Below, piece by piece: positions 1-64,000 of a stretch of 64,000 bases of DNA. The position numbers and the translations under genes were made by a program. Source of the DNA: Silicimonas algicola (GTDB lineage Bacteria > Pseudomonadota > Alphaproteobacteria > Rhodobacterales > Rhodobacteraceae); assembly GCF_003148765.1 (NCBI RefSeq), contig NZ_QGGV01000001.1:614001-678000 (forward strand), in the 5' to 3' direction. Position 1 is the first letter of the stretch, and each line of letters begins with the position of its first letter. Under the pieces are notes generated by a model. The model did no database searches, was not told the DNA's origin, and saw only the letters and a list, made by a program, of their open reading frames with translations.

Positions 1-290
1 TTTTCAGGGATGCGCGCGCTTTGAAGCCGACGGAGGAGCTGAACCTTGCCCTTCTCCTTCAACGTCGCCTCGAGACCTTCGCTGACGCTCAGATATTCCT
101 CGATCGCGACCTTCGAGCGGTGAGACACCAGAACGATACGTTCGGCCCCAGCGGAAATGGCTTCGTCCAGGGCGAACTGCAGGACCGGCGTGTCGTAGAC
201 AGGCAGCAGTTCCTTCGGGACCGACTTCGTCGCGGGCAGCATCCGCGTCCCATTACCGGCAACGGGAAGAATTACGGTTCTGACTTTCAT
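1..290 (-). CDS. galU: UTP-glucose-1-phosphate uridylyltransferase, N-terminal part
   Basis: This is the first 96 codons of a sugar nucleotidyltransferase; the rest runs off the left edge. The opening residues hold the nucleotide-binding signature GNGTRMLPATKSVPKE (residues 12-27), followed by a conserved stretch (residues 30-52) typical of GalU, which makes UDP-glucose from UTP and glucose 1-phosphate in the cytoplasm. An AGGGG stretch lies upstream of the ATG at 290. UDP-glucose would feed the glycosyltransferases on the right. A related enzyme such as RfbA or a mannose-1-phosphate guanylyltransferase is less likely, because the K-S-V-P-K-E motif is characteristic of bacterial GalU. Confidence 0.85.
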   Translation of the reverse strand, partial: MKVRTVILPVAGNGTRMLPATKSVPKELLPVYDTPVLQFALDEAISAGAERIVLVSHRSKVAIEEYLSVSEGLEATLKEKGKVQLLRRLQSARIPE

Positions 291-436
291 GGTGACACAC
301 CCCTGTTTTAGCAAAGTCGTCCTCCGGTGCGTCATCACCGGTCTGGATGTTCAACCGGAGGGCGCCTCTGGAGTTCCCTCTCGCAGGTGCAGAATTTTGC
401 GCAGGGCGGAAAAAGGCCCAGGGTCGAAAGACGCCG

Positions 437-2638
437 TCAGCGCTTGAAGACGAAGCTCATGTCCTCTGGCGCCGAGACGACCTCGAGCGTCGCCGCGACG
501 CCGGCCTTCCTGACGTTCAGATCGACCCTGCGCCCTGCGATGGGAAGGCGCCGTATGGTCATCAGCGTGACGCCTTGCGGCAGCATCGGCTGACGGAACG
601 AGACCGTACGCTTCAGCGTGTCGATCTCGATCCCCAGAAGCGATTGAATCATCAGGAAAGGCGAGCCTGCCGCCCAGGCCTGGGGCGCGCAGGCCGAGAC
701 ATAGGGGATGGCGTGTGGCACCTCGCTTTTGGCGAAGCCGCAGAAAAGCTCGGGAAGCCGCCGTTCGGGAAAGTGCGATGACGCCGAGAGCAGGGATCCG
801 AAGAGCGTCGAGGCGAACTTGGTGTCGCCGTAGCGCGCGGCGCCCGCCGAGACGATGGAGGTGTCGTGGGGCCAGACGCTGCCGACGTGATAGCCCATCG
901 GGTTGTAGAGTGCGGAGCCCGTCGAGACGGTCCGCAGCCCGAAGCCCGACAGAAGGTCCGGCCGCCTGAGCGTGGCCAGCGCCTCTTCCGCCCGTCGCGA
1001 GGTCGTCGCGCCGGCAAAGAGGACGTGGCCCGCGTTCGACGACACCACTCGCGTCGGTCGCTTGTCGCCGTCGAGAGCCATGGCCCAGATGCCGAGGTCG
1101 CGCAGCCAGAAGGCCTCGTCGATGAGCCGGACAAGCGCCTCGGCCCGCGCTTCCAGTTCCTGCGCCATCGCGCCGTTGCCGAAGAAACGGTGCAGCCGTG
1201 CCGCCGAGCGCAGGGCGTCGACGTGATAAGCCTGGACCTCGACCAGCGCGATGGGGCCGTCGGCAATGGACCCGTCCTCGTGGAAGATCGCGTTGACGCT
1301 GTCCTTCCAGCCTTGGTTCCTCAGGCCGGTGGGGCTTTCGGTGCCGTATTCGACGAAACCGTCCCGGTCCTCGTCGCCCCAGGTCGACGCCCATTCGAGC
1401 GCCGCATCGATCGAGGGCATCAGGTGCTCGACGAAAGCGGCATCGCCCGTGCGCGCGAAATAGCGGGCGGCCAGCATGACGAAGAGAAGGGTCTGGTCGA
1501 CGCCTCCGTAGTAGAGGGCGTAGGGCGTCTTGCCGAGACGGGCCATCTCGCCGTTGCGGACCTCGTGCAGGATCTTACCCGGCCGCGCGTCGCTTTCGTG
1601 GGAGGCCTCGGTCGCCTGGCGCGCGGAGAGAAACCCGAGGACTCCCCTCGCAATGGACGGATCGCACCACAGCGTCTGCATGGCGGTGATGATGCCGTCG
1701 CGCCCGAAGTGCGTCGCGAACCACGGAAGGCCAGCGTAGGGGTAGGGGCCCTCCATCGTCTCCGTCAGAAGCATCGAGAGGTCGGCGGCGGACCGTGAAA
1801 GCCACGTGTTTATGCCCGCGTTGTCGGTCTCGACCAAGGCCAGTCGCTTGAAACGGGCTTCGGCGATGGATGTCTCGACGGATTCGCGCTCGGCGGAATA
1901 GGACCGCCGCACCCGACGCTTTCCCTTCGGCATCTCGCGGTCGAAGCTGACGTACCAGTCCATCTCGACCTGTCCGCGCGCGGCAAGGGCGACCGGGATG
2001 GTGACCCGCCCGTCCTCGAGCACGACATCGCGGTCGAAGGTCAGGCGCGTTTCCATCCGGTGCCCGTCGGGAGCCTCGTAGCCCAGGACCACGTCCCGGC
2101 CATCGAGGCGCGGCGGACGCACGATGCCTCGGTCCGACCGGGGCACGCCCCGGATCTCGAAGACATCGAGGAAGTCGGCGTGCAGTTCGAGAACGAGGGG
2201 AAGCTCGATGTCCTCCTCGTGGTAGCTTTTGAAGATGAGCCTGTCGTGCAGAACGTGCGAAAGACGCCGAACGTGCGACAACGTGAAGGACTGGGCGGCC
2301 ACCGCGTCGGTCCCGTCGAGGAAGCGCGCGTTGGACACGAGCGTCTCGAAGGTGGTGTTCAGACGGTCGACAGAGGCCTTCATGAAGACCGGAGGCAATC
2401 CGGCCGGCAGCACGCGCAGCCGTGACAGCATCCGGGTATCGTCGAGATAGACGCCCTCGCGCTCGATACCGACACCTTGCGCGTCGGGGCCGAGAATCTC
2501 GCCCGTATCCGAAAAGACGATGAAAAGGTGATCGCTCTTCAGGGCGTTGAAGTTGGTGGTGTTCGGACCTGTTGTCTGAGGTGTGCCGGTGCGTGCCGCC
2601 TTGGCTACGGCGTCCATTTCTCGTGCTGGTTCGCTCAT
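437..2638 (-). CDS. Glycogen debranching enzyme (amylo-alpha-1,6-glucosidase family)
   Basis: A 733-residue protein. The first ~220 residues match the glycogen-debranching N-terminal domain (beta-rich, starting near NALKSDHLFIVFSDTGEILG). The C-terminal part is an alpha/alpha-barrel with the substrate-pocket segment PWFATHFGRDGI (about 305-316) and VWPHDTSIVSAG (about 585-597), as in six-hairpin glucosidases. It should hydrolyse alpha-1,6 branches or related alpha-glucosides. I chose ATG 2638 over the longer frame to 2779 because GAGGGA sits just upstream of it and the 47 extra residues look non-coding. It is divergent from the glycosyltransferase at 2840, and galU lies downstream on the same strand. 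The exact substrate (glycogen, trehalose or an exported glucan) is not shown by the sequence. Confidence 0.85.
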   Translation of the reverse strand: MSEPAREMDAVAKAARTGTPQTTGPNTTNFNALKSDHLFIVFSDTGEILGPDAQGVGIEREGVYLDDTRMLSRLRVLPAGLPPVFMKASVDRLNTTFETLVSNARFLDGTDAVAAQSFTLSHVRRLSHVLHDRLIFKSYHEEDIELPLVLELHADFLDVFEIRGVPRSDRGIVRPPRLDGRDVVLGYEAPDGHRMETRLTFDRDVVLEDGRVTIPVALAARGQVEMDWYVSFDREMPKGKRRVRRSYSAERESVETSIAEARFKRLALVETDNAGINTWLSRSAADLSMLLTETMEGPYPYAGLPWFATHFGRDGIITAMQTLWCDPSIARGVLGFLSARQATEASHESDARPGKILHEVRNGEMARLGKTPYALYYGGVDQTLLFVMLAARYFARTGDAAFVEHLMPSIDAALEWASTWGDEDRDGFVEYGTESPTGLRNQGWKDSVNAIFHEDGSIADGPIALVEVQAYHVDALRSAARLHRFFGNGAMAQELEARAEALVRLIDEAFWLRDLGIWAMALDGDKRPTRVVSSNAGHVLFAGATTSRRAEEALATLRRPDLLSGFGLRTVSTGSALYNPMGYHVGSVWPHDTSIVSAGAARYGDTKFASTLFGSLLSASSHFPERRLPELFCGFAKSEVPHAIPYVSACAPQAWAAGSPFLMIQSLLGIEIDTLKRTVSFRQPMLPQGVTLMTIRRLPIAGRRVDLNVRKAGVAATLEVVSAPEDMSFVFKR

Positions 2639-2839
2639 CGTCCCTCGCGCGCCTTGCCTGCTCTGACCGCCGGACGCCGCGCCTCCGCCACGGGCGTGAC
2701 TTAGGCCGGTCGTTCCGGCGCGCCAGATCTCCGCCCCGGTTTTCAGCGAGATGCGCGAAGTCTCGCGAAAACAGTCCATCGCTCGGGAACCGGATTGTCG
2801 CCGTTCGGATTATTCCGACGTTGCCATGCGGAATCCTCG

Positions 2840-4303
2840 ATGACCCTTCACACCCCCATTCCGGTCCCTCCGGCGCGCGCCTCCATGGCGGGTCGGAAAG
2901 GGGGCCCGGGCACCCGAACCATGCTTGGGCTGGCGGCGCTCGTCGCCCTCGCCGTCTTCGGCAATGGGGCGGTATTAACGATGGCGATCGCCATCTTTGC
3001 GGCGCAGGCAGCGTTGAGCGCGATCCAGTTGATGCCGTCGCGCCGTGGCCGCCTGATCGCTCGGGACAAGCCCGTTCACCGGCGTCCGCGCGTCTACACC
3101 CTGCACGTCGCGACCCACAACGAGCCGCCCGAGGTCGTCATACGCACCATCCGAGGACTTCTGGCTCAGGTAGGCGCCCCTGCCTACGAAGTCATCGTCC
3201 TGGACAACAACACGCAGGATGCGCGGCTGTGGAAGCCTGTCGCAGCCTTTTGCGAAGGACGGAACGGCGTTCGCTTCCTCCACCGCGACGGCGTCGAAGG
3301 TGCGAAGGCGGGGGCGCTTGCCATTGCGCGCGACATGGCGCGTCCCGATGCGACGCATGTCGTCACCGTCGATGCCGACTATGCCGTCACCTCCGATTTC
3401 CTGGCGCGGGCCGACGCCGCTCTGACAGAGACCGGCGCCGATTTCGTTCAGTTCCCGCAGGCCTACGACCGTGACAGCGGAGCGCCGGGCGTGTCCGAGG
3501 AGCTGGGGGACTATTTCGCCCGCTTCGCGTCCCATGGGGACCGGCGCGGCGCCACGCTTCTGACCGGGACGCTCAGCGTGATTTCCCTCGATGCGCTCGA
3601 CGCGGTCGGGGGTTGGCGCGCCGTCACCGTGACCGAGGATGCCGAGCTTGGAACCCGTCTGGTCGAGGCCGGGTATCGCGGGCACTTCGTGCCGCAGGTC
3701 GTCGGCCGGGGCCTACTGCCCCTCTCCGCCGAGAGCCTTTGCGCGCAGCGGCGGCGATGGGCGCACGGCAATGCCGCGACCTTTCTCCTACGGCCGGGTG
3801 TCGCACGCTCTCTCGCCCCGGTCCGCCAGCTTCTGGCCTGGGTGAATTTCCAGACGTTCGGCGCGATTCTTCTGATTTGGGGGCTGGCGTCAGAGCTTTT
3901 CGATCTCCGGTTCGGAACCGAGATCGTCGGCCTCGGTGTCGCCACTCTCTTCCTCGCGTTACTCGCCGCGATCCTGCCGTTCGCGACCGCGTCCCTTGGC
4001 GCCGCGACGTGCCGCATGGCGCTGCTTCCCTCCAGCGCCAGCGCCACCTTCGAGGCGCTGTGCGGCTGGGAGCAGACCTTCCTTCGTACATCGAAACTGC
4101 GCGAGGAGATCAGCGTCAGGATGCCGCCCGAGATGATAACGACACTCGGCCTGGGGCTAGGCGCAATCGTTCTTTCTGCCGTCAGCGGCGATCGCGTGGC
4201 GACGGCTGGGGGTATCGCGCTCTGCCTGCCGGCCGTCGCGTACTTCTACCTCGAGCATGAGCTCGCCAGATATCGTCGCCAACTCGGAGAGGTTTCCACA
4301 TGA
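2840..4303 (+). CDS. Membrane glycosyltransferase family 2, processive type
   Basis: A 487-residue GT2 enzyme with a cytoplasmic GT-A core between membrane segments. There is a hydrophobic stretch at about 30-60, then the substrate-binding segment THNEPPEVV (~92), the metal-binding VDADYA (~177), TEDAELG (~264, catalytic acid region) and QRRRWAHGN (~303, the Q-x-x-R-W motif of processive synthases). At least four membrane segments follow. This arrangement is that of cellulose, hyaluronan or glucan synthase-like enzymes, so it probably extends or exports a polymer or glycolipid. ATG 2840 is preferred to the TTG 45 bases upstream because GGAA precedes it. Its stop overlaps the next start in ATGA, so the three glycosyltransferases form one transcription unit. 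Confidence 0.85.
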   Translation: MTLHTPIPVPPARASMAGRKGGPGTRTMLGLAALVALAVFGNGAVLTMAIAIFAAQAALSAIQLMPSRRGRLIARDKPVHRRPRVYTLHVATHNEPPEVVIRTIRGLLAQVGAPAYEVIVLDNNTQDARLWKPVAAFCEGRNGVRFLHRDGVEGAKAGALAIARDMARPDATHVVTVDADYAVTSDFLARADAALTETGADFVQFPQAYDRDSGAPGVSEELGDYFARFASHGDRRGATLLTGTLSVISLDALDAVGGWRAVTVTEDAELGTRLVEAGYRGHFVPQVVGRGLLPLSAESLCAQRRRWAHGNAATFLLRPGVARSLAPVRQLLAWVNFQTFGAILLIWGLASELFDLRFGTEIVGLGVATLFLALLAAILPFATASLGAATCRMALLPSSASATFEALCGWEQTFLRTSKLREEISVRMPPEMITTLGLGLGAIVLSAVSGDRVATAGGIALCLPAVAYFYLEHELARYRRQLGEVST

Positions 4304-5253
4304 TCCCCTCGGTCAACATCGTCATTCCCACCTTCAACCGCGCCCATCTCATCCGCGCCTCGGTGGAGGCGGCCCTGGGACAGTCTCATCCGCATTGCAT
4401 CGTCACGGTCGTGGACGATGCGTCTCAGGACAGGACGCGCGAGATCCTGAGCGATTTCCGCACGAACCCGCGTTTCAACTACATCCGCCTGTCGCAGAAC
4501 GGCGGCACGGCGCAGGCCAAGAACGTGGGCATCCTGTTTTCGCCATCGGACGCCATCACCTTCCACGACTCCGACGACGTCCCGCACCGGGACAAGGTCA
4601 TCCGTCAGGCGCGCGTGATCGGCAACGAGGAGATCGGCGCCCACCCCGTCCTGAACTGGAAACTCGCCAGCCGCGTTCCGGGATCGAAAATCCAGGTCGG
4701 CGCGGTCCTGACGCACCACGAACTCATCCTGCCGAACGGCGAGCGGGTCGAGATCCGGCGCACCCTCTCCCTCGTCGACGATGTCTTCCCGAACCTTCAG
4801 ATGGCGGCGGGCGTTCCGGGCGATTGGACACACGTCAACTCGGGCCTCTTCCATTCGTCCGTCTTCCGCAAGCTCGGCGGGTTCTCGGACTGCATCGAGG
4901 AAGACAGGGAATTCCGAAATCGCCTGATCCTTTCGGGCGAAATCATCTGGGTCATCCCGGAGGTCCTGCTGACGAAGATCGAGACGCCGGATTCCCTCAC
5001 CCAGTCGTCCGACACAGACTACGACAGCGAGCGACGTCAGCGCGACCGCCAGCGCGTCTGGAAAATGGTCGAGGACTGGTTCCACACCCGCGAAGTCCCC
5101 GCCGCGCCGCTGGATCTGGCCGACCTTCGCATCGCCGAGATCTGGAACCGCGACCTCATCACCGTATCGGACGTCCTCAAGACCCCGGCGACAGGTGACC
5201 TGGCCTTGGCCGAAGTCCGCAGCCAGCGCGGCGTCGTTCCTTCGGTGGCATGA
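4300..5253 (+). CDS. Glycosyltransferase family 2
   Basis: A 317-residue soluble GT2 enzyme. The N-terminus reads as the usual Rossmann-like opening (VNIVIPTFNRAHLI), with VVDDAS near residue 38 for nucleotide binding and HDSDD near residue 90 as the DxD metal site. It has no membrane segment, so it should act on the inner face of the membrane, adding a sugar to a lipid- or polymer-bound acceptor. Its ATG overlaps the previous stop and its own stop overlaps the next ATG, so translation of the three is coupled. Donor and acceptor cannot be read from the sequence. Confidence 0.85.
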   Translation: MIPSVNIVIPTFNRAHLIRASVEAALGQSHPHCIVTVVDDASQDRTREILSDFRTNPRFNYIRLSQNGGTAQAKNVGILFSPSDAITFHDSDDVPHRDKVIRQARVIGNEEIGAHPVLNWKLASRVPGSKIQVGAVLTHHELILPNGERVEIRRTLSLVDDVFPNLQMAAGVPGDWTHVNSGLFHSSVFRKLGGFSDCIEEDREFRNRLILSGEIIWVIPEVLLTKIETPDSLTQSSDTDYDSERRQRDRQRVWKMVEDWFHTREVPAAPLDLADLRIAEIWNRDLITVSDVLKTPATGDLALAEVRSQRGVVPSVA

Positions 5254-6305
5254 TGCGTGTCGCAATCCTCGACCCCAACGCGCCGCGGCCCTACACGACC
5301 GATCCGGCGAGCCTGATCGGTCTGGGCGGGACGGAAATGACGATCGCGGACGTCGCTCATGGCCTCGCGCGCGACGTCAGGCTGGAAATCCACCAGGCGG
5401 CGCGGACCGCGTCCTCCTGCATCTCCGGCGTATGGTTCACGCCTTACGCATGGAAGGCGAAGGTCCGGGCGGAGACCATTGTCGTCATCAACTCCTGGAA
5501 GGCGGCCGTAGCGTGCCGCAAGGTCAATCCCGACGCGCGGATGCTGCTGTGGCTCCACAACGTCCCGGGGCGGCACAACCGCCGGATGGGCGAGGCACTG
5601 CGGGAGGCGGACGTCACCATCGTCTGCGTGTCGGCGTCTCACGCGCGGTCCCTGCGCGCGTTCCTCGGACGATCCGCGCCGAAGATCACGCATGTCTACA
5701 ACCCAATCCCCGACGATCTGCGGCCGCTCGGACTGTCTCACGACCCGGACCTCCTGTTCTTCGCGAGCGCGCCGCACAAGGGGTTGTGCGAGGTCTTCCA
5801 GAACTTCCGTGCGGTGCGGGACGCCTTCCCGACGATGACACTTGCGGTCGCAGACCCAGCTTATATGCGATGGGATTGCGGCCCGGTCCCCGACGGAGTG
5901 CGCATGGTCGGACGCCAGGACAAGGCGCGGCTCTGGGAGGTCATGGAGCGCTCGCTCTGCCTCTTCTGTCCCCAGACGACCTTCGCCGAGACCTTCGGCA
6001 TCGTTCTCGCCGAAGCCAACGCCGTCGGCTGCCCCGTCCTGACCCACGGCGGCCTCGGCGCGAACGACGAGGTCGTCTCGTCCAGACAGCAATGCATCGA
6101 CTGCACCGACATGGACGCGATGATTGCCACCATCGGGCGCTGGCGGGAGAGCCGTCCCAAGGTCTCGGGCCGCAGCGACTTCCGCCTGTCGTCCGTGCTG
6201 GAGGACTGGCGGACGCTGCTTCAGATCGACGACAAGCCCTCGCCCCGGCTCCATGAGTCGTCCCGGCGCGGCTCCATGCCGGTCTACCTGGGCGCGGCGG
6301 AGTAG
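5250..6305 (+). CDS. Glycosyltransferase family 4
   Basis: A 351-residue GT-B fold glycosyltransferase. The N-terminal half opens with RVAILDPNAPRPYTTDP and a glycine-rich acceptor loop (IGLGGTEMT, ~27). The C-terminal donor domain has the E-x7-E motif in ETFGIVLAEANAVGCP (~246-261). It is the third member of the coupled trio that starts at 2840. A small hairpin after the stop (6329-6348) may end the transcript. GT4 enzymes use nucleotide sugars and retain the anomeric configuration. The particular sugar is unknown, but neighbouring galU makes UDP-glucose a candidate. Confidence 0.8.
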   Translation: MMRVAILDPNAPRPYTTDPASLIGLGGTEMTIADVAHGLARDVRLEIHQAARTASSCISGVWFTPYAWKAKVRAETIVVINSWKAAVACRKVNPDARMLLWLHNVPGRHNRRMGEALREADVTIVCVSASHARSLRAFLGRSAPKITHVYNPIPDDLRPLGLSHDPDLLFFASAPHKGLCEVFQNFRAVRDAFPTMTLAVADPAYMRWDCGPVPDGVRMVGRQDKARLWEVMERSLCLFCPQTTFAETFGIVLAEANAVGCPVLTHGGLGANDEVVSSRQQCIDCTDMDAMIATIGRWRESRPKVSGRSDFRLSSVLEDWRTLLQIDDKPSPRLHESSRRGSMPVYLGAAE

Positions 6306-6328
6306 TCTCCGCCGCGTTGCGGCACGGT

Positions 6329-6348
6329 GCGCGACGGCAATGTCGCGC
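6329..6348 (+). terminator. Hairpin after glycosyltransferase trio
   Basis: A perfect 7-bp inverted repeat, GCGCGAC-N6-GTCGCGC, followed by TTGCCTT. It starts 23 bases after the stop of the GT4 gene and ends 80 bases before tctC. The T content is weak, so termination is plausible but not certain. Confidence 0.45.
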
Positions 6349-6428
6349 TTGCCTTGATAGTTTCCCTTCCGTAAGGCTGGAACCCGGACGGCCGCACAGA
6401 CGGCTCACCGATGCCAAGGGAGGACATC

Positions 6429-7388
6429 ATGACAATCACGTTCCGGGCGCTCGTCGCGAGCGCCGCAATCTCCGTATTCGGCACGGCGGCCTTTGCCGTC
6501 GAGTGCATCGCTCCGGCCAACCCCGGCGGCGGTTGGGATTTCACCTGCCGCCAGATCGGAAAGATCCTCTACGACATCGGTCAGGTCGACCAGCCCGTGC
6601 AGGTCACGAACATGGCGGGTGCCGGCGGCGGGGTCGCCTACAGCCACGTCGTGGGCGAACGCAATGATGACAGCGACCTGATCGTAGCGGCATCCTCTGC
6701 CACGACCACCCGGCTCGCCCAGAACGCCTTCGCCGGCATGACCGCCGATCAGGTCCGCTTCGTTGGTGCGATCGCAGGCGATCCCGGTGTGATCGTCGTG
6801 GCGAAGGACAGCCCGCTCAACACGCTTAACGACCTCGTCGAGGCCGTAAAGAACGGCGAGGACGTCTCGTTCGCCGGCGGTTCGGCCGCGGGCGGCTTCG
6901 ACCACCTCAAGGTCCTCCAGGTCCTGAAGGCCGGCGGCGTCGATGACATCCGTGCGGTGAAGTATATCGGCGTCGACGGCGGCGCGGACGCGATCACCCA
7001 GACCATCGGCGGCTTCACCACCGCGATGACGGGCGACATGTCGGAAATCGTGGGCTTCATCCAGTCGGGCGAGGTCAAGGCGCTGGGCGTCCTGACGGAA
7101 GAGCGCGTACCGGGCTTCGAGGATATCCCGACCGCGAAGGAACAGGGGCTCGACGTGGTGGCCGTCAACTGGCGCGGCCTCTACGTGCCGAAGGGCATCT
7201 CGGACGAGCAGTTCAACGCCTGGGCCGAAAAGCTCCAGGCAGTGGCCGACAGCGCTGAATGGCAGGAAGCGATGGCCGCGAACGGTCTCGCGCCCTTCAC
7301 CAAGGTCGGCAGCGACTTCCAGTCCTGGGTCGACGACGTCGTGGCCGAGACCGTCGTCCTCTCCAAAGAGATCGGCGTGATCCAGTAA
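6429..7388 (+). CDS. tctC: Tripartite tricarboxylate transporter substrate-binding protein TctC
   Basis: A 319-residue periplasmic binding protein of the Bug/TctC family. Residues 1-23 are a signal peptide ending in AFA. The mature part starts with the family hallmark IAPANPGGGWD, in which the carboxylate-coordinating loop lies, and later has NMAGAGGGVAY. It captures a carboxylated substrate and hands it to the TctBA membrane proteins encoded directly downstream. I chose ATG 6429, not the in-frame ATG 18 bases upstream, because GGGAGGA precedes it at the right spacing. The stop TAA shares its last base with the ATG of tctB. The substrate is unknown, since Bug proteins bind very different organic acids. 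Confidence 0.92.
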   Translation: MTITFRALVASAAISVFGTAAFAVECIAPANPGGGWDFTCRQIGKILYDIGQVDQPVQVTNMAGAGGGVAYSHVVGERNDDSDLIVAASSATTTRLAQNAFAGMTADQVRFVGAIAGDPGVIVVAKDSPLNTLNDLVEAVKNGEDVSFAGGSAAGGFDHLKVLQVLKAGGVDDIRAVKYIGVDGGADAITQTIGGFTTAMTGDMSEIVGFIQSGEVKALGVLTEERVPGFEDIPTAKEQGLDVVAVNWRGLYVPKGISDEQFNAWAEKLQAVADSAEWQEAMAANGLAPFTKVGSDFQSWVDDVVAETVVLSKEIGVIQ

Positions 7389-7828
7389 TGACCGGCGACC
7401 GCATCTTCGGAGCGGTCATGATCCTCCTGGCGCTGGGGTATATCCTCAGCGCCTCGACGATCCAGGTGCCGCTGTTCCCCGACCCGATGGGTCCGAAGGC
7501 CTTTCCCTATCTCATAGCAGGCGGCGTGATCGTCGCGTCGCTGGTGATGATCCTGCGACCCGATCCCGAGGCCGAATGGCCCGTGATGCGCACGCTCGCG
7601 GCGCTGGTCTTCGCGGCGGTGGTTATGGTGGCCTATGCCTATGCCATTAAACCGCTCGGCTTTCTCGTTCCGACGGCGATTGCGGCGGGTATCCTCAGCT
7701 ATCAGCTTTCGCCGAGACCCCTGGCGGCGGCGCTGTCGGGGATCGGGTTGTCGGTCGGTCTCTTCGTGCTCTTCCGCTATGCGCTGGGCCTTGGCCTCGT
7801 GCCGTTGCCGAAAGGGTGGCTCGGCTGA
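7388..7828 (+). CDS. tctB: Tripartite tricarboxylate transporter small membrane subunit TctB
   Basis: A 146-residue membrane protein with four hydrophobic segments (about 5-22, 38-55, 70-90 and 100-140), the size and profile of TctB. It pairs with the large subunit TctA in the inner membrane. It starts inside the tctC stop (TAATG) and its stop overlaps the tctA start (TGATG), so the order C-B-A is tightly coupled. Confidence 0.9.
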   Translation: MTGDRIFGAVMILLALGYILSASTIQVPLFPDPMGPKAFPYLIAGGVIVASLVMILRPDPEAEWPVMRTLAALVFAAVVMVAYAYAIKPLGFLVPTAIAAGILSYQLSPRPLAAALSGIGLSVGLFVLFRYALGLGLVPLPKGWLG

Positions 7829-9330
7829 TGGACCTTTTGTCGAACCTGGCGCTTGGCTTCTCGGTCGCGCTTTCGCCCTACACGCTGATGCTGTCCGTGA
7901 TCGGGTGCTTCCTGGGCACGATCATCGGGGCGCTTCCGGGACTAGGCCCGTCGAACGGGGTCGCGATCCTGATCCCGATCACCTTCACGATGGGCTTCGA
8001 CGCGACACAGGCCCTCGTCCTTTTGACGTCGGTCTACTATGGCGCGATGTACGGCGGACGCATTTCGTCCATCCTCCTCAACATTCCCGGCGACGAACCG
8101 GCCCTGATGACGACGCTCGACGGCTATCCGATGGCCAAGCAGGGCAAGGCCGGGGACGCACTCGTCATCTCGGGCGTGGCGAGTTTCGTGGGCGCGTTCA
8201 TCGCCACAATCTTCCTGATGCTGCTTGCCCCCTACATCGCGCGGCTCGCCTACAAGTTCGGTCCGGCGGAATACTTCGCGCTCTACCTGCTCGCCTTCTC
8301 GACCCTGGGCGGCATCGCGTCGAACAACCAGGCCAAGGCGGCGATGGCCTCGCTGATCGGCCTTGGCATCGCCACGATCGGACAGGGCGCGTCGGGCACC
8401 TCGCGTTTCACGTTCGGCAACCTGCACCTTCTGGACGGCATCGATTTCCTCGTCGCCATCGTCGGGCTGTTCGCGATCTCCGAGGTCTTCGTCTTCATCG
8501 AGAGCCACGGCAAGTCCAGTTCGATCGGCGTGAAGCTCGACAAGGTGACCATTCCCTTCCGGCTTCTCGGTCAGACCTTCGGGACCATGATCCGCGGCTC
8601 GCTGATCGGCTTCGTGGCGGGTATCCTGCCGGGTGCCGGCGCCTCGCTCGGCTCGTTCATGGCCTATATGGCCGAGAAATCCTGGGTCGGCTCGAAAGGC
8701 AACTTCGGCAAGGGTGACCCGCGCGGCGTCGCGGCGCCCGAGGCCGGGAACAACGCGGCCGCCGGGGGTGCGCTGGTGCCGATGCTGACCCTCGGCGTGC
8801 CGGGGTCGGGCACGACGGCGGTGCTGCTCGCACTTCTGATGACGCTCAACATCACGCCCGGCCCGACGCTTTTCACCGACAGGCCCGAAGTCGTCTGGGG
8901 CCTGATCGCGACGCTTCTCATCGCGAACTTCGTCCTGCTCGCGATGAACGTGCCGATGGTGAAGGTCTTCGTGAAGATCCTCATGGTTCCGCCCGCGATT
9001 CTCTTGCCGGGAGTGACGATGATCTCGTTCGTCGGCATCTACTCGCTGACGGGCAGCTATTTCGACCTGTTGCTGATGATCGGCTTCGGCGTTCTGGGCT
9101 GGATCTTCCGAAAGATGGACATCCCCACGGTTCCCGTGATCCTCGGCATCCTACTCGGTTCCAACATGGAGAACGCGCTTCGCCGCGCCATGACGCTGTC
9201 GGATGGAGACCCGTCCTATCTCTTCTCGTCACCGATCGCGGTGGTCCTGTGGATTTTGGCCGTTGTCGGCTTCGTCGCCCCCATCTTCATGCGCCGCGTG
9301 ATCCGCAAGCCCCAGGCGATCACCGACTGA
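7828..9330 (+). CDS. tctA: Tripartite tricarboxylate transporter large membrane subunit TctA
   Basis: A 500-residue integral membrane protein with about 12 segments. It shows the two internally related TctA signatures: GALPGLGPSNGVA near residue 35 and GILPGAGASLGSF near residue 268. It forms the ion-driven transport path for the acid captured by TctC. The ATG at 7828 overlaps the tctB stop; a GTG 12 bases upstream is possible but less likely. The AtuA-like gene follows 38 bases downstream, which suggests the imported acid is a substrate of that enzyme or its pathway. Confidence 0.93.
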   Translation: MDLLSNLALGFSVALSPYTLMLSVIGCFLGTIIGALPGLGPSNGVAILIPITFTMGFDATQALVLLTSVYYGAMYGGRISSILLNIPGDEPALMTTLDGYPMAKQGKAGDALVISGVASFVGAFIATIFLMLLAPYIARLAYKFGPAEYFALYLLAFSTLGGIASNNQAKAAMASLIGLGIATIGQGASGTSRFTFGNLHLLDGIDFLVAIVGLFAISEVFVFIESHGKSSSIGVKLDKVTIPFRLLGQTFGTMIRGSLIGFVAGILPGAGASLGSFMAYMAEKSWVGSKGNFGKGDPRGVAAPEAGNNAAAGGALVPMLTLGVPGSGTTAVLLALLMTLNITPGPTLFTDRPEVVWGLIATLLIANFVLLAMNVPMVKVFVKILMVPPAILLPGVTMISFVGIYSLTGSYFDLLLMIGFGVLGWIFRKMDIPTVPVILGILLGSNMENALRRAMTLSDGDPSYLFSSPIAVVLWILAVVGFVAPIFMRRVIRKPQAITD

Positions 9331-9368
9331 TGCTTTTCATCCCGACGGGGCAGGACTAGGCTTCACGC

Positions 9369-10724
9369 ATGACCCGTATCCTCATCCCATCCGGGGCCCT
9401 GGGCCTCGACTACGACCGCGAGGCGCTGGCCCGCGGCGTCGCAATGAAGCCCGACCTCATCGCCATCGACGGAGGTTCGACGGATTCCGGTCCGTCCTAC
9501 CTGGGGCGCGGCGTGTCGAAATACGCGCGTGCCTCGACCAAGGTCGAGTGGAAAGGTCTGATCGCGGCCGCACGCGAGGCCGGATGCCCGCTCGTCATCG
9601 GCACCGCCGGGACCTGCGGCACCGACTCGACCGTCGACTGGCTGCTCGACATCACCCGCGAATGCCTGGCCGAGTTGTACCTGGACGCGCGCATCGCGAC
9701 GCTGAAGTGCCAGCAGCCGGCAGAGCGCGTCCTTGCCGCCATGACGTCCGGCGACCTTCTTCCGCTTGCCGCCGCGCCCGAGATCGACGAGGACCTCGTC
9801 GCGAGTTGCACCAACATCGTGGCCCTTGCGGGTGCCGAGCAGATCGCCGCGGCACTCGACACCGGGGCCGACATCGTGATCGCGGGCCGAACGACCGACA
9901 CCGCGATCATCTCGGCCCTGCCGCTTCAGCGCGGCGATCACGCCGGCGGCGCGTGGCATGGCGCCAAGATCGGCGAATGCGGCGCGCTGTGCGCCACGAA
10001 CCCTCAGTCCGGGGTCCTTCTCGTCGATTTCGACGCGCAAGGATTCACCGTGACGCCCCTGGCCGAAGGCGCCCGCGCCACGCCGCGCACGGTCCTTGCG
10101 CACATGCTTTATGAAAACTCCGACCCCTTCATCCTCTACGAGCCGGGCGGCCATCTCGACGTGACGGGCGCGAATTACAGCGCGCTCGACGATACGCGTG
10201 TCCGGGTCGAGGGATCGGCCTGGGTGCCCTCCGACACTTACGCCGTGAAGCTCGAAGGGGCCCGGATCGCTGGCTATCAGACGATTCTTCTGACCACCGT
10301 CCGCGATCGCCACTACGTCGAGAATATCCGCGCCTGGACCGACGACATCCTGCGGAAGCATACCGTCAAGGTCGCCGACCGGACGGGGCTGACCGCAGGC
10401 GTCGACTTTACCTGCGAACTGCGTCTCATCGGCGTCGACAGCACGCTCGGGGCGCTCGAGACGCGGGACACCATCCCCGACGAGGTCGGCGTCCTCTGCG
10501 TCATCACTGCCGCCGACCAGGCGACGGCGAACGAGATCGGGAAGCTGATGAACCCCTATCTCCTCCACCATCCCCTGACGCGGGACGAGGAGCAGCCGAC
10601 TTTCGCGTTCCCTTTCTCGCCCGCCGAGATCGACCGCGGTCCGGCTTGGGAATTCTGCCTGAACCACGTCATGCGGCTGGACGACCCGATGCAGGCCTTC
10701 CGGCTCGAGGTCGTCGATGCCTGA
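9369..10724 (+). CDS. AtuA-like protein (DUF1446 family)
   Basis: A 451-residue cytoplasmic protein of the acyclic-terpene-utilisation AtuA/DUF1446 family. It opens with a short strand and IAIDGGSTDSGPSYLG (~33-48), then GTAGTCGTDS (~79) and IAGRTTDTAI (~176), glycine-rich segments typical of the family. AtuA is genetically linked to citronellol/geraniol breakdown in Pseudomonas, but most homologues have no demonstrated reaction. It overlaps the DUF4387 gene by eight bases and follows tctCBA, so the group probably imports and transforms one carboxylic acid. The terpene label should not be taken literally here: no other atu or liu gene is nearby. Confidence 0.8.
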   Translation: MTRILIPSGALGLDYDREALARGVAMKPDLIAIDGGSTDSGPSYLGRGVSKYARASTKVEWKGLIAAAREAGCPLVIGTAGTCGTDSTVDWLLDITRECLAELYLDARIATLKCQQPAERVLAAMTSGDLLPLAAAPEIDEDLVASCTNIVALAGAEQIAAALDTGADIVIAGRTTDTAIISALPLQRGDHAGGAWHGAKIGECGALCATNPQSGVLLVDFDAQGFTVTPLAEGARATPRTVLAHMLYENSDPFILYEPGGHLDVTGANYSALDDTRVRVEGSAWVPSDTYAVKLEGARIAGYQTILLTTVRDRHYVENIRAWTDDILRKHTVKVADRTGLTAGVDFTCELRLIGVDSTLGALETRDTIPDEVGVLCVITAADQATANEIGKLMNPYLLHHPLTRDEEQPTFAFPFSPAEIDRGPAWEFCLNHVMRLDDPMQAFRLEVVDA

Positions 10725-11019
10725 ACTCGGCCAGGTGGCGGACAAGGTCCGCTCCAAGAACGCGGGGCCGTTCTGGCTGACCATCGACGTCTTCTGCGGC
10801 TCGCCGGAGGCCTTCGCGCGCATCGCGGGAGGCGTCTCGACCGAGAGGGTCGCGGCGGCGCTCAAGGTCGATCCGGCGACGGTCAAGCGTTTCGACATTC
10901 CGGCGCTGAACGTCATCAAGATCAGCCTGCCGCGTCCCACGGTGCAGGGCCGGCACGACGACCGGGACATGCACGGCGCAGGCTGGGCCTCGGTGATTGC
11001 GGAACTGGAACTGAACTGA
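10717..11019 (+). CDS. DUF4387 family protein, partner of the AtuA-like protein
   Basis: A 100-residue protein matching the small DUF4387 family (N-terminal VRSKNAGPFWLTIDVFC, later NVIKISLPRP and a C-terminal GRHDDRDMHGAGWA). Such proteins are found immediately after, or fused to, AtuA-like proteins, so it is probably a second subunit. Its ATG lies inside the AtuA reading frame, an eight-base overlap that would keep the two at matched levels. No catalytic residues can be assigned from the sequence. Confidence 0.75.
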   Translation: MPELGQVADKVRSKNAGPFWLTIDVFCGSPEAFARIAGGVSTERVAAALKVDPATVKRFDIPALNVIKISLPRPTVQGRHDDRDMHGAGWASVIAELELN

Positions 11020-11472
11020 GGTGGCGAGCGCGCTGGATTGAGGACACCGTCGGCGTCCTGACGGAGGCCGGACTCGGTTCTCCCGGTCCCTGGCGTAGGG
11101 ACTGCTCTGCCTCTCCCGCTCGGTTGGCGCGATGGCCCACGCCGGGGAGTCCCGAGACTCGGTCAGATGTCGATTGCCGGGGTCGCCCGATGCGGCGGCG
11201 AAGCCTTTTCGAAGGCCGGGGGTTCCTCTATTTCTCACATTGCGAGAACAATGCAGGGTTTGAACCCCATGATTGTCTCTCAAGCAAATGGGTCTCCGCC
11301 CCTCATATGCCCCGAGATTGACGCAATCGGTGTTATCAGCGCATTCTCACGCGGACGTGGATCTCTGCACCAGCCTGCCGGCGTGGCTGGAAGTGGGTCC
11401 TGAAATTTGGTATCAGGCTTGTGGGCCGACGCGGAATTTTGCCGCGGCGAGTGGTAAGGGGTAATTTCAGAT
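11020..11472. other. Non-coding gap before the adhesin gene
   Basis: A 453-base stretch without a convincing gene. The short open frames in it (for example 11167-11403) lack ribosome-binding sites and family resemblance. An imperfect inverted repeat AGGACACCG/CGGCGTCCT lies just after DUF4387 (about 11041-11059) and could be a transcript end. A CCTGA-N9-TCAGG repeat at 11399-11417 lies in the probable leader of the adhesin gene. TTGACG at 11318 resembles a -35 box, but I see no matching -10 element. The region probably holds the regulated promoter of the adhesin. Confidence 0.4.
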
Positions 11473-14400
11473 ATGGCCAACGTCATTGTCGACACCGACG
11501 AGGGCACGCTCCACGTCACGCAATCAGGCTTCGATACCAACACCAGCGTCGACGGCGACGAAGCCGCCGGAATGCGCGTCACGGTCGTCTACGAGGGCGG
11601 TCTGACAGAGGTTCTCACCTGGCAGGCCACAGGCGGCACCTCGGGCGGGGTCACCGGCTCGGGCATGAGCCTCACGATGTCGACGGCCGCGACGTTTACC
11701 CTGACGTCCAGCCTGCGGGTCGTGTCGCTGAAGCTCGAGGCACAGTACGGTAACGCGGTCTTCGACACCCTGAAGGGCGTGAACAACGGCACGCGCGGCG
11801 ATACCCTCGGCACCAAGATCGGTTTCCCCTATGAGGAGATGGGTGGCGATCCGGTCACCGGGACGGTTGAAGTGACCTATTCCGACGGTGTGATCCGCGC
11901 CGGGCTGGAGCGCGGCACCGACATCTTCACGACGATGACAATCGACTATTCGGGCGTCGCCGGCGGCGGCATCCTCGGAACGATCCAGTTTCGCAGCGAC
12001 ATGGACAACATCGCCGTCCCCGGCGATCTGGCTCCCGTTACGGCGAACACCGCCCCTGACGCCGTCGACGACGCGATCACCACGAACGAGGATACGGCGG
12101 TCAACATCGCCGTCCGCGCCAACGACACCGACGCCGATGGCGACTCGCTGACCGTGCAGTCCGTAGGGCAGGGCGCGCACGGCTCCGTCTCGATCAATCC
12201 CGACGGATCGGTGCGCTATGCTCCGAACGCGAATTACAGCGGAGCCGACAGCTTTACCTACACGCTGTCAGACGGCAACGGCGGCACCGATACAGCAACG
12301 GTGAATGTCACCGTGACTGCGGTCAACGACGTGCCGGTTGCCGTCAACGACACCGCGTCGACGGCGCAGGGCGTCCCCGTGGACATTGCAGTCCTTGCCA
12401 ACGACACAGACGTCGACGGGGATCCGCGCACCGTGACCTCGGTCACCCAGGGCGCCAACGGGTCTGTCGCGATCAACCCGAACGGAACCGTGAAATACAC
12501 GCCGAACGCTGGTTTCGGCGGCAGCGACAGCTTCAGCTACAGCATCTCGGACGGGAAGGGCGGGACGTCCAGCGCCACAGTCACCGTGGGCGTGGGTTCG
12601 AACGCGGCACCTGTCGCGGGAGACGACGCCTATTCGATCGACGAGGACGCCGTCCTGACCGTGGCTGCGCCCGGCGTGAGAGCGAACGACACCGACGCGA
12701 ACGGCGACGCTCTGACCGTATCGCTGGTGAGCGGCGTCTCTCACGGCACGCTGACGCTGAACGCCGATGGATCCTTCACCTATACGCCCTCCGCGGACTA
12801 CTTCGGGTCCGACAGTTTTACCTATGCTGTGTCGGACGGGCGGGGCGGCTCGGACACTGCCACCGTCGGGCTGACCGTGAACGCGGTGAACGACGCGCCA
12901 GTCGCGAACGACGATACGGCCTCGACGACGGCTGGTGTGCCGGCGCAGATCGCCGTCCTCGCCAACGACACCGATGTCGAGGGGCAGACCCCCAGCGTGG
13001 CCTCGACGGGGCAGGGCGCGAACGGTTCGGTCGCGGTCAATGCAGACGGAACAGTGACCTACAGCCCGAACGCGGACTTCACCGGCGCCGACAGCTTCGT
13101 CTACACCGTCTCTGACGGCAACGGCGGGTCCGACACCGCGACCGTCACGGTCAACGTCGGATCGAGCGGTCAGGTCATCTTCGGGACCGAAGGCGACGAC
13201 CGTCTGCGCGGCACCTCGGGCGACGACATCATCGACCCGCTGGGCGGTCTTCGCGACGAGATGTGGGGCGAAGGCGGGGCGGATTTCTTCGACCTCGCAT
13301 CGTCGTCCTCGAACGGGATCTCGGAGAAGAAGGTCATCCTCGACTTCGACTTTGCCTCCGGCGACCGCATCGGTCTTGGCGGGGCGAGCGTCGCGAACTG
13401 GGTGGTGCGAAACGGCAACCTGTCAATCACGCTCGACGGGGACGGCGATACGATCAACCTCCGCGGCGTCTCGACCTTCGACGATGCCTACTTCGGAGGC
13501 GGCCGGTCGAACACGGCGCCCGTCGCAGGGGACAACACGGCGATTACCAACGAAGACACGCCCGTCAGCATCAATGTGCTGGCGAACGACACCGACGCCG
13601 ATGGTGACCCGCTTTCGGTCCTCGCGGTGACGCAGGGCGCGCACGGGGTGGTGTCGATCAATCCGGACGGCACGCTGCGCTATGCGCCCGACGCCAACTA
13701 TCATGGCGCCGACACTTTCTCCTATACCGTCTCGGACGGCTTTGGGGGCATCGACACCGCGACCGTCGGCGTGACGGTGACCTCGGTGAACGATGCGCCC
13801 GAAGCCAACAACGACAGCGCCTCGACCGAGATCGGCGTGCCGGTCGACATCGACGTCGCGGCGAACGACGGCGACGCCGACGGCGACCCGCACACGATAA
13901 CGGCGATCACGCAAGGCTTGGGCGGCATCGTCTCGATCAACCCGAACGGGACGCTCCACTACGCTCCAAACGCGGGCTTCGACGGCATCGACGGCTTTAC
14001 CTACACCATCTCGGACGGGAAGGGCGGCACCAGCACCGCCAGCGTCTCGGTCGCCGTCGCGGCAAGCGGGAACGTCATCCTCGGCACCGAGGGCGACGAC
14101 CGGCTGAGGGGCACCGACGGCAACGACACCTTTGACCCGCTCGGCGGCGCGCGCGACGAGATGAGCGGAGGCCTCGGGGCCGACTTCTTCGACTTCGCCT
14201 CGTCGGTAGCGAACGGCGCGAGCGAGAAGAAGGTCATCCTCGATTTCGATTACGATGCCGGTGACCGCGTCGGTCTGGGCGATGCCTCGGTGGACTCGTG
14301 GTTCGTGCGGAACGGCAACCTCGTTGTCGAGCTCGACCACGACCACGATGTGCTGACATTCCGCAACTTCGTCGACTACGACCCCGACATGTTCGTCTGA
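11473..14400 (+). CDS. Secreted RTX-type adhesin with cadherin-like repeats
   Basis: A 975-residue acidic protein without an N-terminal signal peptide. Residues 1-190 form a unique N-terminal region. Six cadherin-like/Ig-like repeats of about 90 residues, each with a variant of A-N-D-T-D-x-D-G-D and SDGxGG, begin near 192, 286, 376, 475, 679 and 775. Two RTX-like modules starting GTEGDDRLRG lie at about 568-678 and 868-975. The second is the C-terminus, where type I secretion signals sit. Family knowledge says such proteins leave through a type I exporter and bind calcium in adhesion or biofilm. No exporter genes are adjacent. AAGGGG precedes the ATG, and a terminator-like hairpin follows the stop. 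Confidence 0.85.
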   Translation: MANVIVDTDEGTLHVTQSGFDTNTSVDGDEAAGMRVTVVYEGGLTEVLTWQATGGTSGGVTGSGMSLTMSTAATFTLTSSLRVVSLKLEAQYGNAVFDTLKGVNNGTRGDTLGTKIGFPYEEMGGDPVTGTVEVTYSDGVIRAGLERGTDIFTTMTIDYSGVAGGGILGTIQFRSDMDNIAVPGDLAPVTANTAPDAVDDAITTNEDTAVNIAVRANDTDADGDSLTVQSVGQGAHGSVSINPDGSVRYAPNANYSGADSFTYTLSDGNGGTDTATVNVTVTAVNDVPVAVNDTASTAQGVPVDIAVLANDTDVDGDPRTVTSVTQGANGSVAINPNGTVKYTPNAGFGGSDSFSYSISDGKGGTSSATVTVGVGSNAAPVAGDDAYSIDEDAVLTVAAPGVRANDTDANGDALTVSLVSGVSHGTLTLNADGSFTYTPSADYFGSDSFTYAVSDGRGGSDTATVGLTVNAVNDAPVANDDTASTTAGVPAQIAVLANDTDVEGQTPSVASTGQGANGSVAVNADGTVTYSPNADFTGADSFVYTVSDGNGGSDTATVTVNVGSSGQVIFGTEGDDRLRGTSGDDIIDPLGGLRDEMWGEGGADFFDLASSSSNGISEKKVILDFDFASGDRIGLGGASVANWVVRNGNLSITLDGDGDTINLRGVSTFDDAYFGGGRSNTAPVAGDNTAITNEDTPVSINVLANDTDADGDPLSVLAVTQGAHGVVSINPDGTLRYAPDANYHGADTFSYTVSDGFGGIDTATVGVTVTSVNDAPEANNDSASTEIGVPVDIDVAANDGDADGDPHTITAITQGLGGIVSINPNGTLHYAPNAGFDGIDGFTYTISDGKGGTSTASVSVAVAASGNVILGTEGDDRLRGTDGNDTFDPLGGARDEMSGGLGADFFDFASSVANGASEKKVILDFDYDAGDRVGLGDASVDSWFVRNGNLVVELDHDHDVLTFRNFVDYDPDMFV

Positions 14401-14403
14401 CCT

Positions 14404-14429
14404 CCTCGCACCCGATCAGGGGTGCGGGG
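14404..14429 (+). terminator. Terminator after the adhesin gene
   Basis: A 10-bp stem CCTCGCACCC paired with GGGTGCGGGG (one T-G wobble) around a six-base loop, followed by GCTTTCC. It begins three bases after the adhesin stop codon, which fits rho-independent termination, although the T run is short. Confidence 0.6.
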
Positions 14430-14504
14430 GCTTTCCTGTCACCACGTCAGCGGCTAGACGAGGCGCCGCGGCGGGCACCCGTCCGCCGGAACGGGGCGCA
14501 GGGT

Positions 14505-15677
14505 ATGGACTACGATGCGATCATCCTCGGCGCGGGCGGCGCGGGGCTTCTCGCGGCGGCGCTTGCCGGACAGGCGGGGGGGCGCGTTCTCGTGCTGGAT
14601 CACGCGGACAAGCCCGGCAAGAAAATCCTGATCTCGGGCGGAGGGCGGTGCAACTTCACCAACACCGGGACCGAGCCCGACTGCTTTCTCTCCGAGAACC
14701 CGCATTTCGCGAAATCCGCTCTCAGCCGTTATACCCAGTGGGACTTTCTCGCCCTTGTCGAAGCGCACCGGATTAGCTGGCACGAAAAGACGCTGGGACA
14801 GCTTTTTTGCGATGGGTCGGCTCGGCAGATCGTGGCGATGCTGCTCGACGAATGCGCAAAGGGTGGCGTCGAGATACGCCTCTCGACGGAAATAGGAGAG
14901 ATCGGCCATGCCGACGGCCTGTTTGGCGTTGCAGGCAAGACCGCACCGCAGCTTGTCATCGCGACGGGAGGCCCGTCGATCCCCAAGATGGGCGCGACCG
15001 GCATCGCCTACGACATCGCGCGACGCTTCGGCCTGGACGTGGTGACCCCGCGCCCTGCTCTGGTGCCCCTGACGCTTGGCGAGGGCGACCGCGCATTCCG
15101 CGACATCTCGGGCGTGTCCTGCCCCGTCACCGCGCGCGTCGGCGGCACGACCTTTGCGGAAGCAGCGCTTTTCACGCATCGCGGGCTGTCGGGACCGGCC
15201 ATCCTTCAAGTCTCGTCCTACTGGTCGCCGGGCGATGCCGTCGTCCTGAACGTCGCTCCGGGCGCGCTCGACGCCCTGCGGGAGGCGCGCCGCAAGATGC
15301 CGCGCGCGCATCTGAAGGCGGCGCTGTCCGAGCTTTTGCCCAAACGCCTGGCCGAGGTCCTTTCGGATCGCATCGGACTGGCGCAGGAGCTCGGCAACAC
15401 CTCAGACGCCGAACTGGCGCGCGTGTCGGAGGGTCTGACAGCGTTGACGTTCCATCCCACCGGGACCGAGGGTTACGCCAAGGCCGAGGTTACGGCGGGA
15501 GGCATTTCGACCGAGGCGTTGTCTTCCAGCACCATGGAGGCGCGGAACGTGCCTGGCCTCTATGCCATAGGCGAGGCGGTCGACGTGACCGGTTGGCTTG
15601 GCGGCTACAACTTCCAGTGGGCATGGTCGTCGGCGGCGGCCGCCGCCGGGGCGATCGCCGAGAGGTCGAGACGTTAG
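14505..15677 (+). CDS. HI0933/BaiN-type NAD(P)/FAD-dependent oxidoreductase
   Basis: A 390-residue flavoprotein. It opens with an FAD-binding Rossmann motif (DAIILGAGGAGLLAA, residues 4-18), then the HI0933 hallmark GKKILISGGGRCNFTN (~42-57), ATGGPSIPKMG (~150) and a C-terminal FAD segment LYAIGEAVDVTGWLGGYNFQ. Homologues are annotated as aminoacetone oxidase family or BaiN-like proteins, but most have no proven substrate. The ATG at 14505 was chosen because the protein homology starts there; the reading frame extends upstream without a plausible ribosome-binding site. The gene ends seven bases from the convergent HAD gene and shows no operon link to the adhesin. Confidence 0.85.
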   Translation: MDYDAIILGAGGAGLLAAALAGQAGGRVLVLDHADKPGKKILISGGGRCNFTNTGTEPDCFLSENPHFAKSALSRYTQWDFLALVEAHRISWHEKTLGQLFCDGSARQIVAMLLDECAKGGVEIRLSTEIGEIGHADGLFGVAGKTAPQLVIATGGPSIPKMGATGIAYDIARRFGLDVVTPRPALVPLTLGEGDRAFRDISGVSCPVTARVGGTTFAEAALFTHRGLSGPAILQVSSYWSPGDAVVLNVAPGALDALREARRKMPRAHLKAALSELLPKRLAEVLSDRIGLAQELGNTSDAELARVSEGLTALTFHPTGTEGYAKAEVTAGGISTEALSSSTMEARNVPGLYAIGEAVDVTGWLGGYNFQWAWSSAAAAAGAIAERSRR

Positions 15678-15684
15678 GGCTGCC

Positions 15685-16581
15685 TCAAGGCGCCTCGATC
15701 AGGTGATCGGGACAGATGCCCGACCGGTCGATGGCTGCCGCGATGTCCTGTCCGGCGAAGAATCCATGTCCGGTCACGAGGGCCGACGCGATGCCTGCGG
15801 CCTGCGCGCCCAGGATATCGGTGTGGAGGCTGTCGCCCACCATCAGGATCCGGTCGCGTCCGATATCAGGCAGACGCTCGAAGGCCAGGTCGAAGATCAT
15901 GGGGAACGGCTTGCCGCAGAAGATCGGAGCGACCCCGGTGCGGTCTGCGAGGCGATGCGCGAACTGTCCGGGCTCGGTCGAGAAGCCTATTTCGCGCGGG
16001 GCGACGATGTCGGGGTTGCCGACGTAGACCGGCCTTTGGCGCTTTGTCAGCGCGGCTTCGAGCAGCGCCTGCCGTGCCTCGGTCCAGGTGGCGCTTCCGA
16101 TCATCAGGATGCCGTCCGCGGCCTCGTAGGCCGAAGGCTCGTCCCCAAGTCGGACATGCGGCAGGCTCTCGAATTCCGCGGCTTCGACCCCGTCGCTGAT
16201 CATCAGGCCCCAGGTGCGGCCATCGCCTCCGTCCACCTGCCGGGCGAGCGCCTTGCGGCTGGTCACGATGTCGTCCGTGTCGAAGTCGTACCCGAGACGC
16301 GCATATTTCTCGACAAGTCGGTCGTGCGGAAATCCGGCCGCGTTCGACACGACCAGCACACGCTTTCCGAGGGCCCGCAGGTCGGCGATGCGCTCGGCGA
16401 CGCCGGGAATCGCCGTCTCGCCGATATTGAGCACGCCGAAGGCATCCAGGAGGAAGGCGTCGTACTCCTGCGCCAGGTCCCCGAGGTTTTGCGACAGCCG
16501 TGGCGCGCAAATGGCGGGTACCGGCAACGGCAGCCTTGCGCGGACGGCTTCGTAGGCGGCAAACGCCTCCGCGAAGGTCAT
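15685..16581 (-). CDS. TIGR01459-family HAD hydrolase (class IIA)
   Basis: A 298-residue HAD-superfamily protein resembling the class IIA (NagD-like) TIGR01459 group. Motif I reads LLDAFGVLN (~42): the nucleophile Asp is present but the usual second Asp is replaced by Phe, a deviation also typical of this group (often Trp). VVSNAAGFP supplies motif II, GKPFP the Lys of motif III and MVGDSLHTDI motif IV. It probably dephosphorylates a small phosphorylated compound in the cytoplasm. It is the last gene of the minus-strand phn operon, five bases after the second permease, so its substrate may derive from the imported organophosphorus compound. That link is inference. Confidence 0.75.
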   Translation of the reverse strand: MTFAEAFAAYEAVRARLPLPVPAICAPRLSQNLGDLAQEYDAFLLDAFGVLNIGETAIPGVAERIADLRALGKRVLVVSNAAGFPHDRLVEKYARLGYDFDTDDIVTSRKALARQVDGGDGRTWGLMISDGVEAAEFESLPHVRLGDEPSAYEAADGILMIGSATWTEARQALLEAALTKRQRPVYVGNPDIVAPREIGFSTEPGQFAHRLADRTGVAPIFCGKPFPMIFDLAFERLPDIGRDRILMVGDSLHTDILGAQAAGIASALVTGHGFFAGQDIAAAIDRSGICPDHLIEAP

Positions 16582-16586
16582 CGCGC

Positions 16587-17402
16587 TCAAATGATCGCCC
16601 CGCGTACCTTGGCGGAGACCCATTCGCTGATGACGACCGCTGCGAGGATGACGAGCAGGATCAGGCTGACCTGAGGCCAGGCCAGCACGTTGAGCGAGGC
16701 CTGGAGCTGAAGGCCGATGCCGCCCGCCCCGACAAGGCCCAGAACGGTGGACTCGCGGATGTTGATGTCCCAGCGGAAGACGGCGATCCCGGCGAAGGCC
16801 GGCATGACTTGCGGCACGATCCCGTAGGCCATCACCTGCCACCGGGACGCGCCTGTCGCGGTAATCGCCTCGACCTGGGCGTGGTCGATCTCCTCGATGG
16901 CCTCGTACAGAAGCTTGGCGCAGAAGCCGATCGAGCGGATGGCGATGGAGATGACTCCCGCAAAGACGCCGGGTCCGATGATCGCGATGAGGAGAAGCGC
17001 CCAGATCAGCGAGTTGATGGAGCGCGTCGACACGATGATGAAAAGAGCAATGGGACGGATCAGCCAGCGCGAGGGCGTGGTGTTTCGCGCCGCCATGAAG
17101 GCAACCGGCACCGCCAGAAACAGCGCGATCAGCGTGCCGAGCGTGGCGATGTTCAGTGTATCCCAAATCGGCCACCAGAGCCGGCTGATGTATTCCCACC
17201 GCGGCGGGGTCGCACGGGACCAGATGTCGCCCGCGATGGTGGGCGCGTCCCAGACGAAGAACCACGTCGTCGCGTCCGAGATCTGCTTCCAGCAGAACAG
17301 GAAGATGGCGAGGCCGACCAGCCAGCCGAACCAGCGGACCAGCGCCTCTCCGGCGGTGCGGCGGCGCCAGATCGCGACGCCCTCGTGCTCGCGGACCGGC
17401 AT
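16587..17402 (-). CDS. phnE: Phosphonate ABC transporter permease PhnE (second copy)
   Basis: A 271-residue inner-membrane permease with about six segments and the coupling-helix motif EAITATGASRWQVMAYGIVP that docks onto the ATPase, followed by the PhnE-typical [20 protein letters not shown]. It forms the channel with the neighbouring permease, driven by PhnC. The ATG begins one base after the stop of the upstream permease, so the pair is translated together. Having two PhnE-like permeases is common in alphaproteobacterial phn operons and suggests a heterodimeric channel. Confidence 0.9.
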   Translation of the reverse strand: MPVREHEGVAIWRRRTAGEALVRWFGWLVGLAIFLFCWKQISDATTWFFVWDAPTIAGDIWSRATPPRWEYISRLWWPIWDTLNIATLGTLIALFLAVPVAFMAARNTTPSRWLIRPIALFIIVSTRSINSLIWALLLIAIIGPGVFAGVISIAIRSIGFCAKLLYEAIEEIDHAQVEAITATGASRWQVMAYGIVPQVMPAFAGIAVFRWDINIRESTVLGLVGAGGIGLQLQASLNVLAWPQVSLILLVILAAVVISEWVSAKVRGAII

Positions 17403-17403
17403 C

Positions 17404-18231
17404 CTATTGCACCCTCGCCCGGACCACGCCGGAGATGTATTCGAGCGCCATGACGATCCCGATGATGAGCAGCAGGATCGCCGCGGCGGTGTCGTACTCG
17501 TAGCGGTCGAAGGCCGTATTGAGCGTCGCCCCGATGCCGCCCGCGCCGACGAGACCAAGAATCGCGCTTTCACGGAAGTTGATGTCGACGCGATAGATCG
17601 ACAGGCCCACGAGGCGCGGCATGACCTGAGGCTGGACCCCGTAGTTGATCCACTGAAGCCAGCGCGCGCCGGACGCCCGGATCGCCTCGGCCTGCGTGCG
17701 GTCCATCGCCTCGATGTCCTCGGCCAGCAGCTTCGACAGGAAGCCGATAGTCGCGAAGGACAGGGTCAGGAAGCCGGCGAGCGGACCGAAGCCGAAGATC
17801 GCGACAAGAAGGATTGCCACGATGATCTCCTGCAGCGCCCGGCTGACCGCGACGATGCCGCGGCAGATCATGTAGACGGGCAGGGGCGCGATGTTGCGTG
17901 CGGCGCCAAGTCCGATGGGGATCGAGATCAGGATGCCCACGACCGAAGCGGACACGGTAATGACGATGCTCTCCACCAGCCCGCCCCAGATGTCCGAGGC
18001 GCGGGTGACGAAGTCGGGACGCGTGAAGGACAGGATGAACTGAAGCCCCCGGTCGAGGCCCTCGTAGACCCGGTTCCAGTCGACATCGATTGTCAGGAAG
18101 GCGGCGATCAGGTAGGCCACGAAGCCGGCGATCAGACCCCAGCGCAAGAGCGGCCGGCGAACGAAATGCGGCTTCCGCCAGGCGGTGCCCAGGATGTCGT
18201 CGAGCTCCCGCCGTTCTTCGTCCGGCCTCAT
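17404..18231 (-). CDS. phnE: Phosphonate ABC transporter permease PhnE (first copy)
   Basis: A 275-residue permease. After a charged N-terminus (about 30 residues) there is one membrane segment, a periplasmic loop and a five-segment core with the motif [20 protein letters not shown], then [20 protein letters not shown], nearly the same as in its neighbour. It serves the same importer. The start overlaps the phnC stop by four bases (ATGA). Which phosphonate, phosphite or phosphate ester is carried cannot be told from the permease; no C-P lyase genes are present in the window. Confidence 0.9.
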
Positions 18232-19022
18232 TCGGCGGCCTCGATCTCGTCGTCGTCCTCGGCCGCCTCGATTGTGGCCTCCCAATCCTCCTCGCCGTAG
18301 ATCTCGGTCAGCTTGTCGGGCGACAGGCCTGTCGGCGGGCCGTCGTAGACGATCTCGCCCGACCTCAGGCCGACGACGCGGGGCACGAACATCTGCGCCA
18401 GCGCGACGTCGTGGATGTTGATGATCGCGGCCAGCCCACGCTCGCGACAAAGCTCGGTGATCAGCCGCATGATCTGGCGTGAGGTCTTGGGGTCGAGCGA
18501 CGCGGTCGGCTCGTCCACCAGAAGAAGCTTCGGGTTCTGGATCAGCGCGCGACAGATGCCGACCCTCTGGCGCTGGCCGCCCGACAGTTCGTCCGCACGC
18601 TTGTCGGCCATATGGAGAAGGCCCACCCGGTCGAGAAGACGGAACGCCTCGTCCACGTCCGACTGCGGATAGCGCCTGAGGAAGCTGCGCCAGAAGCCGA
18701 CATAGCCGAGCCGGCCGGACAGCACGTTTTCCATCACGGTCAGCCGCTCGACGAGGGCATATTCCTGGAAGATCATGCCCATCGACCGGCGTGCCTTGCG
18801 CAGACCGGCGGACCCGAGCTTCGTCAGCTCGAGATCGTCCAGCCACACCTCGCCCCCGGTCGGTTCGACCAGCCGGTTGATGCAGCGGATCAGCGTCGAC
18901 TTGCCCGCGCCAGACGGCCCGATCAGCGCCAGCACCTGTCCGGACGGCACCTCGAGGCCGATGTTGGTCAGGGCCTTGTCGCCGGTCTTGTAGGTCTTGG
19001 TGAGATTCTTCAGCCGCAGCAT
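18228..19022 (-). CDS. phnC: Phosphonate ABC transporter ATP-binding protein PhnC
   Basis: A 264-residue ATPase with Walker [10 protein letters not shown] (~35), the Q-loop in [12 protein letters not shown], signature [15 protein letters not shown] (~145), Walker [14 protein letters not shown] and the switch histidine in NIHDVALA. The length and the sequence after the Q-loop (ENVLSGRLG) are those of PhnC. The last ~20 residues are strongly acidic. It powers the PhnE pair. It lies 55 bases after phnD, a gap that contains a stable hairpin (19045-19066). Confidence 0.93.
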
Positions 19023-19044
19023 CGCCGCTCCCGTCCAGGTCGTC

Positions 19045-19066
19045 GGGCGGACCTTGCGGCCCGCCC
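19045..19066 (-). promoter_or_regulatory. GNRA-capped hairpin between phnD and phnC
   Basis: In the minus-strand transcript this folds as GGGCGGGCC-GCAA-GGUCCGCCC, a nine-pair stem with one G-U pair and a GCAA tetraloop. The wobble and the GNRA loop are favourable only in the sense RNA. It has no T run, so it is more likely an intercistronic stabiliser or partial terminator that keeps binding-protein mRNA above permease mRNA, a known arrangement in ABC operons. Confidence 0.55.
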
Positions 19067-19077
19067 GGATGGTGCGA

Positions 19078-20052
19078 TCACTCGCAGGCGTAGCTGACGC
19101 CGTTCTCGGCGTCGATCTTGCGGATCACGTCCCAGAAGTCCTTGTAGTTCATCTCGATGAACTGCTCTTCGCCGGACTTCGAGAATTCCTCCTGAAGCGA
19201 CGAGCCCTCCCAGTCGAACGAGAAGAAGGCTTCCTTGATCTTGTCCTGAAGCTCGGGCTTGAGGTTGTAGACCGTGCCGAAGCCGGTCGTCGGGAAGGTC
19301 TGCGACTTGTAGATCGACACGACCTGCTCGGGCTGGATCACGTCACGTTCGATCATCCGCTGCATGACGGAATTGGCGATGGCGCCCGCGTCGTAGTCCT
19401 TGTTTGCAACGCCCAGCACGGTGTTGTCGTGCTTGCCCGAGAACACCGGCTCGAAATCGCGACCGGCGATCAGGTCGTATTCGCCCTTCAAGATTGCCGA
19501 CGGAGCCTTGAAGCCCGAGTTCGACGTCTCGGACGAGAAGGCGAGCTGCTTGCCCTTGATGTCCTCGACCGTGCTGATGCCGGAATCGGGATGGGTGATG
19601 ATCTCCATCTCGTAGCCGAAGTGGCCGTCCTTCGAGGCCATGATCGTGAAAGGCCGGAAGCCCGCGCAGTTCACGGCAAGAGGGTTCGACCCGGTGTTGA
19701 ACCCCGAGATGTGCAACCGGCCAGACCGCATCGCCTCGATCTGCGCGGCGTTGTTCTGGACCGGGAAGAAGACGATGTCCTTGCCGGTCACTTCCTTCAT
19801 GTGGTCCAGGAAATCCGACCAGGCGGTCTTGTAGACGGCCGGATCTTCGACCGGCGTATAGGCGAAGATCAGTGTGTCGGGATCGAGGAGTTGGCTCTCA
19901 TCGGTGGGAACGTCGGCGATCAGGTCGCCATCCGCGTCGCAGAAGCGCGCGTCGAGATCGCCGCGCGGGCAATCCTGCGCCGAGGCCGTCCCCGCGAGGG
20001 CGGCCAGCGCCAGCGCGGAGGCGCCGGCAAGGGTCTTGAGGTCGAGTTTCAT
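19078..20052 (-). CDS. phnD: Phosphonate ABC transporter substrate-binding protein PhnD
   Basis: A 324-residue periplasmic protein. Residues 1-25 are a signal peptide (ending ASA). The mature part has [17 protein letters not shown] and [20 protein letters not shown], then [16 protein letters not shown], where PhnD proteins bind the phosphonate group with Ser/Thr hydroxyls. GGGAGGACACC precedes the ATG. An unusual acidic Asp/Cys-containing stretch (about residues 27-50) lies just after the signal peptide. It is the first transporter gene of the operon, 50 bases after the DeoR-type regulator, with which it may be co-transcribed. Confidence 0.9.
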
Positions 20053-20102
20053 GGTGTCCTCCCTTTGGATGCGGCTCTTGCGGCCGCGATGGTCTCAATC
20101 AA

Positions 20103-20912
20103 CTAGTCGGCGACGATGATGTCCACCTCCGAGGCCTCGACGGCCTTCAGAAGATCGCCGCCGGGCCGCCGGTCCACGACGATGGTGGTGAGGTCGCTCA
20201 GGCTCGTCACGCGCACGACGCCGGTGCGGCCGAACTTGGCGCTGTCGGTCAGCAGGACCGACCGCGCGGCGCGCGAGATCATCTTGCGCTTGACCGCCGC
20301 AAAGCCCCGCACCGTCTCGGACGGGCCTTCGGCCGACAGCCCGCTCGATCCGATCAGGCAGATGTCGACGTGGAAGCGTTCCAGGAACTCGAGCGTCTCG
20401 GTACCGACGACGGCCGACTCGGCGGGCAGATATTCCCCCGGGCAGAGGATCACCTCGGCCGCTCCCTGTCCGAGCGTCATGGCCACGGGAATCGAATTAG
20501 TGATGACGCTGCACGGCGTGCCGAGATAGGCCAGCGCGCGCGCCAGCTCGATCGTCGTCGAGCCCGAGTCGATCATCACGGTCTCGCCCTCGTTCACCAG
20601 CCTCGCGGCGCGCGAGCCGATCCGCTCGCGCTCGGCGATGCGCGCATGGGCGCGCTCGTCGAGGCTTGGATAGTGACCCCGCGTCGGCGTCGAGGCGCCG
20701 CCATGAGCGCGCGAGATGAGGCCGTCCTTGCTGAGCAAATCGAAATCCCGGCGCACCGTCTCGGTCGAGACGCCGAACCGTTCGGCCAGCGCGCTGATCC
20801 TGACGTGCGGCTGAAGCTTGAGCTCGAGCAGGATCTGCCGACGCCGCTCGGACTTCTTCAGCTTGCCGTGCTGCGCGGCGTGCTTCTTTTCTTGCACTAC
20901 ATTCGACTTCAT
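20103..20912 (-). CDS. DeoR/GlpR-family transcriptional regulator
   Basis: A 269-residue regulator. A basic N-terminus leads into the DeoR winged helix (about 23-75, with VSTETVRRDFDLLSKDG and the hinge RAHGGA). The C-terminal DeoRC sensor domain has IDSGSTTIELARAL, TNSIP and LIGSSGL, which in this family bind a phosphorylated sugar-like effector. It is divergent from the Na/Pi transporter at 21053. The 140-base gap between them holds a perfect GCAACA/TGTTGC repeat that is a good operator candidate. A phosphorylated-metabolite sensor between two phosphorus-related operons suggests it controls both. The effector is unknown. Confidence 0.88.
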   Translation of the reverse strand: MKSNVVQEKKHAAQHGKLKKSERRRQILLELKLQPHVRISALAERFGVSTETVRRDFDLLSKDGLISRAHGGASTPTRGHYPSLDERAHARIAERERIGSRAARLVNEGETVMIDSGSTTIELARALAYLGTPCSVITNSIPVAMTLGQGAAEVILCPGEYLPAESAVVGTETLEFLERFHVDICLIGSSGLSAEGPSETVRGFAAVKRKMISRAARSVLLTDSAKFGRTGVVRVTSLSDLTTIVVDRRPGGDLLKAVEASEVDIIVAD

Positions 20913-20955
20913 CGGTCTCGGGATGCTCCTTGCACGTAGTTGTGTGGGAATCTCC

Positions 20956-20990
20956 GCAACATGGCAACAAATTCTGTTGCATACCCCACA
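20956..20990. promoter_or_regulatory. Candidate DeoR-regulator operator
   Basis: Two direct GCAACA copies start at 20956 and 20964, eight bases apart, and TGTTGC at 20975-20980 makes a perfect inverted repeat with the second (five-base spacer). An outer TGTGGG (20943-20948) and CCCACA (20985-20990) are also complementary. The cluster lies between the divergent regulator and transporter genes. Binding itself is not shown. Confidence 0.5.
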
Positions 20991-21026
20991 GCCGGGTGGT
21001 GAAATCCTTGGAAAGGAAGGATCGAC

Positions 21027-21059
21027 ATGAGATGTGACGCGATCAACCGGACGTGCTGA
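21027..21059 (+). CDS. Possible 10-residue leader peptide
   Basis: A ten-codon frame, MRCDAINRTC, has the only strong ribosome-binding site in this region (AAGGAAGG, 21014-21021) and overlaps the GTG start of the Na/Pi transporter at 21053 in another frame. Its stop lies seven bases into the transporter gene. Ribosomes finishing it could re-initiate at the GTG. It could instead be meaningless, with the GTG read directly, or mark a sequencing frameshift near 21051. Confidence 0.3.
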   Translation: MRCDAINRTC

Positions 21060-22711
21060 CGCTGGCCGTGCACCTCGCGGCCGCTGTTGCGCTGCTGTTG
21101 TGGTCCATCAGGCTGATCCGGACCGGGATCGAACGCGCTTTCCTGCCCGAATTGCGCCGCTCGCTGAAGACCTTCGGCCGCAATCCTCTTTCTGCGGCGG
21201 CCGCCGGCGGTGGCGCGGCGATGGTCATGCAAAGCTCGACCGCCGTCATCCTGATCGGTGCAGGTTTCGCGGCGGCGGGCCACCTGTCGGCGTCCGGCGC
21301 CCTGGCCATAGCCTTTGGCGCCGATGTGGGGTCTGCCCTTCTGGCGCGCGTGCTGTTCCTGCCGGTCGCGGACGTCGTTCCCTTCGTCATGCTGGCCGGT
21401 GTCGTCCTGTTCCTGAAGGCGCGAAGCCGTCGGACGAAACAGGTCGGGCGCATCCTGACGGGGCTTTCGCTCACCTTGTTGAGCCTCGGCATGATCCGCG
21501 CGGCGGCCGAGCCCATCGGCGCCAGCGACATCGTGCAGTCCATCGTCGGCTACCTTGCGACGGACCGTACGAGCGCCTTCGTGATCGGGGCTCTGCTGGC
21601 CTGGGCGATGCATTCCAGCTTGGCAGCCGTCCTGACCTTTGCCTCATTCGCGTCCGTGGGCCTTCTTGGCGCGCCCGTGGCACTTGCCCTGGTCCTGGGC
21701 GCAAACGTGGGCGGGGCGGCGGTGCCCGCCGTTCTTCTCTGGCGCGCGCCGGCGGCGGCGCGCAACATGGCGGTCGGCAACCTCATCGCCAAGCTCGCCG
21801 TGACGCTTCCGATCCTCGCCGCTCTCCTTCTAGTCGATCCCGCGACCTCGATCCTCGGCCGGACCGCCGCCGATCAGGCCATCGCGGCGCACATCGCCGT
21901 CAACCTCGCCGTTCTCGTCATCGCGCTGCCGTTGACCCGGTTCATCGCTTGGTCGGCGGACAGGCTGGCACCGCCGCTTGCGGCGGACCTTCCCATCGCC
22001 AGCGCTCTTGATCCCGCTGTTCTCGAACGGCCGCGGCTCGCCCTTTCCTGCGGGCAGCGCGAGCTTCTGAGGATGGGCGAGACGGTTCAACTGATGCTGA
22101 CCCAGGTCATCCCGCTGTTCCGCGAGTGGAACGCAGACGCCGCGGCCCTGATCGAGCGGCACGAGACCGAGGTCGACCGGATGCACTATGACACCAAACT
22201 CTATGTCGCGCGTCTCCAGCAGAACGAGCTGACCGAGGACCAATCGCTCGACGCCGTCCAGATCGTGTCGACCGCCAACAACCTCGAGGACGCCGCCGAC
22301 CGCATCGCCGTCGATCTCGTGGGCCTCGCCCGCAAGCTTCGCGACGGCGGGCTGTCGTTCTCCGAGCAGGGGATGTCGGACGTCGAAAGCTTCCACGACC
22401 GGATCGTCACCAATGCGCAACTCGCTCTCAGCGTTCTGACGACGGGCGACGCCGAGGCCGCGCGCCAACTCGTCTCCGAGAAAGACGACATCCGCGCCGA
22501 GGAACGCCGCCTCCAGGAACGTCACCTCGCCCGACTTGGCGGAGGCGGACGGCTCAGCGTCGAGACGACGAACATCCACCAGGAGACGCTGCGGGTGCTC
22601 AAGCAGGTCAATTCGGCCATCACCTATGTCGCCTATCCCATCGCCGAGCAGGCCGGCGACCTCCTCGACTCGCGCCTTGCGCGGCCAGCCACGGCGGACG
22701 GCACGGCATGA
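21053..22711 (+). CDS. Na/Pi-cotransporter-family protein with PhoU-like domain
   Basis: A 552-residue protein. The first ~310 residues are membrane-spanning and contain the family repeat, MQSSTAVILIGAGF (~59) and the diverged AMHSSLAAVLTF (~184), the two halves of an inverted-repeat NptA/YjbB-type transporter. Residues ~330-540 are a helical PhoU-like cytoplasmic domain. These proteins move phosphate across the inner membrane with sodium, in or out depending on the family member. The start is taken as GTG 21053, since an in-frame stop lies just upstream; it lacks its own clear ribosome-binding site. The gene overlaps the Nudix gene by four bases. It may export phosphate freed by phosphonate or ester breakdown. 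Confidence 0.85.
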   Translation: MLTLAVHLAAAVALLLWSIRLIRTGIERAFLPELRRSLKTFGRNPLSAAAAGGGAAMVMQSSTAVILIGAGFAAAGHLSASGALAIAFGADVGSALLARVLFLPVADVVPFVMLAGVVLFLKARSRRTKQVGRILTGLSLTLLSLGMIRAAAEPIGASDIVQSIVGYLATDRTSAFVIGALLAWAMHSSLAAVLTFASFASVGLLGAPVALALVLGANVGGAAVPAVLLWRAPAAARNMAVGNLIAKLAVTLPILAALLLVDPATSILGRTAADQAIAAHIAVNLAVLVIALPLTRFIAWSADRLAPPLAADLPIASALDPAVLERPRLALSCGQRELLRMGETVQLMLTQVIPLFREWNADAAALIERHETEVDRMHYDTKLYVARLQQNELTEDQSLDAVQIVSTANNLEDAADRIAVDLVGLARKLRDGGLSFSEQGMSDVESFHDRIVTNAQLALSVLTTGDAEAARQLVSEKDDIRAEERRLQERHLARLGGGGRLSVETTNIHQETLRVLKQVNSAITYVAYPIAEQAGDLLDSRLARPATADGTA

Positions 22712-23175
22712 CCGACGCGACCGACACCGCCAGCCAGATCGCGGCGCTGCCCATCATGTGGGACAGGTCGGGGCGGGTCCGCGTTCTCATGGTCACCTCG
22801 CGCGACAGTGGGCGCTGGGTCATGCCGAAGGGATGGCCGATGGACGGCAAGAAGCCCTGGCGCGCGGCCGAAATCGAGGCGCTGGAAGAGGCGGGCGCGA
22901 TCGGCTCGATCGGCAGCGAACCCATCGGAACCTACGACTATCACAAGCGCCTGCCCGGCGGGCAGGCGGTGCCCTGCCGCGTGACGGTCTACCCGATGAT
23001 CGTCGAGAAGCTGAAACGCGACTGGAAGGAGCGGCGCCAACGCAGACGCCGCTGGTTCTCGCCCAAGAAAGCGGCGAAGCTGGTGGACGAGAAGGATCTC
23101 GGAGAGCTGCTGGATCGCCTCCGCGACAAGCCGAAGAAGGATCCCGCGATCAGGAAATTGCTCAAGGCGTCCTGA
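22708..23175 (+). CDS. Nudix hydrolase
   Basis: A 155-residue Nudix protein. WVMPKGWPMDGKKP leads into the Nudix helix AAEIEALEEAGA (residues ~53-64). The normally conserved Arg of the R-E-U part is Ile here, while the metal-binding Glu pair is kept. The K-G-W-P form is typical of diphosphoinositol-polyphosphate phosphohydrolase-like bacterial Nudix proteins. The C-terminal third is rich in Lys and Arg. It lies between a Na/Pi transporter (ATGA overlap) and an ABC importer, so hydrolysis of a phosphorylated signal or metabolite is plausible, but the substrate cannot be named. Confidence 0.8.
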   Translation: MTDATDTASQIAALPIMWDRSGRVRVLMVTSRDSGRWVMPKGWPMDGKKPWRAAEIEALEEAGAIGSIGSEPIGTYDYHKRLPGGQAVPCRVTVYPMIVEKLKRDWKERRQRRRRWFSPKKAAKLVDEKDLGELLDRLRDKPKKDPAIRKLLKAS

Positions 23176-23231
23176 CGCGACCATACGACCGAGCCGGGGA
23201 AACCGGCCGAACCATCAAGGGAGGAAAGACA

Positions 23232-24251
23232 ATGAAGAAAGTGACAACAGCTCTGGCGGGATCGCTTGTCGCGCTCGCGGCTTCTGCCGGGGCGTCGCAG
23301 GCCCTGACGCTGTACTGCTCGGCGCAGGAAGAGTGGTGCCAGATCATGGCCCGCAGCTTCGAGGAAGCGACCGGCATCGACGTCGACATGACGCGCAAGT
23401 CGTCGGGAGAGACCTTCGCCCAGGTCAAGGCCGAAGAGGCCAATCCCAAGGGAGACGTCTGGTGGGGCGGCACGGGCGACCCGCACCTTCAGGCCGCCGA
23501 GGAGGGGCTGACCGAAGAATACGTCTCGCCGATGCGCGAGCAGCTCCACGACTGGTCCATCGCCCAGGCCGAAAGCGCCGGCAACCAGACCATCGGCATC
23601 TATTCTGGTGCGCTTGGCTACGGCTACAACAACGACCTTCTGGCGGCGAACAACCTGCCCGAGCCGGCCTGCTGGAAGGACCTGCTGAAACCCGAGTACA
23701 AGGGCCACATCCAGATGGCGAACCCCAACTCGTCGGGGACCGCCTATACGACGCTCGCCACGATGGTGCAGATGTTCGGCGAGGAGGAGGGCTTTCAGTA
23801 CATGAAGGACCTCCACGCCAACATCAACCAGTACACCAAGTCCGGGTCGGCGCCGATCAAGGCGGCGGGACTGGGCGAGACCACCGTCGGCATCGTCTTC
23901 ATGCACGACGCCGTGGCGCAGGTCGAAGCGGGTTTCCCCATCACCGTGGTCGCGCCCTGCGAGGGCACCGGCTACGAGATCGGATCGATGTCGATCATCA
24001 AGGGGGCGCGCAACATGGACGAGGCCAAGCAGTTCTACGACTGGGCGCTCTCGGCCGAGGCGCAGAACCTGGCGCTTGAGGTCGACGCCTTCCAGGTGCC
24101 CTCGAACAAGGGCGCGCAGACCTCGGACAAGGCGCCCGATCTGTCGTCGATCAAGCTGATCGACTACGACTTCACGAAGTACGGTTCCTCCGACGAGCGG
24201 AAGCGCCTTCTCCAGAAGTGGGACGAAGAGGTCTCGACGCTGCCGCAATAA
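23232..24251 (+). CDS. ABC transporter substrate-binding protein (aminoethylphosphonate/Fe family)
   Basis: A 339-residue periplasmic protein with a 25-residue signal peptide (ending SQA). The mature part begins TLYCSAQEEWC, has NNDLLAANNLPEPACWKDLL and ends with IDYDFTKYGSSDERKRLL. It belongs to the ferric-iron/2-aminoethylphosphonate binding-protein group. I find no adjacent Tyr-Tyr pair anywhere, the ligand used by ferric-binding proteins, so iron is unlikely. Together with the 738-residue fused permease it resembles the AepX-type 2-aminoethylphosphonate importers of marine bacteria. That assignment is inference from family memory. AAGGGAGGAAAGACA precedes the ATG. A small GCCGG/CCGGC hairpin (23193-23207) lies in the leader. 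Confidence 0.8.
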   Translation: MKKVTTALAGSLVALAASAGASQALTLYCSAQEEWCQIMARSFEEATGIDVDMTRKSSGETFAQVKAEEANPKGDVWWGGTGDPHLQAAEEGLTEEYVSPMREQLHDWSIAQAESAGNQTIGIYSGALGYGYNNDLLAANNLPEPACWKDLLKPEYKGHIQMANPNSSGTAYTTLATMVQMFGEEEGFQYMKDLHANINQYTKSGSAPIKAAGLGETTVGIVFMHDAVAQVEAGFPITVVAPCEGTGYEIGSMSIIKGARNMDEAKQFYDWALSAEAQNLALEVDAFQVPSNKGAQTSDKAPDLSSIKLIDYDFTKYGSSDERKRLLQKWDEEVSTLPQ

Positions 24252-24254
24252 GAG

Positions 24255-26471
24255 GTGCGCGTCGTCACAACCCAGAACACCGCCCATCCGGTTCTGATCT
24301 TCTGGATCATCGCCGGATGGATCGGCTTCTGCCTCCTCCCCTGGTACGGGGTGGAGGATTTCTGGACGTTCGAGTGGCTCGTCGACGGCTGGCCTTTCGA
24401 CGACGACCATGCGCCGGCAGCCGTTCTTCTGGGGATGGGGCAGAAGCTGTGGCTCGCCCCGCTCATCCCGCCGCTGATCCTGCCGCTCTTCGCGCTGGGC
24501 CGCCCCAAGTCGGACCCGATGCATGGCGCCCTCCTGATCGTCGCGGGCGCCTTCGGCCTGGCCTGGCTCGTCGCGCAGGGCTTCGGAATTGGCCTTCGCG
24601 GCTTCACCTTCGACTGGCTCACGGCGATGTTCGGAGAGCTTGACGACCGGCAATTCGGCATGGGCTACGGCGCGATGATCACCGCCTCGGCCTTCCTGTT
24701 CCTGTTCACGCAAGGCATCGCGGCGCGAGGCGCGGTGAACGGCGACGTCTTCGTCGTGGGCGCCATCGGCTTCGTCATCGCCATCGTCACGGCTTTCGTG
24801 TTCTTCCCCATCGCGAAGATGCTTTTCGCGGCCTTCGTGACCGAGGAAGGGGGCTATTCCTCGCAGGTCTTCCTGTCGAAGTTCCTGAACGACCGGCTGT
24901 GGGGGCTGGGCTGCCTGTCCGGCGCGCGCTGCGGCGCCGCCTGGAATTCGCTCTTTCTCGCCATCGCCGTGGGGTTCGCGACCACGATCCTGGGCCTTGC
25001 CTTCGCACTCGTCGTGACCCGCTCGGGCTTCCGCTACAAGCGAGCGCTGAGGGCGCTGACGGTGCTTCCGATCATCACGCCGCCCTTCGTCATCGGCCTG
25101 GCACTGATCCTGCTTTTCGGCCTGTCCGGGTCGGTGACGGTCTTCTTTGCCGACCTTCTGGGAATACGACCGACGCGTTGGCTCTACGGCTTCACCGGGA
25201 TCTTCATCGCCCAGGTCCTGGCCTTCACGCCCATTGCCTTCCTCGTCCTGATCGGCGTGGTCGAGGGCGTGTCGCCCTCGATGGAGGAGGCGGCCCAGAC
25301 GCTGCGGGCGAACCGCTGGCAGACCTTCCGCACCGTGTCGCTGCCGCTCATGCGCCCTGGCCTCGCCAACGCGTTCCTCCTCGGCTTCATCGAAAGCATG
25401 GCCGACTTCGGCAACCCGCTCGTCCTCGGCGGCAACTTCGACGTGCTGTCCACCGAGATCTTCTTCGCCATCGTGGGTGCGCAATACGACCAGGGACGCG
25501 CGGCGGTGCTGGCGATGGTGCTTCTGTTCTTCACGCTCTCGGCCTTCTACGCGCAGCGCATGTGGCTGGGGAAGAAAAGCTACACCACCGTCACCGGCAA
25601 GGGCGACGCGGGGGTCCATCCCCTGATGCCGAAGGGTCTCGCCATTCCCGTCCTGGTCACGGCGCTGACCTGGGCCCTGTTCACGATCGTGGTCTACGTG
25701 ATGATCGTCTATGGCAGCGTGGTCGAACTCTGGGGCGTCAACAACTCGCTGACGCTCAAGCACTACGTCACGGCCTTCAGGGTCCAGATGGGCGAGGACG
25801 GCATCCGCTGGACGGGCGCCGCCTGGGACAGCTTCTGGACGACGATCATCATCGCCGCCGTCGCGGCCCCCCTGACCGCGGCGGTTGGTCTCGTCACCGC
25901 CTATCTGCTGACGCGGCAGAGCTTCGCGGGCAAGAACGCCTTCGAGTTCGGCACGATGCTGTCCTTCGCCATCCCCGGCACGGTCATCGGCGTGAGCTAC
26001 ATCCTCGCCTTCAACGTGCCCCCCATCGAGATTACGGGCACGGGCATCATCCTCGTCGTCAGCTTCATCTTCCGGAACATGCCCGTGGGCGTCCGCGCCG
26101 GCATCGCCTCGATGAGCCAGCTCGACCGAAGCCTCGACGAATCCTCGCTGACGCTCGGCGCCAATTCCTGGCAGACCTTCCGCCGCGTGATCCTGCCTCT
26201 TCTCAGACCCGCAATCCTCGCAGCCCTCGTCTACAGCTTCGTGCGCGCGATGACGGCGATCTCGGCAGTGATCTTCCTCGTCTCGGCCGAGTACGACATG
26301 GCGACGAGCTACATCATCGGCCGCGTCGAGAACAACGACTACGGCCTCGCCATCGCCTATTCGACGGCGCTGATCTTCGTGATGCTGGCGGCGGTGGGGC
26401 TGCTTCAGCTTCTCGTCGGACGTGTCCAGATCGGACGGCGCACGCAGCACGGAACGGAGACGACGACATGA
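24255..26471 (+). CDS. Fused double-domain ABC transporter permease
   Basis: A 738-residue inner-membrane protein in which two permease domains are joined. An extra N-terminal region (residues 1-200) adds several membrane segments. Coupling motifs are EEAAQTLRANRWQTFRTVSL (~340) and SLTLGANSWQTFRRVILP (~631), one per half. The FbpB-type fused layout is used by iron, thiamine and aminoethylphosphonate importers. GTG 24255 starts three bases after the binding-protein stop, with only a weak AAGAG as ribosome-binding site. The stop overlaps the ATPase start. Both halves would pair with an ATPase homodimer. Confidence 0.85.
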   Translation: MRVVTTQNTAHPVLIFWIIAGWIGFCLLPWYGVEDFWTFEWLVDGWPFDDDHAPAAVLLGMGQKLWLAPLIPPLILPLFALGRPKSDPMHGALLIVAGAFGLAWLVAQGFGIGLRGFTFDWLTAMFGELDDRQFGMGYGAMITASAFLFLFTQGIAARGAVNGDVFVVGAIGFVIAIVTAFVFFPIAKMLFAAFVTEEGGYSSQVFLSKFLNDRLWGLGCLSGARCGAAWNSLFLAIAVGFATTILGLAFALVVTRSGFRYKRALRALTVLPIITPPFVIGLALILLFGLSGSVTVFFADLLGIRPTRWLYGFTGIFIAQVLAFTPIAFLVLIGVVEGVSPSMEEAAQTLRANRWQTFRTVSLPLMRPGLANAFLLGFIESMADFGNPLVLGGNFDVLSTEIFFAIVGAQYDQGRAAVLAMVLLFFTLSAFYAQRMWLGKKSYTTVTGKGDAGVHPLMPKGLAIPVLVTALTWALFTIVVYVMIVYGSVVELWGVNNSLTLKHYVTAFRVQMGEDGIRWTGAAWDSFWTTIIIAAVAAPLTAAVGLVTAYLLTRQSFAGKNAFEFGTMLSFAIPGTVIGVSYILAFNVPPIEITGTGIILVVSFIFRNMPVGVRAGIASMSQLDRSLDESSLTLGANSWQTFRRVILPLLRPAILAALVYSFVRAMTAISAVIFLVSAEYDMATSYIIGRVENNDYGLAIAYSTALIFVMLAAVGLLQLLVGRVQIGRRTQHGTETTT

Positions 26472-27544
26472 CCGATCTCACGCTCGGCGCGAAGGCCGCC
26501 CCGGTCCGCTTCGAAGGCGTCTCGAAGGTCTTCGGCAAGACCGTCGTGGCGGTCGACAACATCGACCTGAACGTCGAGGCAGGAAAGCTCGTCACCCTCC
26601 TCGGCCCCTCGGGCTGCGGCAAGACGACGACGCTTCGCATGATCGCAGGGCTCGAGATGGCGACGACGGGCCGCATCCTCATCGGTGACCGGGACGTGAC
26701 GCGTCTGCCCGCGACCGACCGCGACGTGTCGATGGTGTTCCAGTCCTACGCGCTTTTCCCGCACATGACCGTCCTTCAGAACGTCATGTACGGTCTGACC
26801 TTCTCGGGCTTCGGCAAGGCCGAGGCGCGCGACAGGGCGCATCACGGGCTCGACCTCGTCGGCTTGAAGGGCTTCGACGCGCGCCTGCCCTCCGAGCTGT
26901 CGGGCGGGCAGCAGCAGCGCGTCGCCGTGGCCCGCGCGCTGGTGCTGGAACCCCAGGTTCTCCTCTTCGACGAGCCGCTGTCGAACCTTGACGCCAAGCT
27001 GCGTCGGCAGGTCCGCGAGGATATCCGCGCCATCCAGAAGAACCTCGGCCTGACCGTCGTCTACGTCACCCACGACCAGGAGGAGGCGCTGGCGGTGTCC
27101 GACGAGATCGTCGTGATGCGCAACGCCTCCATCGCGCAGAAGGGCAGCCCGCGCGAGCTTTACGACGCCCCGACCGACCACTTCGTCGCCGACTTCATCG
27201 GCGAGGCGAACCTCGTTCCCTGCACCATCGTCTCGGTCGAGGGCGACATGGCGACGATCGAGATAGAAGGCTTTCGCGACCGCTTCCCGTCACGCGGCCT
27301 TCCCCCCGGTCCCGCAACTCTGGCCGTTCGACCGTCGCGCATCATCATGGGACAAGGGGAGGGCGTCCCCGCGACCGTGGCCAAGGCGACCTACGTCGGC
27401 GTCCGGATGGAGTACACGCTCGAAGGTGCCTTCGGGCAGGTCTTCGCGGTGCAGGACGAGGTGGACGATCCGTTGCCGGTCGGCCGCGAGGTGCGCATGT
27501 CCTTCACCCGCAGGGGACCCGTGTTGCTGCCTGCCGAAGCGTGA
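26468..27544 (+). CDS. ABC transporter ATP-binding protein with TOBE domain
   Basis: A 358-residue ATPase: Walker A GPSGCGKTTT (~42), Q-loop MVFQSYALFPHM, signature LSGGQQQRVAVARAL (~140), Walker B VLLFDEPLSNLD and switch THDQEEA. The C-terminal ~120 residues form the TOBE/OB regulatory domain common in PotA/FbpC-like subunits. It drives the importer with the two preceding genes and shares ATGA with the permease and GTGA with the phosphatase that follows. Generic databases may call it a spermidine or iron ATPase; the neighbourhood argues for an organophosphorus substrate. Confidence 0.9.
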   Translation: MTDLTLGAKAAPVRFEGVSKVFGKTVVAVDNIDLNVEAGKLVTLLGPSGCGKTTTLRMIAGLEMATTGRILIGDRDVTRLPATDRDVSMVFQSYALFPHMTVLQNVMYGLTFSGFGKAEARDRAHHGLDLVGLKGFDARLPSELSGGQQQRVAVARALVLEPQVLLFDEPLSNLDAKLRRQVREDIRAIQKNLGLTVVYVTHDQEEALAVSDEIVVMRNASIAQKGSPRELYDAPTDHFVADFIGEANLVPCTIVSVEGDMATIEIEGFRDRFPSRGLPPGPATLAVRPSRIIMGQGEGVPATVAKATYVGVRMEYTLEGAFGQVFAVQDEVDDPLPVGREVRMSFTRRGPVLLPAEA

Positions 27545-28110
27545 GGGCGCGGCTGATCTTCGTCACCCATCCGCAGGTGACGGTCGATCCGCTCACGGCG
27601 ATCACCGGGTGGGCCCTCAGCGAGACAGGCAGGCGCCGCGCGGACATCTTCGCGCGCAGCAGCACGCTGGACGATATGACGGCCCTTTGGTCCAGCGGTG
27701 AGACCAAAGCGCTGGAAACCGCAGCCATCATCGGCGAACACCGCCGGTGTCCCGTGCAGGTGATCGCGGACCTCGGCGAGAACGACCGCAGCTCGACCGG
27801 ATACCTTCCGCCTGCCGACTTCGAGGCGGCGGCGGATCGCTTCTTCGCGGCGCCTTCCGAGAGCTTTCGGGGCTGGGAAACCGCCCGAGCCGCGCAGGCG
27901 CGCGTCATCGCCGCCCTCAGCCGCATCGTACAGGACCACGAGGGGGGCGATCTCGTGATCGTTTCGCACGGCGCGGTCGGAACGCTCTTGCGCTGCCTTC
28001 TCGCCGGCCTTCCCATCGACCGTCGCCACGACCAGCCGGGGCAGGGGCACTACTGGACCGCGACGCTTCCCGACCTTGCCGACCCGACCGGGTGGCAGCC
28101 CATCGCCTGA
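27541..28110 (+). CDS. Histidine phosphatase family protein
   Basis: A 189-residue protein of the phosphoglycerate-mutase-like histidine phosphatases. The N-terminal motif, normally R-H-G, reads VTHPQV here: the phospho-accepting His is kept but the preceding Arg and following Gly are changed, a variant seen in a subgroup with T-H-P/S-H-P. GETKALETAAI and the second His in IVSHGAVGTLLRCL are conserved. It starts at a GTG within the ATPase stop, so it is part of the importer operon, which suggests that it removes phosphate from a product of the imported compound. Its stop is two bases from that of the convergent inositol-phosphatase gene. Confidence 0.8.
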   Translation: MRARLIFVTHPQVTVDPLTAITGWALSETGRRRADIFARSSTLDDMTALWSSGETKALETAAIIGEHRRCPVQVIADLGENDRSSTGYLPPADFEAAADRFFAAPSESFRGWETARAAQARVIAALSRIVQDHEGGDLVIVSHGAVGTLLRCLLAGLPIDRRHDQPGQGHYWTATLPDLADPTGWQPIA

Positions 28111-28112
28111 GA

Positions 28113-28901
28113 TCAGTCGGCCCAGGCCTCGATAGCCATGTCGCGGAGTGCGTCGAAGGCGAGAGGGCCCGACGCGATGACGCGGCCCCCGTCCTCGATC
28201 ATCGCCTGTGCGTCCTGGTCCTCGACGCGGCCACGCGCCTCTCGGATCAAAAGCTGGCCAGCGAGGCAATCCCAGGCATTCATGTGCTGCTCGACATATC
28301 CCAGCAGGCGACCCGACGCGACGTAGGCAAGCGACAGCGCGCCCGAGGCGTTGCGATGGAACATGGCGCCCGTGCCGATCAGAGTCTCGATCAGCGGCAC
28401 CGTCTTCGCCGCGTCGACACGGTTGGAATAGCCCACGCCGACCGTCCCGCTGTCGAGCGCCGTATCCGTTGCGACGGACATCGGGCGTCCGTTGAGGAAG
28501 GCCCCGCCGCCCGCGCGCGCGGCGAAGGTCTCGCCATGCACGGGGTCGTGGATGACCCCCGCAACGATCTCGGGCCCCTGAACGCAGGCAAGGACGACGC
28601 ACCAGGCGGGGATCTCCTGCACGAAGTTCGTCGTGCCGTCGATTGGGTCGATGACCCAGGTGAACCCGGATCGCCCTTCGGACGCCGCATATTCCTCGCC
28701 CACCACTGCGTCGTCCGGCCAGGCGTCCGCCAGACGTTCTCGGATCAGCGCCTCGACGCCACGGTCAGCCTCGCTGACCCAGTCCTGCCTGCCCTTCGCC
28801 TCGACCACGAGCGATGGCCGGTCGCGGAACTTGTCGAGCGCAAGTCGTCCGGCCTCCGCACAGATTTCAATTGCGGACGTCAGGCGGTCTTCGATCTGCA
28901 T
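28113..28901 (-). CDS. Inositol monophosphatase family protein
   Basis: A 262-residue Mg-dependent phosphatase. All signatures are visible: GEE (~68), WVIDPIDGTTNF (~82-93), and WDCLAGQLLIREARG (~211). The usual WDxAAG is WDCLAG here. Such enzymes hydrolyse inositol-1-phosphate, histidinol phosphate, PAP or other small phosphomonoesters, and the sequence does not decide among them. It converges on the histidine phosphatase gene and is separated from the upstream esterase gene by a hairpin (28938-28975), so it may be transcribed alone or by read-through. Confidence 0.85.
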   Translation of the reverse strand: MQIEDRLTSAIEICAEAGRLALDKFRDRPSLVVEAKGRQDWVSEADRGVEALIRERLADAWPDDAVVGEEYAASEGRSGFTWVIDPIDGTTNFVQEIPAWCVVLACVQGPEIVAGVIHDPVHGETFAARAGGGAFLNGRPMSVATDTALDSGTVGVGYSNRVDAAKTVPLIETLIGTGAMFHRNASGALSLAYVASGRLLGYVEQHMNAWDCLAGQLLIREARGRVEDQDAQAMIEDGGRVIASGPLAFDALRDMAIEAWAD

Positions 28902-28937
28902 GGGTGTCTCGTCTCTGTTTGAGTGTATCGGTCGGTG

Positions 28938-28975
28938 GGCTCCGCCGGATGATCTGCGAGGAAGCCGGCAGAGCC
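28938..28975 (-). terminator. Hairpin after the PHB-depolymerase-like gene
   Basis: In the minus-strand RNA, GGCUCUGCCGG pairs with CCGGCGGAGCC (11 bp, one U-G wobble) around a 16-base loop. It lies 15 bases after the esterase stop and before the inositol-phosphatase gene. No T run follows, so it may be a partial terminator or a stabiliser. Confidence 0.45.
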
Positions 28976-28989
28976 AAGGGGCGCTGTGG

Positions 28990-30030
28990 TCAGGCCGTCG
29001 TTTCCGCCGACACGGCGAGGAAGAAGCGCACCATTTCCGCCGAGGCGTCAGGTCCCTCGGGGTGGGTGTAGCTTCCCGCAGGCGAACCGCCCGACCAGGC
29101 GTGGCCTATGCCCGAAAGCCGCCAGTCCTCGGCCAGCGTGCGCCCCGCCGTGTCGCGGTGCAGGGCAACGGTTGCACCCGGCACCTGCGACGCGATCTCC
29201 ACCGTCGTTTCCTCGCCGAGCGACGCGGCGATGACCGCGTCCGCATTGCCGGGTGCGACCGTCGCATCCGCCGTTCCGTGGAAGACGATGCTGCGCACGG
29301 GCGGTGTCGCGCGCCGCGTCCCGCCGCGTCCGCCTCGCATCGCCGCAAGCGCGCTTGGCAGGTCGCTGGCGGACCCGGGCGCCAGCCCCGAATGCACGCC
29401 GACCGCAGCGAAGACCTCGGGGTGCGTCCCGCCAAGGATCGCCGCCATAGCCGCCCCCGCCGAGAGACCCGCGACATAGGTCCGGCCCTGCGGAACGCCA
29501 TGCTGCGCGGCGAGGCTGCCGGCAAGGTCCGCCAGCAGCGCCGGTTCGCCCTGGTCCCGCGCCTGGTCCTCGGGACGGAACCAGTTCCAGCAACCCATCT
29601 GGTTGGCCTGCCGGGTCTGCTCGGGATAGACCACGACCAGGTTCTCGCGCTCGGCATGAAGGTTCATGCGCGTGCCCGTGGCGAAGTCGTCGGCATCCTG
29701 CGTGCAGCCGTGCAGCATCAGGACAAGGCCCTGCGGCGGTTCCGCCCGAGGCGTTGGCACGAAGACACGGTAGTCGCGCGCTCCGAAGCGGCTCTCGTGC
29801 CGTCCCGTCTCGTAGACCGCGCCATCCGGAACGTCCGGGCGAACCGACCCGCCCCGATGCTTGGGCCGCGCCTTGACCAGAGAGGATATGACTTCACCGA
29901 GGGGCCGGCGCGGCCGTTTGGGTCCGTCGCCCGAAAGCGCCGTCTGAAGGATACGTGTCGCCTCGGAGGGGTTTCCGGCGCGCGTCTGCTCGAGCGCCCG
30001 GCCCATGGCCGTCGCGAATTGGTCGTTCAT
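28990..30030 (-). CDS. PHB-depolymerase-family esterase
   Basis: A 346-residue alpha/beta-hydrolase of the extracellular-PHB-depolymerase-type esterase family. The oxyanion region LVLMLHGCTQDADDF (~101) is followed by CWNWF, the nucleophile motif GLSAGAAMAAILGGTHPEVF (~193) and a late catalytic His in GIGHAWSGG. No signal peptide is present: the N-terminus is a charged ~60-residue extension. It could act on polyhydroxybutyrate, feruloyl or acetyl esters. AAGGA precedes the ATG. It lies 30 bases after a ribbon-helix-helix gene on the same strand, and the two probably form an operon. Confidence 0.82.
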   Translation of the reverse strand: MNDQFATAMGRALEQTRAGNPSEATRILQTALSGDGPKRPRRPLGEVISSLVKARPKHRGGSVRPDVPDGAVYETGRHESRFGARDYRVFVPTPRAEPPQGLVLMLHGCTQDADDFATGTRMNLHAERENLVVVYPEQTRQANQMGCWNWFRPEDQARDQGEPALLADLAGSLAAQHGVPQGRTYVAGLSAGAAMAAILGGTHPEVFAAVGVHSGLAPGSASDLPSALAAMRGGRGGTRRATPPVRSIVFHGTADATVAPGNADAVIAASLGEETTVEIASQVPGATVALHRDTAGRTLAEDWRLSGIGHAWSGGSPAGSYTHPEGPDASAEMVRFFLAVSAETTA

Positions 30031-30060
30031 CGTTCTAATCCTTGAAAGGAGGCCGTGGCC

Positions 30061-30471
30061 TCAGGTCATTCGGTCCTTGAGGGCCGCCTTGAGTTCCCTC
30101 GACGCCTGAAGGGCGCCGAGAACGTGAATGGATCCGATCGTCGCCAGCGCGAGGTCGGTCGAGACGTCCGACGCGATCCGCGCCAAACCCACGACCCGGA
30201 TATCCAGGAGTTCGCCCTTGGACCGCGCCGCCTCCAGTTGCGCCCTGGTCAGGTCGACCAGGCCAAGCTCCAACGTGTGCCGCTTCATCGAAGACGTCAC
30301 CTGATCCTGCTCGGTCGTGATCTGGTTGCGGATGGCTGTCCGGATAAAATCCGTGCGGTTCGAATAGAACCCCTCGCTCACCAGAAGATCGATGCGTCCA
30401 AGGTCGACATGTCCGAGGTTGATCGTGATCTTCTCAGTCTCGGGAGGCCGCAGCGGGTGTATCTTCGGCAT
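30061..30471 (-). CDS. Ribbon-helix-helix (CopG-type) DNA-binding protein
   Basis: A 136-residue protein. Residues ~12-50 form a ribbon-helix-helix domain: the strand EKITINLGHVDLGRIDLLV is followed by two helices with YSNRTDFIRTAIRNQI. The C-terminal ~80 residues have a repeated strand-like segment and no recognised domain. ATG 30471 is used because GGAG lies six bases before it; an ATG 12 bases upstream is less likely. A perfect CCATCC-N4-GGATGG repeat overlaps the leader, as expected for an autoregulated CopG-type repressor. It is upstream of the esterase gene and probably controls it. Confidence 0.75.
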   Translation of the reverse strand: MPKIHPLRPPETEKITINLGHVDLGRIDLLVSEGFYSNRTDFIRTAIRNQITTEQDQVTSSMKRHTLELGLVDLTRAQLEAARSKGELLDIRVVGLARIASDVSTDLALATIGSIHVLGALQASRELKAALKDRMT

Positions 30472-30477
30472 TCTATT

Positions 30478-30504
30478 CTCCATCCACTTGGATGGTATAT
30501 GGAG
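30478..30504. promoter_or_regulatory. Candidate operator of the ribbon-helix-helix regulator
   Basis: The perfect inverted repeat CCATCC-ACTT-GGATGG lies at 30480-30495, with outer CTCCAT (30478-30483) and ATGGAG (30499-30504) adding a second, offset pair. It begins nine bases upstream of the regulator start codon. Ribbon-helix-helix repressors bind such short repeats as dimers of dimers, so it is a natural autoregulatory site. Confidence 0.55.
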
Positions 30505-30561
30505 TGCGGCGCGCATTGTGCAAGTGCAGCATGAAGAAACATCGCCGAATGAAAGCAAGTT

Positions 30562-31740
30562 CTATATCCGCGCGAGGTCTCGAAGAGGCATCGGCAGCCC
30601 GTGGTCGCCGTGGCCGAGGCCGGCCTCCCGATAAAGCGTCTCGATCTCGTCGACCATCGTGCCAATCGAGAAACGACTGCCCGCAGAACGGGAGCGCTGG
30701 CCGGATGCACACATGCGATCCTTGCTCGACATCAGGTGGAGGAGGGAGGTGGCAATGGCCTTCGCGTCCGTACAATCCTCGACGAGATCGGCGTCCCGCC
30801 CGAAGACCGTCTCGGTTCCGGCGTTTCGGACAGCGACGATTGGCATTCCGACGGCGCAGGCCTCCAGAAGGACATAGGGCAGGGACTCATACCGGCTGGT
30901 GTGGACCTGCAAATCCATGTCGCGCATGTGCTCCACGAAGTTCACCTGGCCGAGGAGACTGACACTGTCCTCGAGGCCGTGAGCGGCGATGTAGCTCTTC
31001 AGGTCGGCCTCAAGAGGACCCGCTCCGATGACTACCGCCTGGATGTCGTCGCGCTGGAGGCGGGCCAATGCGAAGGCTTCGATGAAGGCCATCGGGTTCT
31101 TCTGATGCACAAGACGTCCCACGAAGCCGACTCTCAGACGGCCATCGCCCCGCGGTCGCGGCTGTCCTGCGGTTCCTGCAATGGCGTCAAGGTCAATCCC
31201 GTTCGGAACATAGCGCAACCGATCCTTGGCAAGGCCGATGTCGCGGGCATAGTCCAGTTCCTCGGGTGAGACGGCGATGATCCGGTCGTGCGGACGCCCC
31301 AACCAGTGGTCCACGCACCGCATGACCCGGCCCTTTGTTCGGGAAAGCGACCGATCCATGCCGCGGAAGGCGTGGGGGGTGAACAGCGTGGCGCGATAAC
31401 GGCGACGCAGGGTCTGCGCGATGAGGCCGGCCTTGCTCGAATGGGCATGGAGGATCCGGTCCCTCGTGTTCGGCCCGAGCAGCGAGCGCAGCCGCATGGC
31501 AACCCGGAGGTCGGACGGGTGCGGCTCGCGTCGCATGTCGATACGGATGAATCGTCCCGGTGGCACCCGCGCCAGCCAGTCGAGGAATTGCGGCTCGCTT
31601 CGTGCGAGCGAGGCGATGAGACGCACGTCGTGGCCCCGGGCGAGGAGAGCGTCGAACAGGTCCATGACATGGCGCACCGACCCACCGCCGGTGCTTTCAA
31701 TCATCAGGTCTATGCCAAGGGAAGGGCGCGTGACCGTCAT
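30562..31740 (-). CDS. Glycosyltransferase family 4 (last EPS operon gene)
   Basis: A 392-residue GT-B glycosyltransferase. The N-terminal domain has IESTGGGSVRHVMDLFDALL (~14) and ILHAHSSKAGL (~95). The donor domain has VGFVGRLVHQKNP and the E-x7-E motif in ESLPYVLLEACAVGMP. It should add one sugar of the exopolysaccharide repeat on the cytoplasmic face of the membrane. Its ATG overlaps the stop of the preceding GT4 gene. It is the 3' end of the operon; no strong terminator is visible before the convergent intergenic space at 30472-30561. Confidence 0.85.
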   Translation of the reverse strand: MTVTRPSLGIDLMIESTGGGSVRHVMDLFDALLARGHDVRLIASLARSEPQFLDWLARVPPGRFIRIDMRREPHPSDLRVAMRLRSLLGPNTRDRILHAHSSKAGLIAQTLRRRYRATLFTPHAFRGMDRSLSRTKGRVMRCVDHWLGRPHDRIIAVSPEELDYARDIGLAKDRLRYVPNGIDLDAIAGTAGQPRPRGDGRLRVGFVGRLVHQKNPMAFIEAFALARLQRDDIQAVVIGAGPLEADLKSYIAAHGLEDSVSLLGQVNFVEHMRDMDLQVHTSRYESLPYVLLEACAVGMPIVAVRNAGTETVFGRDADLVEDCTDAKAIATSLLHLMSSKDRMCASGQRSRSAGSRFSIGTMVDEIETLYREAGLGHGDHGLPMPLRDLARI

Positions 31741-32786
31741 GCGAAAACCCTTCCGAAGAGATCGGCATAAAGCGACGCCGTCGTGTCCCAGTCGAAGCGG
31801 CGAGACGATGCGATGCGGGCGGCGATGGCGTCCGGAGCGTCCGAGCCGCCGAGGAGGTCCACCATCGCGTCTGCGATATGGGCAACGCTGTTCGGGTCGA
31901 CGAGAAGCGTGTCGGCGGGGCTGACCTCGGGCAGGGCGGAGACGGCAGACGTCAGGACGCGCGCGCCGCAGGCGGCGGCCTCGACCACGGGAAGGCCGAA
32001 GCCCTCGTAGAGCGACGGAAAGACGAGGCCTCGGGAGCCGGTGTAAAGGCAGGCGAGGTCGTCGTCGCTGACAGGTCCGACGTGCAGGATCGATGCCGGA
32101 GGCTCCCCGATCTCGGCCGCCTTGAAGACGCGAGCGTTCGATGTGCGTCCGAAAGTCACCAGCCGGGCCTCCGGGTGACGGTCCGAGACGATGCGCCAGG
32201 CCTCCACGATGCGGGCGAGGTTCTTCCGGGGATCGTTGCCGAGGAAGGCGACAAGGTATGGGGCGTCCGGAATTCCCAACCGTTCGAGTGTTTCGCGCGT
32301 GCTTTCCGGTTGGGTGCGCCGGAAGGCGACGGAGGTGCCGGAGTAGATCCGGGTCACCAGATCGGGTCGCGCGCCGTAGTGCTCGATCAGCCGCTCGCGG
32401 GTGAAGTCCGACACGGTGACGATGTGGCGCGCATTTCGGACCAAGCGCGAGACGACCTGATCGTAGACGACGGCGAACGAGCGCGAGAACCATGCGGGCT
32501 CGTCGACGAAGGCGATGTCGTGAACGGTCACGACATGGCTCGGGTGATAGATAGGTCCGGTGGTCGAGGGGCTCCACAGGTTCTGCCGCCGCGCCTTGCG
32601 CGGCAGCACCGTCTGCTCCCAGAGATGCCCCTTCGGCCCCGAGGATGACGCCTCCCCCGGCTGCACAAGTTCGACCCCCGCGAGACGCCGCGAGATCTCT
32701 TCGGCGACCCGCTTCTGTCCGTTCGAGGGCACGCCTAGAACCCTGGCGTTGACCATGAGCGGATGAGAAATCTGGATGGAAACCAT
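31737..32786 (-). CDS. Glycosyltransferase family 4
   Basis: A 349-residue GT4 enzyme. It opens without a signal (MVSIQISHPLMVNARVLGVP), has HPSHVVTVHDIAFVDEPAWF (~84), and in the donor domain FLGNDPRKNLARIVEAW and the acidic motif in SLYEGFGLPVVEAAACGARV, typical of mannosyl- or rhamnosyltransferases of the WbaZ/MtfB kind. It starts 12 bases after the polymerase gene and overlaps the next GT4 gene. It probably assembles part of the repeating unit. Confidence 0.85.
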   Translation of the reverse strand: MVSIQISHPLMVNARVLGVPSNGQKRVAEEISRRLAGVELVQPGEASSSGPKGHLWEQTVLPRKARRQNLWSPSTTGPIYHPSHVVTVHDIAFVDEPAWFSRSFAVVYDQVVSRLVRNARHIVTVSDFTRERLIEHYGARPDLVTRIYSGTSVAFRRTQPESTRETLERLGIPDAPYLVAFLGNDPRKNLARIVEAWRIVSDRHPEARLVTFGRTSNARVFKAAEIGEPPASILHVGPVSDDDLACLYTGSRGLVFPSLYEGFGLPVVEAAACGARVLTSAVSALPEVSPADTLLVDPNSVAHIADAMVDLLGGSDAPDAIAARIASSRRFDWDTTASLYADLFGRVFA

Positions 32787-32798
32787 GAAATGTCCTGT

Positions 32799-34256
32799 TC
32801 AGGCGCCGCGCGCGAAGGTGCCGGTCGGGGAGGAGCCCCGCCGGGCAAACTGTCTGGCGGCATGAGTGGGAGGCAGCGAGACCGCCACCAGCAACCGGGG
32901 ATGCGAAAGCGCGGCCAGCGTGTAGAAGAGCGGTCCGAGATCGAAGACGTGGAAGGATGCTGACGCCGCGATGAGGCCGGAGATGACGCCCCACCGCGCC
33001 GCGTTGGCCAGAACCCTGGTCTCCGGATCACAGTCCCGGACCGACGTGTCCCGACCGAACAGGCTGGCGATGAAGAGACAGAAGCATACCGTCCCGAAGA
33101 GCCCCAGGTTCGACAGAAGCGTCAGGACGAAGCTCGACGTCCGCACGCTGCCGATCCCCGCGCCGAGCATCAGGGTGTCGAAGAACGTCTTGAAGGCGCC
33201 TGCGTTCAGGTTCGACCTCTCGGCGCCCGAGGTCGAGCTCATCTTGTTGGTGATCGTCTCGTCGATCAGGACGCGCGCCTGGTCCCCCAGACCCGGCGCC
33301 AGCAGAAGCAGGGTCGCGGCGACAAGGAACAGCGCCAGACCGCAGACGAGGATGACCCGCATGGTCCGGAACCGCTCCAGCAGCCAGGCGTCCTTGAGAG
33401 CCACGAGAAGGAACAGCGCCGAGGCCACCGTCAGGGCCGCGTAGGCTGTGGAGGACGTCGAAAGGATGAGAAGGACGAGCGTCATGTAGAAGACCGGCTG
33501 CGTGATCCTCGTCCGGTAGCGGGCGAGCACCAGCCTCAACGTCATGCCGAGGATGGTCATCCCATAGATCGAATACATCGACGTCTCGGGAAAAAGCCCG
33601 CTGATGCGCTTGAAGCCGGCAATCTCGTTGTCGGTCCAGCTCGTGTAGGTGGCGGTCCGCAACCAGTCGAGAAGAACGCCGGTCCCGCTGTAGTAGGTCG
33701 CAAGGTCGATCAGCGAAATGGCGACGTGAGCGACACCGAGAAAGACGAGGCCGTCCAGCACCGCACGGTGGCTGCGGCGCGTGGCGATCAGGGCCGTCAC
33801 GCTGCCGTAGAGGACCAGTTGGCCGATGGAATACACCGTCTGCGTCAGGTTTCCCGACATGGGCTCGAAGGGAAAGAGGAAGGTCGGTTCGCCTTCCGGC
33901 GCGGGACGGGACACAGGGTAGACTTCGATCTTGCCGTGGAAGAAGGGGCCGATGAGAAACGCCGCCACGGCGCCGTAGAGGATGGCGAGCAGGAGCCAGA
34001 AACCGGGGCTTCCGACGCGGAAGGCCGCAAGGAAGCGCAGGGCTCCGCCCTTTGTCATCAGGTTTCTCAAGGCGATGAACCCGGTAAAGGCCGGAGCGGC
34101 CAGGATGGACGCGCCCCCGAGCGACGGCGGGTTCACCACGGCTCCCGATCCGAGGAGGGTGAGCAGCAGCGCGGTCTTCACGACGACCTCTTCGCGCCGG
34201 AACAGCACGGCAAGACCGAGAGCGGCGACGAGGAGGCCTAGAAACGTGGGTTGCAC
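32799..34256 (-). CDS. Wzy-like exopolysaccharide polymerase
   Basis: A 485-residue hydrophobic protein with at least ten membrane segments and a large loop between segments in the middle, the profile of O-antigen/EPS polymerases. The sequence TSSTAYAALTVASALFLLVA and the loop with NKMSSTSGAERSNLNAGAF, followed by GAGIGSVRTSSF, resemble the Wzy_C-type region. GTG 34256 is chosen: GGAGG lies seven bases upstream, and it begins within the acyltransferase gene (19-base overlap). It would join lipid-linked repeats in the periplasm after flipping. The protein family evolves fast, so the call rests on topology and context. Confidence 0.75.
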   Translation of the reverse strand: MQPTFLGLLVAALGLAVLFRREEVVVKTALLLTLLGSGAVVNPPSLGGASILAAPAFTGFIALRNLMTKGGALRFLAAFRVGSPGFWLLLAILYGAVAAFLIGPFFHGKIEVYPVSRPAPEGEPTFLFPFEPMSGNLTQTVYSIGQLVLYGSVTALIATRRSHRAVLDGLVFLGVAHVAISLIDLATYYSGTGVLLDWLRTATYTSWTDNEIAGFKRISGLFPETSMYSIYGMTILGMTLRLVLARYRTRITQPVFYMTLVLLILSTSSTAYAALTVASALFLLVALKDAWLLERFRTMRVILVCGLALFLVAATLLLLAPGLGDQARVLIDETITNKMSSTSGAERSNLNAGAFKTFFDTLMLGAGIGSVRTSSFVLTLLSNLGLFGTVCFCLFIASLFGRDTSVRDCDPETRVLANAARWGVISGLIAASASFHVFDLGPLFYTLAALSHPRLLVAVSLPPTHAARQFARRGSSPTGTFARGA

Positions 34257-35293
34257 TTCCGCGCCTCCGTCAGGAAGAAGCCCCGGGGCTGGATGACGTC
34301 GAACGCCCGGACGAGAAGAAGCGGAAAGCCGAGACCGATCGCGAGCCCCAGTCCGGCGGCCACCACCAGCTCGGACACGCCCGCGCCGCGCCAGGTGGCC
34401 AGGGTGATGGCGGTGTTCTGGGCAAGGACGTGGAAGGCCAGGATCGCCATCGAATGACGGCCGATGACGTCGAGCGCTGCCGCCGGCCACGCCCCGTGTC
34501 TGGCGATCCACCGGCCGGCCAGGCTGACCGCGATGCTTCCCGCGATTCCGGCGGCGACGGCCAGTGGGAAAGCCTCGACGACGCGCAGGTTCAGGTCGGT
34601 CCGGGCGCCCAGGGCGAAGCACAGGACGACAACCGCCAGTGCCGGAAGGACGCCCCAGTCGGGCAAACGCTGCAGCAGGCCCTTCGACATCGCGAAAAAC
34701 CCGAAGAGGGTGAAGAAGCACGCCATCGGGACGAGATCCAGGTTGCCCGGCCAGCCAAGGGGCGAGGCCTCTCCCGGTCGTCGAAGAACTTCGAGGGGTG
34801 GCGCAGGAAGCTGCAGAGCAAGCCACGCGATCGGCAGCAGCGCTAACAGGGCCAGCGGCAGGGGGACGGACCATCGCTTCACGACATCGAGCAGGAGAAC
34901 TGATGCCAGAAGCGTCAGCAGAAGTGCCGGCAGAAACCAGAGTTGCGAGGATGGCAGGGTAGCCCCCGTTCCCCACAACAACCCGAGCAATGCGAGCGAG
35001 GCGTCCGTTTCCCGCAGGTAGGATTTCGCAAGGGCCAGCGCGATGCCGACGAGGAGGAACGGCACGAGTATGCGCCGCGCGGCGCGCCAGGCATCGAAGC
35101 GATCGGGCCGGAGCAGGCATCCGCTGATGACGAAGAACGCGGGCACATGGAAGGTGAAGACAAGGCTCACCACACCCGGCGCGAGGATCGCGAAGGCCGC
35201 ATTGTGCCCGAGAACGACGAGGATCATGGCGAGACCGCGTGCGCAGTCGATGCCGCGGTCGCGTCCGGCGAAAGCTGAAGCAGCGTCAGGCAT
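34238..35293 (-). CDS. Acyltransferase family 3 membrane protein
   Basis: A 351-residue protein with about ten membrane segments. The N-terminus carries the acyltransferase-3 hallmark RGIDCARGLAMILVVLGHN (residues 13-31), including the catalytic His, and FFVISGCLL (~53). These enzymes move O-acetyl, succinyl or similar groups onto sugars across the membrane. In this operon it predicts an acylated polysaccharide. It overlaps the flippase gene by eight bases upstream and the polymerase gene downstream. Confidence 0.85.
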   Translation of the reverse strand: MPDAASAFAGRDRGIDCARGLAMILVVLGHNAAFAILAPGVVSLVFTFHVPAFFVISGCLLRPDRFDAWRAARRILVPFLLVGIALALAKSYLRETDASLALLGLLWGTGATLPSSQLWFLPALLLTLLASVLLLDVVKRWSVPLPLALLALLPIAWLALQLPAPPLEVLRRPGEASPLGWPGNLDLVPMACFFTLFGFFAMSKGLLQRLPDWGVLPALAVVVLCFALGARTDLNLRVVEAFPLAVAAGIAGSIAVSLAGRWIARHGAWPAAALDVIGRHSMAILAFHVLAQNTAITLATWRGAGVSELVVAAGLGLAIGLGFPLLLVRAFDVIQPRGFFLTEARKCNPRF

Positions 35294-36620
35294 CGCGCCG
35301 CTTTCTCACAAAGGGGAAGGCCGCATCGTGGGTGGCGGTGAGTATCTCTCGATCCGCCCGACGAAGCCAAAGCCAGCCGTAGTTCGCAGCAAGAAGCGAA
35401 CCGAGGACGCTAAGCGCAGCGCCGGTTTCGCCGAGAAGCGGAATCAGCAGCACGCAGAGCGCGATGTTCAGGGCGGCCGCGAGGATGGTGCGCGATGCCA
35501 CGGCTCTCTCGCGCCCTTCGAAGACGAAGTACTTCGCGGTGACGGTTCCAAGTGCGGCCGGTATCGTCGACATCATCAGGATCGACAGCGGCATGTAGGA
35601 AGCCGCGTAGGCCTCGCCGAACGTCAGCTCGATGAAGGGTCGTCCGACGGCCGCGAAGAACACGAACACGGCAAGCGAAAGGCCGAGGACGATGCGCGTG
35701 ACGATCACGAGGCGGCGGAGGTAGAGGTCGCGGTTGCCCTGTCGCGCGTTGACCAGGGCGAGCGTGACGGCCAGGAGGCAGACGTAGGGAATGTAGATCC
35801 ACGCCTCGTAGATGCGCGAGGCCGCGGCGAAGACGCCCGCAGCCTTCGCATCCATCAGCCCGGCGACCAGGATCTGCGTGATCCGTATGTTGATCGACAC
35901 CGCGATGGCGCTCACCAGCATCGGCCAGGACGATGAAAGCAGCTCCCGCGCCCGCGCTGTCGAGAAGCTGGCGACATAGCCCGTGACGCCGAAGATCCTG
36001 GCAGCCAGGACGTAAGACAGGATGAGGATGACCTGCTCGACCGCGAGGATGACGAAGAAGGCAAGGAGCGGGGCGCCCGAGACGACCGCAAGGACTTTCA
36101 GCGCCGCCCCGACCAGCATGACGGCGACGCGCGAGGCCGCCGGGATGCCCGCGCGGACGTCGGCCTGAAAGGCCATGTCGATCACGGTGAACGGCTGAAC
36201 CGCGACGAGCGACAAGGCGAGCGCGGTGTAGATCACGACATCCTGCGACACGCCCGACATCACCATCGCGGCGATCAGGCCGAACGAGAAGACGACCGAG
36301 CTGGCCGCCATCAGCCAGAACGCGACGCTCAGGTCGAGCCGTCGGTCTTCGGCGCGGACAAGAAGTTCGCGCACGAGGATACCGTCGAGCCCCAGCTTCG
36401 CGACCGCCGCCAAAATGGTGACGACGGAAATCAGCACGTTGAACAGCCCGAAGTCCCCGGGCCCCAGATAGCGCGCGACAAACATGCCGACGACGAGGTT
36501 TATGCCGGCGAATGCGGCGCGCTCGAGGATCAACGCTCCCGCGTTGGTCAGGTACTTCCTTACTCCCGCTCGCGTGTGGCGGGGGCCGGAGCCGGAAGAG
36601 ACGGTGCTTTCGAACGTCAT
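35286..36620 (-). CDS. Wzx-like polysaccharide flippase
   Basis: A 444-residue protein with 12-14 membrane segments. The opening residues (KYLTNAGALILERAAFAGIN, LVVGMFVARYLGPGDFGLFN) are typical of the polysaccharide transport (PST/MOP) family. It should flip the undecaprenyl-linked repeating unit to the periplasmic side. ATG 36620 is used; the reading frame runs further upstream, but that part overlaps the sulfotransferase gene and looks non-coding. The ribosome-binding site is weak. It is followed by the acyltransferase and polymerase, which act after or during flipping. Confidence 0.88.
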   Translation of the reverse strand: MTFESTVSSGSGPRHTRAGVRKYLTNAGALILERAAFAGINLVVGMFVARYLGPGDFGLFNVLISVVTILAAVAKLGLDGILVRELLVRAEDRRLDLSVAFWLMAASSVVFSFGLIAAMVMSGVSQDVVIYTALALSLVAVQPFTVIDMAFQADVRAGIPAASRVAVMLVGAALKVLAVVSGAPLLAFFVILAVEQVILILSYVLAARIFGVTGYVASFSTARARELLSSSWPMLVSAIAVSINIRITQILVAGLMDAKAAGVFAAASRIYEAWIYIPYVCLLAVTLALVNARQGNRDLYLRRLVIVTRIVLGLSLAVFVFFAAVGRPFIELTFGEAYAASYMPLSILMMSTIPAALGTVTAKYFVFEGRERAVASRTILAAALNIALCVLLIPLLGETGAALSVLGSLLAANYGWLWLRRADREILTATHDAAFPFVRKRRDA

Positions 36621-36675
36621 GTCGAGCGGCGCCCCGGCGCAATGGACGTGACGGCTCGTTTGCTCATGACGGCGC

Positions 36676-37380
36676 TCACGGAGCGAACCCCAGAAGGTCG
36701 AAGTCCTCCTGGTAGAGGCCCTGCACGATCTTTCTCTGGTCCGCGTCGAGGCCGCCGTCCCGACCCTGCGGCCTGCTGGCGTTCGCCGTGCCGAGGGGCC
36801 GATGGATACCGATCTCCCGGCAGAACTCGGCGAACGAGGTATCCAGGGTCTCAAGCTGGAAGATTCGGTCCACGATGAGGCTGCCATCGGTGTCCGTCAC
36901 GAAGTGAGCCTGCGGCCGAAAGTGGATCCAGGGCATGACGCGGGCCCGGAAGAGCGGGTTGTTCAGCCGCTCCACGAACTCGGGGAAGCTTTGGATGCCG
37001 GACAGATGCCGCCGGGCCCAGGCCCGGTCGTGGGCGTAGGGTGTCGTGGACGTCAGGTAGTGAAACGCGGATCGCAGACGGTCGACGGGATGGCGCACGA
37101 CGGCGAAGCTCGTGTAGCGCGCAAAGCGGTCGGGATCGGCGTGACGCAGCCCTTCCGCCGAGATATGGCCAAACCTGGGATCGTCCTCGAGACCCAGGGC
37201 AGCCTTGACCGACTGCCCGGCCGCCTTCGGTATGTGGACGAAGATCGCCTCGTGCCGGTCGTTCCACGCCTGGTAGGGCGAACGCTGCGCTGTCTCGCGC
37301 CGCCAGCCGGCCTCGAAAGCGTCCCGTGACCGGTTTGCCAGATACTGGACGCTGTCCACGACATCTCTCGCGTATCCCAT
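36676..37380 (-). CDS. Sulfotransferase-family protein
   Basis: A 234-residue protein with the PAPS-binding loop FVHIPKAAGQSV (~48-59) and the 3'-phosphate-binding segment VVRHPVDRLRSAFHYL (~95-110), both typical of the HIPKTAG-type sulfotransferase family 2. These transfer sulfate from PAPS to carbohydrates. In the middle of an exopolysaccharide operon it predicts a sulfated polymer, common in marine bacteria. Its ATG follows the GT2 stop by two bases. No genes for PAPS synthesis are in the window. Confidence 0.8.
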   Translation of the reverse strand: MGYARDVVDSVQYLANRSRDAFEAGWRRETAQRSPYQAWNDRHEAIFVHIPKAAGQSVKAALGLEDDPRFGHISAEGLRHADPDRFARYTSFAVVRHPVDRLRSAFHYLTSTTPYAHDRAWARRHLSGIQSFPEFVERLNNPLFRARVMPWIHFRPQAHFVTDTDGSLIVDRIFQLETLDTSFAEFCREIGIHRPLGTANASRPQGRDGGLDADQRKIVQGLYQEDFDLLGFAP

Positions 37381-37382
37381 CG

Positions 37383-38297
37383 CTAGTCTCCCGCAGAGGC
37401 AGCGAAGACATCGGGACGCATGGAGCCCGTCGCCGTCTCAAGCGGGGCGGCGTAGCCCCTGAGTATCCCGGCCGCCCAGATCAGGCGCCGCTGACCCTCC
37501 CTCACATGTCCGCGTCCTCCGGCCAGAAGTGCCGCCGTCACGCTTCTGACGGCGCGGTAGGCAGCGAAGGCCGGAGTGTATCTGTGCAGCCTCAGGACGC
37601 GCCCGTAGCCCGTCGAATAGAGGCGGGCGCGCCGCAGGGCGCCGGCGTCGGGCGTTCGGTCCACCTGATCGTGATGCACAAAGAGGTCCGCATCGAAACG
37701 ACCGCGCGACCCCTCACGGATCAGCCGGAGGAGCAGGTCGGTCTCTTCGCCCGAGCCGAAGGGCGAGCCCGAGCCAGCGCCAAGGGTCTCGTCGAACCCG
37801 TGCACGGCAAGGGCCGGCGCGAGGCGCAGGAAAATGCCGTTCGAATTTCCGGCCTTCCAGACGTTGCGATGCGTCAGGGGCTCGGAACGCGCCAGGAAGG
37901 TTCCGTTCGAATGCGCCCCTTCCGCGTCACGCGTGGCGCAGGTGAGAATGTCCAGATCCTCCTCCGCACCGAACGAAGAGGCGACGTGACCGAGGAGGTG
38001 TTGCGGATACCAGCAATCGTCATCGGGAAAGGCGACGAGCCGCCCACGCGCTGCCTTCAGGCCGACGTTGCGCGCCCTAGACAGCCCCCGCGCGGATCGG
38101 AGTTTGGTCAGCGCGACCCAGTCGGGAAGCGCGGCCTCGAAGTCGTCGAGGGCGCGCTCGGCTCCCTGGTTCACGACGATCACCTCGAAATCGCGGAACT
38201 CCTGCGCTCCCAGCGACCGCGCGAGCCGTGCGAGATGCGGCGTCTCGCCGATGGTCGCGACCACGAGCGAAATCACTGGCTGACGTCCGTCGCTCAT
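37383..38297 (-). CDS. Glycosyltransferase family 2
   Basis: A 304-residue GT2 enzyme: VISLVVATIGETPHLARL opens the fold, VIVVNQG (~39) binds the nucleotide, and FPDDDCW (~90) carries the metal-binding acidic residues. EETDLLLRLI (~188) is the region of the catalytic base. It overlaps the tyrosine-autokinase gene by four bases. It probably adds a sugar of the repeat unit on the cytoplasmic side. The final ~90 residues are Arg-rich and may contact the membrane. Confidence 0.83.
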   Translation of the reverse strand: MSDGRQPVISLVVATIGETPHLARLARSLGAQEFRDFEVIVVNQGAERALDDFEAALPDWVALTKLRSARGLSRARNVGLKAARGRLVAFPDDDCWYPQHLLGHVASSFGAEEDLDILTCATRDAEGAHSNGTFLARSEPLTHRNVWKAGNSNGIFLRLAPALAVHGFDETLGAGSGSPFGSGEETDLLLRLIREGSRGRFDADLFVHHDQVDRTPDAGALRRARLYSTGYGRVLRLHRYTPAFAAYRAVRSVTAALLAGGRGHVREGQRRLIWAAGILRGYAAPLETATGSMRPDVFAASAGD

Positions 38298-40549
38298 GGC
38301 CTGCCCATCCTGCGGGGACCAATCGAGCGCGCGGAATGGAAATTCTCCGCCGGGACCTGGTAGGCCACGGACTGCCGGTACTGGACGGCATTCGAGCTGA
38401 GCGGGCGCTGCCAGGTGTCGGGACGTGGGTCCGAGGGATAGCGCGTCTGCATGGACGTTTCGGACGTCATGTTGTCGATCACGCCCGCAAGCGGAATCTT
38501 CATTTCCAGCAACCGGGACAGCGCACGCCGCACGGAGTCGAGCCTCGTCCCGCCGTTGCGCGTCACGAAGAGGGACGCATCGACCAGGGTGCCAATGACG
38601 AGGGCATCCGACGCGAAGGACACCGGCGGGGTGTCGATGAGGACTAGGTCGTAGCTCGCGCGCAACCGCCTTATCAACGCCTCGAACGACGGCATCGACA
38701 AGGCGTCGACCGAAGCGGGCGTCATCGAGTTGGCGAAGGTCAGGACATCGAACTTCAGGTCCGGGTCCAGCACGATCGACTCTTCCACCGACACGTCGCC
38801 GTTGAGAAGCGCCGTCAGGTTCTGCTCCTCGTTCTTGGTCGTCAGCGACGTCAGGTTCGACCGCCTCAGATCTCCGTCCAGCACGAGGACTCGCTTGCCG
38901 ACACTGGCGTAGAGCGTTGCAAGGGCGATGGTCATCGTCGTCTTGCCGTCGCCTGCGTCGGCACTGGTGACCATCACGACCTTCGGCTCGCTCGTCGCCG
39001 AGAACAGAAGCGAAGTCCGGACCTGCCGCATGGCCTCGACGAAGGCGACGCCCTCGGGACGATGCATCCACTCCGACACGCCACCCCCGCCCAGTTTGCC
39101 GCGCGGCACTTCCGCGAGGAGCGGAAGCCTGAATTCCCTTTCGACCGTTTCGCGCAGAAGCCGGCCCGGGTTCGTCAGATGCCGGAACCCGATCCAGCCA
39201 AGGCCGATCAAGAGGCCAAGAAGACCGCCGATCACCACGATCAGCTTCGTCCTCGGCGAACTCGGGTCGCCCGGCACGTCGGCGGTGGCCAGAAGGCTGG
39301 CTTCGACGACGGGCATCGGCTGCCGCGCGTCGCTTTGGTTTCTCAAGGTAAGGAGGTTGCTGTAGACGTCCTGAAGCGACGACACCTCGCGTTCCTGTTG
39401 CCTGAGAACCAGGGAGCCTTCCGAAAGTGTCTGAAGCTGTTCCTCGATGTTCCGGACCTCCGCCGAGGCAAGCTCGACCTGGCGGACCGCGATATTCCTG
39501 AGGCTCGAGAGTTGCGTCTCGATCGCAGCCGACAACTCCTGCCGGACGATGGTCTCGTATTCCTCGATGCGATCGATCCGGTCGGTGCCGCTTCCCGCGT
39601 TGGCGATCATGTCGACCTTGTTCGCGCCAAGTTCCGCGAGCCTCTGCTTCAGGCTCGAGATCGTGTCGCTTTCAGCGGGCACTGCGGTCGCCGCATCCGA
39701 ACCCGCCGCCTTGAGCCGCTCGAATTCCTCGAACCGAACCTCATGCGCCGCCAACTCCGTCCGAAGCCGCGTCAATTCGTCGTTTGTACTGGCCAGCCTC
39801 GTTTCCAGGGCGCCCTGCGTCACGCCGCTTTCGGCGAGGTTGCTCGATCTCGTCGAGGCGACGCGCTCTTCCGCCTCCTCCAGTTGCGCGCGGATGGTTT
39901 CGATCCGGGTCTCAAGCCAATCCGTCATTCGCAGCAGCGATGTCTGCCGCCGTCCGTGCTGCCACGCGATGTATTGTTCGGCCACCTCGTTGCCGATCGC
40001 TGCGGCCAGTTCGGGATCCTCCGACGTCGTCACGATCGTGATGACATAGGACGTTCCGTCGCGCAGAACCTGAACGTGTTTGCCGAGACGCTCCACGACC
40101 TGCTGGGGAGAGACCGGCGCCAGCGCCTCGCCGTCCGAGAACCAGGGCAAGGCCGGCGCATCGGCCGCGCCGAATTCGGGCACCGAGGCGAGGTTCAGTT
40201 CCTCTGCCACCTTGGCGAGCAGGACAGGCGAGCGAAGCACCTGCATCTCGGTCAGGAACGTCGCGTTGCTGATCTCGGTTTCCTCGTTCTGGCCGGCCCC
40301 CGCGTCCTGCGCCATGTTGCGGGTCTCGAGAGCGATGCGGACCCTGCCGTCGTAGGTGGGCGTCATCACAAGAGCGAAGGCGAGGGCGAGGATCGCCCCT
40401 GCAGCGGCGATGGCGGCGATGAGCATCTTGCCCCGCCAGAGCGCGTCCAGGGCCTGCCGCGCGCCGAGCGATTCGAGATCCTGTGTGCCGGTCATGGCGG
40501 GTTCGGTCCGCGCGGAGGGGACCGAGTAGTACGGTTCAGAGCGTCCCAT
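38294..40549 (-). CDS. Polysaccharide co-polymerase with tyrosine autokinase domain (Wzc/ExoP type)
   Basis: A 751-residue fused protein. The Wzz domain has membrane segments near residues 45-65 and 440-460 with a long coiled-coil periplasmic region between them. The C-terminal BY-kinase domain has Walker A SADAGDGKTTM (~540), Walker A' VLVLDGDLRR and Walker B LVLIDTPP. Three or four tyrosines in the last 45 residues could be autophosphorylated. It controls chain length and export with Wzy and Wza. ATG 40549 follows AAGGTGAGG at proper spacing and overlaps the glycoside hydrolase gene by 14 bases. Confidence 0.9.
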   Translation of the reverse strand: MGRSEPYYSVPSARTEPAMTGTQDLESLGARQALDALWRGKMLIAAIAAAGAILALAFALVMTPTYDGRVRIALETRNMAQDAGAGQNEETEISNATFLTEMQVLRSPVLLAKVAEELNLASVPEFGAADAPALPWFSDGEALAPVSPQQVVERLGKHVQVLRDGTSYVITIVTTSEDPELAAAIGNEVAEQYIAWQHGRRQTSLLRMTDWLETRIETIRAQLEEAEERVASTRSSNLAESGVTQGALETRLASTNDELTRLRTELAAHEVRFEEFERLKAAGSDAATAVPAESDTISSLKQRLAELGANKVDMIANAGSGTDRIDRIEEYETIVRQELSAAIETQLSSLRNIAVRQVELASAEVRNIEEQLQTLSEGSLVLRQQEREVSSLQDVYSNLLTLRNQSDARQPMPVVEASLLATADVPGDPSSPRTKLIVVIGGLLGLLIGLGWIGFRHLTNPGRLLRETVEREFRLPLLAEVPRGKLGGGGVSEWMHRPEGVAFVEAMRQVRTSLLFSATSEPKVVMVTSADAGDGKTTMTIALATLYASVGKRVLVLDGDLRRSNLTSLTTKNEEQNLTALLNGDVSVEESIVLDPDLKFDVLTFANSMTPASVDALSMPSFEALIRRLRASYDLVLIDTPPVSFASDALVIGTLVDASLFVTRNGGTRLDSVRRALSRLLEMKIPLAGVIDNMTSETSMQTRYPSDPRPDTWQRPLSSNAVQYRQSVAYQVPAENFHSARSIGPRRMGRP

Positions 40550-42317
40550 GGACAGCCTCACCTTGTTGATTGGCCTGCACCGCGCCCTCAAGCGCGGCTT
40601 CGGGTTGTGCGGTCGAGATGAGAATATTCCATCGCGTGAAATCGAAATGCTGGTCGGCGCGTGGAGCGGTGACGAAATCGACGTGATCGCCCTCGGCGAT
40701 GTCGAGGCCCACGTCGAACTCAGCGGTTCCGTCCAAAAGCGCGTGCCGCACGAAGACCGGCTCGCCGTTCTTCAGGATCGACACGTCGACACCGTCTCCG
40801 TCCGCCCCCCGCATGGCCGAGCCAGAAAGGGTGGCGGCGCACGAGCATGGTGCGGTCCACCGGCGCACCGCCTCGACCGGAACCCCGCCGACGACGCCCG
40901 GGTGCGCTCCATGTGCGGTCAGCGAAGCCGCTCCCCCCGCCGCCAGGCCCCATGACGTGCCCCGATCGTTTCCGTATCCAGGCTCCATCTCCTCGGTCCG
41001 GTCGACGGTGCGGGAGTGATAGCTCCACCCGTTGCGTCCGGGCGAAAGATCGAAGTCGTCGAAGGCTTCGGCCAGCACCCGTCTGTCGCCCGGGGCGCTG
41101 GCCAGGACGGCGTCGCCGACGAGGATCAGCGGAGCCACGTCGACGTCATACTGCTGTTGCGTCGGGACCTTTCGGCCAAAGGCATCGCGGGCAACGTGCG
41201 CTCCGGCGACGGCAAGCGGGGCAGACCCCCACCTTGACCAGCAGACCCGCAGCGTCGAACCATCCGCCGTGCGGAACCGGAGCGAGTACAGCCGCCGCGA
41301 CAGAGTCTCACGTTCGATGAAGGTGGATGTGCTCAGGATGTCCGCCCAAGCGGTCCACGCCTGACCGACACGGGTGAGGCGATTTCGGGCATCCATCAGT
41401 CCCGAGGCGAAGTGATCGTCCGATTTCGAGAGATAGTAACTCGCGACCTCGAGCGGAGCGGCCGCCACTGCCGCCAGTGTCTTTACCATGTCGTCGGCGG
41501 AGGTGAGATTGCCGAACTCTGTGGCCCAGATCGCCTGCTCGTGGCCGTTCTGGTCGAGGCGGTCGCGAAGCCAGGTGACTTCCTTCAGCAAAGCTTCGGG
41601 CGAGCCGTAGGGGTGCACCACGACCTTGTCGATCGACGAGCCGATTCCCTGGGCGAAGCACCTGTCGATGAAGCGAAGCGGCACACCGACGGCGGCGCAT
41701 CCCAGCACGGGGATCCCGTCGAACGAGCTATCCGCCCGGACGCGCTGAAAAACGCGGCCGGTCAGCTCCGCGAGCAGGAAAGCCATCTCTCGCTGCCCGT
41801 ACCCGCCGTTCCAGTTGCCGTTCGCTTCGTTCCAGACTTCGATGCCCGCGATGAGGCCGGGGTACTTTCCCGCCGCTCCTGCATAGCGGTCCAGGGCCGC
41901 GTAGACATAGTCGGCAAAGGCCGTCCGCGCCTCGTCGGTGTCGGGAAAGGAGTGCCCCGGCGAGTTGTAGAGCGGATTTCCGAAGCCGAAGCCAAGGATC
42001 ACGCGCGCGCCGGTCGCGGCCAGGTCGGACATGACCCGGTCGCCGTAGGTCCAGTCGTAGACGCCTCGCTCGGGTTCGAGAAGGTTCCAGAACAGCTCGT
42101 CGCGGATCCGGGTCAGATGGATCCCCCGAGCTCCGAGCGTCCCGACGACATCCTTGGACCAGTCGATGTGCCCGAAGTGGGTCTGGGCGCCGAACCGGCC
42201 TTGCGCCGGCGCCAGGGCTGTCGCCTGCTGACCGACGGCCTGACTGGCGATGCCTGCCGCAGTCGCACCCAGGATGAACTCGCGCCGGTCGACGCCTCGG
42301 GTCACGGTGAGCGGCAT
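40536..42317 (-). CDS. Tat-exported glycoside hydrolase (clan A, GH5/GH39-like)
   Basis: A 593-residue protein with a twin-arginine signal (DRREFILGATAAG, residues 10-22). Residues ~40-390 look like a TIM barrel: the acid/base Glu lies in IEVWNEANGNW (~163) and a nucleophile Glu in IWATEFGN (~262), as in clan GH-A families such as GH39 and GH5. The C-terminal ~200 residues are beta-rich with Asp/Gly motifs and may bind sugar. It would act in the periplasm, trimming or releasing the nascent polymer, as such hydrolases do in alginate, cellulose and Pel systems. It shares TAATG with the initiating transferase gene. Confidence 0.78.
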   Translation of the reverse strand: MPLTVTRGVDRREFILGATAAGIASQAVGQQATALAPAQGRFGAQTHFGHIDWSKDVVGTLGARGIHLTRIRDELFWNLLEPERGVYDWTYGDRVMSDLAATGARVILGFGFGNPLYNSPGHSFPDTDEARTAFADYVYAALDRYAGAAGKYPGLIAGIEVWNEANGNWNGGYGQREMAFLLAELTGRVFQRVRADSSFDGIPVLGCAAVGVPLRFIDRCFAQGIGSSIDKVVVHPYGSPEALLKEVTWLRDRLDQNGHEQAIWATEFGNLTSADDMVKTLAAVAAAPLEVASYYLSKSDDHFASGLMDARNRLTRVGQAWTAWADILSTSTFIERETLSRRLYSLRFRTADGSTLRVCWSRWGSAPLAVAGAHVARDAFGRKVPTQQQYDVDVAPLILVGDAVLASAPGDRRVLAEAFDDFDLSPGRNGWSYHSRTVDRTEEMEPGYGNDRGTSWGLAAGGAASLTAHGAHPGVVGGVPVEAVRRWTAPCSCAATLSGSAMRGADGDGVDVSILKNGEPVFVRHALLDGTAEFDVGLDIAEGDHVDFVTAPRADQHFDFTRWNILISTAQPEAALEGAVQANQQGEAVHGTL

Positions 42318-43012
42318 TACTTGCCCGTCCTGCCGGCGACCGAAATGACCGTCATTGCAAGGACCTTGAGGTCCAGCATCAGCGACTTGTTCTGCAGATA
42401 CAGGGCGTCGAGCCTGACACGCTCGTCATAGCTGATGTCGTTGCGTCCCGAGACCTGCCAAAGGCCCGTGATCCCCGGAACGCAGGCATGATAGGCCCAG
42501 ACCTGCGCGCCGTACTTCTTCAACTCGTCCGGAACGACCGGACGCGGTCCGACGAAACTCATCTCGCCCGTCAGGACGTTCCAGATCTGGGGCAGCTCGT
42601 CGAGGCTTGTCTCTCTGAGGAACTGACCGAAGGAGGTCGTTCTCGGATCCCGGTCGAGCTTGAAGTCGCGTTGCCACTTCGCCGCGATTTGGGGGTCGCT
42701 TGCCAGCAGGTCGCTCAGCTTCCGGTCCGCATCCACCACCATGGTGCGGATCTTCCAGCAGCGGAACAACTTGCCGTCTCGACCCACGCGCCTATGGCCG
42801 AAGAAAGCCGGGCCGCCATCGCGCTTTACCGCGATGGCCAATGCGAGAATCACAGGCGCAATTATCGGCAGGAGCATCAACGCGAAAACGAGGTCGAATG
42901 CGCGTTTCAGCGCGCCTTGATGGAACCGGACCGAGTGGGCGTCGGTACGAATGCCCGCCTGACCGTCCGCAGGCGTCATCTTGATGGCTTCATTCATGCG
43001 TAGGCTCTTCAT
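42317..43012 (-). CDS. Undecaprenyl-phosphate sugar phosphotransferase (ExoY-like)
   Basis: A 231-residue initiating sugar transferase. One N-terminal membrane hairpin ([20 protein letters not shown]) is followed by the catalytic domain with [13 protein letters not shown], the [20 protein letters not shown] signature and [13 protein letters not shown]. These enzymes put the first sugar phosphate (galactose, glucose or GalNAc type) on undecaprenyl phosphate. ATG 43012 is preceded by GGAGG; two later in-frame ATGs are possible starts. It is the first gene of the ten-gene operon and its stop overlaps the next start. Confidence 0.88.
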
Positions 43013-43496
43013 GCGAAGCGGCCTCCGGTCATATTCTCTATTGGAAGCAGCTACATGAGGGTATGGGGCGGCATCTGACAGCGGACTCGTCCCGGCTGTC
43101 GGAGTGCGGTTATCGACACGCTCCCGATCCTCATGGCCGCTTCGCGCACCATGCATCCCACACCCGACTCAAGGCTTATGGCGGAGTTGGGCGAGGCGAC
43201 AGCCAAAGTTTCTGCAGTTGCGAAAAGCCGCCTAGAGCGGCCCTGATATTGCCGTATTCAGCGCAAATGAAGATCATTCACGCAGGTCGCGATCCGCCGA
43301 ATGCCTTGACTTGCAGAAGTCATCGCGGATTTCCGCTGAAGCTTTGAGCGTATTCGTAATTCGAAAATGACCGCTCGAATTGTGGCGGACCCGAATCGTC
43401 GGGCGCCGCAACCGCCGTCACCAGTATGGAATCGCCATTGGTGGCGTATCGCGCTATGAAAGGTGTACTGGGGCTGACGGGGGCGGCTGTTTCGAC
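43013..43496. other. Leader and promoter region of the EPS operon
   Basis: A 484-base region between the EPS operon (leftward) and a small membrane protein gene (rightward), with no convincing gene. In the minus orientation a small hairpin, GCCGC-N5-GCGGC (43227-43241), is followed by TTTT, which looks like a weak terminator 215 bases upstream of the first EPS gene and so could be an attenuator, or it could end an antisense transcript. The region is less GC-rich than its surroundings. No promoter box can be named with confidence. Confidence 0.4.
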
Positions 43497-43718
43497 ATGG
43501 TGCGTTTCGCGCTGATCGCGTTGATCTTTGCCTGTGCCGCCGCCGTCGTGGCGCTGATCCTCGGCGCATCCCTCCTGATGGCCTTCCTGATCTACGTCGT
43601 CAGCGGATGCCTGGCCCTGATCGGCTCGGCCACCATCTTCTGGTTCGCTCAGCGCTTGTCCGGCGCTTCGGAAGCCGACGAGGACCCCAGCGATCAGACC
43701 GAGGGTCGCCCATCCTGA
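43497..43718 (+). CDS. Small membrane protein of unknown function
   Basis: A 73-residue frame with two hydrophobic segments: VRFALIALIFACAAAVVALI and a second of about 25 residues ending FWFAQRL, then an acidic, soluble tail (GASEADEDPSDQTEGRPS). The topology suggests a two-helix inner-membrane protein with cytoplasmic ends. The ribosome-binding site is weak. I do not recognise the family. It lies alone between the EPS leader and a tRNA gene. It may be real because the hydrophobic pattern is regular, but the evidence is composition only. Confidence 0.5.
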   Translation: MVRFALIALIFACAAAVVALILGASLLMAFLIYVVSGCLALIGSATIFWFAQRLSGASEADEDPSDQTEGRPS

Positions 43719-43883
43719 TGGAAAGCGACAGCCGTCAGGACTGACAAGCCGGCCGACCTCGTCCTGCCGGAGGTTGCGCGGATCGACAGGTGTGCGCGCA
43801 TTCCGCAGGAGGCGCCCACCCGCAGCCATCACGACGTCAAGGGCCAGTTCGCGACTGGCTGCCAAGGGAGAATTCAGAGGATT

Positions 43884-43959
<76 letters not shown>

Positions 43960-44034
43960 ATCCGGGTTGGCGCGGATCGCTCCGCGCCAGCGTGAGTTAA
44001 TGGCTCCGCCCTTTCGGCGCAAGCCAAAAAACGG

Positions 44035-44355
44035 TCAGTCTTCGTCGTCTGCGCTGACGTCCGCGATGTCGTCAAGCGAGACATCGTCCTCGTCGTCGTC
44101 GTCCTCGAGAACGTCGTCGCCGAGATCGGCGCTGTCATCCTCGTCGTCCAGGACGATATCGTCTTCCTCGAACGGTTCCTCCGGCTTCGCCGAGCGGTCG
44201 GGCTTGTCGGCCACGAGGCTGCGCCGGCCCTTGCCGGTCTCGAGAGACACGACCTCGCCCGTATAGGGGCTGACGATCGGGCTTTTGTTCAGGTCGTAGA
44301 AACGCTTGCCCGTGGTCGGACAAACACGCTTCGTGCCCCAGTCTTCTTTGGGCAT
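44035..44355 (-). CDS. TIGR02300 family protein (FYDLN acid)
   Basis: A 106-residue protein whose N-terminal third has WGTKRVCPTTGKRFYDLN (residues 6-23) and SPIVSPYTGE, the signature of the alphaproteobacterial TIGR02300 family. The last ~45 residues are almost entirely Asp and Glu. The function is not known; the single CPxTG plus later polar residues hint at a half zinc ribbon. AGGAAAGTGAG precedes the ATG. Its presence supports an alphaproteobacterial source. Confidence 0.9.
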   Translation of the reverse strand: MPKEDWGTKRVCPTTGKRFYDLNKSPIVSPYTGEVVSLETGKGRRSLVADKPDRSAKPEEPFEEDDIVLDDEDDSADLGDDVLEDDDDEDDVSLDDIADVSADDED

Positions 44356-44476
44356 TGTCGCTCACTTTCCTGTCTGTCTCTAGGATCGACGCGCCACCTG
44401 CCACACTGGCGGGGCACTGTCAAAGGCTTTCCGGGACCTCTGGCGAAACGACCGCGGGGCGGCTAGCGTGCCGCGC

Positions 44477-45172
44477 ATGGGCGAGGGTCTCATCAGACTG
44501 GCAGACGGGCAGGGGACGGCGGTCGAACTGCGCCGGTCGCGGCGTGCGCGGCGTCTGTCGCTCCGGGTGTCCTCGCTCGATGGAAAGGTGACGCTGACGC
44601 TGCCGCCCGGCGTGTCCGACCGCGAGGCGCGCCGCTTCGTCGAGGAGAAATCCGACTGGATCGCGGGCGCCCTGTCGCGGCGACCGGACGAGGTGCGGGT
44701 GACCGAAGGCGCCGAGGTGCCGGTGGAGGGCATCGCCCGCCGCGTTGTCCCGGGCACGGGCCGGTCGGCGCGTCTCCTGCCGTCGTCCATAACCGCGCCT
44801 GCGGGCCGTGAGGGTCCGGCCATCGCGGCGCTTCTGAAGTCGCTTGCCCGCGACCGGCTGGCGCAGGCCTCGGATCGCCACGCCAGGGCGCTCGGCCGCA
44901 GCTATTCCCGCCTGACCCTGCGCGACACCCGGTCGAGATGGGGCTCCTGTTCGACCGACGGCAACCTGATGTACTCGTGGCGCCTGATCCTCGCCCCGCC
45001 CGAGGTGCTGGACTACGTCGCGGCGCACGAGGTCGCCCATCTGGCGCGCATGGACCACTCACCCGCCTTCTGGGCAGAGGTCTGCGCGCTCTGCCCGACC
45101 TACGCCGCGCCGCGCGCATGGCTTCGGCGCGAGGGCGCGGCGCTCCATCGCTTCCGCTTCTCGGCCGATTGA
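44477..45172 (+). CDS. SprT-like/YgjP-type zinc metallopeptidase (DUF45)
   Basis: A 231-residue protein with HEVAHLARMDHSPAFW (HExxH at ~184-188, and a third His-containing motif), the zinc site of YgjP/M48-like peptidases, and DTRSRWGSCSTDGNL (~152) that is diagnostic of the DUF45 family. No signal peptide. Substrate unknown; related eukaryotic SprT-like enzymes degrade DNA-crosslinked proteins, but that role is not established for YgjP. A GTG start nine bases upstream is equally possible. Confidence 0.85.
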   Translation: MGEGLIRLADGQGTAVELRRSRRARRLSLRVSSLDGKVTLTLPPGVSDREARRFVEEKSDWIAGALSRRPDEVRVTEGAEVPVEGIARRVVPGTGRSARLLPSSITAPAGREGPAIAALLKSLARDRLAQASDRHARALGRSYSRLTLRDTRSRWGSCSTDGNLMYSWRLILAPPEVLDYVAAHEVAHLARMDHSPAFWAEVCALCPTYAAPRAWLRREGAALHRFRFSAD

Positions 45173-45205
45173 CGGGCCGGGGGCGCTGTGATCACACTCG
45201 CGCCC

Positions 45206-45847
45206 ATGACCCGAACCATCGAGCCACGGCCCTCGGCCCACGACCAGGTCTACCGCAGCCTGCGCGGCCAGATCATGCACGGTGAGATCGAACCGGGCGC
45301 CGCGCTGACGCTTCGGGGCATCGGCAAGGACTTTGGCGTCTCGATGACCCCCGCGCGCGAGGCCGTCCGCCGCCTCGTGGCCGAGGGCGCGCTGACCTTC
45401 TCGGCCTCGGGACGCGTCTCGACGCCCGAACTGACCAACGAGCGCATCGAGGAACTGGCCGCCCTTCGCGCGCTGATCGAGACCGAACTCGCCAGCCGCG
45501 CCCTGCCGCGCGCGCACCTGGCCCTCATCGACCGGCTGACGGCGATCAACTCCACCGTGGCCGAGGCCGTCGCGAAGGGCGACGCGGTGGCCTACATCCG
45601 CCGCAACCTCGAATTCCACCGCACGCTCTACCTTCGCGCCCAGGCGCCGGCGATGCTCCAGATGGCGGAAACCGTGTGGCTCCAGCTCGGCCCGACGATG
45701 CGCAAGCTCTACGGTCGGATGCGGCAGGGCACCCCGCCCGAAGCGCACCGCCAGATCCTCGCCGCCCTCCGCGCGGGAGACGAGCCGGGACTTCGCCTCG
45801 CCGTCCGGGTCGACGTGACAAAGGGGCTGAGGATGCTCGCCGTATGA
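45206..45847 (+). CDS. GntR-family (FadR-type) transcriptional regulator
   Basis: A 213-residue regulator. The N-terminal winged helix (about 8-72) has VYRSLRGQIMHGEIEPG and VSMTPAREAVRRLVAEGAL. The C-terminal FCD domain has the metal/effector-binding helices, with RNLEFHRTLYLRA and a late His in PPEAHRQILAAL. FCD-type GntR proteins respond to small carboxylic acids. ATG 45206 fits the family start; GTG 45188 would add six residues. Its stop overlaps the thioesterase start, and an MFS transporter follows, so it probably regulates them. Confidence 0.88.
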   Translation: MTRTIEPRPSAHDQVYRSLRGQIMHGEIEPGAALTLRGIGKDFGVSMTPAREAVRRLVAEGALTFSASGRVSTPELTNERIEELAALRALIETELASRALPRAHLALIDRLTAINSTVAEAVAKGDAVAYIRRNLEFHRTLYLRAQAPAMLQMAETVWLQLGPTMRKLYGRMRQGTPPEAHRQILAALRAGDEPGLRLAVRVDVTKGLRMLAV

Positions 45848-46284
45848 CGCGGACGCCCGCGTCGCGCCGCGACGACTATCCGGTGTTCCGCCGCCTCCAA
45901 ACCCGCTGGATGGACAACGACCAATACGGCCACATGAACAACGCCGTCCACTACGCGCTCTTCGACACGGCGGTGAACGGCTGGCTGATCGAGGAAGGCC
46001 TCCTCGCGGAGACCGGCGCCGAGGCCTATTTCCTCGTCGCCGAAACCGGCTGCCACTACCATTCCGAACTGGCGTTCCCGGGCTGGGTCGATGCCGGGCT
46101 CCGCATCGCGCATCTGGGCACGACCTCCGCCGTCTACCACATCGGCCTTTTCGCCGAAGGCTCCGGCACGGCCGCCGCGGACGGACGCTTCGTTCACGTC
46201 CACGTCGTCCGTGGCACCCACCGTCCCATGCCGATCCCCGAGGCCGCGCGGCAGGTGCTCGCACGCCTCTTCCCTGCCGCCTGA
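45844..46284 (+). CDS. Acyl-CoA thioesterase, 4HBT hotdog fold
   Basis: A 146-residue hotdog-fold protein with TRWMDNDQYGHMNNAVHYAL (~21-40), the catalytic-Asp segment of 4-hydroxybenzoyl-CoA thioesterase-like enzymes. It hydrolyses an acyl-CoA of unknown nature in the cytoplasm. It starts at ATGA inside the GntR gene stop. The link to a carboxylate-type regulator and a transporter suggests handling of one organic acid and its CoA ester. Confidence 0.85.
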   Translation: MTRTPASRRDDYPVFRRLQTRWMDNDQYGHMNNAVHYALFDTAVNGWLIEEGLLAETGAEAYFLVAETGCHYHSELAFPGWVDAGLRIAHLGTTSAVYHIGLFAEGSGTAAADGRFVHVHVVRGTHRPMPIPEAARQVLARLFPAA

Positions 46285-46359
46285 TCCATCGCGTACCGTC
46301 AACGCTGGCATCAATAAATTGCGTTTGACCCAGCCGGGGATTGCGCAGACACGAAACGC

Positions 46360-47601
46360 ATGAAACCGCCCGCGCCTCTCTTCACGCCCGTCCTGATCGC
46401 GGGCTGCATCCTCGTCCTCGTCAGCTTCGCCGCCCGCTCGTCCTTCGGGATTTTCCAGATCCCCATCGCCGAGGAATTCGGCTGGGCGCGGGCGGAGTTC
46501 TCGCTCGCCATCGCGATCCAGAACCTGTTCTGGGGCATCGGCCAGCCGCTCTTCGGCGCGATGGCCGAGAAGATCGGCGACCGGAAGGCCATCATCCTCG
46601 GCGCCCTTCTCTACGCCACCGGCCTCACGCTGTCGTCCGTCGCGACGACCCCTTACGTCATGCAGAGCCTCGAGGTCCTTGTCGGCTTCGGCATCGCGGG
46701 GACGGGCTTCGGCGTCATCCTCGCCATCGTGGGCCGGGCCTCGTCGGACGAGAACCGCTCGATGTCGCTGGCAATTGCCACCGCCGCAGGCTCGGCGGGG
46801 CAGGTGGTCGGCCCGCTCGTGGCGGAAAGCCTCCTCGCCGTCATGCCGTGGCAGTCGGTTTTCGTCGTCTTCGCCGGACTGATCCTCGCGGCCCTCGCAG
46901 TCCTGCCGATGATCCGCGCGCCCGCCGTGTCGAAGGCCGAACTCGAGGAAAGCATGGGCACCGTCCTGCGCCGCGCCTTCCGTGACCCGTCCTACGGCAT
47001 GATCTTCCTCGGCTTCTTCTCCTGCGGCTACCAGCTCGGCTTCATTACCGCCCACTTCCCGGCCCTGGTGACCGAGATGTGCGGCCCCATCATGCAGGGC
47101 GGCGTGCTGCACTCCATCGGGATCACCACGACCTCGGCGCTCGGAGCGGCGGCGATCTCGCTCATCGGTCTCTTCAATATCGTGGGCACGCTGACGGCGG
47201 GCTGGCTCGGCAAGCGCTATACCAAGAAGTACCTGCTGGCGGGGATCTACACGTTGCGAACCATCGTCGCGGCGGCCTTCATCCTCGCCCCCATCACGCC
47301 GGCGTCGGTCCTGCTGTTCTCGGCCTTCATGGGCGCGCTCTGGCTCGCGACCGTGCCGCTGACCTCGGGCCTCGTCGCGCATCTCTACGGGCTGCGCTTC
47401 ATGGGCACGCTCTACGGCTTCGTCTTCCTCAGCCACCAGTTGGGCTCGTTCCTCGGTGTCTGGCTCGGCGGACGCATGTACGACCTCACCGGCGGCTACA
47501 CGATGGTCTGGTGGATCGGCGTGGGCATCGGCGCCTTCAGCGCGATCATCCACTTGCCTGTCCGTGAAGAGCGGCGCGACCTTCCCGTCGTGCCGGCCTA
47601 G
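46360..47601 (+). CDS. Major facilitator superfamily transporter
   Basis: A 413-residue MFS protein with 12 membrane segments. The loop between segments 2 and 3 reads GAMAEKIGDRKAIILG, the MFS D-R-K signature, with its counterpart WLGKRYTKKYLLAG in the second half. The N-terminal SFAARSSFGIFQIPIAEEFG resembles oxalate/formate-type (OFA) and other carboxylate transporters. It lies 75 bases after the thioesterase. Its stop and the stop of the convergent hydrolase share the palindrome CTAG. Confidence 0.88.
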   Translation: MKPPAPLFTPVLIAGCILVLVSFAARSSFGIFQIPIAEEFGWARAEFSLAIAIQNLFWGIGQPLFGAMAEKIGDRKAIILGALLYATGLTLSSVATTPYVMQSLEVLVGFGIAGTGFGVILAIVGRASSDENRSMSLAIATAAGSAGQVVGPLVAESLLAVMPWQSVFVVFAGLILAALAVLPMIRAPAVSKAELEESMGTVLRRAFRDPSYGMIFLGFFSCGYQLGFITAHFPALVTEMCGPIMQGGVLHSIGITTTSALGAAAISLIGLFNIVGTLTAGWLGKRYTKKYLLAGIYTLRTIVAAAFILAPITPASVLLFSAFMGALWLATVPLTSGLVAHLYGLRFMGTLYGFVFLSHQLGSFLGVWLGGRMYDLTGGYTMVWWIGVGIGAFSAIIHLPVREERRDLPVVPA

Positions 47602-48524
47602 GGCGCCAGGAACGTCCGCAGCGCCTCGGCCACCTGTGCGGGATGGGTCTGAAGAAGGTTGTGCCCGGCGCCGGCGATCTGCTCATGCCGCGCCCGCGGG
47701 TTGAGCGAGGCGAGCTTGCCCATCGCGGCCAGCGGGATCACCGGATCCTCCGCCCCCCAGATCGCCAGCACGCGCGTGCCGTGGTCGCGGATGCGCACAT
47801 GATCGCCGTGCGAGGCATGGGCCAGAAGATGCCGCCGCGACGACAGAAGGGCGGGCAGATAGCCGCGCGTCCGCGTCTCGGCGGCCTGACGGTCCTCGAA
47901 GTCGGGGATGACCGTCGGCGTCGAGCGGTTCTCGATCAACTCGCGTCTCAACGCGATGCCGCCCAGCACGCGCGTCAGCCAGCCGCCGATCAGCGGCGCG
48001 CGCCACAGCCAGCCCGACTCCGTCTTCTCGGCCGGCACGAGACCCGCCGGCGCAATCAGGATCAGCGCCTCGACGCGCGACGCCTCCTCGGCCGCGAAGG
48101 CCGCCGCGATCTGACCGCCCATGCTGTAGCCCAGGACCGTCAGCGGACCCGTCACGGCCTGGTCCCGCAGAAGCTCGCGCAACTGCCGCAGGAAGAAATC
48201 GACTCCCTGCGCGCCGCGCGCCCTTTCGGAATAGCCGCGCCCGTAAAGGTCGTAGGTCAGCACGCGATAGCCCAGCCGCGCGAGACTGCGCTCGGTCGCT
48301 GCGAAGACGTAGGAGGGCGTCGACAGTCCGTGGATGCAGACCGCCACCGGGTCTCCGTCCGAGCCCGTCCAGCGATAGTGCGTGGCCCCGCCCGGAAGTT
48401 CTGCGATCTCGCCCGGCGCCTCGGATCGGCGCCGCGTCGTCACCGGCATTCGCATCGCCTCGGCGATGGCCGGCGCGGCCGCCACGGCCAGCGCGACGCC
48501 GCCCAGCACCCAAGGCCAGATCAT
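47598..48524 (-). CDS. Alpha/beta-hydrolase
   Basis: A 308-residue hydrolase with an N-terminal hydrophobic segment (about 1-24, signal anchor or signal peptide). VAVCIHGLSTPSYVF gives the oxyanion loop, VLGYSMGGQIAAAFA (~131) the nucleophile Ser, DPVIPL the Asp, and GAGHNLLQTHP the His. Substrate unknown. It probably faces the periplasm. Its ATG overlaps the stop of the HAD gene by four bases, so the two are co-transcribed. Confidence 0.85.
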   Translation of the reverse strand: MIWPWVLGGVALAVAAAPAIAEAMRMPVTTRRRSEAPGEIAELPGGATHYRWTGSDGDPVAVCIHGLSTPSYVFAATERSLARLGYRVLTYDLYGRGYSERARGAQGVDFFLRQLRELLRDQAVTGPLTVLGYSMGGQIAAAFAAEEASRVEALILIAPAGLVPAEKTESGWLWRAPLIGGWLTRVLGGIALRRELIENRSTPTVIPDFEDRQAAETRTRGYLPALLSSRRHLLAHASHGDHVRIRDHGTRVLAIWGAEDPVIPLAAMGKLASLNPRARHEQIAGAGHNLLQTHPAQVAEALRTFLAP

Positions 48525-49135
48525 GCCCCGCCGCCCGGCAGGACACCCTCCGCCACGAGCCGCGCGCGCCATCCGTCCGCTTCGGTGAAAAGATGCGTCT
48601 TCCAGCCCCGCGCCTCGGCGGCCGCAAGGTTCTCGGGCTTGTCGTCGGTGAAGATCAGCTCTGCCCCCGACAGGCCCATCCCGACCTCAAGCGCCTCGTA
48701 GATCGCCGGGTCGGGCTTCGCGACGCCCAGATGCGCAGAGACGAATTCGCGGTCGAACTCGCGCAGCACCGGGTGCAGCGCCTTCGCGCGCTCCATCGTG
48801 TCGGGTCCGAAGTTGGACAGGGACACGCAGGGCATGCCAGCGGCCTTTACCTCGCGAAAGACCTCGGCCGTTCCCGGCACCGCCGTCCGAAAGGTCTCTT
48901 CCCAGTCGTCGCTCCAGCGCCGGATCTCGTCACTCCAGTCCGGGTGCAACTCGGCGTGCGCATAGGCCGCGTCCCGCGACGATGTCCCGAGGTCGATGGC
49001 TTCGTTCATCCGGTGCAGCGCGGTCTCGGCGAACAGCCTCTCGCGCCGCTCGCGCCCGATCAGCCGGTCATAGTGCGCCTCGGGCTCCCAACGCGCGAAG
49101 ATGTTGCCGATGTCCCAGACGACTGCCCTGACCAT
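48521..49135 (-). CDS. HAD-IA family hydrolase (YihX-like)
   Basis: A 204-residue HAD phosphatase with motif [15 protein letters not shown] (~5), motif II LSNFGPD (~109), the Lys in [13 protein letters not shown] and motif [11 protein letters not shown]. As in YihX-like proteins the second motif-I position is Gly-Asn rather than Asp, so only the nucleophile Asp is standard. It dephosphorylates a small metabolite. GGAGG lies five bases before the ATG. It leads a two-gene unit with the alpha/beta-hydrolase. Confidence 0.82.
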
Positions 49136-49167
49136 CCCTGCCTCCAGACTGCCTTTCGGCCCTTGTC

Positions 49168-50130
49168 TCAGAGACGGTTCGGCGCGTCCAGCACCTCGCG
49201 CCGCCGCGCCACTGCCTCGCGCCAGATCAGGACGAGGCCGGAGACGAGGATCAGCGCGATGCCCGCGAAGGCAACGGTATCTGGCAGGACACCGAAGACC
49301 GTCAGGTCGAAGAACACCGCCATCGGCAATGCGATATATTCGAAGGGTGCGACGAAAGCCGCCTCCGCCCGGCGGAACGCCTCGCTGATCGAGAAGCCGC
49401 CCATGGCCGAGCTGACGCCCAGAAGCGCCAGAAGCCAGACATCGCTCGTCGCCGGCCAGGTCCAGGCTCTCAAAAGGAAATGCGCCGAAGGGTGGTCGAA
49501 GACATCGTATCCACCATGTCCAAGCAACATCCCCGCCGCCCCCGAAATGACGAGGAACGTCAACTGGATCGTCAACGCCATCGCCGTCGCGTTCTCGGTT
49601 GCCCCGATCGCCCGCGTGATGGTGTGCAGAAGCGCATAGCCCGTCGCCGCGAAGAGCGGCAGCAGGGCCGCGGCCTGAAACGCCTCCGTCCCCGGACGCA
49701 GCACGACGACGACGCCGACGAGACCGACCGCAATGGCGATCCACCGCCTCGGCCCGACCGTTTCGTGCAGGAACCACACCGAGAAGGCGGAGATCAGAAG
49801 CGGGCTGACGAAGAAGATCGCCGTCGCCTCGGACAGGGGCATGGCGGCGAGGCCGAGGAAGAAGAACAGGTTCGCCACGAAGACGCACAGCCCCCGCGCC
49901 AGATGCAGCCACACCCGCGAGATCCGAAGGCTCGCCCGCGTCAGGGGCAGAATGACGCCCAGAAGGAACAGGATCCCGAACAGCGTCCGGATGAACATCA
50001 CCTCGTAAAGCGCGTATCCGTCCGACAGGAACTTCACCAGCACGTCGGTCGTGCTGAAGCACGCGACGGCCAGCATGGCCCAGAGAGCGCCCACGAAAGG
50101 CGCCGGGGTAGGGGCGGCATCGATACGCAT
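49168..50130 (-). CDS. EamA/DMT-family transporter
   Basis: A 320-residue protein with ten membrane segments arranged as two EamA repeats: the first has [19 protein letters not shown] and [12 protein letters not shown], the second [19 protein letters not shown]. Drug/metabolite transporters of this size usually export amino acids or other small metabolites. ATG 50130 is used; a TTG nine bases upstream is possible. It may be transcribed with the HAD and hydrolase genes, which follow after 32 bases. Confidence 0.87.
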
Positions 50131-50238
50131 CCCCCGCAACTAGCCCGCTCCGAGGTCCGGGAAAAGACCCACCTCGCTCTTGCCCGCAGTCCTGCGACGC
50201 GGCGTAATGGAAAGGTCGGGCGGGCGAGGAGGATTGTC

Positions 50239-50592
50239 GTGAAGAAACACCGGATCTACACCGCCAGCTTCGGCTCGGTCTATCCGCACTATGTCGCCAA
50301 GGCCGAGCGCAAGGGCCGCACGAAGGAAGAGGTCGACGAGATCATCCGCTGGCTCACCGGCTATGACCGGAAGGCGCTCGAAACGGTCATCGCCGACGGC
50401 ACCGACTTCGAGACCTTCTTCGACCGCGCGCCCGCGATGAACCCGGCGCGGACGCAGATCACCGGCCTCATCTGCGGGATCCGGGTCGAGGAGATCGAAG
50501 AGCCGACGATGCGCGAGATCCGCTACCTCGACAAGCTCGTCGACGAACTGGCGAACGGGCGAAAGATGGAGAAGATCCTCCGCCCCGCCTGA
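50239..50592 (+). CDS. DUF2200 family protein
   Basis: A 117-residue protein that matches the DUF2200 family: it starts [20 protein letters not shown], has [13 protein letters not shown] (~34), then [21 protein letters not shown] and [19 protein letters not shown]. No function has been assigned. It starts at GTG 50239, five bases after GAGGAGG. It stands alone between divergent and convergent neighbours, so no operon clue is available. Confidence 0.85.
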
Positions 50593-50608
50593 CCTGGCCC
50601 CGCCTGAC

Positions 50609-51088
50609 CTAGCCGCGCCGGGCCGCGTCGATCGCCGCGACGTCGATCTTGCCCATGTCCATCATCGCCGTGAAGGCGCGCTTCGCCTCGTCGCCGCCCG
50701 CCGCCATGGCCTCGGTCAGCGTGCGCGGCGTGATCTGCCAGTTGACGCCCCACTTGTCCTTGCACCAGCCGCAGGCACTCTCCTGTCCGCCGTTGCCGAC
50801 GATGGCGTCCCAGTAGCGGTCCGTCTCGTCCTGGTCGTCGGTCGCGATCTGGAACGAGAAGGCCTCGCTCTGCTTGAACGTCGTCCCGCCGTTCAGCCCG
50901 ATGCAGGGAATGCCCATGACGGTGAACAGGACGGTCAGAACATCGCCCGCCTTCCCGGACGGATAGTCGGAGGGCGCCCGGTACACGGCATCGACCGTCG
51001 TATCCGGGAACGTCTCGGCATAGAAGCGCGCCGCGGCCTCGGCATCCTTGTCGTACCAGACGCAGATCATGTTCTTCGGGGTGGCCAT
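50609..51088 (-). CDS. VOC family protein (PhnB/DUF899-like glyoxalase fold)
   Basis: A 159-residue protein of the PhnB-like VOC group (3-demethylubiquinone methyltransferase-like Pfam). Hallmarks are FYAETFPDTTVDAV (~22), GLNGGTTFKQSEAFSFQI and CGWCKDKWGVNWQITP. No catalytic role is established for this group. Despite the PhnB label it has no shown link to phosphonates. ATG 51088 is used (GGGAG seven bases upstream). A perfect ATTACGTT-N6-AACGTAAT repeat lies 18 bases upstream of the start. Confidence 0.85.
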   Translation of the reverse strand: MATPKNMICVWYDKDAEAAARFYAETFPDTTVDAVYRAPSDYPSGKAGDVLTVLFTVMGIPCIGLNGGTTFKQSEAFSFQIATDDQDETDRYWDAIVGNGGQESACGWCKDKWGVNWQITPRTLTEAMAAGGDEAKRAFTAMMDMGKIDVAAIDAARRG

Positions 51089-51105
51089 TTCGAATCTCCC
51101 TGTCA

Positions 51106-51127
51106 ATTACGTTGATATAAACGTAAT
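51106..51127. promoter_or_regulatory. Perfect 22-bp palindrome upstream of the VOC gene
   Basis: ATTACGTT-GATATA-AACGTAAT, two perfect 8-bp arms, is AT-rich in a GC-rich context and sits 18 bases before the VOC gene start. It has the size and place of an operator for a dimeric ArsR- or TetR-type repressor. No such regulator gene is adjacent. Confidence 0.55.
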
Positions 51128-51173
51128 GTGAGAGAGAGGAACCGCCAATGCCTTTTCGCCGGAGTCGCGAAAT

Positions 51174-51605
51174 TCAGCGCAGCGCCCGCTCCAGAGCCTC
51201 GAGGAACCGCGACCGGTCCGCCTTGCTGAACCCCTTGCCGCCGCCCTGACGGAACGGATCCGCCGCGCGCAGGTCGGCGGCGAGGTCGCGCATCGCCAGC
51301 GCCTCGCCCATGTTCCGCTCGGTCAGCCTCTCGCCGTTCGGCTTCAGGACGACCGCGCCAGCCGCCACGCACTTCGCTGCCAGGGGCATGTCATTCGTCA
51401 CGACCACGTCGCCCGGCCCGCAATGCTCGGCGATGTGCTTGTCCGCCTCGTCCGCGCCCGAGGCGACGTAGACGCTCTCGATCAGCGGATTGGGCGATGG
51501 CCGGATGCCCCCGTTCGACACCATCGCGACCTTCACCTGCCGACGCGTCGCCACGCGCTCGACCTCGGCCTTGACGGGGCAGGCATCGGCATCGACCCAG
51601 ATCAT
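51174..51605 (-). CDS. YaiI/YqxD family protein (DUF188)
   Basis: A 143-residue protein of the UPF0178/YaiI group. It opens with IWVDADACPVKAEVERVA and has DVVVTNDMPLA (~75) and PNGERLT, the family pattern, which resembles a PIN/NYN-like nuclease fold. Its function is not demonstrated. The ATG overlaps the stop of the AEC transporter by one base, so the two are co-transcribed. Confidence 0.88.
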   Translation of the reverse strand: MIWVDADACPVKAEVERVATRRQVKVAMVSNGGIRPSPNPLIESVYVASGADEADKHIAEHCGPGDVVVTNDMPLAAKCVAAGAVVLKPNGERLTERNMGEALAMRDLAADLRAADPFRQGGGKGFSKADRSRFLEALERALR

Positions 51606-52534
51606 CAGAACGGACTCAGCCAGGCGATGACGGCCGCCACCGTCACGACCGAGATCGCCGTCGACACGAGGATCGCCGACGACACGCGCTGCGGCGCAAC
51701 ACCGTAATGCTGCGCAAGGATGAAGATGTTGCCCGCGACGGGCAGGGCGGCGGCGGCCACCATGACTTTCGCCGCGAAGGCGTCGACCGGGAAGATCAGG
51801 ATTGCGGTCACGAAGACCGCGGCCGGATGCAGGACCAGCTTGCAGAACGACAGCCACAGCGCCACCGACATCCGCTCGGCCGACCGAGACGCCAGCGAGG
51901 CGCCGATGGCGAAAAGCGCCCCCGGCGTGGCGGCGGCTCCCAGAAGCACCAGGAACTCGTCCACCGGCTGCGGCATCGGCAGCTTCCACGACGACCACAC
52001 CATGCCAAGGACGATGGACACGATCATCGGGTTCTTCACCAGCCCCAGCAGCACCGTCTTGAGGATCCCCAGCGACAGCCGCCCTTCGCGCGACACGGTG
52101 ATGAGGATCACGATCAGCGACGAGAACACGATCAGGTCGCAGGTCAGCATGATGATGACCGGCCGCGGCGCCTCGGGCCCGAGGAGAAGCGCGAACATCG
52201 GCACGCCCAGGAAGCCCACGTTGCCGATCACCGCGCATTGCGACTCGACGGCGCCGACCGCCAGCCCGATCCCCCGGAAGGATGCGACCGCCGTCGCGAT
52301 CAAATACACGACGATGGTGGCGCTCAGGTAGGCCGCGATGAACGTCCAGTCGAGGATCTGACCGATCTCGAGCGTCGCCACGAAGCGGAAGATCATCGCC
52401 GACAGCGCGAAATAGAAGACGAACTTCGTCAGGTAGGCCGTCGCTTCCTCGGTGAAGAACCGCGCCCGGCCCGAGGCATAGCCAAGGCCGATCACCGCGA
52501 AGAACGGCAGCGTCTTGAGGAAGATCTCCCACAT
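51605..52534 (-). CDS. AEC-family (auxin efflux carrier) transporter
   Basis: A 309-residue membrane protein with ten segments, the architecture of the AEC family (bile/auxin efflux-type). It opens WEIFLKTLPFFAVIGLGYASG and has GNVGFLGVPMF (~99) and GAAATPGALFAIGASL in the crossing helices. Bacterial members move malate or other small acids. The gene is divergent from the DMT transporter at 52627, 92 bases away. Substrate cannot be read. Confidence 0.88.
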   Translation of the reverse strand: MWEIFLKTLPFFAVIGLGYASGRARFFTEEATAYLTKFVFYFALSAMIFRFVATLEIGQILDWTFIAAYLSATIVVYLIATAVASFRGIGLAVGAVESQCAVIGNVGFLGVPMFALLLGPEAPRPVIIMLTCDLIVFSSLIVILITVSREGRLSLGILKTVLLGLVKNPMIVSIVLGMVWSSWKLPMPQPVDEFLVLLGAAATPGALFAIGASLASRSAERMSVALWLSFCKLVLHPAAVFVTAILIFPVDAFAAKVMVAAAALPVAGNIFILAQHYGVAPQRVSSAILVSTAISVVTVAAVIAWLSPF

Positions 52535-52626
52535 GCCGACCCCGCTATCACGCGGGCGGGACGGTAAAAAGAGCCCACGGCATCGTCCCCGCTTGCGGCG
52601 CTTCCGGCGCGGCGCTACCGGAGGAC

Positions 52627-53463
52627 ATGAGCCTCACGGTCTTCTTCGCGGTCCTCGGCGCCGCGCTCCTCCATGCCACCTGGAACGCGATCATCCGCAT
52701 CGGGACGGCGAAGGTCACCAGCATGCTCATCATGACCCTCGTGCAGGGGGGACTGGCTGTGATCGTGGCCTTCGTCTCGCCCGTGCCGAAGGCCGAGGCA
52801 TGGCTCTGGCTTCTCGCCTCGGGCGTGTTTCACTCGGGCTACAAGATCTTCCTCGCCTTCGCCTACGAGAACGGCGACCTCTCGCGCGTCTATCCCATCG
52901 CGCGCGGTGCGGCCCCGCTCGCCGTTCTCGCCATCGGCGCAGTGGTCCTCGACGACCCCCTCCGTCAGCTCGACGTTGTGGCGATCCTCGTCCTCGGCCT
53001 CGGCATCCTCGCCATGGGCCACGGCGCAATCCGCTCCGGCGAATCCCGACGCCTCATCCCTCTCGCTCTCGGCTCGGCGGCGATGACGGCGGGCTATTCG
53101 CTGGTCGACGGCGTGGGCGCCCGTGTCTCGGGCGACGCCACCGCCTACGTCGCCTGGCTCTTCATCCTCGACGCGGTGATGTTCACGCCCGTGACGATGG
53201 CGCTCCGCGGTCCCGGCGTCATCCGCGCGCCCTGGTCCGCCTGGCGTCTCGGCGCGGTGGCAGCGATCTTCTCCTACGGCGCCTACTGGATCGCCGTCTG
53301 GGCGATGACGCAGGCGCCGATCCCCCTCGTGACCGCGCTGCGCGAGACCTCGATCCTCTTCGCCGTCCTCATCGGCTGGCTGGCCTTCCACGAGCGTATG
53401 GACAGGGTCAAGGCGCTCGCCGCCGTCCTGATCCTCGGCGGCGTCGTCCTGACCCGCCTCTGA
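52627..53463 (+). CDS. EamA/DMT-family transporter
   Basis: A 278-residue protein with ten membrane segments in two EamA halves. The first opens AVLGAALLHATWNAIIRIG and has VYPIARGAAPLAVLAIGA; the second has AMTQAPIPLVTALRETSILF. This pattern is of the small metabolite exporters close to RhaT/YdcZ-like DMTs. It is divergent from the AEC transporter and followed by two hairpins before the convergent VWA gene. Confidence 0.87.
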   Translation: MSLTVFFAVLGAALLHATWNAIIRIGTAKVTSMLIMTLVQGGLAVIVAFVSPVPKAEAWLWLLASGVFHSGYKIFLAFAYENGDLSRVYPIARGAAPLAVLAIGAVVLDDPLRQLDVVAILVLGLGILAMGHGAIRSGESRRLIPLALGSAAMTAGYSLVDGVGARVSGDATAYVAWLFILDAVMFTPVTMALRGPGVIRAPWSAWRLGAVAAIFSYGAYWIAVWAMTQAPIPLVTALRETSILFAVLIGWLAFHERMDRVKALAAVLILGGVVLTRL

Positions 53464-53472
53464 ACGAAAAGA

Positions 53473-53488
53473 GGGCGGAAACCCGCCC
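53473..53488 (+). terminator. Short hairpin after the DMT gene
   Basis: GGGCGG-AAAC-CCGCCC begins ten bases after the DMT stop and is followed by CCTTCATCTT. The stem is only six pairs, so termination is possible but not sure. Confidence 0.4.
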
Positions 53489-53519
53489 CCTTCATCTTGC
53501 CCGAATTACGCCGGGGAGC

Positions 53520-53540
53520 GCGAGGGGCAGCGCCCCTCGC
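53520..53540. terminator. Hairpin between convergent DMT and VWA genes
   Basis: GCGAGGGGC-AGC-GCCCCTCGC is a perfect nine-pair stem with a three-base loop, ten bases from the VWA stop. No T run follows on either strand. It can act as a barrier to both converging transcripts or protect a 3' end. Confidence 0.5.
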
Positions 53541-53549
53541 ATGCCCGTC

Positions 53550-55574
53550 TCACCGATCCATCGTCTCGGCCAGCCGCATCAGCGTGACCGCCTCGGCGCG
53601 ATAGCCGTAGGGGTCCGCCCCTCGCGCGCCGTTCGCCAGGGCGATGGCGTCGCCCCAGCCCCAGGACCCCAGGTACTCGCCGCCCCGCAGCAACTGCCCG
53701 AAGCCCGCGATGGCGACCGAGAAGCGTGCGTCGTCCGAGACCTCGCCCTGTCCTGCCAGGATCGGTTCCTCGATCAGGGTGCTCTGCGCCTCGCCCGGCC
53801 GCTTGTAGCGCAGCTTGAAGAACCCAAGCTCGTCCGACCCGTCCGACACCGCCGCCGCCTCGCCGTACCGCAACGGCCCGTTGCGAACCGCCTCGGATCC
53901 CACCGGCGTCACCTCGTAGAGAGCCGTCACCGTGTGACCCGCGCCGATGTCGCCCGCGTCCACCCGGTCGTTGTTGAAGTCCTCGCGGTTCAGCGCCCGC
54001 GTCTCATAGCCGATCAGACGGTATTCCGCGATTTCCGCCGGGTTGAACTCCACCTGGATCTTCACGTCGTTCGCAATCGGGAACAGCGCGCCCGTCAACT
54101 GGTCGACCAGCACCTTCCGCGCCTCCGACAGCGTATCGATATAGGCCGCCGTCCCGTTCCCGTTCTGCGCCAGCGCCTGCATCGTCGCATCGTCGAGGTT
54201 GCCGCGCCCGAAACCAAGCACCGACAGGTACGTCCCGGCCTCGCGCTTCTCCTCGATGAAGTCCTTCAGCGCCTCGGGATCGGACAGCCCTACGTTGAAG
54301 TCCCCGTCCGTCGCCAGGATCACCCGCGTCACCTCGCCGTCGCCCGCCATGCCTTCCGCCACCGCATAGGCCTGCTGCAGACCCTCCTGTCCGGCGGTCG
54401 AGCCGCCCGCCTCCAGCCGGTCGAGCGCTGCGAGGATCGTCGAGCGCTCCGCCGCCCGCGTCGGCTCCAGCACCTGACCCGCCGAACCTGCGTAGGTGAC
54501 GATGGAGACCTCGTCCTCGGGCCGAAGCTCGGACAGCATCAGCCGGAACGACTGCTTCAGAAGCGGCAGCTTGTTCGCGTCCTGCATCGATCCCGACGTG
54601 TCGATCAGGAACACGAGATTGAGCGGCGGACGGTCTGCCACGGGGAGCAGCGTCCCCTGGATGCCGATATGCACAAGCTGCGTGCCCGGGTTCCACGGCG
54701 TGTCCATCACCGTCACCGTAGGCCGGAACGGATCGTCGCCCTCGGGCGCGGGATAGGCGTAGGGGAAATAGTTCACCATCTCCTCGACCCGCACCGCCTC
54801 GCGCGGCGGCATCGCGCCCACCATCAGCGAGGAGCGCACCACGGCATAGCTCGCCGTATCGACGTCGATCGAGAAGGTCGACACCGGCTCCTCCGCCGTC
54901 ACCTTCAGGGGCGAGGTTTCGGCATTCGCGAAGGCCTCGGTGTCGCTCTCGGGCAGAACGATCATGCCGTCGCCCGGCGCAACGAGACGCTTCTCGCGCA
55001 TCGCGACGCTCGGCGCCGGCGCGGCCATGTCGCCGTCGGCGAAGGCCTCGGACTCTTCGGCGGCAGGCGCCTGGGTCGCCAGATCCTCGGAGCGCTGGCG
55101 CGACAAGGCGTCGGCCGACGGCGCCACCGGAACCGGGGCAGGGGACATCTCGGCCAGCGATTCCGCCGCGACGATGGAGGAGGTCGCACCCGTCGCGCCG
55201 CCCGACGCGTCGTCGGCCACCTTCGGCTGCTCGACGGCGGGCGGGGCCGCGCCCTCGCTCTGCGTCAGCACATCGCCGCCGACGGGCAACTTCATCGCGT
55301 CCTTCGGCAGGATCACGAGCAGCCCCACCGCCACGATGGCGGTGGTCACGGTCAGGGCGCCTTTGGTCGAAAGGGCATGGAACATCGGTTTCACTCCGTC
55401 CAGAAGCCGGGACATCCGGCCTTTCCGAACAGTCAGACGCGCCGCGTCGCGCGATCCTTGGAGGTCCGCGAAATTTTTCTGCGCCAGCGCGATATTCTCC
55501 CGCTTCCGCGCCTCGTCGGGCGCGGGCGTCGCCGCCTCGAAGGCGCGCTTCAGGTCGTCGAGTTCTTCAGCCAT
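53550..55574 (-). CDS. Membrane-anchored VWA-domain protein (YfbK-like)
   Basis: A 674-residue protein. Residues 1-60 are cytoplasmic and charged. One membrane segment (~70-90) is followed by a low-complexity linker (~95-200), then the YfbK N-terminal region (PVSTFSIDVDTASYAVVR, ~230), a VWA domain with the MIDAS motif LIDTSGSM (~318-325) and ILATDGDFNVG (~415), and a C-terminal DUF3520 region. It overlaps the sigma-factor gene by eight bases. The cytoplasmic N-terminus with its single helix resembles an anti-sigma layout, so it may hold the sigma factor and sense the envelope through the VWA part. That is inference. Confidence 0.85.
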   Translation of the reverse strand: MAEELDDLKRAFEAATPAPDEARKRENIALAQKNFADLQGSRDAARLTVRKGRMSRLLDGVKPMFHALSTKGALTVTTAIVAVGLLVILPKDAMKLPVGGDVLTQSEGAAPPAVEQPKVADDASGGATGATSSIVAAESLAEMSPAPVPVAPSADALSRQRSEDLATQAPAAEESEAFADGDMAAPAPSVAMREKRLVAPGDGMIVLPESDTEAFANAETSPLKVTAEEPVSTFSIDVDTASYAVVRSSLMVGAMPPREAVRVEEMVNYFPYAYPAPEGDDPFRPTVTVMDTPWNPGTQLVHIGIQGTLLPVADRPPLNLVFLIDTSGSMQDANKLPLLKQSFRLMLSELRPEDEVSIVTYAGSAGQVLEPTRAAERSTILAALDRLEAGGSTAGQEGLQQAYAVAEGMAGDGEVTRVILATDGDFNVGLSDPEALKDFIEEKREAGTYLSVLGFGRGNLDDATMQALAQNGNGTAAYIDTLSEARKVLVDQLTGALFPIANDVKIQVEFNPAEIAEYRLIGYETRALNREDFNNDRVDAGDIGAGHTVTALYEVTPVGSEAVRNGPLRYGEAAAVSDGSDELGFFKLRYKRPGEAQSTLIEEPILAGQGEVSDDARFSVAIAGFGQLLRGGEYLGSWGWGDAIALANGARGADPYGYRAEAVTLMRLAETMDR

Positions 55575-56106
55575 CCACGGCCTCCTTCATCGCGCGAAGG
55601 CGCTTCTTCACCTCCGACATCCGCCAGCTCACCGTGCCCTCGCTCACGCCCAGGATCTCTCCGGCCTCGGCATGGGTCATCTCGTCCATCACCAGCGCCA
55701 CCGTGTCCCGCAACTCGTCCGGCAGCGCGCGCATCGCTCGCGCCAGCCAATCCATCGCCGCCGCCGCCTCCGCCGCCTCGGCCCGCCGCGCGTCCTCGAC
55801 GTCGCCCCAGCCATCCGCCGTCCGCGCGCGCGTCGCCGCCCGCCGCCGCCGGTCGTTCGCCGCGTTGACCGCGACCCGCCACAGCCATGTGGTGAACCGC
55901 GCCTCGCCGCGAAAGGCCCTGACCTTGGCGGGCAGGGCCGCGCAGATGTCCTGGCACAGATCCTCTGCCTCGGTCCGGACGCCCGTCAGCCGGAAGCACA
56001 AGCGGAACAGCCGGTCATAATGCCGCGTCACCAGCGCCGAGAACGCCGCCGCGTCGCCGCCCGCCGCCTCGCGCGCCAGTGTCTCGTCCGAGGTATCCAT
56101 GCGCAT
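55567..56106 (-). CDS. RNA polymerase sigma factor, sigma-70 ECF-like
   Basis: A 179-residue ECF-size sigma factor. Region 2 (~25-90) has YDRLFRLCFRLTGVRTEAED and FTTWLWRVAVNAANDRRRR; region 4 (~125-175) has ALPDELRDTVALVMDEMTHA and the helix-turn-helix VSEGTVSWRMSEVKKRL. It has a longer, Ala-rich linker between them. ATG 56106 is used; a later in-frame ATG and a GTG just upstream are possible, none with a good ribosome-binding site. It is translationally coupled to the VWA protein and divergent from the dioxygenase-like gene. Confidence 0.85.
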   Translation of the reverse strand: MRMDTSDETLAREAAGGDAAAFSALVTRHYDRLFRLCFRLTGVRTEAEDLCQDICAALPAKVRAFRGEARFTTWLWRVAVNAANDRRRRAATRARTADGWGDVEDARRAEAAEAAAAMDWLARAMRALPDELRDTVALVMDEMTHAEAGEILGVSEGTVSWRMSEVKKRLRAMKEAVDG

Positions 56107-56211
56107 CACGGTTGGTAGGACGCACGCGCCCGGTCAATCCTTGGCCGTCCTCACGAAAAATTTCGACGGGCCTCCGTGTCTCGTGCGTTGTACCCCGAAA
56201 GGAGCAGACGC

Positions 56212-56976
56212 ATGACCGATACGCACGATCACGATGGCGGCCTCCGCGCCGATCTCCCCCGCCTTCTCCGCCGCCGGGCAGTCCTTTCAGGCGCCCTCGC
56301 CGCGGTTGCCGGACCCGCCGCCGCCCAGGCGCTGTCCTGTGTCGGCTTCTCGAACGAGACGGCCGGCCCGTTCCCGGCCGATGGCAGCCAGGGCCGCGCC
56401 AGCTTCGACGTCCTCTCCGAGGCGGGCGTCCTGCGCGAGGATCTGCGCCCCAGCTTCGCCGGCATGACGCCCGTGGCCGACGGTGTGCCGCTGACTCTCG
56501 AACTCTCCCTCGTCTCGGCCGGCGACTGCGCCCCCCTGCCGGGCCGGGCGCTCTACCTCTGGCACTGCGACGCCGCCGGGCGCTATTCGCTCTACGAGGA
56601 CGAGCAGGCCAACTACCTCCGCGGCGTCGGCGTCTCGGGCGACGACGGCATCGTTCGCTTCACCACCGTGTTCCCCGGCTGCTACCCCGGCCGATGGCCG
56701 CATTTCCACCTGGAGGTCTTCGACAGCGCCCAGGCGATCACAGGCGGGGAAAGCAGCCTCACCTCGCAGATCTCGCTGCCCTACGCTGAATGCGCTGACG
56801 TCTACGAGGCGCATCCGGCCTATGTGAACGGCACCCGCAACCTGTCCCGCCAGAGCTTCGAGCGCGACATGATCTTCGCCGACAACACGCCCGAACAGAT
56901 CGAGGCGCAGATGCTGAAGCTCTCGGGGTCGCCCGCGCAGGGCTACAAGGGCACCATCGTCATCGGCCTGACCTGA
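56212..56976 (+). CDS. Intradiol ring-cleavage dioxygenase-like protein, Tat-exported
   Basis: A 254-residue protein. It begins with a twin-arginine-type signal (RRRAVLSGALAAVAG, ~20-34). The core has LYLWHCDAAGRYSLY (~113-127) and FPGCYPGRWPHFHLEVF (~154-170): the Tyr and His-x-His residues correspond to the ferric-iron ligands of protocatechuate 3,4-dioxygenase-like proteins. Exported members are known but their substrates are mostly undefined. GGAG precedes the ATG. The gene ends nine bases before a strong hairpin that separates it from the convergent phytase-like gene. Confidence 0.85.
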   Translation: MTDTHDHDGGLRADLPRLLRRRAVLSGALAAVAGPAAAQALSCVGFSNETAGPFPADGSQGRASFDVLSEAGVLREDLRPSFAGMTPVADGVPLTLELSLVSAGDCAPLPGRALYLWHCDAAGRYSLYEDEQANYLRGVGVSGDDGIVRFTTVFPGCYPGRWPHFHLEVFDSAQAITGGESSLTSQISLPYAECADVYEAHPAYVNGTRNLSRQSFERDMIFADNTPEQIEAQMLKLSGSPAQGYKGTIVIGLT

Positions 56977-56984
56977 CACGAAAA

Positions 56985-57007
56985 GGCCGCCGGGACTCCC
57001 GGCGGCC
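56985..57007 (-). terminator. Rho-independent terminator of the phytase-like gene
   Basis: GGCCGCCGGG-N3-CCCGGCGGCC, a perfect ten-pair stem, is followed on the minus strand by TTTT. It begins 22 bases after the stop of the gene at 57029. On the plus strand the T run is absent, but the stem may also slow the converging dioxygenase transcript. Confidence 0.85.
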
Positions 57008-57028
57008 CGATCATCGTCCGAACTGCAG

Positions 57029-59197
57029 TCAATCCGCCTTGAACGACCAGAACATCGTCTCGCCCGAATGGTCGTCGACCCCGTCGTTGTCGGTCGAGAC
57101 CCAGACAGTCCCGTCTTCCATGATGGCCAGACCCTCGACCTTGTCGAGCACATAGCCGCCCGTCGACACGAGGTCGGGCAACAGGTCCCGCACCGTCTCC
57201 TTCGTCACGACCGGCAGGGGCCCGCCCAGCGGCGCGGGCACCATCTCGGCCAGCGGCACGCGCGTGACGATCTTCGTCACCGCAAGGTCGCCCATCAGGT
57301 TGTCGCGTTCCACGACATAGGCGTGGTCGCCGTGGACGGTGATCTCGGACAGGCCGACCCAGCCGCTTGCAGGCGCCGCCTTGGGGTAATGGACCGCACC
57401 CCATTCGCCGCTTTCGATGTTGTAGGCGACGAGCTTGGCGTGGTTCTCGGGATCGTCATCCCATTCACGCTGCATGGCCATCCAGAGGGTATCGCCCACC
57501 TTCGCGATGCCCTCGAAGCCGAAGCGGCGCTCGACCGCCAGAAGCTCTTTGGGAAGGGCGATTTCCTCCTCGATCTCGCCGTCCGCGCCGACGTGATAGA
57601 GAGCATGCGGGATCAGACGGTCGGTCCGACCCTCCGAAGCGACCCAGAACCCGCCCTCGCCGTCGAGGGCGATGCCCTCCAGATCGAGTTTCTGCGCCGG
57701 AGCGCCGTCACGGGTGATGCGGATGACTTCGGTTATCCTCGCCGGGCTCTGCGAGGCGTCGATCCGGAAGATCGAGGGCTGCATCCCGTAGACGCTGTCG
57801 CTCACGGCCCAGATCGAGCCGTCCGCGTCCGCCGCCATGCCCGAGATTGCGCCCCATCCGACCGGCGCGCCGTTCTCCTGCGTCAGCCCGGCCGAGGTCA
57901 GCATGGGATAGGACGGTGCACCCTCGCCATAGGCATATATCATCACATGCGACCGCGCCGCGCCGTCCTCGCCCAGGTCGGTCTCGTTCGCGCTGACGAA
58001 AAGGTCGCGCGACGGGATCGCCACGAAGCCTTCCGGTCCCACGCCCGACGGCAGAAGCTGCGTCAGGACAGGGTTGGCGGCGTCCGTCGCGTCATAGACG
58101 CCCACGACCGACCCGCGCTCCGAGCCTATGAAGACCATTGGCGTGCCGCCGAAGGTGCCCGTGCCGACCGACTCCGGCTCGACGCCCTTGTTGCCCGACC
58201 GCCCCTCGGGATAGTGCCCGATCTCGGCCACCGCATACTCGAACGACGTGCCCGCGTCCCAGACGACCGTCCCATCCTTCGCGAACACGGTCCACCCGCG
58301 CGATCCGCCGTCCATGTCGCCCTCGTTCGCCGTCGCGAAGTGGTCGGCGTCGATCCACTTCACCGAATCCGGCTCGCGCGGCACCGAGATCTCGCCATCG
58401 AAAGTCAGCGCGCCCTCTTCCCCGGTGTCCACGCCCTCCAGGTCCACCGACCCCGCCGGGAAATGCGTCGTCACCGACCCGTCCCGCGCCACCACCACGA
58501 TGTGGTTGTTCTCCTGCAGCGTCACGACCGTCTCGCCCGCCTCGTTGATGTCGACGAACTCCGGCTCCGGATCTTCCGGCGCCACCTCTGCCAGGCCAGT
58601 CAGGTCGACCGTCTTCAGCGACCCGCAGTCCGGCTGCCCGTCCGCGCCGAGGTCCACCATGACCAGGAACCCCGCCGGCATCTGGCCGACCCGGCCGTCG
58701 CCCGCCTCCTCGTCGCGCTCGTTCTCGATGGCGATCGACAGGAAGCTGCCGTCCGGTGCCAGAGCGATGCTGTCCGGCTGCCCGCCCAGGTCGCAGGTCG
58801 CGACAACGCTTCGGCCCGCGATGTCGATCACGGCAAGCTGACCCGACGGATTGGCGAAACTGTCCGACGTGTTCACGCCAGCCAGCGCGAACCCCTTCGC
58901 CACGACGACCGAGGTCGGTTCGCCCCCCATCTCGATCACGCCCAGAGGGGCAGGGGCCGCGGGATCGGTGATGTCCACGAAGCCCACCACCCCGAACGGG
59001 CTGTCGGTGTAGACCAGCGTCATGCCATCCTCGGTCGCCGCGATGATCTCGGACGAGGTCTCCTGGCCGGCGTCGGTGCCTTCTGGCAGGTTCGACGCGA
59101 CCGGAAAGCTCGCGATGCGGTTGAACGCCGTCTCGGCCAGCGCACCGCCGGCGCAAAGCGACAGGGCCGATACGGCCGCAAGAAGTCTCGATGTCAT
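57029..59197 (-). CDS. Secreted esterase-like phytase-family protein
   Basis: A 722-residue exported protein with a 21-residue signal peptide (ending ALA). It is a beta-propeller-type protein: the N-terminal half has repeats with PTSVVVAKGFALAGVNTSD, DLGGQPDSIALAPDGSFLSI and SRDLFVSANETD, and the C-terminal half matches the phytase-like esterase domain, with DLEGIALDGEGGFWVASEGR (~500) and KVEGLAIMEDGTVWVSTDND (~693). Acidic loops may bind calcium. It may release phosphate from organic esters outside the cell; that activity is not proven for the family. GGGGGACC precedes the ATG, and a strong terminator follows. Confidence 0.82.
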   Translation of the reverse strand: MTSRLLAAVSALSLCAGGALAETAFNRIASFPVASNLPEGTDAGQETSSEIIAATEDGMTLVYTDSPFGVVGFVDITDPAAPAPLGVIEMGGEPTSVVVAKGFALAGVNTSDSFANPSGQLAVIDIAGRSVVATCDLGGQPDSIALAPDGSFLSIAIENERDEEAGDGRVGQMPAGFLVMVDLGADGQPDCGSLKTVDLTGLAEVAPEDPEPEFVDINEAGETVVTLQENNHIVVVARDGSVTTHFPAGSVDLEGVDTGEEGALTFDGEISVPREPDSVKWIDADHFATANEGDMDGGSRGWTVFAKDGTVVWDAGTSFEYAVAEIGHYPEGRSGNKGVEPESVGTGTFGGTPMVFIGSERGSVVGVYDATDAANPVLTQLLPSGVGPEGFVAIPSRDLFVSANETDLGEDGAARSHVMIYAYGEGAPSYPMLTSAGLTQENGAPVGWGAISGMAADADGSIWAVSDSVYGMQPSIFRIDASQSPARITEVIRITRDGAPAQKLDLEGIALDGEGGFWVASEGRTDRLIPHALYHVGADGEIEEEIALPKELLAVERRFGFEGIAKVGDTLWMAMQREWDDDPENHAKLVAYNIESGEWGAVHYPKAAPASGWVGLSEITVHGDHAYVVERDNLMGDLAVTKIVTRVPLAEMVPAPLGGPLPVVTKETVRDLLPDLVSTGGYVLDKVEGLAIMEDGTVWVSTDNDGVDDHSGETMFWSFKAD

Positions 59198-59353
59198 CGT
59201 GGGTCCCCCGTTTGATGCCTGTCCCGCCTGTAGACCGCGACCCGTGACGCCCGTGTAACGGTCGCATGTCGGTTTCATGTCACGCCACGCCCCGCGCCGA
59301 TTGCCGAGGGGGAAGGGGATTGCTAACACCCGGTGACGCGAGGAGAACCGCCC

Positions 59354-60517
59354 ATGCCCGTCATCACCGAGATCGCCGACCTCAAGCGCATCTACACGCG
59401 CCGCGTGCCGCGGATGTTCTACGACTATGCCGAGAGCGGATCCTGGACCGAGCAGACCTTCCGCGAGAACACGACCGACTTCGGCAAGATCTACCTCCGC
59501 CAGCGCATCGCCGTCGACATGGCCGGGCGCACCACGCGCACGAAGCTGATCGGCGAGGACGCCGCGATGCCGGTCGCTATCGCTCCGGTGGGTCTTCTGG
59601 GCATGCAAAGCGCCGACGGCGAGATCAAGGCCGCCCGCGCCGCCGAGGCCTTCGGCGTGCCCTTCACGCTGTCCACCATGTCGATCTGCTCGATCGAGGA
59701 TGTGGCCGCCCACACCACGAAGCCCTTCTGGTTCCAGGTCTACACGCTGAAAGACGACGTCTTCATGGGCAAGCTCATGGACCGGGCGCGGGCGGCGAAG
59801 TGCTCGGCCATCGTCATCACGGTCGATCTCCAGATCATGGGCCAGCGCCACAAGGACCTGAAGAACGGCCTGACCGCGCCGCCCAGGTTCACCCTGTCGT
59901 CACTGGCCGACCTCTCGACGAAGATCCCCTGGGGGCTCGAGATGATGCGGACCAAGCGCCGCTTCTTCGGCAACATCGTAGGCCACGCCTCGGGCGTGTC
60001 GAACCCCGCCTCGCTCTCGTCATGGACGGCCGAGGCCTTCGATCCCTCGCTCAACTGGGACCGGGTGAAGCAACTGATGGACATGTGGGGCGGCAAGGTG
60101 ATCCTGAAGGGGATCATGGAGGTGGACGACGCCATCCGCGCCGCCGACCTTGGCGCCGACGCCATCGTGGTCTCGAACCACGGTGGGCGTCAGCTCGACG
60201 GCACGATCTCGTCGATCCGTGCCCTCGAACCCATCGTCAAGGCCGTGGGCGACCGCACCGAGGTCTGGATGGACGGTGGAATCCGGTCGGGTCAGGACGT
60301 GCTGAAAGCCGTGGCGCTCGGCGCGAAAGGCACCATGATCGGCCGCTCGATGGTCTACGGATTGGGCGCCATGGGCGAGGCAGGAGTGAGTCGCGCGCTG
60401 GAGGTCATCCAGAAGGAGCTCGACCTCTCGATGGCCTTCTGTGGCAAGCGTGACATTCATGACGTCGATCGTGAAATTCTTCGCGTCCCCAAAGGTTTCT
60501 CTGGCGATTTTGACTGA
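59354..60517 (+). CDS. FMN-dependent alpha-hydroxy-acid dehydrogenase (LldD-like)
   Basis: A 387-residue FMN enzyme of the lactate/glycolate oxidase family. Signatures are MFYDYAESGSW (~21), APVGLLGM (~77), ILKGI with the FMN-contacting Lys (~251), SNHGGRQLDGTISS with the catalytic His (~276) and DGGIRSGQDVLKA (~307). It oxidises an L-2-hydroxy acid such as lactate, at the membrane. GAGGAGAACC precedes the ATG. A 15-pair hairpin lies 17 bases after the stop. The exact hydroxy acid cannot be decided. Confidence 0.92.
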   Translation: MPVITEIADLKRIYTRRVPRMFYDYAESGSWTEQTFRENTTDFGKIYLRQRIAVDMAGRTTRTKLIGEDAAMPVAIAPVGLLGMQSADGEIKAARAAEAFGVPFTLSTMSICSIEDVAAHTTKPFWFQVYTLKDDVFMGKLMDRARAAKCSAIVITVDLQIMGQRHKDLKNGLTAPPRFTLSSLADLSTKIPWGLEMMRTKRRFFGNIVGHASGVSNPASLSSWTAEAFDPSLNWDRVKQLMDMWGGKVILKGIMEVDDAIRAADLGADAIVVSNHGGRQLDGTISSIRALEPIVKAVGDRTEVWMDGGIRSGQDVLKAVALGAKGTMIGRSMVYGLGAMGEAGVSRALEVIQKELDLSMAFCGKRDIHDVDREILRVPKGFSGDFD

Positions 60518-60533
60518 CGAGGCTAGATCTGCG

Positions 60534-60570
60534 GCGAAACAGTGCGGGACCCCTTCCTGCATTGTTTCGC
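60534..60570 (+). terminator. Stable 15-pair hairpin downstream of the hydroxy-acid dehydrogenase
   Basis: GCGAAACAGTGCGGG pairs with CCTGCATTGTTTCGC around a seven-base loop. Two positions are G-U, which pair only in the plus-strand RNA, so it acts as RNA structure. It is 17 bases after the stop. No T run follows, so it could be a terminator of another type, a 3'-end stabiliser or a small structured RNA. Confidence 0.45.
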
Positions 60571-60662
60571 GTTGATGCAAAGATGTCTCGGTCATGATCA
60601 TGGAACAGCCCGTTTCCTGCCCAAATCTTGCCGCATTCCGGTTTCGCGCATACCTTCTCGGT

Positions 60663-61223
60663 ATGACCCAGCGTAATCGTTCCCTGTCGATCCTTGCCGT
60701 TGCGGCCCTCTGCTCCGCTGCTCCTCTCGCAGCCCAGTCTGCGTCGAGCATCGCCGCTGAGGCCGAGTTCCCGAACCAGACGGTCGCCATCGTCGCCGCC
60801 ACCTCGTCGCTCTTCGACTCGGTCGAAGGACCGGAAAGCGCGCAGCGTCGCCGTGCGCCCGCGATCCGCATCCCGCAGCTCGAGACCCGCGCCAGCTTCG
60901 ACGGCGACGCCAAGGCCGAGGCGCTGACGCAGAATGGGCCGGTGCGCCACCTGACCGGCTACCGCATCACCTGGTATCCGATCGACCGCTTCCTCGGCAC
61001 CGTCGACTTCATGGGCACCTGGGACGGTAACCGCAACCTCGTCTGCGGCTATGTCACCTGGGATCTCTCCGACACCGAGAACCCGGTGCTCGAGCAGGTC
61101 GACGCAAGCTACCTCTCGCTCGACGACCTCTCCGCCGCCAGCCCCGCCGACGCGCACCAGATGCTCCTCGACGCGAACTGCGCCTACGGCGACATCGACG
61201 CGAACTACGCCTTTTTCGACTGA
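60663..61223 (+). CDS. Exported protein of unknown function
   Basis: A 186-residue protein with a clear signal peptide (SLSILAVAALCSAAPLAAQ, residues 7-25). The mature part has no family I recognise: a Ser/Thr-rich start, then LTGYRITWYPIDRFLGTVDF and VCGYVTWDLSDTENPVL, and a Tyr/Asp-rich end. Two cysteines (in LVCGY and ANCAY) could form a disulfide. ATG 60663 is used for the signal peptide; an ATG at 60594 gives a 23-residue extension that does not look like a leader. No strong ribosome-binding site is present. It stands between the dehydrogenase and a metal transporter and seems independent. Confidence 0.6.
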   Translation: MTQRNRSLSILAVAALCSAAPLAAQSASSIAAEAEFPNQTVAIVAATSSLFDSVEGPESAQRRRAPAIRIPQLETRASFDGDAKAEALTQNGPVRHLTGYRITWYPIDRFLGTVDFMGTWDGNRNLVCGYVTWDLSDTENPVLEQVDASYLSLDDLSAASPADAHQMLLDANCAYGDIDANYAFFD

Positions 61224-61242
61224 CGCCAGGGCACTCTCCTAC

Positions 61243-61259
61243 ATTGGAACGATTCTAAA
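61243..61259. promoter_or_regulatory. Iron-control-element-like (Irr/ICE) site upstream of the ZIP gene
   Basis: ATTGGAA-CGA-TTCTAAA matches the Irr-box consensus TTTAGAA-N3-TTCTAAA at 12 of 14 fixed positions; the right arm is exact. It lies 61-77 bases before the metal transporter start codon, where a promoter would be. Irr is the main iron regulator in many alphaproteobacteria. Confidence 0.5.
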
Positions 61260-61319
61260 AAAGCGCTTCACCTCGGCGGCGAAGCGGCTATGCTCGCTCG
61301 CTCATTGCAGCGAGACGAG

Positions 61320-62108
61320 ATGACGATGGAAACGATGTCCCCGGTAATGCTGGGTTTTCTGGGAAGCCTCGTGGCGGGCCTGATGACGGCCGCGGGGGCG
61401 CTTCCCGTTCTCTTCGGACGCCAGCCCTCGCGGGCGGTGCGCGACATGTCCCTCGGCTTTGCAGCAGGCGTCATGATTGCCGCCTCGTTCTTCTCGCTCA
61501 TCATCCCCTCGCTCGCGGCCGCCGAAGAGATCTTCGGCGACGGCGCCCTGCCTGCCGCCATCGCCTGCATCTCGATCCTCTTCGGCATGGGCGGGGTCCA
61601 CCTGATGAACGAGCTTCTCCCGCACGAGCACTTCACGCTCGGACGCGAAGGCCCCGAGGCAGCCTCCCTCCGCCGCGTCTGGCTCTTCATCATCGCCATC
61701 ACCATCCACAACTTCCCCGAAGGCCTCGCCGTCGGCGTGGGCTTCGGCGCCGACGGCATGTCGGGGGGACTGCCCCTGGCCATCGGCATCGGCTTGCAGA
61801 ACGCGCCCGAAGGCCTCGCTGTCGCGGTTGCGCTTCTGGGCGAGGGCTACAGCAAGTTCCGCGCCTGGGGCATTGCCGCACTGACGGGCCTTGTCGAACC
61901 CGTGGGCGGTCTCCTCGGCGCAGGGATCATCACCTACTCCGAGCCGCTTCTGCCCTGGGGCCTCGCCTTCGCGGCGGGCGCGATGCTCTACGTCATCAGC
62001 CATGAGATCATCCCCGAGACGCACCGTTCCGGGAACCAGAACAAGGCGACCTTCGGTCTTGCCATCGGCCTCGTCGTGATGCTTTTCCTCGACGTCTGGC
62101 TCGGCTAG
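61320..62108 (+). CDS. ZIP-family metal transporter
   Basis: A 262-residue protein with eight membrane segments and the two metal-site helices of the ZIP family: TIHNFPEGLAVGVGF (~126-141) and GIGLQNAPEGLAVAVALL (~153-170). The typical H-N-x-P-E-G motif is in the first and the second has Q-N-A-P-E-G. It imports zinc, iron or manganese. ATG 61320 is used; an ATG two codons later is possible. The iron-control-element-like site upstream suggests that iron availability regulates it. Confidence 0.88.
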   Translation: MTMETMSPVMLGFLGSLVAGLMTAAGALPVLFGRQPSRAVRDMSLGFAAGVMIAASFFSLIIPSLAAAEEIFGDGALPAAIACISILFGMGGVHLMNELLPHEHFTLGREGPEAASLRRVWLFIIAITIHNFPEGLAVGVGFGADGMSGGLPLAIGIGLQNAPEGLAVAVALLGEGYSKFRAWGIAALTGLVEPVGGLLGAGIITYSEPLLPWGLAFAAGAMLYVISHEIIPETHRSGNQNKATFGLAIGLVVMLFLDVWLG

Positions 62109-62133
62109 GGCGGCAGCCGGGGCGGTCGCGTCC

Positions 62134-62173
62134 ACCGACGCAATACCGACGCGATACCGACGTGATACCGAAG
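62134..62173. repeat. 11-bp tandem repeats upstream of rplY
   Basis: Three consecutive 11-base units, ACCGACGCAAT, ACCGACGCGAT and ACCGACGTGAT, are followed by a partial fourth, ACCGAAG. The repeat length is close to one helical turn, so a protein could bind the same face of each unit. They are 26 bases after the ZIP stop and about 120 before rplY. Confidence 0.7.
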
Positions 62174-62291
62174 GCCTAGAAGGGCCTCCGCGCTTTCCCT
62201 CTTTCCAACCAGACCGATCCCCGCTATAGCCGCCGCTTCGTGGGCGGACACCCTTGGAGGCCGCCCGAAACCGCAGAATTGGAGAAGACCC

Positions 62292-62939
62292 ATGGCTGGA
62301 GAGATCCCGGATCTCGTCGCCACGGTACGGACGGGGACAGGCAAGGGGGCCGCCCGTCAAGCTCGCAGAGAAGGGCTCGTACCTGGCATCGTCTACGGCG
62401 GCGGCACTGACCCGCTTCCGATCAACCTCCCCTATAACGTGCTGTTCAAGCGTCTGAAAAACGGTCGTTTTCTTTCGACGCTGTTCAACATGCAGGTCGA
62501 AGGCCACGATGACGTCCGCGTCATTTGCCGCAGCGTCCAGCGCGACGTCGTGAAGGACCTGCCCCGGCACGTCGACTTCATGCGCCTCAAGCGCACTTCG
62601 AAGGTCAACCTCTACATCCCGGTCGAGGTCGTGGGTCACGAGAACTGCCCCGGCATCCGCAAGGGCGGTGTCCTGACCATGGTGCGCCCCGAGGTCGAAC
62701 TCATCGTGACGGCGGGCAACATCCCCGACCACATCACGGTCAGCATCGAAGGCCTGAACATCGGCGATAGTGCAACGATTTCAATGGTCGACCTGCCCGA
62801 AGGCGCCGAGCCGACGATCCACCGCGACTTCGTCATCGCCAACATCCAGGCGCCCTCGGGCCTTGCGAGCCAAGCTGACGACGACGAGGCGGACGCCGAC
62901 GACGTTCCCGCAACCGCGCAGGATGCCGACGACGAGTGA
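62292..62939 (+). CDS. rplY: 50S ribosomal protein L25 (CTC type)
   Basis: A 215-residue long-form L25/CTC protein that binds 5S rRNA. The N-terminal part has [20 protein letters not shown] (~17-36), the RNA-contacting segment, and HVDFMRL (~93). The C-terminal domain has [19 protein letters not shown] (~121) and a final ~30 residues rich in Asp. It begins with an ATG 10 bases after GGAG. It ends with a strong terminator. In related genomes pth follows rplY, but here the next gene is convergent, so that order is not conserved. Confidence 0.93.
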
Positions 62940-62966
62940 TCCGCCCGCAAGGCTGACAGGATCAGG

Positions 62967-62997
62967 CGGCGGCCCCTCGGGCCGCCGTTTTCCTTTT
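62967..62997 (+). terminator. Rho-independent terminator of rplY
   Basis: CGGCGGCCC-N3-GGGCCGCCG, a nine-pair perfect stem, is followed by TTTTCCTTTT. It starts 28 bases after the rplY stop, and is the clearest terminator in the window. Confidence 0.92.
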
Positions 62998-63002
62998 GCG
63001 CG

Positions 63003-63971
63003 TCAGGGGGTCGGCACACCCCCGCCCAAAACCACCGCCATGCGGTCGCCATCGATGTTCCCGCCGCAGAGCACGACCCCGACCGTCCGCCCCGCCATCG
63101 CCTCGCGCTCGGCCATAAGCGCGGCAAGCCCCGCGGCGCCGGCCCCTTCGGCCAGGTTGTGCGTGTCGCGATAGAACACCCGGATGGCCTCGGCGACCTC
63201 TGCGTCCGACACGGCCACGATGCGCTCTGCGCCGACCGAATAGACCGCCAAGGCCTCCGGCACCGGCACCCGCACCGCGATTCCGTCCGCAAAGGTCCGC
63301 GCCGTCTCTGTCTCGACCGGCCGCCCCGCCTCGGCCGAGAGCTTGGCTGCCTGTGCGCCCTCGCTCACCACGCCCACGATCCGTGTCGAAAGCCCCAGGG
63401 CGTCCCGCGCGGCAATGCAGCCGCAAATGCCGGACCCGCAGCCGATCGGAACGTAGAGCGTGTGAATGTCGGGTCGTGCCCTGAAGAGTTCCAGCCCATA
63501 GGTCGCGACGCCGGACACCAGAGCGGGGTGGAACGGTGGCACGAAGAACAGCCCCTCCGCCTTTGCGATCCGCAACGCCTCCTCGCGCGCCGTGTCGAAG
63601 TCCTCGCCGTATTCGATCAACTCCGCCCCGAAAGCGCGCATCGCGGCGTTCTTCTCGACCGAGTTGCCCTTGGGTACGACGACGACCGCCCGCAACCCCG
63701 CCGCCGTTGCGGCCATCGCCTGACCCTGTCCGTGATTGCCGCGCGTCGCCGTGGCTATTCCCTTCGCCTCGGGATGCGCGCGCCTCAGCCAATCGATGAA
63801 GGTCAGCGCGCCCCGCACCTTGAACGATCCCGTGGGCGTGTGGTTCTCGTGCTTGACCACCACCTCGCAGCCAAGCCGCGCGGACAAGGCCGGCCAGGCA
63901 TACTGTGGCGTCGGAGGCATCCGGGCATGAACCGTAGTTGCCGCCGCCTCGATGTCGTCCAGGGTGAACAT
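63003..63971 (-). CDS. Threonine/serine dehydratase (PLP-dependent)
   Basis: A 322-residue fold-type II PLP enzyme. The Schiff-base Lys is in PTGSFKVRGA (K51), ATRGNHGQG (~75) is the substrate loop, and IGCGSGICGCIA (~174) binds the PLP phosphate. It deaminates threonine or serine to 2-oxobutyrate or pyruvate, and lacks the C-terminal ACT domain of the biosynthetic enzyme. Related hydroxy-amino-acid dehydratases or racemases cannot be excluded. It converges on rplY and ends six bases after its terminator. Confidence 0.88.
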   Translation of the reverse strand: MFTLDDIEAAATTVHARMPPTPQYAWPALSARLGCEVVVKHENHTPTGSFKVRGALTFIDWLRRAHPEAKGIATATRGNHGQGQAMAATAAGLRAVVVVPKGNSVEKNAAMRAFGAELIEYGEDFDTAREEALRIAKAEGLFFVPPFHPALVSGVATYGLELFRARPDIHTLYVPIGCGSGICGCIAARDALGLSTRIVGVVSEGAQAAKLSAEAGRPVETETARTFADGIAVRVPVPEALAVYSVGAERIVAVSDAEVAEAIRVFYRDTHNLAEGAGAAGLAALMAEREAMAGRTVGVVLCGGNIDGDRMAVVLGGGVPTP

Positions 63972-64000
63972 CGCATCCCTTTCTTCTTGGCCGAAATACT

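Follow-up and report, generated by a model that had tools for sequence, protein, structure and literature searches.

Genes of the ZIP family are commonly annotated as zinc transporters. In Salmonella and Streptococcus, ZIP proteins contribute to the import of manganese (PMC9334652, in excerpt). Among the closest described systems is the Irr regulon. In B. japonicum, the Irr protein persists at low iron, is degraded in the presence of heme or iron or of H2O2, and represses mbfA and bfr (PMC4902296, in excerpt). In R. sphaeroides, mbfA is an Irr target bound in vitro (PMC3413700, in excerpt); binding by this Irr is weak (0.8-0.9 uM), and manganese favoured the Irr-DNA complexes.

Here, we compare these systems with a ZIP locus in a 64-kb stretch of DNA (hereafter, the window). 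Judging by its letters and by the genes that share it, the palindrome upstream of the ZIP gene is, with a probability of about three in four, an Irr operator that places this single ZIP gene in the Irr regulon together with mbfA, nfuA and isc-suf. The gene is thus predicted to encode a metal-uptake ZIP protein that is probably tied to the iron and manganese response of the cell.

The ZIP gene and its neighborhood

The following features are discussed below:

61243-61259, plus strand: putative Irr box (ICE-type palindrome) ATTGGAACGATTCTAAA, from the consensus scan, the weight matrix and a near-identical nfuA box
61320-62108, plus strand: ZIP-family metal transporter, 262 aa, from Pfam Zip and the BbZIP alignment
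61240-61245, plus strand: candidate -10 element TACATT overlapping the box, from reading the sequence against mbfA
61267-61294, plus strand: possible alternative weak promoter TTCACC-16-TATGCT, 3' of the box, from an nfuA-like geometry
60594-61223, plus strand: preceding gene, 209 aa, without Pfam or NCBIfam match
62292-62939, plus strand: ribosomal protein L25 gene, downstream (context)
59333-60517, plus strand: FMN-dependent dehydrogenase gene (context), a neighbor of many other ZIP genes of the family

The assignment of the transporter is based on the Pfam domain PF02535 (105.2 bits, cut-off 35.1) and on the alignment of its residues 11-262 with the BbZIP structures (E 7e-58); the score with the ZupT equivalog NF003243 is 143.1 bits, below the cut-off of 252. 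The protein contains the motifs HNFPEG and QNAPEGL, the second of which provides no clue to specificity, since QN is commoner than QD in the relatives. Alternative starts of the gene are ATG 61326 and ATG 61290, and the N-termini of the relatives align best with 61326. Elsewhere in the window, an ECF-like sigma factor gene with Sigma70 regions 2 and 4 (55567-56109, minus strand) overlaps a gene of the von Willebrand factor A / YfbK type (53550-55574, minus strand).

The palindrome and its statistics

The 17-bp Irr-type palindrome ATTGGAACGATTCTAAA at 61243-61259 (plus strand) departs from TTTAGAA-N3-TTCTAAA at two positions, which bears out the 12 of 14 matches counted in the earlier note. It is the sole site in the 64 kb with at most three mismatches to this consensus, and such a site occurred in 7 of 100 shuffled windows (0.07 expected on average). 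The box lies in the 96-bp intergenic gap 5' of the ZIP gene, 19 bp after the stop codon of the preceding gene, and its end is 60 bp from the ATG at 61320; the place is thus, as had been proposed, a fitting one for transcription control. Rfam covariance searches of the whole window at gathering thresholds returned one tRNA only and no manganese riboswitch 5' of the ZIP gene.

A weight matrix was derived from 76 anchor sites, located at nfuA, iscR, mbfA and dps-like genes of this genome and its relatives, with the ZIP site excluded. The ZIP site scores 28.0 bits, the nfuA, mbfA and iscR sites of the same genome score 27.8, 24.2 and 21.1 bits, respectively, and the runner-up place in the window scores 0.1 bits; these values are partly circular, because the anchors were selected with related patterns and include the nfuA, mbfA and iscR sites themselves. 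Where the ZIP box deviates from the consensus, it has A at position 1 and G at position 4, and both letters are common among the anchors (15% and 20%, respectively).

A genome scan for the motif, suggested earlier as a check, identified four places with at most two mismatches: the ZIP gene, the upstream regions of iscR and nfuA, and the interior of a cysteine-desulfurase gene. The reversed control pattern gave two places at this threshold, and with at most three mismatches the counts were 11 for the box and 23 for the control. The genome-wide counts by themselves are unremarkable, with no clear excess over the control, so that the significance of the box comes from the identity of the genes bearing it and not from the number of matches. 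Such comparable counts are also what a chance palindrome without function would produce; against this explanation, the site is intergenic, stands at promoter distance and has the form of a family-specific variant known at nfuA.

Since iscR and nfuA share the box, the Iron-Rhodo-box of IscR was considered as another identity for the motif. It was set aside by its description as a 19-bp motif resembling the RirA box (PMC4618611, in excerpt).

The box at other genes of the genome and its relatives

The iscR-like gene behind one of the boxes in this genome encodes an Rrf2 domain, and the next gene, encoding a class-V aminotransferase-fold protein, is interpreted as that of the cysteine desulfurase IscS. 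Within this desulfurase gene, the site includes TTAGAAATATTCTAGA, a stretch of 16 bases that recurs letter for letter in a sequence shown by gel shift to be bound by R. sphaeroides Irr (PMC6956336, in excerpt). The nfuA-like gene (Nfu_N and NifU domains) has its box 56 bp upstream (L004:7661-7677), and mbfA (Rubrerythrin and VIT1 domains) has a copy with three mismatches 12 bp before its start; the other places with three mismatches are six in number (L080-L085). Thus, the box is also present at established Irr targets, namely mbfA and the desulfurase-gene site.

The variant seen at the ZIP gene (at most one mismatch to ATTGGAACGNTTCTAAA) was found in 32 of the 147 genomes searched, this one included, compared with 7 for the reversed control. 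Thirty loci of this type were examined: 21 are at nfuA, one is at iscR, one is the ZIP locus itself, and seven match no query gene. Across 21 related genera, an Irr-type box stands directly 5' of a conserved nfuA promoter; excerpts of the R. sphaeroides Irr work do not name nfuA among the Irr targets.

With the plain consensus we collected 83 box sites (81 distinct), allowing two to three mismatches in this genome and one in the relatives. The sample comprises sites obtained directly as loci together with the sites of 39 additional regions, a 40th region being the ZIP locus of genome G174. Among the matches listed, the box adjoins iscR at 21 or more distinct loci, nfuA at 18 or more and mbfA at 12 or more, as well as a Dps-like gene at five loci or more, one of which (L114) was tested and has a Ferritin domain. 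One further locus (L143) is a ferritin-domain gene, and the remaining matches listed are single genes or places without an assigned gene.

Fur-family regulators of the genome

Two Fur-family matches were identified in this genome, one Irr and one Zur-like. The irr gene, which adjoins a FabA-domain gene, scores 202.9 bits with the NCBIfam model IrrA (cut-off 150); the lack of an Irr gene, named earlier as a reason to abandon the proposal, is therefore not what the genome presents. The Zur-like protein scores 120 bits, below the NCBIfam cut-off of 167, and its gene has a ZnuA-domain gene and an ABC ATPase gene as neighbors. In one profile search no third Fur-family match was obtained, and the best canonical Fur/Mur score was 61 bits, whereas the best match is 110-143 bits in the 66 relatives having one. 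Likewise, one profile search for MntH/Nramp gave no match in this genome.

We also scanned for the palindrome that we take to be the Zur-type operator. It is present with two mismatches in the zur-znuA gap, and its best occurrence 5' of the window ZIP gene has five mismatches.

Boxes upstream of related ZIP genes

The sample of ZIP genes comprises 122 loci with 103 distinct upstream regions, obtained from searches of 120 and 394 genomes of the family and from nine named loci. With at most two mismatches, the Irr box was found in two of the 103 upstream regions, a Mur-like palindrome in five, and the Zur-type palindrome in none; in each of 10 shuffled sets the Irr box was found in none.

The two Irr-boxed ZIP genes are those of the window and of G174, which belong to different clades. 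The G174 protein is 55% identical to that of the window, and its gene has TTTAAAATGATTCTAAA (one mismatch) 31 bp before the start. In the tree, whose rows are the 122 loci minus 18 too short and 12 identical, the window ZIP falls in a clade of 48 rows (support 100/96, with bootstrap unsettled), and the G174 ZIP falls outside it; the two boxes were thus probably gained separately. In G174 the ZIP and L25 genes are divergent and the Irr box lies in their common gap (L152:1727-1902), so that control of L25 is conceivable as well. The box is absent from the examined ZIP relatives that are 80-85% identical to the window ZIP. Absence from these closest relatives would fit a palindrome that arose by chance, whereas its recurrence at a distant ZIP gene and its lack in the shuffled sets argue against this, and together with the position and form of the site they lead us to consider a fortuitous match improbable.

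The Mur-like palindrome TTGCNAATNATTNGCAA precedes five ZIP genes with at most two mismatches, compared with a mean of 0.2 and a maximum of 2 in shuffled sets; the pattern was written after the first hits had been seen, and the five of 103 is therefore a post hoc count. In five of 80 genomes (G074, G218, G285, G300 and G409), the same palindrome is found no more than about 110 bp from a canonical fur/mur gene, and this closeness supports its assignment as a Mur box. Upstream of the window ZIP, the best match to it has six mismatches, in a genome with no Mur match. At one locus (L202, genome G371), 45 bp 5' of the ZIP gene, TTGCGAACGATTCGCAA seems to stand midway between the Mur-like and the Irr-like palindrome, and an intermediate of this type is a possible route for an exchange of regulators.

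Since some of the relatives' ZIP genes bear Irr-like or Mur-like boxes and none bears a Zur-type one, iron and manganese are favoured over zinc. A zinc importer that is controlled by Zur or constitutive, with the box irrelevant to physiology, would agree with the control of ZupT-type ZIP genes by Zur in some other bacteria (PMC6103462, in excerpt). Irr itself has a link to zinc, as expression of znuA rose in the R. sphaeroides irr mutant and DAP-seq of Brucella Irr identified the zinc exporter gene zntA as a target. With the Zur-type site present at zur-znuA and missing at the ZIP genes, we regard this explanation as unlikely. The view of the earlier note that the ZIP gene, if the box works, belongs to the iron or manganese response, and is not a zinc uptake gene under Zur, is thus supported by the presence of irr and the lack of a Zur-type site.

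Mur and MntH across genomes

The Fur-family census covered 80 of the 95 ZIP-bearing genomes by one profile search. A canonical Fur/Mur match is present in 66 of the 80 and absent from 14. The 14 Mur-less genomes include both Irr-boxed ones (Fisher 0.029, post hoc), and the 66 Mur-bearing genomes include all five Mur-boxed ones (Fisher 0.58, post hoc); the other 12 Mur-less genomes have neither an Irr nor a Mur-like box 5' of the ZIP gene. A separate search matched the TTGCNAATNATTNGCAA pattern in 36 of the 66 genomes with Mur and in 4 of the 14 without it, a difference that is suggestive only (Fisher 0.14). A profile search for Nramp/MntH in 27 genomes gave no match in both Irr-boxed genomes and in 15 others, and the absence of MntH alone therefore says little.

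Because the ZIP gene of some Mur-bearing relatives carries a Mur-type box instead, Irr may do in this genome what Mur does in the Mur-boxed relatives. This exchange of Irr for Mur is the interesting part of the comparison, with two cases behind it. Extended to a tentative scenario, to which we give low credence, Irr would have taken over a ZIP manganese importer independently at least twice in Rhodobacteraceae devoid of Mur and MntH, and excess of heme or iron, or peroxide, would inactivate Irr and thereby switch manganese import on directly. If this were true, the replacement of iron by manganese would be run by Irr alone and coupled with iron export and storage.

Promoter geometry and predicted direction of control

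Two arrangements of box and promoter were observed in the Irr-boxed genes. In 35 of 36 nfuA promoters, the exception being L148, a conserved -35 element TTGAC follows 1-4 bp after the end of the box, and a -10 element CATAT lies beyond it. At mbfA, 9-16 bp separate the box from the start codon, and the box seems to overlap the -10 element and the start region; the 5' end of R. sphaeroides mbfA maps inside the box (PMC3413700, in excerpt), as the mbfA geometry here would have it. The ZIP box has the flanks CTAC (before) and AAAG (after) in common with mbfA of the same genome, and these flanks favour the mbfA-like geometry of a repressor site. The candidate -10 element TACATT has no good -35 element in front of it. 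The alternative promoter TTCACC-16-TATGCT, with a start near 61301, has a weak -35 element 7 bp from the box, and a strict promoter scan at the ZIP gene recovered neither an mbfA-like nor an nfuA-like candidate. Because the elements of the ZIP promoter are weak, the direction of control is not legible from the sequence.

Irr could instead bind and activate from a box 5' of TTCACC-16-TATGCT, so that the ZIP gene would serve iron acquisition and be induced when iron is low. The nfuA box upstream of the -35 element offers a precedent, as the ZIP box may be placed alike, about 42 nt before the presumed start, and ZIP proteins can carry iron (PMC9334652, in excerpt). In addition, the isc-suf promoters P1 and P2 of R. 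sphaeroides are modestly lower in the irr mutant according to excerpts of that work, which opposes simple repression. However, at low iron the irr mutant of R. sphaeroides expresses more ccpA, whose box lies about 40 nt before the start (PMC3413700, in excerpt). Given also the weakness and 7-bp spacing of the -35 hexamer and the flanks common to mbfA, activation appears doubtful, although less so than a chance match or a zinc importer. A box is no guarantee of binding, since in the same excerpts R. sphaeroides Irr did not bind the iscR promoters P1 and P2 in vitro, though a box is predicted at P2.

Repression by Irr and transport of manganese are the favoured direction and metal. Under the repression reading, (i) Irr bound to the ZIP box would repress transcription of the ZIP gene, (ii) transcription would take place in iron-replete cells or during oxidative stress, and (iii) the ZIP protein would import manganese, or some other divalent metal, while iron is exported and stored. 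With Irr as a repressor, an iron importer is implausible, as the cell would shut it down just when iron runs short, whereas an importer of manganese (or zinc) acting at high iron or under oxidative stress would fit.

Comparison with known systems

A search of the literature by title found no Irr-controlled ZIP gene; beyond its reach were the predicted regulons for which Rodionov et al. 2006 is reportedly the source. The word ZIP has no occurrences in PMC3413700, neither 'zip' nor 'zupT' begins any word in the main text of the DAP-seq paper on Brucella Irr, and PMC3772312 contains both 'ZIP family' and 'Irr'. On sequence grounds, the ZIP gene adds a probable new target, with a genuine-looking operator, to a regulon already described. 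Regulatory DNA here points away from zinc for a ZIP gene, and from the Irr-or-Mur pattern seen in different genera the metal as well as the regulator can be predicted in a way that is inexpensive and testable. If the assignment is true, an importer is added to a regulon that, in excerpts of the R. sphaeroides work, covers iron storage and export, a peroxidase and iron-sulfur assembly.

The locus resembles four described systems and differs from each of them. (i) The Irr regulon of Rhodobacteraceae (mbfA, ccpA, isc-suf) has the same palindrome, and this genome has irr and boxes at mbfA, iscR, the desulfurase gene and nfuA; here, however, the target is a ZIP metal importer, whereas the targets named in excerpts for R. 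sphaeroides are mbfA, ccpA and isc-suf. (ii) In the plasmid-borne DUF411/ZIP/lspA/lnt clusters of Rhodobacterales, the ZIP proteins are 84-85% identical to that of the window. In the two plasmids opened, a DUF411 gene is followed by ZIP, lspA and lnt, whereas the window gene has the 209-aa gene on one side and L25 on the other and is preceded by a gap and a box of its own. (iii) The protein is like BbZIP and ZupT in its HNFPEG and QNAPEGL motifs and in the BbZIP alignment over residues 11-262, but differs from ZupT in scoring below the equivalog cut-off (143 vs 252 bits). (iv) As in the Mur-controlled uptake of manganese in alphaproteobacteria (sitABCD, mntH), a divalent-metal importer stands behind a Fur-family operator; unlike those systems, the window genome has no Mur match, and the operator is of the Irr type.
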